Source: Bermanella sp. 47_1433_sub80_T6
GTDB lineage: Bacteria > Pseudomonadota > Gammaproteobacteria > Pseudomonadales > Oceanobacteraceae
Assembly: GCA_002162985.1 (NCBI GenBank)
Contig: MAAD01000207.1
Location: 1-37,544 of the forward strand
Direction: 5' to 3'
Length of the DNA: 37,544 nt
The translations under genes were made by a program, and so were the position numbers. Positions 1-37,544 of the stretch are shown here, piece after piece. The stretch's first letter is position 1, and each line of letters starts with the position of its first letter. The notes below the pieces were generated by a model that searched no databases, was not told where the DNA came from, and was given only the letters and a program-made list of their open reading frames with translations.

Positions 1-648
1 ATAGTCGGCGCTAAAATAGCCCCCATTGATTTTTATGTCCGCCCAAGAATAGCTGCCCCCAAACATCACAGCGTTGAGGTTTTGCTCATCGGTATCGTCA
101 CTTTTCCCCCCTTCCAGTATGGCCCCCACATAACTTTTCACCCCTGACACTTTTTTCATTCTAAACACGATAGCGTGGCCCATACGATAAGGGGTTTGCA
201 AATAGGCTCCAGAGTTGGCCTCAAATACGTTTGCCACATAGGTGCTGTTAACCGGGTTATCTTGCCGGCCTATGGTGATTGAACCTTGTTTGCCTTTAAG
301 GCCCACATTGGCATGACGCACCCTCACATCGGCCAAATCAGTACCAGCATTGGCGCTGGATGAGGTGCTATTGCCCCCTAAACCATCTTTTCGACCAAAA
401 TTATTATCATTGGTGTATTCGGTTTCCAGTTTATAAAAATAGCCCAGACCCGAATTCAGCTTACCTTCGCCTTTAAGGCCTATTCTGTGACCCGCGGTAT
501 TTAATGAAGTATTTTTATCTTCAACATTGGCCAGCACAAAGTGCAGTCGACCATAAACGTTAACACTGGGGGTAGTATCAGCGGCAACGGCTATTACAGA
601 AGAAAATATCAGGTAAAGAAGCAGTGAATAACAAACACCTGGTTTCAT
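1..648 (-). CDS. Gram-negative outer-membrane porin, C-terminus truncated by window edge
   Basis: Open minus frame running off the window edge, ATG at 648. Reads MKPGVCYSLLLYLIFSSVIAVAADTTPSVNVYGRLHFVLANVEDKN...GHRIGLKGEGKLNSGLGYFYKLETEY...GLKGKQGSITIGRQDNP; signal peptide plus the VYGRL / GxKG / GRQ pattern of trimeric porins. Confidence 0.85.
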   Translation of the reverse strand, partial: MKPGVCYSLLLYLIFSSVIAVAADTTPSVNVYGRLHFVLANVEDKNTSLNTAGHRIGLKGEGKLNSGLGYFYKLETEYTNDNNFGRKDGLGGNSTSSSANAGTDLADVRVRHANVGLKGKQGSITIGRQDNPVNSTYVANVFEANSGAYLQTPYRMGHAIVFRMKKVSGVKSYVGAILEGGKSDDTDEQNLNAVMFGGSYSWADIKINGGYFSADY

Positions 649-883
649 GAGTTCTCCCCTAAATTTAATGGATAAATTTCAGAGTAATGGTGAACTGGTC
701 GGTTAGCGCATTATTCATTCAGTGTAGGTGCCGCCTACAATAGATCAAATTATAGACAGCCAGATCTAATAGCCAATGGCTATAAACGAAACATTTTCAT
801 ACGCATAAATTATGAAGGTATAGAAAGGGGCATTTTAAAAAGATTTTTTATTCCACATTAGCGTACCGATCATGCTTGTCAGT

Positions 884-2131
884 TTAATTTTTGGCATTTA
901 ATTCCTTGAGGCGCCGTTGAATCCGCAGGTGCATCAACACTTCCAATATTTGCTTTTTCTGGCTGCGATCGAGCTTGCTGAAACTCAAGCCGTAACACCA
1001 ATCGTTTGCGGTAATGGTCTCTTTAACCAGTATTTTTCCACTGACACATAATGACAAACCAGGATTGATAAGCTTGATTTTTACCTGAATTGAACTGCCT
1101 TTTTTTAAACTCACTGGCACCACAAACCCCATACCGCCTTTGCAAAAGTCCACTACCAAGCCCACTAACGGCTTGCCGTCATACTCTATTTCCACCGGCA
1201 AATTACAGGAGAGTCTGGGGTGAGTACGCCTGGCTAAAAAAAGCGCCCGAAAGAATAGGGCCCGACTTAAAAGCGCCTCGGCGGTCACCTGTAACGAGGA
1301 TCTAAATTTCACCTCTGCGCGCAATTCTCCCTGTGAAGGGTGACTGTTTATCACCCTTACTTTAAGCCGCAAAGCCTGATCTAAATCCGGATGCAGCAAT
1401 TCCACATAATTCAAATTATTGAGGGAAACTTGCTGCTGCCACTGGCCCTTTTTTATTTTTACATGAAAACCAATCAAGCTGATTTCATTGATACACCCCT
1501 GTATCAATAACACTCCCTCACTGTCCGTTAACAAACAGCGAAGATTGGGAATATAATTATGAATGAGATATTTAAGACGGACATCTGTGATCATGGTTCT
1601 TAAAGATTGGCGAGAGTCCCGTTGCAGCAAAGCCAGATAGATATGAAAGCTCAACACCGGCAGGTAACTAAAGGCAATAAGGCCATGCAGGGTTAATAGA
1701 ATACTGCGCACCTCTGGCACATCTATGCCACGCAACAAATACATGGCCAGCCCGGTCAGTGCCATTAATGTCATGATGATGCTGGAGGCATAGAGGAATA
1801 TGCGCTGCTTCACCACCAATTTGTCGGTGCTAATCACATCCCGCTGATGGGCGGGTTTTACCCTCGCTATTATCGTGAGTATTAACACCCCTACCAGCCA
1901 TGCAATACCCAGCTTAAAATGCATGGGCCGCAGGTCTTGCAGCACATATAACCCCATGCCGCTCAATTCAACTAACTGACTAATGCCCAGAATATAAAGC
2001 CCTATGATTGAGGCGGCGTTGTACCAATGCAGCAGGCGAATGCGTCGTGTAAAGCGGGATACTTTTACCCGGCTGGCATGACTGAGCATCTCAAAACCAA
2101 CATCCTGCTCCAGGCGTTGCATGTTAAACAC
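884..2131 (-). CDS. Cytochrome b561/FdnI-like four-helix membrane domain fused to C-terminal PilZ domain
   Basis: N-term: RRIRLLHWYNAASIIGLYILG, MHFKLGIAWLVGVLILTIIAR, KQRIFLYASSIIMTLMALTGLAMYL, LHGLIAFSYLPVLSFHIYLALL (HW plus paired His as in Ni/Fe-hydrogenase/formate dehydrogenase b-type cytochromes). C-term: ARRTHPRLSCNLPVEIEYDGKPLVGLVVDFCKGGMGF (RxxxR and DxCxxG, near the PilZ DxSxxG). Confidence 0.8.
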   Translation of the reverse strand: MFNMQRLEQDVGFEMLSHASRVKVSRFTRRIRLLHWYNAASIIGLYILGISQLVELSGMGLYVLQDLRPMHFKLGIAWLVGVLILTIIARVKPAHQRDVISTDKLVVKQRIFLYASSIIMTLMALTGLAMYLLRGIDVPEVRSILLTLHGLIAFSYLPVLSFHIYLALLQRDSRQSLRTMITDVRLKYLIHNYIPNLRCLLTDSEGVLLIQGCINEISLIGFHVKIKKGQWQQQVSLNNLNYVELLHPDLDQALRLKVRVINSHPSQGELRAEVKFRSSLQVTAEALLSRALFFRALFLARRTHPRLSCNLPVEIEYDGKPLVGLVVDFCKGGMGFVVPVSLKKGSSIQVKIKLINPGLSLCVSGKILVKETITANDWCYGLSFSKLDRSQKKQILEVLMHLRIQRRLKELNAKN

Positions 2132-2184
2132 TCCACCAGGTTAAGATGCAATTAAGCTTAGCCACCACAGAGCGCTGCTTTTGA

Positions 2185-2748
2185 TTACAATAATTCATGG
2201 CTGTTCATGTCATGATAATTTGAATAATCTTTCCCGCCCTTACTGTGACAAGATACACAGGCTGCATTTTTTGAAAATACTGGGTACGAGTATTCGTCTA
2301 ACAGGTCATGGGCGTAATCTGTGTCGGAGCGGCCATGATTATGGCAATGATTGCAGGATACTATTTTAAAACTCTGTTGATTTGTTAAGTCCTGATGACA
2401 CTCCACACAGGCCAAAGATTGATGATAGGTTTTTTCCTTATAAGGGAAAATACTGGCGTGACGGGTGGCAAACAGGGTTTTGCGCCATCCAAGGAAACTC
2501 GGCTGATGGCAACGATTACAAGTACCCAGGTCACCATGGCTGTCTACCTGATTAGCGTGACAACTGTCGCAGCGCCTTTGTAATCCGAAGTAGTTCAGTT
2601 CAAGATCCCCCAGTACACCACGCCCATGGCCAAACAAACCCACCTGAAAATACATTTCATGAGGTGCAGGGTGAACCCTGGGGTCGCTACAAGCACTGGT
2701 TAACACCATAACAACCGCTAACCAGCCTAATGGGTTTATATTTGCCAT
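2185..2748 (-). CDS. Multiheme c-type cytochrome, probable lipoprotein, five CXXCH motifs
   Basis: CDSCH, CNRCH, CVECH, CNHCH, CVSCH; N-term MANINPLGWLAVVMVLTSACSD resembles a lipobox. 53 bp upstream of the cytochrome b-PilZ gene, same strand. Confidence 0.85.
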   Translation of the reverse strand: MANINPLGWLAVVMVLTSACSDPRVHPAPHEMYFQVGLFGHGRGVLGDLELNYFGLQRRCDSCHANQVDSHGDLGTCNRCHQPSFLGWRKTLFATRHASIFPYKEKTYHQSLACVECHQDLTNQQSFKIVSCNHCHNHGRSDTDYAHDLLDEYSYPVFSKNAACVSCHSKGGKDYSNYHDMNSHELL

Positions 2749-2937
2749 ACAGCTAACTATAGTCTTATAAACCTAAAGGCCCTTAGATGCTCTTTTGCCT
2801 CTATTAATGAAAACTTTATAACTGGTAACTATAACCAGTACCCTTGCGCAATATGAGCTTGCGGAACATGGCAAAACACCTAAGCTAAAATGGATACTAG
2901 GTAGCAACTATTCAGCGCATAAATGAAGGGGATAGCC

Positions 2938-3288
2938 ATGAAACACGTGTTTGCTATTTTGGTACTGGGATTAATTTGTGTCTCTGGAGTATCTGCCCTC
3001 GTAGTGGAAGAAAGTTTAGACACACCACTAAGAAGCAGTGAGAAGATGGCTTTTGAGGACGCGGTTAAGCTCAGTAAAGATATCGCCACCGGCAACAATG
3101 AAGATGCCATGGGCGAGGCCTCCATTGAGTGCCCGGAAGACAATCACCCCTCTTTTGTCGTTATGAACATCAGCATCAATAGCTTTTGGCTGGCAGATGC
3201 TAAATCCCCTAACGACAAACGCTACAGCGGTACCATCAACTATTCCCTTAAGTGCTCCCACGATCGAAGTGGTGGGGGGGATCGCTAG
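2938..3288 (+). CDS. Small secreted protein of unknown function
   Basis: ORF 2923-3288; the internal ATG at 2938 gives signal peptide MKHVFAILVLGLICVSGVSA; two Cys in the mature part. Confidence 0.6.
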   Translation: MKHVFAILVLGLICVSGVSALVVEESLDTPLRSSEKMAFEDAVKLSKDIATGNNEDAMGEASIECPEDNHPSFVVMNISINSFWLADAKSPNDKRYSGTINYSLKCSHDRSGGGDR

Positions 3289-3335
3289 TGGCCAATATCC
3301 CAAGCTCATAATTGGCCACCTCACAGGGTAACCCT

Positions 3336-3839
3336 ATGAATGTTCATCACAAGCTATTGGTTTCATTACCCCTCATATTATTATTGAGCCTCAGCGGGTT
3401 TACCCTGAGCTCGCAGGTTTACGCCTCTGATAAAGACCGCTCATCCATGATGCGTTACAGAAACCTGTTTATGGAAACCAAGGGCAAACACGCCAAGGCC
3501 ATTAAACTGCTTATTAAAAGCAAATTATCCCTCAAACATATTATTACCCATGGAGAAGCCCTGGCCGCCATGGCCGATGACATGTTGATATTGTTTCCAG
3601 CTGGCACCGCCGGAGGCAAGTCTCGTGTTACCGATAATATTTGGGATAAAAACGGCAAACTCACCGATGATTTTGTGGCCAAGGTCACCGACATGCGCAG
3701 CCAGGCGAGGGAGTTTGTACGGGTGGCTAAAGAAGGTAACTACAAAAAAATTAAGAAACAGATGGGGCGCTTTGCCAATAAAGGGTGTCGTAGTTGCCAT
3801 ACCGATTATCGCGGGGAGGAATTTGAGCCTAAAAAATAA
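3336..3839 (+). CDS. Cytochrome c' family (class II cytochrome c)
   Basis: Start at the internal ATG: MNVHHKLLVSLPLILLLSLSGFTLSSQVYA signal peptide; MMRYR..., FPAGTAGGKSRVTDNIW, C-terminal GCRSCHTDYRGE. Confidence 0.85.
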   Translation: MNVHHKLLVSLPLILLLSLSGFTLSSQVYASDKDRSSMMRYRNLFMETKGKHAKAIKLLIKSKLSLKHIITHGEALAAMADDMLILFPAGTAGGKSRVTDNIWDKNGKLTDDFVAKVTDMRSQAREFVRVAKEGNYKKIKKQMGRFANKGCRSCHTDYRGEEFEPKK

Positions 3840-3869
3840 CGACGTAAATATTCATTCTTACGCCGTTAT
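3836..3869. terminator. Stem-loop between convergent genes
   Basis: ATAACG-a-CGTAA / loop ATATTCATTC / TTACG-c-CGTTAT: 11 bp with one internal mismatch, at the stop codon of the cytochrome c' gene. Confidence 0.5.
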
Positions 3870-3883
3870 ACAAAACAATATAA

Positions 3884-4222
3884 TTAGGCTGTTTTTTTAC
3901 TGCTCCAAAAGGCTTGCACCGTTAAGATTAGCGCCCCTAGAAACAGGGCCAACATCAAGGGGACAACACCCTGCATGGCAGCCTTACTGCCATGGGTGAG
4001 CAGTTCACCCAAACTAACAATAAACGCTGGGGCCAGGGAAAACGTGCCCTCTATGGTATGACTGGCGGGCGTAAACAAAATCACCGCCGCCACCATGCGA
4101 GTGTAATTACGTAAATCAACACTATTCCAGTATTTAGTGAATTTCACTACACAATAATACATACCTACGGCCGCGGCCAAATAGGCTATCCAGGTATACT
4201 GATAGGTAAGGTAATACGCCAT
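3884..4222 (-). CDS. Small integral membrane protein, unknown function
   Basis: 112 aa with several hydrophobic helices (WIAYLAAAVGMYYCVV; GVVPLMLALFLGALILTVQAFW), directly downstream of the ycgN homologue. Confidence 0.6.
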   Translation of the reverse strand: MAYYLTYQYTWIAYLAAAVGMYYCVVKFTKYWNSVDLRNYTRMVAAVILFTPASHTIEGTFSLAPAFIVSLGELLTHGSKAAMQGVVPLMLALFLGALILTVQAFWSSKKTA

Positions 4223-4228
4223 TAACTT

Positions 4229-4675
4229 TTATTCCATGCAAATAATGTGGTCTTGCCAATCGTCTTCCGGGATTTTGTCATCCGGAATGCCCTTGTTACG
4301 CATGGACTGATTGCGTTTATGTATTAAATCTTTGTCACCGCTTCTAAGGTGATGCCATTTAGGTAAGGGTTTACCCTCACTAATGAGGCGATACGAACAA
4401 CTGGACGGAAGCCAGTGAAATTCTTTCACATCTTCAGGCTTAAGCCATACACAGTTAGGCACCAGTTCCTGGCGTCGTTTGTATTCAGTGCAGTTACAGT
4501 TATCACGATCCAGGTAACGGCACACTATTTCTGTATAGTGAACCTCACCCGTGTCCTCGTCTTCGAGCTTGTGCAGACAACACTTAGCGCAGCCATCGCA
4601 CAAACTTTCCCACTGTTGTTTGTTCATTTCCATTAACGGGATGGTTTCCCAAAATGGTTTTTCTTTATTAGCCAT
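4229..4675 (-). CDS. ycgN: YcgN/UPF0260 cysteine-cluster protein
   Basis: PFWETIPLMEMNKQQWESLCDGCAKCCLHKLEDEDTGEVHYTEIVCRYLD...C; synteny with ycgL and rnd. Confidence 0.9.
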   Translation of the reverse strand: MANKEKPFWETIPLMEMNKQQWESLCDGCAKCCLHKLEDEDTGEVHYTEIVCRYLDRDNCNCTEYKRRQELVPNCVWLKPEDVKEFHWLPSSCSYRLISEGKPLPKWHHLRSGDKDLIHKRNQSMRNKGIPDDKIPEDDWQDHIICME

Positions 4676-4710
4676 GACGATTACCGTTTACGCTTTCTTT
4701 ATACTAAAAT

Positions 4711-5007
4711 TCACAATATGTCGGTGTATTTTGACGAACTGTCTTTGTGAATATCCAGCATGTAATCTTCACGTACCGGAGGTAACTGTAAGTAGAAGCC
4801 CTTCACTTTTATTTCAGTCATGACTTTTTTGGCATCGGCACGGCCCAGTTTTTTGTCTTCACTAATGGGCAGACCCATGACTTCTTTAGGCACACCAAAC
4901 ATCTTAAGTAACTCAACAGGCACACGTTTAAGGCCTTCAAGACGATCTGTGTATAAATACATCTCGTCTTTTTTAGGGCTACGCCACACGGTCAATAACT
5001 GCTTCAT
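4711..5007 (-). CDS. ycgL: YcgL domain protein
   Basis: MKQLLTVWRSPKKDEMYLYTDRLEGLKRVPVELLKMFGVPKEVMGL...; start taken as the second Met because the first seven codons lie in a duplicated rnd 3' segment. Confidence 0.85.
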   Translation of the reverse strand: MKQLLTVWRSPKKDEMYLYTDRLEGLKRVPVELLKMFGVPKEVMGLPISEDKKLGRADAKKVMTEIKVKGFYLQLPPVREDYMLDIHKDSSSKYTDIL

Positions 5008-5115
5008 ACTGTCACCTGGATAATTCATTTAATAATTAAAAACAGTTGGCTGCTTATAGTAGGCCGCCGGTAACTGCTTGCTATTATTACCTGGATAATT
5101 GATTTAATAATTGAA
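4996..5115. repeat. Imperfect tandem duplication, 75 bp offset, spanning the ycgL start and rnd end
   Basis: 4996 TAACTGCTTCATACTGTCACCTGGATAATTCATTTAATAATTAAA versus 5071 TAACTGCTTGCTATTATTACCTGGATAATTGATTTAATAATTGAA. Confidence 0.8.
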
Positions 5116-6211
5116 CAAGTGGCTGAGCCACCACAGTTTGACGCCATCCTTGCCAAGCATCTGGAATTTCATAGGGGCCGGTTGAGTAGCCATCCCGTAA
5201 CATTTTTTCCAATGGTTTTTTTCTGGCCAATATTTCCGGCGGAACGTTCATTTCTTCCGCTAACTCATTAACCAGTTTGCGCATTTGTTTAAACCACTCC
5301 CCGGCGGCCTGGGATAATGGCCGAGCTAAGGGACTCGGCCATTGATCCTTATCCATATCTTTACAAGATTGAATAAGCTCAACAATCATCTTGCCTTCTT
5401 TTTTCAAGGTGGCATGACGCAAACCTTTAATGTGGCTTAGTTGCTCTATCGTCTGGGGGAGGCGCAATGCCATGTCCATTAAGATATCGTCTTTCACCAA
5501 GTGGCCACGAGGCTTGTTAACTTCCTTGCAGCGCACCTCGCGCCAAGTTACTAACTGCGCTAGCACATTTAATTGGTGAGACTTTAACGTCCAGGCTTTT
5601 TTAATGCGCTCATGGCTGTAGCCCCGCTGCTGATTAATAAGCCAGTCGTCTAACACTCGATTGCAGTCTTCTTGTAGCCATTCCAGCCGACCTAATTCAC
5701 GCAGTTTTTGGGTAAGCTTGTCTGTCATGGGCAACAGGTGGTTTACATCTTCCACCGCATAATGAATTTGGCTGTCCGTTAACGGACGCTTCAGCCAATC
5801 GCTGCGGGTCTCGCCTTTTTCAAGGTCCACATCCAGTAAGTTTTTTACCAGCTTCTGATAACCCATGATGCCACCCAGGCTGGCCATGCACGCCGCTAAC
5901 TGGGTATCAAAAATGGGACGCGGCAACACGCCAAGACTGTTAAAAAAAACATCCAGATCTTCGCTGGGACTGTGCAGGACTTTCAATACCGTTTCACAGC
6001 TGAAGACGTCAGCCAATGGCTGCCATTGATCAATTTTTGTGGGATCGATTAAAAAACTCTGACGACCATCGTTGATTTGAATCAAAGCCAGAATGGGATA
6101 AAAGGTATCCACGCGCATAAATTCGCTGTCCAGGGCAATGCGATCTAATAGCAGCCATTGCTCGGCCACTTCGGCCAAGGATTCATTACTTTGAATGTAA
6201 ATGTGGGACAT
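5087..6211 (-). CDS. rnd: Ribonuclease D
   Basis: LDSEFMRVDTFYPILALIQI..., DTQLAACMA, SDWLKRPLTDSQIHYAVEDVNHLL; HRDC-like C-term. Start at MSHIYIQ. Confidence 0.93.
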   Translation of the reverse strand: MSHIYIQSNESLAEVAEQWLLLDRIALDSEFMRVDTFYPILALIQINDGRQSFLIDPTKIDQWQPLADVFSCETVLKVLHSPSEDLDVFFNSLGVLPRPIFDTQLAACMASLGGIMGYQKLVKNLLDVDLEKGETRSDWLKRPLTDSQIHYAVEDVNHLLPMTDKLTQKLRELGRLEWLQEDCNRVLDDWLINQQRGYSHERIKKAWTLKSHQLNVLAQLVTWREVRCKEVNKPRGHLVKDDILMDMALRLPQTIEQLSHIKGLRHATLKKEGKMIVELIQSCKDMDKDQWPSPLARPLSQAAGEWFKQMRKLVNELAEEMNVPPEILARKKPLEKMLRDGYSTGPYEIPDAWQGWRQTVVAQPLVQLLNQLSR

Positions 6212-6266
6212 AAAAATTAGTTTCAACTATTAGTGGGTCAGAGTGTTAGTAATACGATTCTCTTTA

Positions 6267-6374
6267 TCAGGAGATGTCGATGCGCCCGCCAAGAACATGG
6301 CCAGCATGTCATTAACACTGGCTATTTTCATATTCGATCTAGGAGATATCTATGCGACCGGCTATGGCATGAGC
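6267..6374 (-). repeat. Diverged duplication of the recR 3' end, 72 bp offset
   Basis: Minus strand: recR ends [11 protein letters not shown]-stop (6374-6339); 6302-6267 reads G-H-V-L-G-G-R-I-D-I-S-stop. Confidence 0.7.
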
Positions 6375-6938
6375 CAAAGTGCCACCGTCTACATATTCCA
6401 GCTCACCGCCCAAGGGCACACCATGAGCGATACGACTCACTACCACATCCAAACTGAATAACAATTGCTGGATGTACTGAGCGGTGGCTTCCCCTTCTAC
6501 TGTGGGGTTGGTGGCCAGGATCACTTCTTTCACCTGGTTGTTTATCACCAGAGCCTTCAACTTATCCAGCCCTAACGCATCCGGGCCAATGCCTTCGATG
6601 GGGGACAGGCGTCCAAACAAGACAAAATAACGGCCGCGGAATCCGGTTTGCTCTATGGCCAATACTTCGGCCGGAGTTTCCACCACACACAACTGCTCAT
6701 GATTGCGTTTGGCATCGTCACACACCGGGCATAACTCATTTTCGGTGAGGTTGCGGCACTGTTGGCAATGCCCCACTTTTTCTAGCGCTTCACTTAAGTG
6801 CTGCACTAACATGGCGGCACCGGCTTTGTCTTTTTCTAACAAATACAAAGCCAAACGCTGGGCCGATTTAGGACCCACCCCGGGCAAGATAGTGAGAGAC
6901 GTCACTAACTGATTAATTAACGGGCTAAGGGATGCCAT
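6339..6938 (-). CDS. recR: Recombination protein RecR
   Basis: [17 protein letters not shown], zinc finger [16 protein letters not shown], Toprim domain; synteny dnaX-ybaB-recR. Confidence 0.97.
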
Positions 6939-6961
6939 TGATAAATACCTACTGCTTTAGC

Positions 6962-7288
6962 CTAGAAAGGCAGCTTCATGCCACCGGGTAGACCCATGCC
7001 TTGCGTCATGGAACCCATCTTCTCGGAGGACGTGGCTTCAATCTTACGCACCGCATCATTAACCGCTGCGGCCAACAAATCTTCGATGATCTCTTTATCT
7101 TCTTCCATTAGGGAGTCATCCAAAGACACACTTTTCACATCGTGACGACCTGTCATTACCACTTTTACCAAACCACCGCCAGACTCACCCTCGGTGACGG
7201 CGTTGGCCAACTCTTCCTGAGCCTTTTGCATTTTTTCTTGCATTTTTTGCGCTTGCTTCATCAAGCCGCCCATGCCGCCTTTCATCAT
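6962..7288 (-). CDS. ybaB: Nucleoid-associated YbaB/EbfC family protein
   Basis: [29 protein letters not shown]...; between dnaX and recR. Confidence 0.95.
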
Positions 7289-7337
7289 GTTGATTTCCTC
7301 TAAATTCTATTATTTAAATAACGGTTAAACCTGAAAA

Positions 7338-9377
7338 CTAGCTATCCAGGGGGGTAATACTGTCCATTATAACCTGTGCATTGAACGATTGTCGCAAAGC
7401 TTGCACCTTGGGATCCTGCTCTATGCTGTCCACCGCCGCCTGCAGGCGCTCGGCCACCAGCCGCTGATTACGCTGGGCCGGGGTTTCATATTGAATTGGC
7501 CCTTCGATCACCTGTATTTGGTATTGGCTATTGAGGGCGGTATTTAATATTTGATTAAACTTTTGCTGGTGATTGTCGCCAAACAAGCGCATATGGCCCG
7601 CATCGCTGTGAAAAACCAGGTTATTGCCTTCAATGCTCATCAAACAAGTATTAGCTACCAGGTTGCGCAACATACCTTCCAGCGGCAGGGCCGTAAACAT
7701 GATGGGCCAACTGTGGGAAGACAACTCCATGGCCAGTACCGACTCATCCTCCTGTTTAACCTTGGCGGGCTCTGGGTCTACAGACTTTTGCTGCACAGAG
7801 GGAGTCGCTGCAACGGGTGCCGCTGTTTGCTCAATAACAGGAGCCTGTGGCGCGGCTACCGGAGCGGGCTTTTGATCAATAACCGCGGCCTGTGGCACTA
7901 CTACTAGCGGCGCGGTTTTTTGCTCAATTATATGGGCCTGGGGTGCCTCTGCAACAGGTGCCGGCTTTTGCTCAATAATGTGGGCCTGTGGCGCTGGCAT
8001 TATTGGGGCTGGTTTTTGTTCTATGATGTGAGCCTGCGTCATTTCTGGCTTAAGGCTTTCACTGTGAACCGCTTCTGGCTGAATCTGCGACACTTGATTA
8101 TCCGGCTCAATATTCCAGGGCGGCGGATCATTCACCACCACCTCGGACGCGGGGGGTGCCACCGAAGGTGCAGGTGTTTGTGAGCCTTCAATAACCTGGC
8201 GCTTGAGCTGCGCCAGTTCAGGCTTTTTTGCCGGGGTTTCTCCTGTGTCCACCAATGCCGCTGTAGCCGGCGGCACATAGCCCACCTTGGCGCCAATGGG
8301 GGCAAAATTCAGCATACGCAGCAAGGTCATTTCCATGCCTGCCCTTGGGTCGGGGGCCAATGGCAAATCTCGTTTGCCGGTGAGCGCCACCTGATACAGC
8401 AATTGCACCATGTCAGGGCTCATGGCGGTGGCCAGGGTCATGACCTGGTCTTTGTCGCCCTGACTGTTATCCACTGCATCCGGTACCGCTTGCGCGATGG
8501 CGATGCGATGAATCAGCCCCAATAAATCCGCCAGCAGATTATTAAAGTCCACCGCGTGTTCGGCCATTTGCGCAATTAACGCCATGGTTTGCGGCGCATC
8601 GGCCTGCGCCAGGGCGATGGCCAACTGAAATACCCGCCCTCTGTCTACTGTGCCCAGCATGCTGGCCACATCGGTTTCGATAATTTTGCCTTCGCCAAAA
8701 CTAATGGATTGGTCGGTGAGGCTCAAGGCGTCACGCATGCTGCCCTCGGCCGCCTTGCCCAACAACCATAAACCGGGCTCTTCAAAGGGGATGGTTTCTT
8801 TTTCCAATATGGTTTTCAAGTAGCCCACGATGCGCTCGGGAGTCATGTTTTTAAGGCTGAACTGCAAACAACGGGACAACACTGTGGCCGGTAATTTTTG
8901 TGGATCTGTGGTGGCCAACAAGAATTTAACGTGTGGCGGTGGCTCTTCCAGGGTTTTTAACAGGGCGTTAAAACTGGAGTTGGACAGCATGTGCACTTCA
9001 TCGATTAGGTACACCTTAAAACGGCCACGGGTGGGGGCGTATTGCACGTTATCGAGGATTTCGCGGGTGTCTTCCACCTTAGTTCGGGACGCCGCATCCA
9101 CTTCAATAAGATCTACAAAGCGCCCTTCGGTGATTTCCACGCAGCTATTGCAGGTACCGCAGGGCTCAGAGGTGATGCCCTGCTCACAGTTAAGGCACTT
9201 GGCCAAAATTCGCGCGATGGTGGTTTTACCCACCCCGCGGGTACCGGTGAACAAGTACGCATGGTGCAAACGCTGATTATCGAGGGCGTTAATTAGGGCC
9301 CTTAATACGTGCTCTTGCCCCACCATCTCTTTGAAAAACTGGGGGCGCCATTTTCTGGCCAGAACCTGATAACTCAT
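7338..9377 (-). CDS. dnaX: DNA polymerase III subunits tau/gamma
   Basis: MSYQVLARKWRPQFFKEMVGQEHVLRALINALDNQRLHHAYLFTGTRGVGKTTIARILAKCLNC; start at internal ATG 9377. Confidence 0.97.
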   Translation of the reverse strand: MSYQVLARKWRPQFFKEMVGQEHVLRALINALDNQRLHHAYLFTGTRGVGKTTIARILAKCLNCEQGITSEPCGTCNSCVEITEGRFVDLIEVDAASRTKVEDTREILDNVQYAPTRGRFKVYLIDEVHMLSNSSFNALLKTLEEPPPHVKFLLATTDPQKLPATVLSRCLQFSLKNMTPERIVGYLKTILEKETIPFEEPGLWLLGKAAEGSMRDALSLTDQSISFGEGKIIETDVASMLGTVDRGRVFQLAIALAQADAPQTMALIAQMAEHAVDFNNLLADLLGLIHRIAIAQAVPDAVDNSQGDKDQVMTLATAMSPDMVQLLYQVALTGKRDLPLAPDPRAGMEMTLLRMLNFAPIGAKVGYVPPATAALVDTGETPAKKPELAQLKRQVIEGSQTPAPSVAPPASEVVVNDPPPWNIEPDNQVSQIQPEAVHSESLKPEMTQAHIIEQKPAPIMPAPQAHIIEQKPAPVAEAPQAHIIEQKTAPLVVVPQAAVIDQKPAPVAAPQAPVIEQTAAPVAATPSVQQKSVDPEPAKVKQEDESVLAMELSSHSWPIMFTALPLEGMLRNLVANTCLMSIEGNNLVFHSDAGHMRLFGDNHQQKFNQILNTALNSQYQIQVIEGPIQYETPAQRNQRLVAERLQAAVDSIEQDPKVQALRQSFNAQVIMDSITPLDS
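7800..8036 (-). repeat. Five tandem 15-16 aa coding repeats in the DnaX linker
   Basis: QAHIIEQKPAPIMPAP / QAHIIEQKPAPVAEAP / QAHIIEQKTAPLVVVP / QAAVIDQKPAPVAAP / QAPVIEQTAAPVAATP. Confidence 0.9.
8196..8244 (-). promoter_or_regulatory. Programmed -1 ribosomal frameshift cassette in dnaX (SD-like element, A AAA AAG slippery site, stem-loop)
   Basis: Minus: AGGAG (8244-8240), 10-nt spacer, A AAA AAG (8229-8223, in the X XXY YYZ frame), 6-nt spacer, stem CTGGCGC-AGCTCAA-GCGCCAG (8216-8196). The -1 frame reads GCC TGA immediately. Confidence 0.88.
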
Positions 9378-9608
9378 AAAATATCTACTTAGCCGTGGGC
9401 CCAAAATGCCAGATTACGGGGGAAATTTAATGGGGCAGATAATAGCCGACCTGTGCCCAAGAAGCTAGGGAGCACCTGCGCTGAAGCGTGCTTTAAAGCC
9501 CTCAATTTGCCGCTGGCCAAAAGATTGTTGCGACCAGGGTCAACCAAAGCCAATGCCAGCCGTTTTAACCTTATCGCGCCCGGCGCAGCAGTTATATGTG
9601 AGGAATAT

Positions 9609-10859
9609 ATGCCCGATATTGCCTGTCTTTTGCTATCCCGATCCAAAGCTCTGGCACTTTGCACATCCATGGCCCTGAGCGTCAGCGCCTGTATCCAGCT
9701 ACCGGAGGAATTTGAGGACGACACACCACAAACGACCAACGAACAAAATGAGCCCGAAGCCTCGGTTAGTGATGAGAGCCGCACCCTAAACCTGCCGGTC
9801 ACGACCTTCAATTACGCCAACATTCCCTTGCCCCAGCATTATCTACAAAACCAGTACCCGGCCAGCATGCCCTTTCAAAGCGCCGCCATGGATAACGACA
9901 ATACCCCGGATAACAACCCCATTAGCGATGCTGGCGCCACCCTGGGAAGAGTATTATTTTACGACACCCGTTTAAGCGCCAATGGCACGGTATCTTGTGC
10001 CTCTTGCCACCTGCAAGCCTTCGCCTTTTCTGACCCCAACCGCTTGAGCCGGGGATTTGCAGGAGGCCTCACCCGCAGACACAGTATTGGCCTGAGCAAT
10101 GCCCGCTTTTACGCCAATGGTAAATTCTTCTGGGATGAACGGGCCGACACTTTGGAGCAACAGGTATTAATGCCCATTCAGGATGAGGTGGAAATGGGCA
10201 TGGACTTAGCCTCTTTAGTACCCGCGGTGAGCTCACAAGACTTTTACCCTGCCCTGTTTATGGATGCCTTTGGGGATAACACCATCAACAGCGATCGTAT
10301 CGCCCGCGCCCTGGCTCAATTTGTGCGCAGCATCGTGAGTACTCGTTCGCTCTATGATGTGGGCCGCGCCCAGGTAAACAGCCCGCTGGATGATTTCCCC
10401 AACTTCAGTCGCAGTCAAAACCTGGGCAAACGTCTATTCAATAACCCGGGGGCAAACCTACCTCCCTGTGCCGCCTGCCATGCCAGCGAAGCATTTGTGG
10501 GGGTAGTTCCAGCGGCCAACAATGGCCTGGACAGAACTTCGCGTACCGACTTGGGCATTGGTGAAACTACCGGCAGACGTACAGATGAAGGCAAGTTTAA
10601 AACACCAAGCCTGCGCAATATCGCCCTGCGGCCACCCTTCATGCACGATGGGCGCTTTAATACGCTTAGTGAAGTCATTCAGTTTTACAGTCGAGATATT
10701 GAAAACCACCCTAACCTGCACCCGTTATTAAGGGATAATCGCGGGCGGGCTATTCACTATCGCTTTAATAACGACGAGCGCAGAGCCTTAGTGGCTTTCT
10801 TAAACACTTTGACGGATTTTGAATTAATTACAGATGAGAAGTACAGCGACCCGTTTTGA
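9609..10859 (+). CDS. Di-heme cytochrome c peroxidase / MauG family, probable lipoprotein
   Basis: GRVLFYDTRLSANGTVSCASCHLQAFAFSD..., CAACHASEAF, FKTPSLRNIALRPPFMHDGRFNTLSEVIQFY; N-term ...MALSVSAC lipobox-like. Confidence 0.92.
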   Translation: MPDIACLLLSRSKALALCTSMALSVSACIQLPEEFEDDTPQTTNEQNEPEASVSDESRTLNLPVTTFNYANIPLPQHYLQNQYPASMPFQSAAMDNDNTPDNNPISDAGATLGRVLFYDTRLSANGTVSCASCHLQAFAFSDPNRLSRGFAGGLTRRHSIGLSNARFYANGKFFWDERADTLEQQVLMPIQDEVEMGMDLASLVPAVSSQDFYPALFMDAFGDNTINSDRIARALAQFVRSIVSTRSLYDVGRAQVNSPLDDFPNFSRSQNLGKRLFNNPGANLPPCAACHASEAFVGVVPAANNGLDRTSRTDLGIGETTGRRTDEGKFKTPSLRNIALRPPFMHDGRFNTLSEVIQFYSRDIENHPNLHPLLRDNRGRAIHYRFNNDERRALVAFLNTLTDFELITDEKYSDPF

Positions 10860-10934
10860 ATTAAGCCACAAAAATAAAACGATAGATAAAACAGGAGTAA
10901 CAACACAAAGTTGCGCTAAGAGGTTTAAAACAAG

Positions 10935-11047
10935 GAGGTGGAGGGACCTCCAGCCACACCTCGGCACACAAATCCACTACTACCGTTGCTCCCTTCCAGG
11001 CCTGGCGGAGTTCATAGTTTCTTGTTGCGAGGGGACCGGAGGCCACC
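10935..11047 (-). ncRNA. ffs: Bacterial small SRP RNA (4.5S)
   Basis: Minus strand GGTGGCCTCCGGTCCCCTCGCAACAAGAAACTATGAACTCCGCCAGGCCTGGAAGGGAGCAACGGTAGTAGTGGATTTGTGTGCCGAGGTGTGGCTGGAGGTCCCTCCACC; contains the conserved GCCAGGCCTGGAAGGGAGCAACGG core with complementary ends. Upstream of dnaX on the same strand. Confidence 0.88.
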
Positions 11048-11206
11048 ATAATGGGTCATACAAAAACTGACCTAGTGCTGTAAAAGCAGGCGCATTGTCT
11101 TAAAAAATCCAAACCGATTCAAGGACTTATTGCAAAAATCACAAAATAAAGTCAGCACCGGCAATTAGGGGTAAACTAACCACAAAGCAGCAATTACGGC
11201 TAAACC

Positions 11207-11983
11207 ATGTTCAATGTTACTCCCATCGCCATTTATGAAGACAATTATGTATGGCTTATTCAACACCAGGGCAAGGTGTGCGTAGTAGACCCGGGACACG
11301 CCGAACCCGTTATAGAGCACCTACAGAAAAACGGCCTAACGCTGGATTACATATTAGTGACCCACAAACACTGGGACCACATCACCGGCATCGCCCCTTT
11401 AAAGCAGCATTACCCACTATGCCAGGTGTATGGCACCGGCCATGAGGAAGTGCCGTGTTTAGAGCACGCTTTATTGGGGGGGGAAAGTTTGGATCTTATG
11501 GGGCTTACCTGGCAAGTAGTACATACCCCGGGGCATACTTTGGGGCAAATTGCCTTTTACGTTTTAGATGAAAGTGGTCAGGGTCACTTGTTCAGCGCCG
11601 ATAATATCTTTGCCTGTGGCTGCGGGCGCATGTTTGAAGGCAGCGCCGAACAGTTCCAGGCATCCCTGGCGAGCCTAGTGTCTTTCCCGGCCAGTACCCT
11701 AATTTACGGCACCCACGAATACACCCTGGCCAACATCAATTTTGCCCTGCACATCGAACCCAACAATACCTTTACCCTGCACCGCCAGGACCTGTGCACA
11801 CAATTAAGAGATGAGGGCAAAGCCACCCTGCCCACCACCATAGGTGACGAACTAAAGAGCAATCCCTTTTTACGCTGGGGGCAACCGGATGTAATTCGCG
11901 CCGCAGAGCACCATAAAGGCGCTCCCTTACATGGCCCGGCGCAAGTCTTTGGCGAGATAAGATTAATGAAGGACAAGTTTTAA
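11207..11983 (+). CDS. gloB: Hydroxyacylglutathione hydrolase (glyoxalase II)
   Basis: ILVTHKHWDHITGI, HTPGHTLGQIAFY, YGTHEYTLANINFAL. Confidence 0.94.
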   Translation: MFNVTPIAIYEDNYVWLIQHQGKVCVVDPGHAEPVIEHLQKNGLTLDYILVTHKHWDHITGIAPLKQHYPLCQVYGTGHEEVPCLEHALLGGESLDLMGLTWQVVHTPGHTLGQIAFYVLDESGQGHLFSADNIFACGCGRMFEGSAEQFQASLASLVSFPASTLIYGTHEYTLANINFALHIEPNNTFTLHRQDLCTQLRDEGKATLPTTIGDELKSNPFLRWGQPDVIRAAEHHKGAPLHGPAQVFGEIRLMKDKF

Positions 11984-12148
11984 GCGGCCAATCATATTAT
12001 AGAGGTGCAGGTATTAAGGCAGGTCAGTGCTCCACGCCACCCTGCACTTTAACTTTTGCCCGCCATCTTCTGCTATGCGTAGCTCAAAGCAGCCCCCTTG
12101 TGTACAATGCAGAAAATTTTGACTTCATACGATTTCGCGGATTGATGC

Positions 12149-13108
12149 ATGCAGACTGTTGAACACATTTTCGAGCAAAACCAAACTCCCAAGCCATTGG
12201 TTTTGGCCATCAACGCGGTACTAGAAGCCAGTAAAGAGATCGCCTTTTTATTGCAAAAAGGTGCCATGAGCGGTGTTTTGGGCAGTGCCGAGCAAGAAAA
12301 TGTTCAGGGCGAAACCCAGAAAAAACTGGATGTGATCTCCAACGACCTGCTAAAAGACACCTTAAAAGCCTGTCCGGTTGTGGCCGGCATCGCCAGCGAA
12401 GAAGAGGACTTACCAGTTCCTGCCAATAAAGACGGTGAGTTTTTGGTGATCTTCGATCCATTGGATGGCTCCTCCAACATCGACATCAACGTAACCGTAG
12501 GCACCATCTTTTCTATCTTGCCAAGCAATGGCGGTGACGCCAGCCAGGAAGCCACCTATTTACAATCTGGTCGCAAGCAATTGGCGGCAGGATATGTGTT
12601 GTACGGCCCTTCTACTTTATTAGTGATGACCACAGGCCAGGGGGTTAACATCTTCACCCTGGACCCAGATACACGAGAATTTGTATTGACCGAAGAGCAG
12701 TCACAAATCACCGCCACCACTCAAGAATTTGCCATTAACATGTCCAACCAGCGCTTCTGGGCTGAGTCCATGCAAAACTACGTGGCCGACTTGTTACAAG
12801 GTGAAGAAGGCAAATTGGGCAAACGCTACAACATGCGCTGGATTGCCGCCATGGTGGCCGAGGTTCATCGCATTATTAACCGTGGTGGTATTTTCATGTA
12901 CCCATGGGATAACCGCGAGCCAGGCAAGCCGGGCAAACTGCGTTTGATGTATGAAGGCAACCCCATGTCTATGTTAGTAGAACAGGCCGGTGGCCTATCC
13001 AGCACTGGTGAGATGGCCATCCTGGATGTTGAACCTGAACACATTCACCAGCGTGTGCCGGTTATTCTAGGCAGCAAACAGGAAGTGGAAACCGCTCTGG
13101 GGTATTAA
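12149..13108 (+). CDS. fbp: Fructose-1,6-bisphosphatase class I
   Basis: [78 protein letters not shown]. Confidence 0.96.
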
Positions 13109-13126
13109 TCGGACGCTGGCCGTTCC

Positions 13127-13169
13127 TCCTGACCATAGCAGCCCCATTCCAGGGCTGCTATGGTCAGGA
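13127..13169. terminator. Perfect 18-bp stem-loop between convergent genes
   Basis: TCCTGACCATAGCAGCCC / CATTCCA / GGGCTGCTATGGTCAGGA; no obvious U-tract on either side. Confidence 0.6.
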
Positions 13170-13181
13170 AAGGCCGGTATT

Positions 13182-15950
13182 TTATTCTTGCTGCCAGCTT
13201 TCACAAAAATCAAAAAAATCATCGGCCGCTACAGGTTTGCTAATGTAAAAACCCTGCACCTGATCACAGTCCATGTCCTTTAGTTTTTCAAGTGTTTGTG
13301 CATCTTCTGCCCCTTCTGCCACCACCGTTAACGACAGGTTTTTAGCCATATTGATGATGGATTTAACAATCATTTCATCTTGCTCGTTGGCACACATGTT
13401 TCGTACAAACATGATGTCTATTTTCAAAGCGTCTATGGGTAGTTGCCGCAGGTACACTAAAGAAGAGAAGCCGGTGCCAAAATCATCCACCGAAATACTC
13501 ACCCCCAAATCGCTAATTTTATTCAGGGTATCCAACGCCCGCTCCGGGTCAGACATGAGTGCACTCTCGGTTATTTCCAGCTCAAATAAATAGGCGGGCA
13601 CCTCATATTGCTGTAATTTTTCAGCGATGAAACTCCACAGGTTTTCATCCAATAAGTTACGGGTAGAAACATTCACCGACACCTTCACGTACTGCTGTTT
13701 TTTCAACCACTCTTTAACCTGCAACAAGGCTTCTTCAATCACCCACTGGGTCATGGGGATTATTACATCACTTAACTCCGCCATAGGAATAAACTCTGCA
13801 GGGTTAACCAGCCCCATATCCGGGTGCTGCCAGCGTATTAGCGCTTCGGCGCCACGAATAGCATTATCAGACAGGGTTAGTTTGGGCTGGTAATGTAAAA
13901 AGAATTGTCGTTCGGTGATGCCCCGCCCCATAGCCGCCATGAGGGCTAAACGCCTGGGGCTGTTTTCATCCATTTCCTGGCTGTAATCCAATATAGAGTT
14001 GCTGTGTTTTTTGGCCCGATACATGGCGACGTCGGCACAGCGTAATAAGGCACTGGTATCCTGACCGTCTTTTGGGTACTGGCTAATGCCCACACTGGCG
14101 CCTATTTCCACTGTGAGCTGGCCAAGGTCAAACGGTTCGCGTAATTTTTTTAATATGTTTTTGGCCAGGGCGTGGGTTTCAATGTCACTCTGAAACGATG
14201 GCATCACCACCGCAAATTCATCTCCGCCCAAGCGGGCAAAAAATGCCCGGTATGGCGTCAGCAACGGGGTAATCCTGGGAGCAATTTTCTTTAACAGTAC
14301 ATCCCCATAATGGTGCCCCAAAGTGTCATTTACCTCTTTAAAACGATCCAGGTCTATCAACAACAACGCCATTTTGAAACCAAATTGCAAGGCCTGTTCT
14401 ATTTTTTCATCCACCGTGTCGCGCAATGCCAAACGATTGGGCAAAGACGTTAATAGATCGTGGCTATTTTGGTATTCAAGATTTTGAATGTGCATTTTAC
14501 TGTGAGTAATGTCACGAATAATCAACCTTAAACTAAGCACCTTGCCATCTTGGGTGTCGGCCATGACACTGCAATTTATCCAGCGTAACTGTGCCTCATT
14601 ATCCTCATGGGCCACTTCAATAGCCTCACTGCCATAGCCACTTTGCAAAATATATTTCATTACATGTTTAATGCTTTTAATGGCCAGCAGCTCTTTCATC
14701 TCAAGTCCGCCATGTAAATTAAAAATATGAGAGAACGCCGGATTATATTCGCTGATATTGGCCTTGTTCAACAGGTGCTGCCACTGATGCTCAAAACTAT
14801 GCTCCATGTTAATTCCCGGGAGAATATCTATATCCATGATGGCTTCATTGCTGCGCGCCACAAAGCTACGATAGCGGTCATGACTTTTTTGTAAGCGCTT
14901 TTTACTTTGAAAATGTTCAAATTCAAAACGAACATGCAGACTAAAAATAGATAAAAAACTCTTCAACAACTGATTAACTTTTTGGGATTGTGGTTGCAAC
15001 ACCAGAATAATGCCTAACTCCCCACCCACTTCATCACACAGGCTAATGGCACCGATTTGCTGGGGGGAATATTGAGCGATGAAGCTGTCTTGCGAAAACT
15101 CACCCAGCGCTTTTGTTGTTAACCAGTGCCAATGATTTTTTTTATCACTTAACGAGTGATTCAAATACAGATCATCAAAAACATTTACGTCTGTCTTTCC
15201 TCCCATATGGTGCAAGTAAACATACTTTTTCTCATCCGCTTCTTTGCGCGCCACATAGATCAGGCTAGTGGGCAGGAGTTCATGAATGCTATTTAAAATG
15301 TCTTTTAAGGTTTTTTCTCCATGGTGATACAAGTCACTGGATACTTTAGCGATGAAATCCCGCTGTAACTTAATGGCGGTAATGTCCGAGATAATATAGG
15401 CACAGCCTTCCTGGCCTAACATGGGAAATTGCGCCACCCAGTACGCAAAACGTTCACCCTTTTCGGTGCTTAACCAGATTTCTTGCTGAGCTTGCACACA
15501 ATCTTCAAAGGGGTTTTGGCGCTCGAAGCGCGCCTGCAGACTCACAAAGGCACTATTGCCATATTCCACCCGCCCTTGTTTTTCCACAAACACCGCCGCC
15601 GGAATTTTTTCATAAACGTCTCGCAGCCATTCCCTTTGACTGTCTGCGCCCAATTTTTGCCGGGCACGTTTATGGCTCAACCAAATAAGGTCCATAAAGC
15701 TTAATAGCAGTAACAGTACTGCCAGGGTGAATAAACCCAAGGGCATTGTTTGATAGTAAGAGGAAGGGTCATGCCGAGCGTACATGTGCAGGCTTTGGGC
15801 GATCACCAACATCAATAAACTGGCCAATAATGCGCAATAGCCAGGCAGGTGCATGGCGCCACGTACTTTATTTGTCCACAAGACAAACAGCGTCAGCAGC
15901 AGTAAAAAGAATATCAGGCGACCCAATAATAAATACTCGCTCCAGGACAC
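13182..15950 (-). CDS. Membrane-anchored PAS-GGDEF-EAL protein
   Basis: N-terminal TM helices, PAS-like regions, RLGGDEFAVVMPSF (GGDEF), EALIRWQHPDMGLVNPAEFIP...DDFGTGFSSLVYLRQLPIDALKID (EAL). Confidence 0.95.
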   Translation of the reverse strand: MSWSEYLLLGRLIFFLLLLTLFVLWTNKVRGAMHLPGYCALLASLLMLVIAQSLHMYARHDPSSYYQTMPLGLFTLAVLLLLLSFMDLIWLSHKRARQKLGADSQREWLRDVYEKIPAAVFVEKQGRVEYGNSAFVSLQARFERQNPFEDCVQAQQEIWLSTEKGERFAYWVAQFPMLGQEGCAYIISDITAIKLQRDFIAKVSSDLYHHGEKTLKDILNSIHELLPTSLIYVARKEADEKKYVYLHHMGGKTDVNVFDDLYLNHSLSDKKNHWHWLTTKALGEFSQDSFIAQYSPQQIGAISLCDEVGGELGIILVLQPQSQKVNQLLKSFLSIFSLHVRFEFEHFQSKKRLQKSHDRYRSFVARSNEAIMDIDILPGINMEHSFEHQWQHLLNKANISEYNPAFSHIFNLHGGLEMKELLAIKSIKHVMKYILQSGYGSEAIEVAHEDNEAQLRWINCSVMADTQDGKVLSLRLIIRDITHSKMHIQNLEYQNSHDLLTSLPNRLALRDTVDEKIEQALQFGFKMALLLIDLDRFKEVNDTLGHHYGDVLLKKIAPRITPLLTPYRAFFARLGGDEFAVVMPSFQSDIETHALAKNILKKLREPFDLGQLTVEIGASVGISQYPKDGQDTSALLRCADVAMYRAKKHSNSILDYSQEMDENSPRRLALMAAMGRGITERQFFLHYQPKLTLSDNAIRGAEALIRWQHPDMGLVNPAEFIPMAELSDVIIPMTQWVIEEALLQVKEWLKKQQYVKVSVNVSTRNLLDENLWSFIAEKLQQYEVPAYLFELEITESALMSDPERALDTLNKISDLGVSISVDDFGTGFSSLVYLRQLPIDALKIDIMFVRNMCANEQDEMIVKSIINMAKNLSLTVVAEGAEDAQTLEKLKDMDCDQVQGFYISKPVAADDFFDFCESWQQE

Positions 15951-16074
15951 AGTGTATTTCGCCTTTTAACCGTCTATTAAAGGTATAGACAATTACCTCG
16001 CAACAGGCCAGAACCCGCCAGCCACTTTACCCCCTCACAACGCAAATTTGACACACACAGAGTAAGGAATTAGG

Positions 16075-16506
16075 GTGCCCGCTCCATTACCAAGAGTCTT
16101 GTTTATGCCTTTCCTGCCCATCACCGCGCTGTATGCTTGCTTACTGGCGTTATTGCTCATTCATTTGGCCTATCAGGTGGTCGCACAACGAATTAAACAC
16201 AAGAGTGGTTTGGGCCACAGCGAGCAATCTATCCTGCTGGCGGGCCGCAACCACGCCAATGCCAGTGAATACATCCCCATTGCCCTGATTTTATTGGCCC
16301 TGGCCGAGCTGAACGGCGCCAGCATGATCATCATGCACATTACCGGTGCCAGCTTTTTCATTGCGCGCCTGGCGCACGCTTGGGGGTTTAAAGCAGGCCA
16401 GGGAGGCACCCATACCGGGCGTTACTGGGGAACCGTATTAACCTGGGTGAGCATAGTGGCGCTGTGCCTGATTAATATGGCCTATGTGTGGCGCTATATT
16501 TTTTAG
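16075..16506 (+). CDS. MAPEG family membrane protein
   Basis: RIKHKSGLGHSEQSILLAGRNHANASEYIPIALILLALAELNGAS...RLAHAWG; alternative ATG start at 16105. Confidence 0.85.
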   Translation: MPAPLPRVLFMPFLPITALYACLLALLLIHLAYQVVAQRIKHKSGLGHSEQSILLAGRNHANASEYIPIALILLALAELNGASMIIMHITGASFFIARLAHAWGFKAGQGGTHTGRYWGTVLTWVSIVALCLINMAYVWRYIF

Positions 16507-16614
16507 AAACATCTTTGCAAAGATCGTTCAAATAACAGCGTAACTGAATGAATTGGCCATTTATTGCCAAGTCTCGCTCACCTAAAATACGCAAAAAACT
16601 GTAGGAGCCTCACC

Positions 16615-17934
16615 ATGGGCAAGATGATAGAAAGCCTGTTTTATTCAAAGGCAGGCCAAGCCATGCTCAGCGCGGCAGGGGTAAAATCCCCCTTGGAGTT
16701 AAGCCGCTATCAGGGTGAAAACCCTTGGGTAACCGGCCTTACGGTTTTGGCACAGGTTGCCAGCCCGGAATTACAAAAGGTATTGCAGCTAGCTAACATC
16801 CGCAGCCAGGTATTTGCCTCAGGGCAGCCCCAGGCTTGCGAAGCCATGTTAATAGACGCCAGCCATTTTACTCAAGTGGCACAGCTGGATGGACTTAAAG
16901 TGTTTTTTAGCCAGGCCAGTGGACAACTTAAAAAATCCGGCCACATAGTTATTCTGGGGCTAGACCCAGAGAGCTGTGACAAGGTTGAAACGGCGGCGGT
17001 AATGGAAGCCTTAAGCGGCTTTACTCGCTCCTACGCAAAAGAAATGGGGCGCAAAGGCATCAGCGTAAACCTAATATATACGCAACAAGTGGGCGCGGCC
17101 CTGGCCACACCGCTTAACTTTCTATTAAGCCATCGCAGCAGTTATATATCCGGCCAACCGCTTTATGTGAACAACAAGCAAAACACCCCACAAGACTGGC
17201 AAAAACCTTTAGCGGGTAAAACGGCCCTGGTTACAGGGGCCGCCCAAGGCATTGGTGCCGCCATCGCTCGCACCCTTAGCCGCGACGGCGCCAAGGTGAT
17301 TGGCCTGGATATCCCGGCGGCTCAGCAAGCTTTGGATCAAACCATGGCTGAAATCCAGGGCGTCTCCCTGGCCACAGACATCACCAGTGAACAGGTTAGC
17401 CAGGACATCAGCGAGGTATTAGCGGGAGAGAAACTGGATATTCTGGTGCATAACGCAGGCATCACCCGTGACAAAACCCTGTCGCGTATGCCGGATCACT
17501 TTTGGCAGATGACCCTTAACATCAACTTGCAGGCCCCCATAAACGTAACCGGTGCGCTGGAGCAGGCCAATCTGCTCAGTGATGATGCACGCGTCATCTG
17601 CATTAGCTCCATCAGTGGCATCGCCGGCAACGTAGGGCAGACCAACTATGCCGCTTCAAAATCTGGCGTTGCCGGATTTGTACGCAAACAGGCGCAGCTT
17701 TGGCAAGATACCGGCAAAACCATTAATGCCATTGCACCGGGTTTCATCGAAACCCAGATGACAGACCAAATCCCTTTCATGACTCGTGAGATTGGTCGGC
17801 GCATGAACTCCTTGTCTCAGGGAGGGCAACCTGTGGATGTGGCGGAAGGGGTGGCGTTATTTGCACAACCGGGCAGCAATGGCTTAAACGGCCAACTGTT
17901 GAGAGTATGCGGGCAATCCCTGATTGGCGCTTAA
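16615..17934 (+). CDS. Two-domain 3-oxoacyl-ACP reductase (high-molecular-weight FabG type SDR)
   Basis: Degenerate N-terminal Rossmann region, then KTALVTGAAQGIGAAIARTLSRDGAKVIGLD, HNAGITRDKTLSRM, SSISGIAGNVGQTNYAASKSGV. Confidence 0.9.
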   Translation: MGKMIESLFYSKAGQAMLSAAGVKSPLELSRYQGENPWVTGLTVLAQVASPELQKVLQLANIRSQVFASGQPQACEAMLIDASHFTQVAQLDGLKVFFSQASGQLKKSGHIVILGLDPESCDKVETAAVMEALSGFTRSYAKEMGRKGISVNLIYTQQVGAALATPLNFLLSHRSSYISGQPLYVNNKQNTPQDWQKPLAGKTALVTGAAQGIGAAIARTLSRDGAKVIGLDIPAAQQALDQTMAEIQGVSLATDITSEQVSQDISEVLAGEKLDILVHNAGITRDKTLSRMPDHFWQMTLNINLQAPINVTGALEQANLLSDDARVICISSISGIAGNVGQTNYAASKSGVAGFVRKQAQLWQDTGKTINAIAPGFIETQMTDQIPFMTREIGRRMNSLSQGGQPVDVAEGVALFAQPGSNGLNGQLLRVCGQSLIGA

Positions 17935-17975
17935 CCCGCTGATTTAAATAAGACCGTAAAAAGAGCAGGCACGGA

Positions 17976-18596
17976 TTAAAACAAGTCCTGCCTGCCCTTC
18001 TCGGTCCATAGGCGCCAGCGCTTGTCTCGATAGATAAAATAAATGCGTTTCTCGAAGGGGCGCTTTTCACTTTCCTTGGCGCGCTTCAAGGGGCGGTTTT
18101 TTCGGTCGTTTAAATTTACCTTGGCCAGCCAGTCGGGAATATCCACCACATACCAGGATAAATACACCTCACAAAAATAGTCTTCTTCACGCTGACTGGG
18201 AGGGCTCACCTCAAAAACCTGTTTAAGGTTAGGCCGTCCATAAAAAAAACCCTGATCACTCACCCACATATTGTCCTGATTCAAATTGTATTCGAAGCCG
18301 CCCACACTCACCATTCGGGGCTCGCCGTACATAATTTTTTCGGCCAGGAAACGGGATTTTTTCTTGGTCACCAGGCCAACCTTTACCCATTTATCCAGGC
18401 TGCCCACCATGGCCTTATGGATACGTTCCACTTCCTGGGGAAATTCAAACGGTTTAAAAAACAATAAACGCTGGCCGTAATCGTTATTAAAGATGTGCCT
18501 CACTTGTTTTTCATCCGGTGCCTTGGGCGCTTGGGCCCAACACGCAACACTCATGATCAGAGTCAATATTAAGCCAATTGGCAGTCTTGTCTTCAT
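17976..18596 (-). CDS. Secreted protein of unknown function
   Basis: MKTRLPIGLILTLIMSVACWAQA signal peptide, charged C-terminus; start at internal Met. Confidence 0.6.
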   Translation of the reverse strand: MKTRLPIGLILTLIMSVACWAQAPKAPDEKQVRHIFNNDYGQRLLFFKPFEFPQEVERIHKAMVGSLDKWVKVGLVTKKKSRFLAEKIMYGEPRMVSVGGFEYNLNQDNMWVSDQGFFYGRPNLKQVFEVSPPSQREEDYFCEVYLSWYVVDIPDWLAKVNLNDRKNRPLKRAKESEKRPFEKRIYFIYRDKRWRLWTEKGRQDLF

Positions 18597-18727
18597 ACCT
18601 GCAACCTGCAACAGTGTCTTTAATGATAGTGATGCCCTTAAGCCTAGCAGGTTGTGGTTAAACAAAAGCGCTAGGGCTACACACTAAATATGGCTAAAAT
18701 GTGCCATCGCCTAACACTTGGTCCTCC

Positions 18728-19207
18728 ATGAAAAACAAGCTCATTAATTTTTTAAATCAGCCAAAATTTTTACGCATTGCCTTTAATTGGTACCGCCCCT
18801 ATCGCGGCGCCGGGGTTAAGATTAAACACTTGGCCAAAGACTTCTCCAGCGCCACCGTGGAAATGCCGCTGCGCTGGTACAACAAAAATTACGTGGGCAC
18901 CCATTTTGGTGGCAGCTTGTATTCCATGGTAGACCCGTTTCACATGCTGTTGATCATGAATCAGCTGGGTAAGGAATATGTGGTGTGGGACAAGTCGGCC
19001 AACATCGACTTCATTCGCCCGGGTACCGGCACTGTGAGTGCTCACTTCACCGTTAACCAAGAACAAATCGAAGAGATTCGTGAACAGACCGCCTCGGGGG
19101 AGAAATTCTTGCCCAAGTTTGTAGTGGATATTGTGGATGAGGAAGGCAAATTAGTGGCTCGGGCCATTAAAACGCTGTATATCCGTAAAAAACCTCAGAA
19201 GCCCTAA
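18728..19207 (+). CDS. DUF4442 / hotdog-fold thioesterase-like protein
   Basis: MPLRWYNKNYVGTHFGGSLYSMVDPFHMLLIMNQLGKEYVVWDKSANIDFIRPGTGTV. Confidence 0.8.
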   Translation: MKNKLINFLNQPKFLRIAFNWYRPYRGAGVKIKHLAKDFSSATVEMPLRWYNKNYVGTHFGGSLYSMVDPFHMLLIMNQLGKEYVVWDKSANIDFIRPGTGTVSAHFTVNQEQIEEIREQTASGEKFLPKFVVDIVDEEGKLVARAIKTLYIRKKPQKP

Positions 19208-19355
19208 TTATCGGTTACTAGCGGCTAAATTAGAGCGAAACTGGCAAACCTAGCCACCTGAAGGAATGAAACTCTAAAATATAGGGTAAGTCGATAACCT
19301 AGATAAATACGGCGAAACTGGCAAAAATAACTACACTGAAGGAATGAAACCCTAA
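19202..19355 (+). repeat. Two ~77-bp imperfect tandem units; candidate structured RNA in the 5' leader of the 19362 gene
   Basis: GCGAAACTGGCAAA and CTGAAGGAATGAAAC both conserved in each unit (from 19235 and 19312). TTAGAG/CTCTAA encloses unit 1, TAGGGT/ACCCTA encloses unit 2. Confidence 0.6.
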
Positions 19356-19361
19356 CTTGAG

Positions 19362-19697
19362 GTGAGCATGGCAGCCAGCATCACAGAGGCGTCGGCGTAT
19401 GTGGCCGAACTGATAGACGTTTTGGAAAATTTGTACTGGGAAGCGCCGTCGGTGGCAGTCAAAAATCAGTGTTTCAACGGGCTGCGTTTTCTACAAAATG
19501 AGCGCACCGAACTCACTAAAATTTCGGTACAAGACCATCATTACGACTATGAAATCATATCTTGTTCAGCACAGGATATGGACCACTGCCTTAATAACCT
19601 AAATAAACTCATAGAAAACGAAGTATTGCGCGCCCAAACGCGCTCTCAGCTCATGCCTTTATTAAAATGTGCCAAGACGTATTTTTCAGCTGACTAA
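19362..19697 (+). CDS. Small conserved-looking protein, unknown function
   Basis: 111 aa helical soluble protein; SD-like GAGGTGAGC before the ATG region (alternative ATG 19368). Confidence 0.6.
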   Translation: MSMAASITEASAYVAELIDVLENLYWEAPSVAVKNQCFNGLRFLQNERTELTKISVQDHHYDYEIISCSAQDMDHCLNNLNKLIENEVLRAQTRSQLMPLLKCAKTYFSAD

Positions 19698-19708
19698 TCA
19701 ATGGGCAT

Positions 19709-20626
19709 TTAAGCAAATTCGGCGGGAGTAGCCACGCAAGGGGTTAATGGCTCCAGCTGGCTTTTAAGCTCCCCTTCCACCACGCAGTTACGACCCCGAT
19801 CCTTAGCCAGGTACAGAACATCATCAGCACTTTGCTGCCAATCAAGAATATTATCCCCCGAACTTGGGCAGATGCTCACCAACCCAATACTGAGCGTTAA
19901 ATAGCCTAACGGTGAGCCTTTATGGGGAATGTTCAATTCACGGATGCGGGTGAGTATACGTTGGGCCACATGCAGAGCCCCCGCTTGTGGCGTTTGCGGC
20001 AAGATAATGGCAAATTCTTCGCCCCCTATGCGCGCTGCGGTATCCAGCGGGCGCACCGCCTCACTGCGAAACACTTCGGCCAGGGCAGTCAGGCACTTGT
20101 CGCCAGCCAAATGTCCGTAGCCGTCGTTGTAGTTTTTGAAATGGTCCACATCCAGTAGCAACAAGGAGCACACGCTGTTAAGACGCTGGCTCTGACGCCA
20201 ACACTTATCCAGATCCAGATCGTATTTTCGACGATTAAATAATCCGGTAAGGGTATCGGTCACACTTAAACTTTCCAGCCGTGCCACATACCGTAACCTT
20301 TGCACATGATGGGACAAGCGCAACAGCAAGTTGGTCATATTCACTGGCACACAAAGGTAGTCCAATGCGCCGCTTAGTAGTACACGGCGCTCGGCCTCTT
20401 CATTCACAGTATCTGAAAAGACAATAAGCCCTTCGGGCAAACCTGTATTTAACTGAGTGTGATAATTAAAGGTCGCGTAATCCCACAGGTGCAGCTGGCA
20501 TGCTGATAGGGCCTGTTGCTCGGCCAAACAGATCTGAATATCGGTGCAATCCCCCGCCCATTGTTGCAATTGAGCCTGCAATTCATCATTGCCTACTTGT
20601 ATATTTATGATGAAAGATTGATTCAC
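19709..20626 (-). CDS. Diguanylate cyclase with degenerate receiver-like N-terminus
   Basis: DTLTGLFNRRKYDLDL, LLLDVDHFKNYNDGYGHLAGD, ARIGGEEFAIILPQ. Confidence 0.93.
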   Translation of the reverse strand: MNQSFIINIQVGNDELQAQLQQWAGDCTDIQICLAEQQALSACQLHLWDYATFNYHTQLNTGLPEGLIVFSDTVNEEAERRVLLSGALDYLCVPVNMTNLLLRLSHHVQRLRYVARLESLSVTDTLTGLFNRRKYDLDLDKCWRQSQRLNSVCSLLLLDVDHFKNYNDGYGHLAGDKCLTALAEVFRSEAVRPLDTAARIGGEEFAIILPQTPQAGALHVAQRILTRIRELNIPHKGSPLGYLTLSIGLVSICPSSGDNILDWQQSADDVLYLAKDRGRNCVVEGELKSQLEPLTPCVATPAEFA

Positions 20627-20673
20627 CCCGCCCCCAAATGTGCTGCATTTTTATTGTAGGGCCACTGTAGCGA

Positions 20674-20693
20674 ATATCTTATTCTCAAGATAT
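20674..20693. promoter_or_regulatory. Perfect 7-bp inverted repeat upstream of the diguanylate cyclase gene
   Basis: ATATCTT-ATTCTC-AAGATAT. Confidence 0.35.
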
Positions 20694-20797
20694 GAAACAG
20701 GTCTTCTAATAATAAAAAAATCTAAGAAAATATTGCACTTAACAAGGCTTACCTAAGAAGCAAAGAGTCTTTACAATATGGGCATAATTAAGCATTG

Positions 20798-20881
20798 GCC
20801 ATCGAAAAGTCGACCTAACGTCAGCAATCTCGGAAATCTCTGTGATGCCAAACCCGATGGCTTGGTGAGGGAATCGTCACC
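20798..20881 (+). promoter_or_regulatory. Candidate structured 5' leader of the yciH/SUI1 gene
   Basis: Long-range stem GCCATCG (20798-20804)/CGATGGC (20855-20861), then hairpin GGTGA (20864-20868)/TCACC (20877-20881) just before the SD TAGGAG. Confidence 0.35.
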
Positions 20882-20902
20882 CCACACTCTTAGGAGAAAT
20901 TT

Positions 20903-21241
20903 ATGGCCCTGGTTTATTCCACTCAAGACGGGCGCTTGTGCCCTGCATGTAACCAACCCCTGGATGACTGCACCTGCAAACAGGGCAGCGCCCCAGTTGG
21001 AGACGGCATCATTCGGGTACAGAAAGAAAAAAAAGGCCGAGGTGGTAAAACCGTCACCTGCATCACGGGTTTTGAGGGAGATAAAAAAGCCCTCAGCGAC
21101 CTGTGTAAAAAGCTCAAGAAACGCTTTGGCTGCGGCGGAGCGGTAAAAAACTGGGTCATCGAATTACAAGGTGATTTGGCTGAGCAAAGTGTGACCTATC
21201 TACAACAATTGGGACACAAAGTTAAACAAAGTGGTGCATAA
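20903..21241 (+). CDS. yciH: SUI1/eIF1-family translation initiation factor homologue (YciH)
   Basis: GGKTVTCITGFEGDKKALSDLCKKLKKRFGCGGAVKNWVIELQGD; N-terminal Cys motif CPACNQPLDDCTC. Confidence 0.93.
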   Translation: MALVYSTQDGRLCPACNQPLDDCTCKQGSAPVGDGIIRVQKEKKGRGGKTVTCITGFEGDKKALSDLCKKLKKRFGCGGAVKNWVIELQGDLAEQSVTYLQQLGHKVKQSGA

Positions 21242-21258
21242 TAGCGCCACAAACAATA

Positions 21259-21633
21259 TTGTTGATTAATGGTTCGCAGGGAGGCCACTCGTTGGAAATA
21301 AGTATCAGTCTTTTGGGCATGTTCAGCCGCCCTAAAAAACCCATACCCGCCACGGTGATTAAATTTAATCGCTATAGCCTGGTATTTAACTGCACCAAAA
21401 AAATCAAGGCCGGCGACCTCATCTACATCAACCTTAAGGCCGGTCTGCACAGCCTTCGGGAAGTTAGAGGTCGAGTTGAAGAGTGTGAACCCTGTGGTCG
21501 CCACTTTCAAACCCGTGTGCACTTTGTACTGGAGCGCCCGGATAAACAGCCCTACCGTGAAGCCATCTCCATCTTAAAAGCCATTGAACAAGCCGTGCCG
21601 GAAGCCATGCTTTCTCCCTTGCACATGCAGTAA
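21259..21633 (+). CDS. Small protein, possibly a highly degenerate PilZ-like fold
   Basis: PATVIKFNRYSLVFNCTKKIKAGDLIYINLKAGLHSLREVRGRVEECEPCGRHFQTRVHF; PilZ-like strand pattern without RxxxR or DxSxxG. Confidence 0.5.
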   Translation: MLINGSQGGHSLEISISLLGMFSRPKKPIPATVIKFNRYSLVFNCTKKIKAGDLIYINLKAGLHSLREVRGRVEECEPCGRHFQTRVHFVLERPDKQPYREAISILKAIEQAVPEAMLSPLHMQ

Positions 21634-21663
21634 CCCTCATTCTCACAGCCATAAGACGCCCCC

Positions 21664-22866
21664 ATGAATCAAAAAAACATCCTGGTTCTCAATTGCGGCA
21701 GCTCCTCGTTAAAATTTGCCGTCATCACCCCACACAACCAACAGGTTCTTATTCAGGGCCTGGCAGAACGCCTAAACACCTCCCAGGCCAGCATTCACTA
21801 TCAACTTGCCGAGCACGGTGAAAAGCAATCGACACAACCTAATGGCAGCAGTCATCAAGGGGCCATCGAAGCGGTATTAGACATCCTCAAGCAACACGGT
21901 TTGCTGGCCAATTTAAGCGGCGTGGGTCACAGGGTGGTACACGGTGGCGAAGCTTACAGTGAGTCTTTATTATTAAACCCGGATAACATCGCCTCCCTGG
22001 AGAAGCTGCATCATTTGGCCCCCCTGCATAATCCGGTGAACCTGTTGGGCATCAAGGCCATCAACACATTATTGCCGAACCTGCCCCAGGTGGCGGTATT
22101 TGATACCGCCTTTCATCAAACCCTGCCCGAGACGGCTTACCTGTATGGCGTGCCTTTGGAGCTATACCAGCAGCACGGGGTGCGCCGTTACGGCTTTCAT
22201 GGCACCAGCTACCGGTATGTGAGTGAAAAAGCAGCAAAACTCATTAACAAGCCGCTGCAGGACAGCCACTTTCTCATCGCTCATTTGGGCAATGGTTGCA
22301 GCGCCTGTGCCATCAAACATGGCCGGAGTGTGGATACCTCCATGGGGTTAACACCCCTGGAAGGTTTGCTCATGGGTACCCGCAGCGGGGATGTGGACCC
22401 GGGGTTAATCGATTTTTTATGTGAACGCTTAAATCTAAAACTGGCCGATGTTATGGCCATGCTTAACAAAAAAAGCGGATTACTGGGTATCTCTGGCATC
22501 AGCAATGACATGCGGGAGACGCAACTGGCCGCGCAACAAGGGGATTCGCGCGCCAATTTGGCGGTGGAAATATTCGCCTTTAGGGTAGCTCGTTATTTAG
22601 GGGCCCTGGCGGTCTCGTTGCCCAGCATAGATGCGCTGATTTTTACCGGCGGCATAGGGGAGAACGATCGCCTCACCCGTAGCCTAGTGCTGGAACACCT
22701 GTCCATCCTGGGTTTTGAACTGGATGGCAAACTTAATCAGGAAAATGGGAATGCCACCGGCCGTATTAGCCTCGCCGATAGCACTTTAGCCATGGTGGTG
22801 GCCACGGATGAAGAACTCATGATAGCCATGGACACTCACGCCCTAGTAGCCGGTCTTAAGGAGTAA
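21664..22866 (+). CDS. ackA: Acetate kinase
   Basis: ILVLNCGSSSLKFAVI, GHRVVHGGE, VAVFDTAFHQTLPETAYLY, RYGFHGTSYRYVSEKA. Confidence 0.97.
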   Translation: MNQKNILVLNCGSSSLKFAVITPHNQQVLIQGLAERLNTSQASIHYQLAEHGEKQSTQPNGSSHQGAIEAVLDILKQHGLLANLSGVGHRVVHGGEAYSESLLLNPDNIASLEKLHHLAPLHNPVNLLGIKAINTLLPNLPQVAVFDTAFHQTLPETAYLYGVPLELYQQHGVRRYGFHGTSYRYVSEKAAKLINKPLQDSHFLIAHLGNGCSACAIKHGRSVDTSMGLTPLEGLLMGTRSGDVDPGLIDFLCERLNLKLADVMAMLNKKSGLLGISGISNDMRETQLAAQQGDSRANLAVEIFAFRVARYLGALAVSLPSIDALIFTGGIGENDRLTRSLVLEHLSILGFELDGKLNQENGNATGRISLADSTLAMVVATDEELMIAMDTHALVAGLKE

Positions 22867-22869
22867 TAT

Positions 22870-24984
22870 ATGCCCCACACTTTTTTCATCGCCCCCACCG
22901 AAATCAAGACTGGCCTCACGTCCATTACCCTGGGGCTCATTCGCACCCTGGATCAATTGGGATTAAAGGTAGCCACCTGTAAACCCATCGCCAATTTTGA
23001 AGGTAACCATCGCCATCGCTCCATTGCCATGATTCATCATGCCAGCGGCATCGAGCCCCCTCAGCCCATCACCCTGACACACGCCCAAGCCATGGTGGGC
23101 AGTGGTAAAATTGACCGTCTCATGGAAGATGTGGTGGCCATGCATCATACCGTGGCCGCCCAAGCCGACGTGGTGATTATGGAGGGCATAGACCCGGATC
23201 GTAACCAGCCCTATACCGCCAAGTTAAATGTGGAGATGGCCAAAACCCTCAACGCGCAAGTGATTCTGGTGGCGGCTCCCCAGGGGCGAACCCCTAAGCA
23301 ACTGGAAGAACATATCCACATGACCCAGGGATTATACGACACTGGCAAAAACAGCAATTTGCTGGGTGTCATCATCAATAAGGTCAATGCTCCCAACAAT
23401 CGGGCTGTTCCCATCAAGGATCAAGCCATCGTTAGCGGCAATGGCACCAGCACCCAGCTGGCCATGAATGAATTAAGCAAGCTGGACAGCCCGCACTTTA
23501 AAATACTGGGTCTGATTCCCTGGGATGCAAATTTGGTGGCGCCCCGCATAGAAGACATCGCGCGTTACTTACAAGCCAGCTGCCTGAATGACCACAAGCC
23601 CCAGGGTCCCAGGGTCGCCCGCATAAGTTTATGCGCGCGAACTGTGCCCAACATGGTGAGTACCCTTACCCCGGGCACCCTCATTGTTACCCCGGGGGAT
23701 CGTGAAGATATCTTGCTGGCCAGCGCCATGGCCGCCAGCAACGGCGTGCCGCTGGCGGGACTACTGCTCACCGGCGGATTACTGCCCAATGCCAGAGTAA
23801 TGGAGTTACTGGCTCCGTCCTTGCAAAAATTACCTGTGTTAACCGTCGACACCGACACCTTTCAAACCGCATCGCAGTTATCCCACATGGACGACGCGGT
23901 GATGCCGGATGATCTGGAGCGGGTGGAATCCATCATGAATCATGTGGCGGACCATCTGGATGGCCAGTTCATGCTGGAAAGTTTGAAAACTCATTTGCCC
24001 ACCCGCTTAAGCCCAGCCGCCTTTCGCTACCAGCTAGTAGAAATGGCCAAGGCCGCCAAAAAAAGTGTGGTATTGCCAGAAGGAGAAGAACCCAGAACCA
24101 TTCAAGCGGCGGTGATTTGCCAGCAAAGAGGCATAGCTCAGTGTGTATTGCTGGGTAAAAAAGCCCGTATTCAGCAACTGGCCAGCAGCCTGGGCATTCA
24201 ATTGCCCGACGACTTACAAATTTTAGACCCGGATGAAATACGCCCCGACTACATCGAACCCATGATGGTCTTGCGCAAACACAAAAACCTAAGTTACCCC
24301 ATGGCCGAAGCTCAACTGGAAGATAGCGTGGTGCTGGGCACTATGATGCTGGCGCTGGATCACGTGGATGGCTTGGTAAGTGGCGCCATCCACACCACCG
24401 CCAATACCATTCGCCCCGCCCTGCAGCTCATAAAAACCGCCCCGGGCGCCAAACTGGTGTCTTCGGTGTTTTTCATGTTATTGCCAGACCAGGTCATGGT
24501 ATACGGGGATTGCGCGGTGAACCCGGACCCCAATGCCCAGGAATTGGCCGACATCGCCCTGCAAAGTGCCAACAGCGCCCAAGTTTTTGGCATCGAGCCC
24601 AAGGTGGCCATGATCAGCTACAGCACTGGGGCATCGGGCAGCGGTGAAGATGTGGAAAAGGTACGCCAGGCCACTCAAATAGCTCAGCAAAACCAGCCGC
24701 AGCTGCTCATCGATGGCCCCTTGCAATACGATGCCGCCACCACTGCCAGTGTGGCCGCCTCCAAGGCACCCGACTCATTAGTGGCAGGCCTGGCCAGTGT
24801 GGTGATATTTCCGGACCTAAATACCGGCAATACTACCTACAAAGCGGTGCAAAGAAGTGCTAATGTGGTCAGTATTGGCCCCATGCTGCAAGGATTGGCT
24901 AAACCGGTAAACGACCTGTCTCGCGGAGCCTTGGTGGAAGACATAGTGTATACCATCGCGCTCACTGCCATACAGGCAAGATAG
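22870..24984 (+). CDS. pta: Phosphate acetyltransferase (long form)
   Basis: N-terminal AAA/BioD-like PTEIKTGLTSITLGLIRTL, central DRTGG-like domain, C-terminal PTA_PTB: VVLPEGEEPRTIQAA, MISYSTGASGSGEDVEKV. Confidence 0.96.
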   Translation: MPHTFFIAPTEIKTGLTSITLGLIRTLDQLGLKVATCKPIANFEGNHRHRSIAMIHHASGIEPPQPITLTHAQAMVGSGKIDRLMEDVVAMHHTVAAQADVVIMEGIDPDRNQPYTAKLNVEMAKTLNAQVILVAAPQGRTPKQLEEHIHMTQGLYDTGKNSNLLGVIINKVNAPNNRAVPIKDQAIVSGNGTSTQLAMNELSKLDSPHFKILGLIPWDANLVAPRIEDIARYLQASCLNDHKPQGPRVARISLCARTVPNMVSTLTPGTLIVTPGDREDILLASAMAASNGVPLAGLLLTGGLLPNARVMELLAPSLQKLPVLTVDTDTFQTASQLSHMDDAVMPDDLERVESIMNHVADHLDGQFMLESLKTHLPTRLSPAAFRYQLVEMAKAAKKSVVLPEGEEPRTIQAAVICQQRGIAQCVLLGKKARIQQLASSLGIQLPDDLQILDPDEIRPDYIEPMMVLRKHKNLSYPMAEAQLEDSVVLGTMMLALDHVDGLVSGAIHTTANTIRPALQLIKTAPGAKLVSSVFFMLLPDQVMVYGDCAVNPDPNAQELADIALQSANSAQVFGIEPKVAMISYSTGASGSGEDVEKVRQATQIAQQNQPQLLIDGPLQYDAATTASVAASKAPDSLVAGLASVVIFPDLNTGNTTYKAVQRSANVVSIGPMLQGLAKPVNDLSRGALVEDIVYTIALTAIQAR

Positions 24985-25009
24985 CAGGCCAAACAAGACA
25001 TAAACCATT

Positions 25010-25035
25010 AAAAGGTCAGTGAATTTGGCCTTTTT
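25010..25035 (+). terminator. Intrinsic terminator after ackA-pta
   Basis: AAAAGGTC-AGTGAATTT-GGCCTTTT plus T: 8 bp with one G-U, ending in a T-run. Confidence 0.75.
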
Positions 25036-25089
25036 AAACCATTACCCTGAGTGCCTTATCAATTAAAATAATTATTCCAGGCATTCAAT

Positions 25090-26001
25090 TTGAGCGAACA
25101 TATGTTTAATTTTTTACCTAAAAAACTGGTAGCCATTCTCGCCACTGGCTTACTGCTTTTGAACATGAGTATTTGGTGCCCGATATTATTAGCGCTGGCC
25201 TTTATCAAGGTCATCATCCCCCTAAAGGCCTGGCACAAGCTCATTACTCCCGTTATCACTAAGGTGGCGGAAATCTGGGTATATGGTAACTCTGCCTGGA
25301 TGGCCCTCACCCAGAAAACCCACTGGGATGTCCAGGGGCTGGGTAATTTACAGTACAAGGGCTGGTACCTGATAAACGCCAACCACCAGTCCTGGGTGGA
25401 CATATTGGTATTGCAGCATGTGTTTAAGGGAAAAATTCCGTTATTGAAATTTTTCCTCAAGCAGGAACTCATTAAAGTACCCGTCATGGGCCTGTGCTGG
25501 TGGGCGCTGGACTTCCCGTTCATGAAACGATTCAGTAAAGACTTCCTGGCAAAACACCCGGAAATGCGCGGTAAGGATTTAGAGACCACCCGTATCGCCT
25601 GTGAAAAATTTTCACAGATGCCTACTAGCGTCATGAATTTCATGGAAGGCACCCGTTTCACGCCGAAAAAACACGCCAAGCAGCAGTCTCCCTATACTCA
25701 TTTGCTTAAGCCCAAGGCCGGCGGCATTGCCTTTGCCATGAATGCCATGGGTGGGAAGTTTCAAAGCCTGTTAAACATCACCATCGTATACCCGGATGGC
25801 ATCCCCACCTTTGTGGACTTCCTGTCGGGTCGGGTGAAAAATATTATTGTTCGTGTGGAAGAAAATGCCATTCCGGTGCACTTCACCGAAAAGGATTACA
25901 ACAACGACCCCGAGTTTAAGGCCGAGTTTCAACAGTGGACCCATGAGATGTGGCTAGAAAAAGACCAGCTCATTGACCAATTACAAGCCAAGCAGGCTTA
26001 A
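25090..26001 (+). CDS. LPLAT-family lysophospholipid acyltransferase (YihG-like)
   Basis: NHQSWVDILVLQHVFKGKIPLLKFFLKQELIKVPVMGLCWWALDFPFMKR, NFMEGTRFTPKK. Confidence 0.9.
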   Translation: MSEHMFNFLPKKLVAILATGLLLLNMSIWCPILLALAFIKVIIPLKAWHKLITPVITKVAEIWVYGNSAWMALTQKTHWDVQGLGNLQYKGWYLINANHQSWVDILVLQHVFKGKIPLLKFFLKQELIKVPVMGLCWWALDFPFMKRFSKDFLAKHPEMRGKDLETTRIACEKFSQMPTSVMNFMEGTRFTPKKHAKQQSPYTHLLKPKAGGIAFAMNAMGGKFQSLLNITIVYPDGIPTFVDFLSGRVKNIIVRVEENAIPVHFTEKDYNNDPEFKAEFQQWTHEMWLEKDQLIDQLQAKQA

Positions 26002-26027
26002 CTCCTTCCCCCTTCTCCTTTCTTTTT

Positions 26028-26057
26028 AAAAGAGGCTTTTCTTTAAAGCCTCTTTTT
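26028..26057. terminator. Intrinsic terminator, possibly bidirectional
   Basis: AAAAGAGGCTTT-TCTTT-AAAGCCTCTTTT: perfect 12-bp stem with T-run. Confidence 0.88.
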
Positions 26058-26101
26058 GTTTCTATAGCAACATTACCCCGTGTCACTCACAAGGAATCTC
26101 C

Positions 26102-27064
26102 ATGCAAGTATTCGATGACGTTAGCCAATCCATAGGCAATACCCCATTGGTGCGTTTAAAAAAACTCACCAGCGCCAACATCCTGTTAAAAATTGAAAGC
26201 CGTAACCCTACTAACTCGGTTAAATGTCGCATCGGCGCTAACATGATCTGGCAGGCTGAAAAAGATGGTGCCTTGACGCCCGGCATGGAAATCGTGGAAC
26301 CCACCAGCGGCAATACGGGTATCGCCCTGGCCTTCGTGGGGGCGGCGCGAGGTTATAAAGTCACCCTAACCATGCCTGCCACCATGAGCCTGGAACGTAG
26401 AAAAGTCATGAAAGCATTGGGTGCCAACATAGTACTAACCGAAGGCCCCAAGGGCATGCAGGGCGCCATCGACAAGGCGCAACAGCTAGTAGATGAGGCA
26501 CCTCAACAGCGCCTAATGTTGCAGCAGTTCAGCAACCCGGCCAACCCGGCCATCCATGAAAAAACCACTGGCCCGGAAATCTGGCGCGATACCGATGGCA
26601 CCATCGATATTCTAGTGGCTGGCGTGGGCACAGGCGGCACCATCTCTGGAGTAAGTCGCTATATCAAACAGACCCAGGGCAAACAAATTACCAGTGTGGC
26701 AGTGGAGCCCAGCGCCTCGCCGCTTATCAGCCAGCAGCGAGCCGGAGAAAAACTGGCACCTGCTCCCCACAAGATTCAAGGCATTGGCGCCAACTTCATT
26801 CCAGATAACCTGGATCTGGACCTTATCGATCAGGTAGAGACCATCGACAATGAAGAAGCCATCGAAATGGCCCAACGACTCATGAAAGAAGAAGGCATCC
26901 TGGCCGGCATTTCAGGTGGTGCTGCGGTGGCGGCAGCCATTAAAGTGGCCGAACAAGAGCAGCACCAGGGCAAAACCCTAGTAGTGATATTGCCTGATTC
27001 TGGTGAACGTTACTTATCCACGGTCTTATTTGATGGCATCTTCAGTGACGCTGAGATGGCATAA
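26102..27064 (+). CDS. cysK: Cysteine synthase A
   Basis: [29 protein letters not shown] (PLP-Lys), [27 protein letters not shown]. Confidence 0.94.
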
Positions 27065-27139
27065 CGGATAAGCCCCGCCATGTCCCTAGTGGACTGAATT
27101 AACTTGCAAAAAATGACTAATTTTTCGTTTTCTGGTCTA

Positions 27140-27176
27140 ACCTCTAAGGAGGTGTACTGAAAAGTTCGGTGCACCT
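27140..27176 (+). promoter_or_regulatory. Two mutually exclusive leader hairpins upstream of the REC-REC-HK gene
   Basis: ACCTC-TAAG-GAGGT (27140-27153) overlaps AGGTGTAC (27150-27157)/GTGCACCT (27169-27176). Confidence 0.3.
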
Positions 27177-27220
27177 TCACACAGAGCAACACTAGGTCAC
27201 GAGAAAGGGAAGTTCTTTGC

Positions 27221-28660
27221 ATGCTCGGCGGAAAAGTACTCATTATTGAAGACACCCAATCTTTGGCCATAGCCATCAAAACCGAGCTTCAAGAAACCTA
27301 TCAGATAAAGTCAGACATTGCCGCCACCCTGGCCCAAGCCCAAGCCCTGCTAAAAGCTGCCCCTGAAGACTACTTTATTTCCACCGTGGATCTGCAATTG
27401 CCCGATTGCATCGAAGGTGCCGCCATTGACCTGGTAAATAATTATAATGTACCCGCCATTGTTTTTACCGGACAACATGACCCTTCCATACGTGCCCACT
27501 TTCATACCCACGACCTGGTGGATTATGTATTTAAAACCGGGGCATACAGCATCCTGTACATCTGCCGGTTAATTAACCGGGTTTTATTCAACCAGGACTT
27601 TACCATCCTGGTAGTGGACGACAGCCGCTCGGCTCTCATGAACATTAAAAAGCTGCTAAGTAACCAGGGCTTTCAAATACTGTGTGCAAAAGACGCCAGC
27701 GAATGCATGATGGCCATGAAACATGAGCCCGACATGGTGATTCTGGATCAATTTTTACCGGATGGTATGGGCCATGATATATGCCGCGATATTCGCACTT
27801 TGCATACCAACCCCACCCTGCAAATCATCGGCGTATCCAGTAAGGGCGACAAGGATACCGCCGCTTTTTTCCTAAAAAATGGTGGCGACGACTTTTTACT
27901 GCGCCCTTTTAATCCGGAAGAATTTATTCACCGAATCAATCAACGAGCCGACTACGTGGATCAGATTCGTGATCTGGAAAAAATAAGCGATGAAAAAAAC
28001 AAGTTTTTAGGTATGGCCGCCCACGACCTACGTAACCCATTAAGCATCATTCAGCAAGCCAGTAAACGCCTGCATAAGGGCACATTAACCCCTGAGAAAA
28101 TGAATTTGTTATTGGATATGATTCAAAAAAGTACCTCTGGCATGCAACAGTTACTGGATGACTTGCTGGACATCAGTGCCATCGAGTCGGGAAAAATCAC
28201 CCTGCACAAATTGCCGTTAAATTTAACCGAGATATGTCACGAACGAGTGCAGGTCTTTCAACAAAAAGCACAGGCAAAAAATATCGAAATTATCGAAAAC
28301 CTGCCCAACAGTGCCATGGTGGAATTTGACCCCACCCGCATAACCCAGGTAATCGATAACCTGTTAAGCAACGCCATTAAATATTCCCCGGAGAATTTTC
28401 AAATTTCCGTTAGCATAGATAAGGAATCGGATTTTTTACGGGTAAATGTCATGGACCAAGGGCCCGGAATCAATGAAGGTGATGTGGACAAGTTATTTAA
28501 AGCCTTTAACCGCTTAGGCCACAGAACCACAGGGGGTGAGTCCAGTCACGGACTGGGGTTGTCCATTTGCCTAAGAATTGTGGAGGCCCACATGGGCAGC
28601 ATAGGTTATAAAGACGCGCCAGATTGCGGCAGCCATTTTTATTTTGACCTGCCTAAATAA
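27221..28660 (+). CDS. Sensor histidine kinase with two N-terminal receiver domains (REC-REC-HisKA-HATPase)
   Basis: KVLIIEDTQS...; FTILVVDDSRSALMNIKKLL...DMVILDQFLPDGMG; FLGMAAHDLRNPLSII (H-box); HATPase NLLSNAIKYSPE, DQGPGIN, SHGLGLSIC. Confidence 0.92.
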   Translation: MLGGKVLIIEDTQSLAIAIKTELQETYQIKSDIAATLAQAQALLKAAPEDYFISTVDLQLPDCIEGAAIDLVNNYNVPAIVFTGQHDPSIRAHFHTHDLVDYVFKTGAYSILYICRLINRVLFNQDFTILVVDDSRSALMNIKKLLSNQGFQILCAKDASECMMAMKHEPDMVILDQFLPDGMGHDICRDIRTLHTNPTLQIIGVSSKGDKDTAAFFLKNGGDDFLLRPFNPEEFIHRINQRADYVDQIRDLEKISDEKNKFLGMAAHDLRNPLSIIQQASKRLHKGTLTPEKMNLLLDMIQKSTSGMQQLLDDLLDISAIESGKITLHKLPLNLTEICHERVQVFQQKAQAKNIEIIENLPNSAMVEFDPTRITQVIDNLLSNAIKYSPENFQISVSIDKESDFLRVNVMDQGPGINEGDVDKLFKAFNRLGHRTTGGESSHGLGLSICLRIVEAHMGSIGYKDAPDCGSHFYFDLPK

Positions 28661-28747
28661 CCTCTATGCTATTAAGGCACGTATACTTCTATCATGTAGT
28701 TTAGCCCGTACTCATGGTTCTTAGGAGTGATAACCTTATTTTGTGGA

Positions 28748-28812
28748 ACGCCGTAAATTCATCCATGAAGGCTTGCTTCGGCATCCCTGCCTCATGCATC
28801 CATAAAACATGG
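28748..28812. repeat. Candidate REP-like palindromic intergenic element
   Basis: GCGCCGTAAATYCATCCATG-type element: CGCCGTAAATTCATCCATGAAGGCTTGCTTCGGCATCCCTGCC with sub-palindromes TTCATCCATGAA and GGCA-TCCC-TGCC. Resembles dispersed elements of marine gammaproteobacteria from memory; single copy seen here. Confidence 0.4.
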
Positions 28813-28855
28813 CATTCACTCCTTTTAAATCTACTGGACTGCTTTGGAGAAAGTA

Positions 28856-29881
28856 TTAATATTCATCCGGACCAATGATCATTTCGAAGCGTAAATTAAG
28901 TGCTGCGGTAGGAAAGTAGTCTTTCTCTCTGGGCCAGGCCACTTCTGGCACGATCTCGGCAAATACAAAATGTTTATAAATCTTGCGACGATAACTCACC
29001 GACAAAACGTAATTGTTAACTTTGGCAATCTGCTCAGTATCCCCAAAAACAACCATGCGATATAACATGGCCGCGCGGTGACTTAATTCATCAAAAATAG
29101 CGGCACTGGTCTGCAACTCGGCAAAGTCATTGGACAATAAATAGTCGGCACTAAAAGCGGTGCGAAAGTGACGGCGCATATCCAAGGGCCTTAAGAGACT
29201 GGCGTTGACCGAGGTGCCCCACTCCACGTCGGTGCGCCATGACATACTGTGTAACAGCCGTGAACGCCACTCATTAAAATAATCGGTACGACGGGTTCTC
29301 ACTCGGGAAAAATACACAGGCTGCCCGGCCCAGCGCACGCCGTTATCCCAACTGGTCTTCCAGCGCTTGCCATCACGTAGCTCCACACGAATGGCAGTGG
29401 AATAGGTAACATTACCGGTAGTACCAATGAGATCGGATTCTTTTTGATCGTCTTCATTTTCATCGGTTTCCACCAATAATTTAAAACGATCCCGGGATCT
29501 GGGTAAAACCAGCTTCAGGTTGATGCCCACCTGATAATCCACACCCTCTCCTTGCACCCGGCGGGTGGTAAAAAAAATGCGGCCGTTGCTGCCTGACGAC
29601 TCATCGTTAACCAACTCGTCATCAAAGAAGGCTCCCATGAAAAATGAATCGACCCCGTCATTGAGGCTCTCCACATAACCCTTGGCAAAATCCCGTGACC
29701 ACTCCAGCACCACAATATCTTCCTGCTCTTCAATCACTTCTTCTTTTGGCTGGAAATGTTCATCCGGGGTAGCGGGCTCATCTATCACCCTGGCAGGCTT
29801 GGCATTGCTGCCAGCCAACAGCCCAGGGCTCCACAGGAAAACCATGATAATGCTCAAAAAACCCGCCATGACTCTCATCAT
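28856..29881 (-). CDS. Secreted, beta-rich (probably outer-membrane) protein of unknown function
   Basis: Signal peptide MMRVMAGFLSIIMVFLWSPGLLAG; alternating beta pattern, aromatic C-terminal region; start overlaps the fieF stop. Confidence 0.65.
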   Translation of the reverse strand: MMRVMAGFLSIIMVFLWSPGLLAGSNAKPARVIDEPATPDEHFQPKEEVIEEQEDIVVLEWSRDFAKGYVESLNDGVDSFFMGAFFDDELVNDESSGSNGRIFFTTRRVQGEGVDYQVGINLKLVLPRSRDRFKLLVETDENEDDQKESDLIGTTGNVTYSTAIRVELRDGKRWKTSWDNGVRWAGQPVYFSRVRTRRTDYFNEWRSRLLHSMSWRTDVEWGTSVNASLLRPLDMRRHFRTAFSADYLLSNDFAELQTSAAIFDELSHRAAMLYRMVVFGDTEQIAKVNNYVLSVSYRRKIYKHFVFAEIVPEVAWPREKDYFPTAALNLRFEMIIGPDEY

Positions 29882-30750
29882 CAGCTTGCTACCTTAACCG
29901 GGTCCAGGTGAATGATCACATCGGCATTGTTATATTCGCTAGTGATGCGGTTCTCGATACGATCGCCAATTTCATGGGCAGACCACAGAGCCAGGTTTTC
30001 ATCCAATTCCAGATGAAATTGCACAAATAAATTAGGGCCCGCCATGCGACAGCGCACATCATGGCAGCCCTCGCTGCCTTGAGAGCTACGCACTAACTCT
30101 TCTATTTTTTCCTCCACCTCGGGCAATTGTTGATCCATTAATTCTTCCACCGCTCGGGCTCCCACCTTCCAGGCGTTGAAACATAAAAATGCCCCTATGC
30201 CCACGGCCATTACCGAATCCAGCCAAAAGATACCAAAACCCACCAACACCATAGTGATCATCACCGCACCGTTCATTAACAGGTCCCCCTGGTAATGCAA
30301 AGAGTCGGCCTCGACGATCAAGGACCTGGTTTTACTCACCACATATTTTTGAAAGCGCACCAATGCCAGCGTCAGGATGATGGCAAACAAACTCACCGCC
30401 ACCCCCCATTCACTATTGACCACCTGGCGCTCATCCAGCATGGCATCGAAACTGTTAAGCACTAACACCACGGCTGAACCTATCATGAAAGCCGATTGGG
30501 CAAGGGCGGCAATGGATTCCAACTTGCCATGACCGTATCTGTGGTCGCTATCGGCGGGCTGCAGGGCATAACGCAGGGCGATGAAATTCATGAAAGAGGT
30601 CACGCCATCCAGCAAGGAATCCAGCAAGGAGCCCAGCAAACTCACCGAGCCGGTGGCCCAGTAAACCCAAGTCTTGGTTATAATTAATATCACCGCCACC
30701 ACAATAGAGGCCAAGGTGGCTTGCCGACTCAGATGATCATGACTGCTCAT
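29881..30750 (-). CDS. fieF: Cation diffusion facilitator (FieF/YiiP-like)
   Basis: SLLDSLLDGVTSFMNFIALRYALQPADSDHRYGHGKLESIAAL; SLHYQGDLLMNG. Confidence 0.93.
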   Translation of the reverse strand: MSSHDHLSRQATLASIVVAVILIITKTWVYWATGSVSLLGSLLDSLLDGVTSFMNFIALRYALQPADSDHRYGHGKLESIAALAQSAFMIGSAVVLVLNSFDAMLDERQVVNSEWGVAVSLFAIILTLALVRFQKYVVSKTRSLIVEADSLHYQGDLLMNGAVMITMVLVGFGIFWLDSVMAVGIGAFLCFNAWKVGARAVEELMDQQLPEVEEKIEELVRSSQGSEGCHDVRCRMAGPNLFVQFHLELDENLALWSAHEIGDRIENRITSEYNNADVIIHLDPVKVAS

Positions 30751-30988
30751 GAAATAAACCCTTACTATCCATATAACCCTAGCATACCAAACAGGCTGCC
30801 CTTCAATATCTCAGTATAAAGTACCAAACATATGCAGCAGCACCTTTGTTAGCGCATATGGCTATAATTTTTAGCCAATCCACTCTATTTCCTCCATAAA
30901 AGCCAAGTTATCGGCCTAGGTCAGCAGAGCCAAATCACAGCCGCCCAGAAATTTACTATGCTTAAGCCAAGTCATAAAAGGAAAGGCA

Positions 30989-31897
30989 ATGCCTCAGGTA
31001 ATGGTGGTGGATGATTCACGCACCCAGAGGGTGATCGTCAGCGAATATTTACGGTCGTTAGATTGTGACATCATCCTGTGTGAGTCGGGCCAGGAAGCGC
31101 TCATGACGGTGAGCGAGCAGATACCCGATCTTATTATTCTGGATGTGGAAATGCCGGGCCTGTCAGGCTTTGAGACCTGTAAAGCCATTCGTGGCTTTTT
31201 ACAGGAGCACTGGGTACCCATTATTTACCTCACCGGGCGCAGCGACCCGGAGGACATAGTGGAAGGTTTAAATGTGGGCGGGGACACCTATTTAAGTAAA
31301 CCGGTGCACAAGGATGTATTAAGTGCCATTGCCAGGGCCATGTTGCGCCTGTCATCTATTCAGGCCGAGCTAATGAAGGCCAATAAAAAACTCGATGAAG
31401 TGGCTCACTTTGATGTGCTCACCCAAATTATGAACCGCCGGGGTTACCAGCACATGCTGGAGCGTTACTGGAAAGATCATCAGCGCCGCAAAGCCAGCTT
31501 AACGGTGATGTTGATGGACATAGATTTCTTTAAAAAATACAACGACAACTACGGCCATATACAAGGGGATCAATGTTTACGCCAGGTGGCGCAAGCATTA
31601 AAACAAGCCCTCAAGCGCCCCATCGATGTGCTGGCCCGCTACGGGGGGGAAGAATTTGTGGTGTTATTGCCCGACACCGCCACCACCGGCGCTTTAAAGG
31701 TGGCACAACGCTTTATTGAAGCCATGTTAGAGGCCAACATCCCACACGAATATTCAGACTGCCAGCCCCATGTAACTTTAAGCATCGGCCTGGCCCATGC
31801 CGATTTGGATAACGAGACCAGCAAACAGGTGTTAGAGCGTGCCGACACGGCGCTGTACCAAGCCAAAGAGGCGGGTCGAAATTGTGTGCGCTACTAG
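30989..31897 (+). CDS. REC-GGDEF response regulator diguanylate cyclase
   Basis: MVVDDSRTQRVIVSEYL...DLIILDVEMPGLSGFE; MLMDIDFFKKYNDNYGH; ARYGGEEFVVLLPD. Confidence 0.95.
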   Translation: MPQVMVVDDSRTQRVIVSEYLRSLDCDIILCESGQEALMTVSEQIPDLIILDVEMPGLSGFETCKAIRGFLQEHWVPIIYLTGRSDPEDIVEGLNVGGDTYLSKPVHKDVLSAIARAMLRLSSIQAELMKANKKLDEVAHFDVLTQIMNRRGYQHMLERYWKDHQRRKASLTVMLMDIDFFKKYNDNYGHIQGDQCLRQVAQALKQALKRPIDVLARYGGEEFVVLLPDTATTGALKVAQRFIEAMLEANIPHEYSDCQPHVTLSIGLAHADLDNETSKQVLERADTALYQAKEAGRNCVRY

Positions 31898-31921
31898 GCC
31901 GAACAACATGAAGGAGCGAGT

Positions 31922-32713
31922 ATGTCTCTGCAAATACAAGATTTAACCGTGTTGCTCATCGAGCCTTCTGCCACCCAGAGCAAGATCATCAAACAGGTGT
32001 TGCTGGATGAAGGCATAGATAAACTGGATATCCTCAAGAACGGCCAGCAAGCACTTGATTTTGTGAAAACCAGTCAGCCCGATCTGCTCATCAGCACTAT
32101 GTACTTTGATGACATGACCGCCATCGAGCTGGTGCAAACCATTCGTGGCCAATCACACAGTCAAGACATTAACTTCATGCTGATCTCCAGTGAAACCAGT
32201 TTTGCCATGCTTGACCCCATCAAACAGGCCGGGGTATTGGCGGTATTGCCCAAACCGTTTGATCGCAGGGACTTTCGCACCGCCCTGCGCTCGGCCCGGG
32301 ATACTCTGGAGGTATCCAGCCTGACGCTTAAAAATTTGGATATGGATAATTTAAAAGGCCTAGTGGTGGACGATTCCAGGACGGCTCGTCGTCACATCTC
32401 GAAACTATTGAAGGCCTGCGGAATTGAAGATTGTTTACAGGCCGAAAATGGCCGTCAGGCCATTGAAGTGTTGCACCAGGAAAGTGTCGACTTTATTATC
32501 ACCGATTACAACATGCCGGAAATGAATGGCCAGGAACTGGCCGAATATTTAACCCGTTCGGAGTTTTCCTATATACCTGTGCTCATGGTCACCAGTGAAT
32601 CCGACAACAGCCGCTTAAGCGCTGTGCGTCAGGCCGGGGTTTGCGCGCTGTTCGACAAGACCATAGACCCGGCGTCGTTAAGATCCACCTTGAGCAACAT
32701 GCTGGAAAATTAA
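31922..32713 (+). CDS. Tandem receiver protein (pseudo-REC plus canonical REC)
   Basis: N-term LLIEPSATQSKIIKQVL...PDLLISTMYFDD (phospho-Asp lost); C-term GLVVDDSRTARRHISKLL...FIITDYNMPEMNGQ...MVTSE...FDK. Confidence 0.9.
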   Translation: MSLQIQDLTVLLIEPSATQSKIIKQVLLDEGIDKLDILKNGQQALDFVKTSQPDLLISTMYFDDMTAIELVQTIRGQSHSQDINFMLISSETSFAMLDPIKQAGVLAVLPKPFDRRDFRTALRSARDTLEVSSLTLKNLDMDNLKGLVVDDSRTARRHISKLLKACGIEDCLQAENGRQAIEVLHQESVDFIITDYNMPEMNGQELAEYLTRSEFSYIPVLMVTSESDNSRLSAVRQAGVCALFDKTIDPASLRSTLSNMLEN

Positions 32714-32733
32714 CGCCCAGCTAGTAAGGGCCG

Positions 32734-32988
32734 CTATTGGTTAATTTTCTCGATCATTAATTTACAAGCACTTTGTTTGCTCTGTGCTTGAACCATCAAA
32801 CTTTTTTTGTCTGCAGTGATTAACATTAATTGCGGCGGCAGCCAACGCATAAAATAACCCTTTTGCATCTTCTGCTCCAGCTGTTCACAGGAGGGGGCCG
32901 GCCACCATTGATAAACTATCGCTGCCCCTAAAAAAACCAAAGTGGCCGTACCAAAAGGCAGCAGTGACTTGCGATTAGGATCAATCAT
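32734..32988 (-). CDS. Small membrane-anchored protein, unknown function
   Basis: MIDPNRKSLLPFGTATLVFLGAAIVYQWWPAPSCEQLEQKM...; start at 32988 overlaps the end of the upstream acyltransferase. Confidence 0.6.
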   Translation of the reverse strand: MIDPNRKSLLPFGTATLVFLGAAIVYQWWPAPSCEQLEQKMQKGYFMRWLPPQLMLITADKKSLMVQAQSKQSACKLMIEKINQ

Positions 32989-34093
32989 GTTGCTTGGCCT
33001 CCGCTTGTAAAATAACGGGCTGAGCATAGGTTTGAATGATCTGCTGATACACAGATTTGGGCAGGTGGCCATATTTCTGCTGCCACATGGCATCGTCTGC
33101 CTCACTGCTTCCACTCACCAATGCCTGGGCTTGCAGGTGATTATCAAACAGGTCGTAATGACTATGAATTTCATGATCGATGGCTTTACTCCACTGATCG
33201 GCCATATTGTCATCCTGTGACAACGGCGCAGAGAAATGCACCGACACTCGACCCTTTTTACCCTTAATGCCTTTAATAATGCTTAAAAAATCTTCATCTT
33301 TCGATTTTTCGTAATGACCGTGGCGCCGCTGTGCATCCAACTCACGGGCCTTATCCTCATCACAAGGATCCCATTCATAACTGATGGAAACCGGCACCAG
33401 TTTTAGGTAATTCATGCTTTCCTTAAATTCCCAACCCGCCTTACGCCCCGCCATGTGTAGCATTTTTAGCACGGCAGTATCGGTCATGTCCTTACCGTCT
33501 TTGGCACGCCCTTCTTTTTGCGCAATCCAAATGCTTTGCCCGGTTTTAATGCTGTGGTGTATGTAAGCCGACAACTTATTCACCGCGGCCAACTTATCTT
33601 TACGGGTACCGGGTGAGCGCTGCACCACAAAACTTTTATTTAAACGCATAAGCTTGGCCACAAATTGACGTTCTAATAAATTATCGCCAATGGCAATTTT
33701 ACAGGTGGCGTGACCTGCGTTTAATAATGCGTAATTCACCAGCATAGGGTCCATGGCAATGTCCCGGTGATTACTAACAAACACATAAGATCTGTTTTTA
33801 TCCAGGTTCTCCAGGCCCGTCACTTTAAATTCGGTGACGGTTCTGTCCATGAGTGAGCGCACCAAGGGCGCTAACTTATTTTGCATGGACTGCACGCTGT
33901 GCACATTTTTAAATTGGCGCATCATGGTTTTTTTAATGCGCCCTTGAATAAGGCCCGGAAAAATCCGTTGCAGGCGCGGGAATTTCTGCAAGGCTAAAAA
34001 TTGCAAAAACTCACTGTCTTTTAGCAGTGACAGTAAAACATCATTTACTTCATGGTCGGCATAGGCGCGAATATCATCAAAATCTTGTTTCAT
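32981..34093 (-). CDS. PlsC/LPLAT-type acyltransferase
   Basis: YVFVSNHRDIAMDPMLVNYALL, FVVQRSPGTRKDKLAAVNKLSAYIHHS, IWIAQKEGRAKDG. Confidence 0.88.
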   Translation of the reverse strand: MKQDFDDIRAYADHEVNDVLLSLLKDSEFLQFLALQKFPRLQRIFPGLIQGRIKKTMMRQFKNVHSVQSMQNKLAPLVRSLMDRTVTEFKVTGLENLDKNRSYVFVSNHRDIAMDPMLVNYALLNAGHATCKIAIGDNLLERQFVAKLMRLNKSFVVQRSPGTRKDKLAAVNKLSAYIHHSIKTGQSIWIAQKEGRAKDGKDMTDTAVLKMLHMAGRKAGWEFKESMNYLKLVPVSISYEWDPCDEDKARELDAQRRHGHYEKSKDEDFLSIIKGIKGKKGRVSVHFSAPLSQDDNMADQWSKAIDHEIHSHYDLFDNHLQAQALVSGSSEADDAMWQQKYGHLPKSVYQQIIQTYAQPVILQAEAKQHD

Positions 34094-34094
34094 A

Positions 34095-34571
34095 CTATTT
34101 TTTACTACTTTTCATAAATTGCTCAGACCAATAACTTGCTTGTGTCTCATCCACCGACACCCCCCACAAGCCATCTGTATAGGCTTTTTTTAATTTCAAG
34201 GCCGCCATGGTATGACCCTGGTTAGCGGCTTGTTTATACAATTCCAAAATATCTTCGTCTTTATGTTTTAAACCCAAGGCTTCATCACACATGGCCTGCG
34301 CTAACATGAATTGTGCATCCGGGTTGCCCTGGTCAGCGGCAGTGCGCAAGTACTTCACCCCCACCTGACGCGAAGAAATACCTACCCCACGATGGGTTAA
34401 TATTTGCCCTGCCATCAACAAAGCCTGACCATGACCTGCGTTGGCGGCACGTTGCAGGCAGTTCATGGAAAGGTCATGCAGCCATTTTTGCCAACGCCCC
34501 ATACCACTGTTAAAAATAAACGCCCCTAAAGGGTATTGTATCTTGGCCAACATTTCGTTTTTCAATGTCAT
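34095..34571 (-). CDS. Sel1-like repeat protein
   Basis: GVKYLRTAADQGNPDAQFMLAQAMCDEALG...YKQAANQGHTMAALKLKKAYTDG. Confidence 0.85.
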   Translation of the reverse strand: MTLKNEMLAKIQYPLGAFIFNSGMGRWQKWLHDLSMNCLQRAANAGHGQALLMAGQILTHRGVGISSRQVGVKYLRTAADQGNPDAQFMLAQAMCDEALGLKHKDEDILELYKQAANQGHTMAALKLKKAYTDGLWGVSVDETQASYWSEQFMKSSKK

Positions 34572-34684
34572 GGTGACGTCACTTTATAGCCCTACAAAAC
34601 ACTGGTTTTTATAAATTTACGCTTATGGGACAATACGAGCATTCCCCATTTAAACACGCTTAACTTTACTAAGGACTCCATTTT

Positions 34685-35065
34685 ATGTCCGTTGACTCTT
34701 GGCAACCGGTACAGGCCCCAACCACACTGGATGAGGCAGATCTTAAAAAATTAATGGCATTGGCGCACAGCTATACGCAAGACTCTGACCTTACCGCACA
34801 ATTGAGTTGGATTCAGCCATTAGCGCAGATAGACAACAAGATTTGGGCATTGAGTGTACAAAATTTGGCTCAACAGCCCTTAATTGATTTAATTCGAATG
34901 TTAACCCAGCTGGAAGAACAGCAGGCCTGGAATCTGGCGGAAAAATCACCTGTCATTGCCCTGTTTAAACAATTGCGCAAAATAGCAGGCATCGACAAAC
35001 CTCTAGTACAGTGGGTAAAAGCCCACAGCGACAATAAGTTTTTACCCTTTGGCCCCTTGCTTTAA
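34685..35065 (+). CDS. Hypothetical protein
   Basis: 126 aa soluble ORF with SD-like AAGGACTCC upstream, no family recognised. Confidence 0.6.
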   Translation: MSVDSWQPVQAPTTLDEADLKKLMALAHSYTQDSDLTAQLSWIQPLAQIDNKIWALSVQNLAQQPLIDLIRMLTQLEEQQAWNLAEKSPVIALFKQLRKIAGIDKPLVQWVKAHSDNKFLPFGPLL

Positions 35066-35074
35066 CATTGGCTT

Positions 35075-37096
35075 TTAAGCACTGCTCTGGCGCTGATGCA
35101 GGTCGCTGCCCAACACCGACTCCAGCGTGCTTTGCAACTCCAGTCGATTCACAGGTTTGGTGAGAAAAGCATCCATGCCGGCGGCAAAGCAGGCTTCTTC
35201 TATTTCTTTTTGTGCGTTGGCAGTAAGCGCAATGATAGGGACATAACGCCCCCCTAGCTGACGAATCTTGCGGGTGGCCTCTATGCCATCCATCACCGGC
35301 ATTTGTATGTCCATGATGATGCCCACAAACTCCCCTGCTTCATAAGCCTGCACGCCCTCCAGACCATTGTTGGCAATGGTTACCTGGTAATCCATTTTTT
35401 CTAGGGTTTTTCGCACCACCAATTGGTTGGTGAGGTTATCCTCCACCAATAACAGATGCCCTTGTGAGGCCTTTTCAGTTTTAGTGTCCTGGCTGTTTGA
35501 TGTGGCAGGCTTAGTGAGTTTTTCATAGTCTCGCAGGCGTTTGCATAAGGCTTCCCGGCGCAAGGGCTTGGTTAACGACACCCCCTGAACCAGGTTCATG
35601 TCGTAGTCGGCCCCCAACCACCACAACCACTTCTCCTGAATATTTTTAACATGATCGCTCACCAATAAACTGTGGAGGGGTAAGTGGGCATTTTGCTCAA
35701 GTTCATGCACCTCAATACCCAGGGTTTGAAAGAAACCCCTAAACCACAATTCCAGCTCACTATCCTCAAGGGCCAGGTAAACGCCCCGATCCTGCCATAG
35801 AGGTAACTGGGCCTGCGCATCACAGGTTTTCAAAGGCAGGGTAAACCAAAATTCGGCCCCCTGGTTAGGCTCGCTTTGAACGCTGATCACGCCCCCCATC
35901 ACCTCCACCAGGTTACGGCAAATAGACAGACCCAAACCGGTACCTCCATGGGCATGGGCGGTGCTGGCGTTGGCCTGACGAAACACATCGAAAATATGAG
36001 CTTGCTGCTCGGCCGGGATACCCATTCCAGTATCTTTAACTGAAATTTTTAACAGCCGTTGCTGTGACACATTTTGCATACTAATCATGACCTCCACCGA
36101 GCCCTGGGAGGTAAATTTCACCGCATTACTCAGCAGGTTATACAGCACCTGGCGCAAGCGAAAGGCATCCACATGAATCATTCTGGGCACATTACTGGCC
36201 AGCCTAACGTGCAAATGAATGTGTTTCTGAGCTGCCTGGGGCAAATACAAAGCCTCCAGGTCATCGAGTATGTGCCACAGACTCGTGTCGGCCTCATCCA
36301 GCTCTATATGACCGGATCCTGATTTAGACAAGTCCAGAATATCATCCACAATACGTCTAAGGTGTTCCACACTGGAGAGTAAAGGCGTTGTGTATTGGGA
36401 TACTTCGCCGGGCTCACTGGCGTCGCTGATGAGGGTAATCATGCCCTGAATGCCGTTTAACGGCGTGCGAATCTCATGACTCATATTGGCCAAAAAGCGC
36501 GATTGCGCCTGGGCATTTTCTTCCGCCTGTTTTTTAGCCTGATTTAAAATACCTTCGGCTTCTTTGTGATGACTTATGTCGGTGGTAATCACTAAGGCTC
36601 GGGGATCCGTTGCGCTTGAATCTGTTAACGGCACGATGCGGTTGCTTAAATAGGTGGTGCCAGCAGGAAGGTTAATTTGAAGTTGGTAGTGACTGTCCTT
36701 GCCTGTGGATAGGGCATTTTTTAGCTGCTCTCGGAACAGCTGGCCATCGCTTTCGTTTAAATAATCAAAGCTGCTGGTGCCCAGTACTTTTTCAAGCGGC
36801 AGGTCACTGCTGATCACCTGATTCAGCGCACAGATATTGCCTTGGGCATCCACTTCGGTGAGGATATCCGGCACATGATTCCACAGCACACTGAGTTTGT
36901 GTTGACCGCGCAACAGGCGCCGGTTGGCCACCCAAAGAGTCGAGATAACCGTTAACAATGCCAACACTAGCCCCAATGCCGCCCATAATAACCAAGGAGA
37001 CTGAGCTGGGGTTTGCACTTCCACCACTGAATAAGCGAGGCTTAAGTTTGAATACCCGCACAAACACCCGCACAACAGGACCCACCAATACCTCAT
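35075..37096 (-). CDS. Hybrid sensor histidine kinase (TM-PAS-HisKA-HATPase-REC)
   Basis: FLANMSHEIRTPLNGIQGMI, NLLSNAVKFTSQG, DTGMGIPAEQ, GTGLGLSIC, LLVEDNLTNQLVVRKTL...GIIMDIQMPVMDG. Confidence 0.95.
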   Translation of the reverse strand: MRYWWVLLCGCLCGYSNLSLAYSVVEVQTPAQSPWLLWAALGLVLALLTVISTLWVANRRLLRGQHKLSVLWNHVPDILTEVDAQGNICALNQVISSDLPLEKVLGTSSFDYLNESDGQLFREQLKNALSTGKDSHYQLQINLPAGTTYLSNRIVPLTDSSATDPRALVITTDISHHKEAEGILNQAKKQAEENAQAQSRFLANMSHEIRTPLNGIQGMITLISDASEPGEVSQYTTPLLSSVEHLRRIVDDILDLSKSGSGHIELDEADTSLWHILDDLEALYLPQAAQKHIHLHVRLASNVPRMIHVDAFRLRQVLYNLLSNAVKFTSQGSVEVMISMQNVSQQRLLKISVKDTGMGIPAEQQAHIFDVFRQANASTAHAHGGTGLGLSICRNLVEVMGGVISVQSEPNQGAEFWFTLPLKTCDAQAQLPLWQDRGVYLALEDSELELWFRGFFQTLGIEVHELEQNAHLPLHSLLVSDHVKNIQEKWLWWLGADYDMNLVQGVSLTKPLRREALCKRLRDYEKLTKPATSNSQDTKTEKASQGHLLLVEDNLTNQLVVRKTLEKMDYQVTIANNGLEGVQAYEAGEFVGIIMDIQMPVMDGIEATRKIRQLGGRYVPIIALTANAQKEIEEACFAAGMDAFLTKPVNRLELQSTLESVLGSDLHQRQSSA

Positions 37097-37289
37097 AATG
37101 TCCCTCTCTCCCTCATGCCAGTATAGTCAGCCTGAGCCAAATATCTTGTCTGACGCTTGCTTAATGTCTAAAGCCTGGTCAGCCGCGCTAAATCGCCCCG
37201 CCAACCCCGCTCTTATAATTCATTTTAAGTTTAATACACTGTACTTACATGGACTATAGTTATTAGAAATAGTGTGCAAACGGGTAACC

Positions 37290-37544
37290 ATGTCGCGTAT
37301 TCTGGTGGTAGATGACATCCCTGCCAATGTTGAAATCTTAAGCATTCATCTTAATGATGAAGGTTATGAGGTGGTTGAAGCCTTGAGCGGTAAGCAGGCC
37401 CTATCTACTTTGCACCAGAGTGCCCAAGACGGTGAACCCGAGATTGACCTGATCTTGCTGGATGTGATGATGCCCATCATGAGCGGCCTTGAGGTGTTGG
37501 CACAAATTAAAAAGGACCCTCTAACGCAAAATATTCCGGTTATT
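37290..37544 (+). CDS. Response regulator, truncated by window edge
   Basis: ATG at 37290: MSRILVVDDIPANVEILSIHLNDEGYEVVEALSGKQALSTL...IDLILLDVMMPIMSGLEVLAQIKKDP. Confidence 0.88.
   Translation, partial: MSRILVVDDIPANVEILSIHLNDEGYEVVEALSGKQALSTLHQSAQDGEPEIDLILLDVMMPIMSGLEVLAQIKKDPLTQNIPVI

Follow-up and report, generated by a model that had tools for sequence, protein, structure and literature searches.

A cytochrome b561-PilZ-PilZ fusion protein and a pentaheme lipoprotein within a five-gene module of Bermanella, a candidate for c-di-GMP-gated electron transfer

The window, i.e., the whole stretch of 37,544 nucleotides of contig MAAD01000207.1 from Bermanella sp. 47_1433_sub80_T6 that was analysed, encodes a five-gene module consisting of a small secreted protein, a cytochrome c'/c556, a pentaheme lipoprotein, a fusion of a membrane-embedded cytochrome b561 domain with two PilZ domains, and a Porin_4 barrel. 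All five genes are located in the window, with the porin gene cut by the window edge. The parts are each of a known kind (FdnI-type b561, YcgR-like tandem PilZ, multiheme cytochrome c, cytochrome c', and Porin_4), and the present analysis adds that the fusion-pentaheme pair belongs to a five-gene module. We give even chances to the interpretation that this module carries out quinone-linked electron transfer between inner membrane and periplasm and that c-di-GMP gates its membrane cytochrome from the cytoplasmic side. c-di-GMP is known mainly for controlling motility, exopolysaccharide, and gene expression. If the interpretation is true, c-di-GMP would act directly and fast on the electron-transport chain, through a heme-b subunit equipped with its own receptor, and a lifestyle signal could switch the flow of electrons without a detour through gene expression.

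Gene Order of the Module

A first-pass annotation of this DNA had reported adjacent open reading frames at 884-2131 and 2185-2748 on the same strand; the coordinates are right, and the strand, which had been left unstated, is the minus strand for both. It had also described the two as a paired module. The pentaheme gene does adjoin the fusion gene, at a spacing of 53-62 bp in the window, but the pair is part of the five-gene cassette. We compared six module loci, those of the window and of genomes G007, G011, G025, G012, and G192. The search for the fusion and its five-heme neighbor elsewhere, which had been proposed earlier, shows that the two genes lie next to each other in five other genomes besides the window. 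The complete five-gene set is found at 5/6 loci, and at the sixth (G007) the c556 gene is not seen because the contig ends. Two forms of gene order exist. In one of them, the porin gene is located downstream of the fusion gene (window, G007, G011, and G025), and in the other it is convergent with the c556 gene (G012 and G192). These two forms are at the same time the main split in the trees of all five module genes (support 0.83-0.98).

The genes for the pentaheme lipoprotein and the small secreted protein are divergently oriented at 6/6 loci, being separated by an intergenic region at 2749..2937 in the window. A conserved Fnr/Anr box was not found in this divergent promoter region, where one 9/10 match occurs in G025 and the matches at the other loci are at chance level. 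At a distance of a few kb from the G012 and G192 loci (L016 14-2845 and L020 3413-7565) there are genes which, named by eye from their sequences, are PAP2, GtrA-like, and GT39-like, and these surroundings are perhaps the shared flanks of a transferred segment.

The Membrane Domain of the Fusion Protein

The open reading frame 884-2131 exists as first described. Its start, however, is likely the ATG at 2122 rather than the GTG at 2131, which is also possible, because GGTGGAG lies upstream of the ATG and orthologues begin there; the fusion gene would then cover 884..2122 (minus strand) and encode 412 amino acids. The assignment of its helices to a b-type cytochrome was borne out by the profile PF01292 (Ni_hydr_CYTB / prokaryotic cytochrome b561), which matches the window fusion with 50.7 bits against a curated cut-off of 30.1 (2.4e-13) and the three other orthologues scanned with 52.2, 53.9, and 38.6 bits. 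In these four proteins, the PilZ domain also scores above cut-off.

The b561 domain (1577..2122, minus strand) contains, as had been noticed, four hydrophobic segments with the HW and His pattern of FdnI. Its ligand-type residues H32, H68, H146, and H160 (412-aa numbering), which correspond to H35, H71, H149, and H163 in the 415-aa numbering, align with H18, H57, H155, and H169 of E. coli FdnI, the heme ligands of that protein. They are situated in TM1, TM2, and TM4 (two), and all four, whose conservation among orthologues had been named as a test in the first-pass annotation, are invariant across six orthologues at identities down to 37%. Furthermore, Q113 of FdnI, presumably a residue of the quinone/HQNO pocket, aligns with the invariant Q109 of the fusion. 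The membrane part is predicted to bind two b hemes and to react with quinone. Stretches rich in Lys/Arg are found before TM1, in the TM2-TM3 loop, and after TM4. Membrane topology is commonly read by the positive-inside rule, and as these segments flank the helices, the N-terminus and the PilZ tail of the fusion are probably both cytoplasmic.

With the FdnI / Ni-hydrogenase b-type subunits (PF01292) the fusion shares four helices, the HW motif, four ligand histidines, and Lys/Arg-rich cytoplasmic ends. In contrast to FdnI, it has no dehydrogenase or hydrogenase as neighbor, and a 220-residue tail with two PilZ domains takes the place of the short FdnI C-terminus. An enzyme donating or accepting electrons is not encoded among the module genes, which counts against the proposed electron-transfer role. 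Neither single-sequence nor profile searches identified a relative of the fusion in the PDB, and AlphaFold models built from two-sequence alignments were too poor for use, with pLDDT values of 41 for the fusion and 48 for the small secreted protein. Comparison of the window copies with those of G007 gives pN 0.13 and pS 0.75 for the fusion and pN 0.22 and pS 0.73 for the pentaheme protein; both are under purifying selection.

The Tandem PilZ Tail

The C-terminal PilZ domain with RRTHPR and DFCKGG is present as originally described, but it is not the only one, since a second, degenerate PilZ precedes the canonical one. The match of PF07238 on the window fusion consists of two stretches. The canonical domain, PilZ2 (899..1231, minus strand), accounts for 69.7 bits against a curated cut-off of 22.5 (3e-19, residues 301-399) and carries RTHPR as RxxxR motif and DFCKGG as [DN]xSxxG motif with Ser replaced by Cys. 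PilZ1 (1253..1576, minus strand) sits between the membrane part and PilZ2, and there NYIPN replaces RxxxR and EISLIG replaces [DN]xSxxG. As an isolated fragment it matches PF07238 with 1.4e-4 (window) or 3.1e-6 (G007); such matches are obtained for 4/6 orthologues, with none in G012 and G192, and PilZ1 was also matched in a search of the own genome. Aligned as profiles, PilZ1 and PilZ2 are in register, though weakly (P = 0.03), and a helix is predicted between them.

In the six orthologues the PilZ2 motif pairs are RRTHPR/DFCKGG (twice), RRNHPR/DLSHGG (G011), RRHHPR/DIGTGG, QRKHPR/NLSLGG, and RRTHPR/NVAFGG, and in the alignment with E. coli YcgR both c-di-GMP motifs of PilZ2 have counterparts (QRRRYFRIS and DLSLGGMG). 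PilZ2 likely binds c-di-GMP, which is not assured because the Ser of the second motif varies among orthologues (C, C, S, G, S, and A); judged by this residue, some of them may bind the ligand weakly or not at all. The PilZ protein of P. aeruginosa, devoid of critical [DN]xSxxG residues, does not bind c-di-GMP (PMC12564702), and PilZ proteins that do not bind it are known more generally (PMC11800159, PMC12564702). Together with this variable Ser and with the degeneracy of PilZ1 in all orthologues, such proteins speak for an electron-transfer module whose PilZ pair no longer binds c-di-GMP and is kept for assembly or localization only. We consider this rather unlikely: R302, R306, the D/N residue, and GG332-333 are retained in all six orthologues, including the one with 37% identity, the gap between the two motifs is constantly 23 residues, and PilZ2 evolves no faster than the b561 domain (pN 0.128 vs 0.123). 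A supply of the ligand is suggested by three genes in the window, two coding for GGDEF proteins and one for a GGDEF-EAL protein, from which it is likely that the host makes c-di-GMP.

Two PilZ-like domains in one protein constitute the second commonest PilZ layout, and a divergent first domain followed by a motif-bearing second one is the architecture of YcgR (PMC11800159). The fusion tail has this same order, with a divergent first PilZ-like domain and then a PilZ with RxxxR and [DN]xxxGG, as in YcgR-like PilZN-PilZ effectors (PMC11800159). Unlike in YcgR, the tail is joined to a membrane domain with heme ligands and the Ser of the second motif is not conserved. The YcgR_N Pfam domain has no match in the fusion, the first domain of which matches the ordinary PF07238 weakly. 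By analogy, the tail might work like YcgR, yet the fusion would not be a member of the YcgR family.

Two cysteines of the fusion, C309 and C199 (415-aa numbering; window 1205-1207 and 1535-1537, minus strand), are invariant. They occupy matching places in the two PilZ domains, each within PxLxC after the RxxxR slot, and could be structural or form a thiol switch.

The YcgR-like layout of the tail also suits a sensor working in the opposite sense, in which the b hemes would sense how reduced the quinone pool or the periplasm is and pass this on to the tail, which would act on a partner, e.g., the flagellar motor. Electron transfer would then be the input and not the output of a membrane-anchored, redox-gated brake of the YcgR type. 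We regard this as unlikely. The PilZ and PilZN domains of YcgR work by binding to MotA and FliG (PMC11800159), and Tlp1 and Aer of Azospirillum couple oxygen sensing with PilZ, although these proteins are chemoreceptors (PMC13401364); C199 and C309 could relay the redox state. However, the strict linkage to a pentaheme protein, a c556-type cytochrome, and a porin looks more like a path of several carriers, beyond what a sensor needs, and the module does not contain a flagellar gene.

The Pentaheme Lipoprotein and the Other Module Proteins

The pentaheme c-type cytochrome (2185..2748, minus strand; 187 aa) has exactly the five CXXCH motifs that had been counted, at residues 60, 77, 114, 132, and 164, whereas 20,000 shuffles of the protein yielded two at most. 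All five motifs are invariant among orthologues and there are 12 invariant histidines, seven of them beyond the five CXXCH histidines. The lipobox-like N-terminus seen earlier, LTSAC in the window, is canonical in orthologues (LTAC, LIAC, LSGC, and LAGC), and the protein is a predicted lipoprotein. Its similarity to Cytochrom_CIII (class III / c7) is weak, with 24.6 bits against a cut-off of 22.9 in the window and a score below cut-off in G011.

The monoheme protein encoded at 3336..3839 (plus strand) belongs to the fold family of cytochrome c'/c556 (PF01322 1.2e-16, 62.2 bits against a cut-off of 26.5), with which it shares a C-terminal CXXCH, here CRSCH, and it matches cytochrome c' chains in the PDB. 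In contrast to c' of the NO-binding type, it possesses a Met at the distal heme position (YRxxxM). In the register of the PDB profile (profile position 35 = residue 9), this residue, the invariant M42, corresponds to Leu16, the distal residue in cytochrome c' of Alcaligenes (A. xylosoxidans sequence). Because Met occupies the distal position, the protein is probably of the six-coordinate c556 type, which suggests that it carries electrons rather than binding gases.

The small secreted protein (2938..3288, plus strand) is transcribed divergently from the pentaheme gene and its fold has no known match. It contains invariant C65 and C106 as well as an ECPxDN motif (116-aa numbering). The porin gene (1..648, minus strand; cut by the window edge) matches Porin_4 with 1.7e-14 and codes for a barrel of about 350 aa in orthologues. 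A porin-cytochrome conduit of the MtrCAB type was considered and rejected, as the barrel is an ordinary Porin_4 of that size instead of a large MtrB-like one, and the cytochrome has five hemes and is not an embedded decaheme protein.

Porin and small secreted protein are encoded at 6/6 module loci, and a profile of the latter detects 3/324 genomes of the order, all three with the fusion. Such co-occurrence would fit a dedicated respiratory or detoxifying system, with the porin importing a substrate, the small protein and c556 handling it, the b561 domain feeding electrons, and c-di-GMP in a secondary role. This is very improbable in our view: none of the five module proteins has a recognised catalytic domain, and neither Pfam nor PHROG yielded a relative of the small protein, whose matches in the PDB were weak and chance-like. 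The small secreted protein appears to represent a new family linked with the module.

Distribution and Inheritance

The fusion is present in 5/45 genomes of the family, and the pentaheme protein occurs in exactly the same five. The whole module is also found in G192, which belongs to another family in the same order and whose fusion is 45% identical to that of the window, whereas the fusion of G012, from the window's own genus, shows a lower identity of 37%. An orthologue from a Bermanella sp. MAG is 81% identical to the window copy. In samples of class (369) and phylum (399) genomes, about 770 in total, there was no relative of the fusion except in the window's own genome, and a search for independent b561-PilZ fusions in the class at lax threshold returned PilZ-only proteins alone. 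No plasmid match was found. Because of its patchy all-or-none occurrence and the same main split in the gene trees, the pattern points to a cassette that may be transferred or lost as a unit.

A Possible Mechanism

In the proposed electron-transfer module, the b561 domain with its two b hemes would exchange electrons, in one direction or the other, between the quinone pool and the pentaheme lipoprotein, through which the c556-type cytochrome would be reached as mobile periplasmic carrier; the porin might let in a small electron donor or acceptor. In FdnI, quinone reacts close to the cytoplasmic heme. The cytoplasmic PilZ1-PilZ2 pair would lie near the N-side heme and, given FdnI geometry, near the quinone site, and the tail, which starts about 20-30 residues past the TM4 histidine, appears to be well placed for gating that site. 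By analogy with YcgR or BcsA, binding of c-di-GMP at the hinge between PilZ1 and PilZ2 might then displace the tail, so that the quinone site would be opened or closed and the signal for the attached or biofilm state would set electron flow without new transcription. A point against gating is that a PilZ tail can act via protein contacts alone. That the system is, in detail, a quinone:cytochrome c oxidoreductase, respiratory or electron-exporting, that is switched allosterically by c-di-GMP via the PilZ tail on its heme-b subunit is a tentative proposal, to which we attach somewhat less than even chances.

As nearest functional analogues we regard CbcL and CbcBA of Geobacter, inner-membrane cytochromes that combine b and c types and are located at the quinone pool (PMC6148476). 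In both cases a b-type membrane cytochrome meets c-type heme where electrons leave the quinone pool. Compared by description, the module differs in three respects: its b and c parts are separate proteins, the five-heme c part is predicted to be lipid-anchored, and the b part has a PilZ tail in addition. Cellulose synthase BcsA is a membrane enzyme with a C-terminal PilZ as c-di-GMP gate (PMC12564702) and resembles the fusion in being a membrane catalyst with a PilZ at its C-terminus. The fusion, however, lacks a glycosyltransferase and its membrane part is a heme protein; a CelA profile matches it weakly (3.3e-7, far below cut-off) over the last helices and PilZ1. A published fusion of PilZ with a b-type cytochrome was not found in the open-licence literature, which is not proof of absence. 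With the fusion, the coupling of signal and electron flow could be measured within one protein, as the rate from quinol to heme with and without c-di-GMP, and the five-gene cassette provides a new set of partners, including a small secreted family without known relative.

Other Features of the Contig

Two further observations concern genes outside the module. At window positions 9453-10859 (plus strand) a di-heme protein of the cytochrome c peroxidase/MauG type (3.7e-50) is encoded, a further heme protein on the contig. Inside dnaX, a 45-bp tandem repeat at window positions 7826-7928 is translated into recurrent PQAHIIEQKPAPV-like linkers of the tau/gamma subunit.
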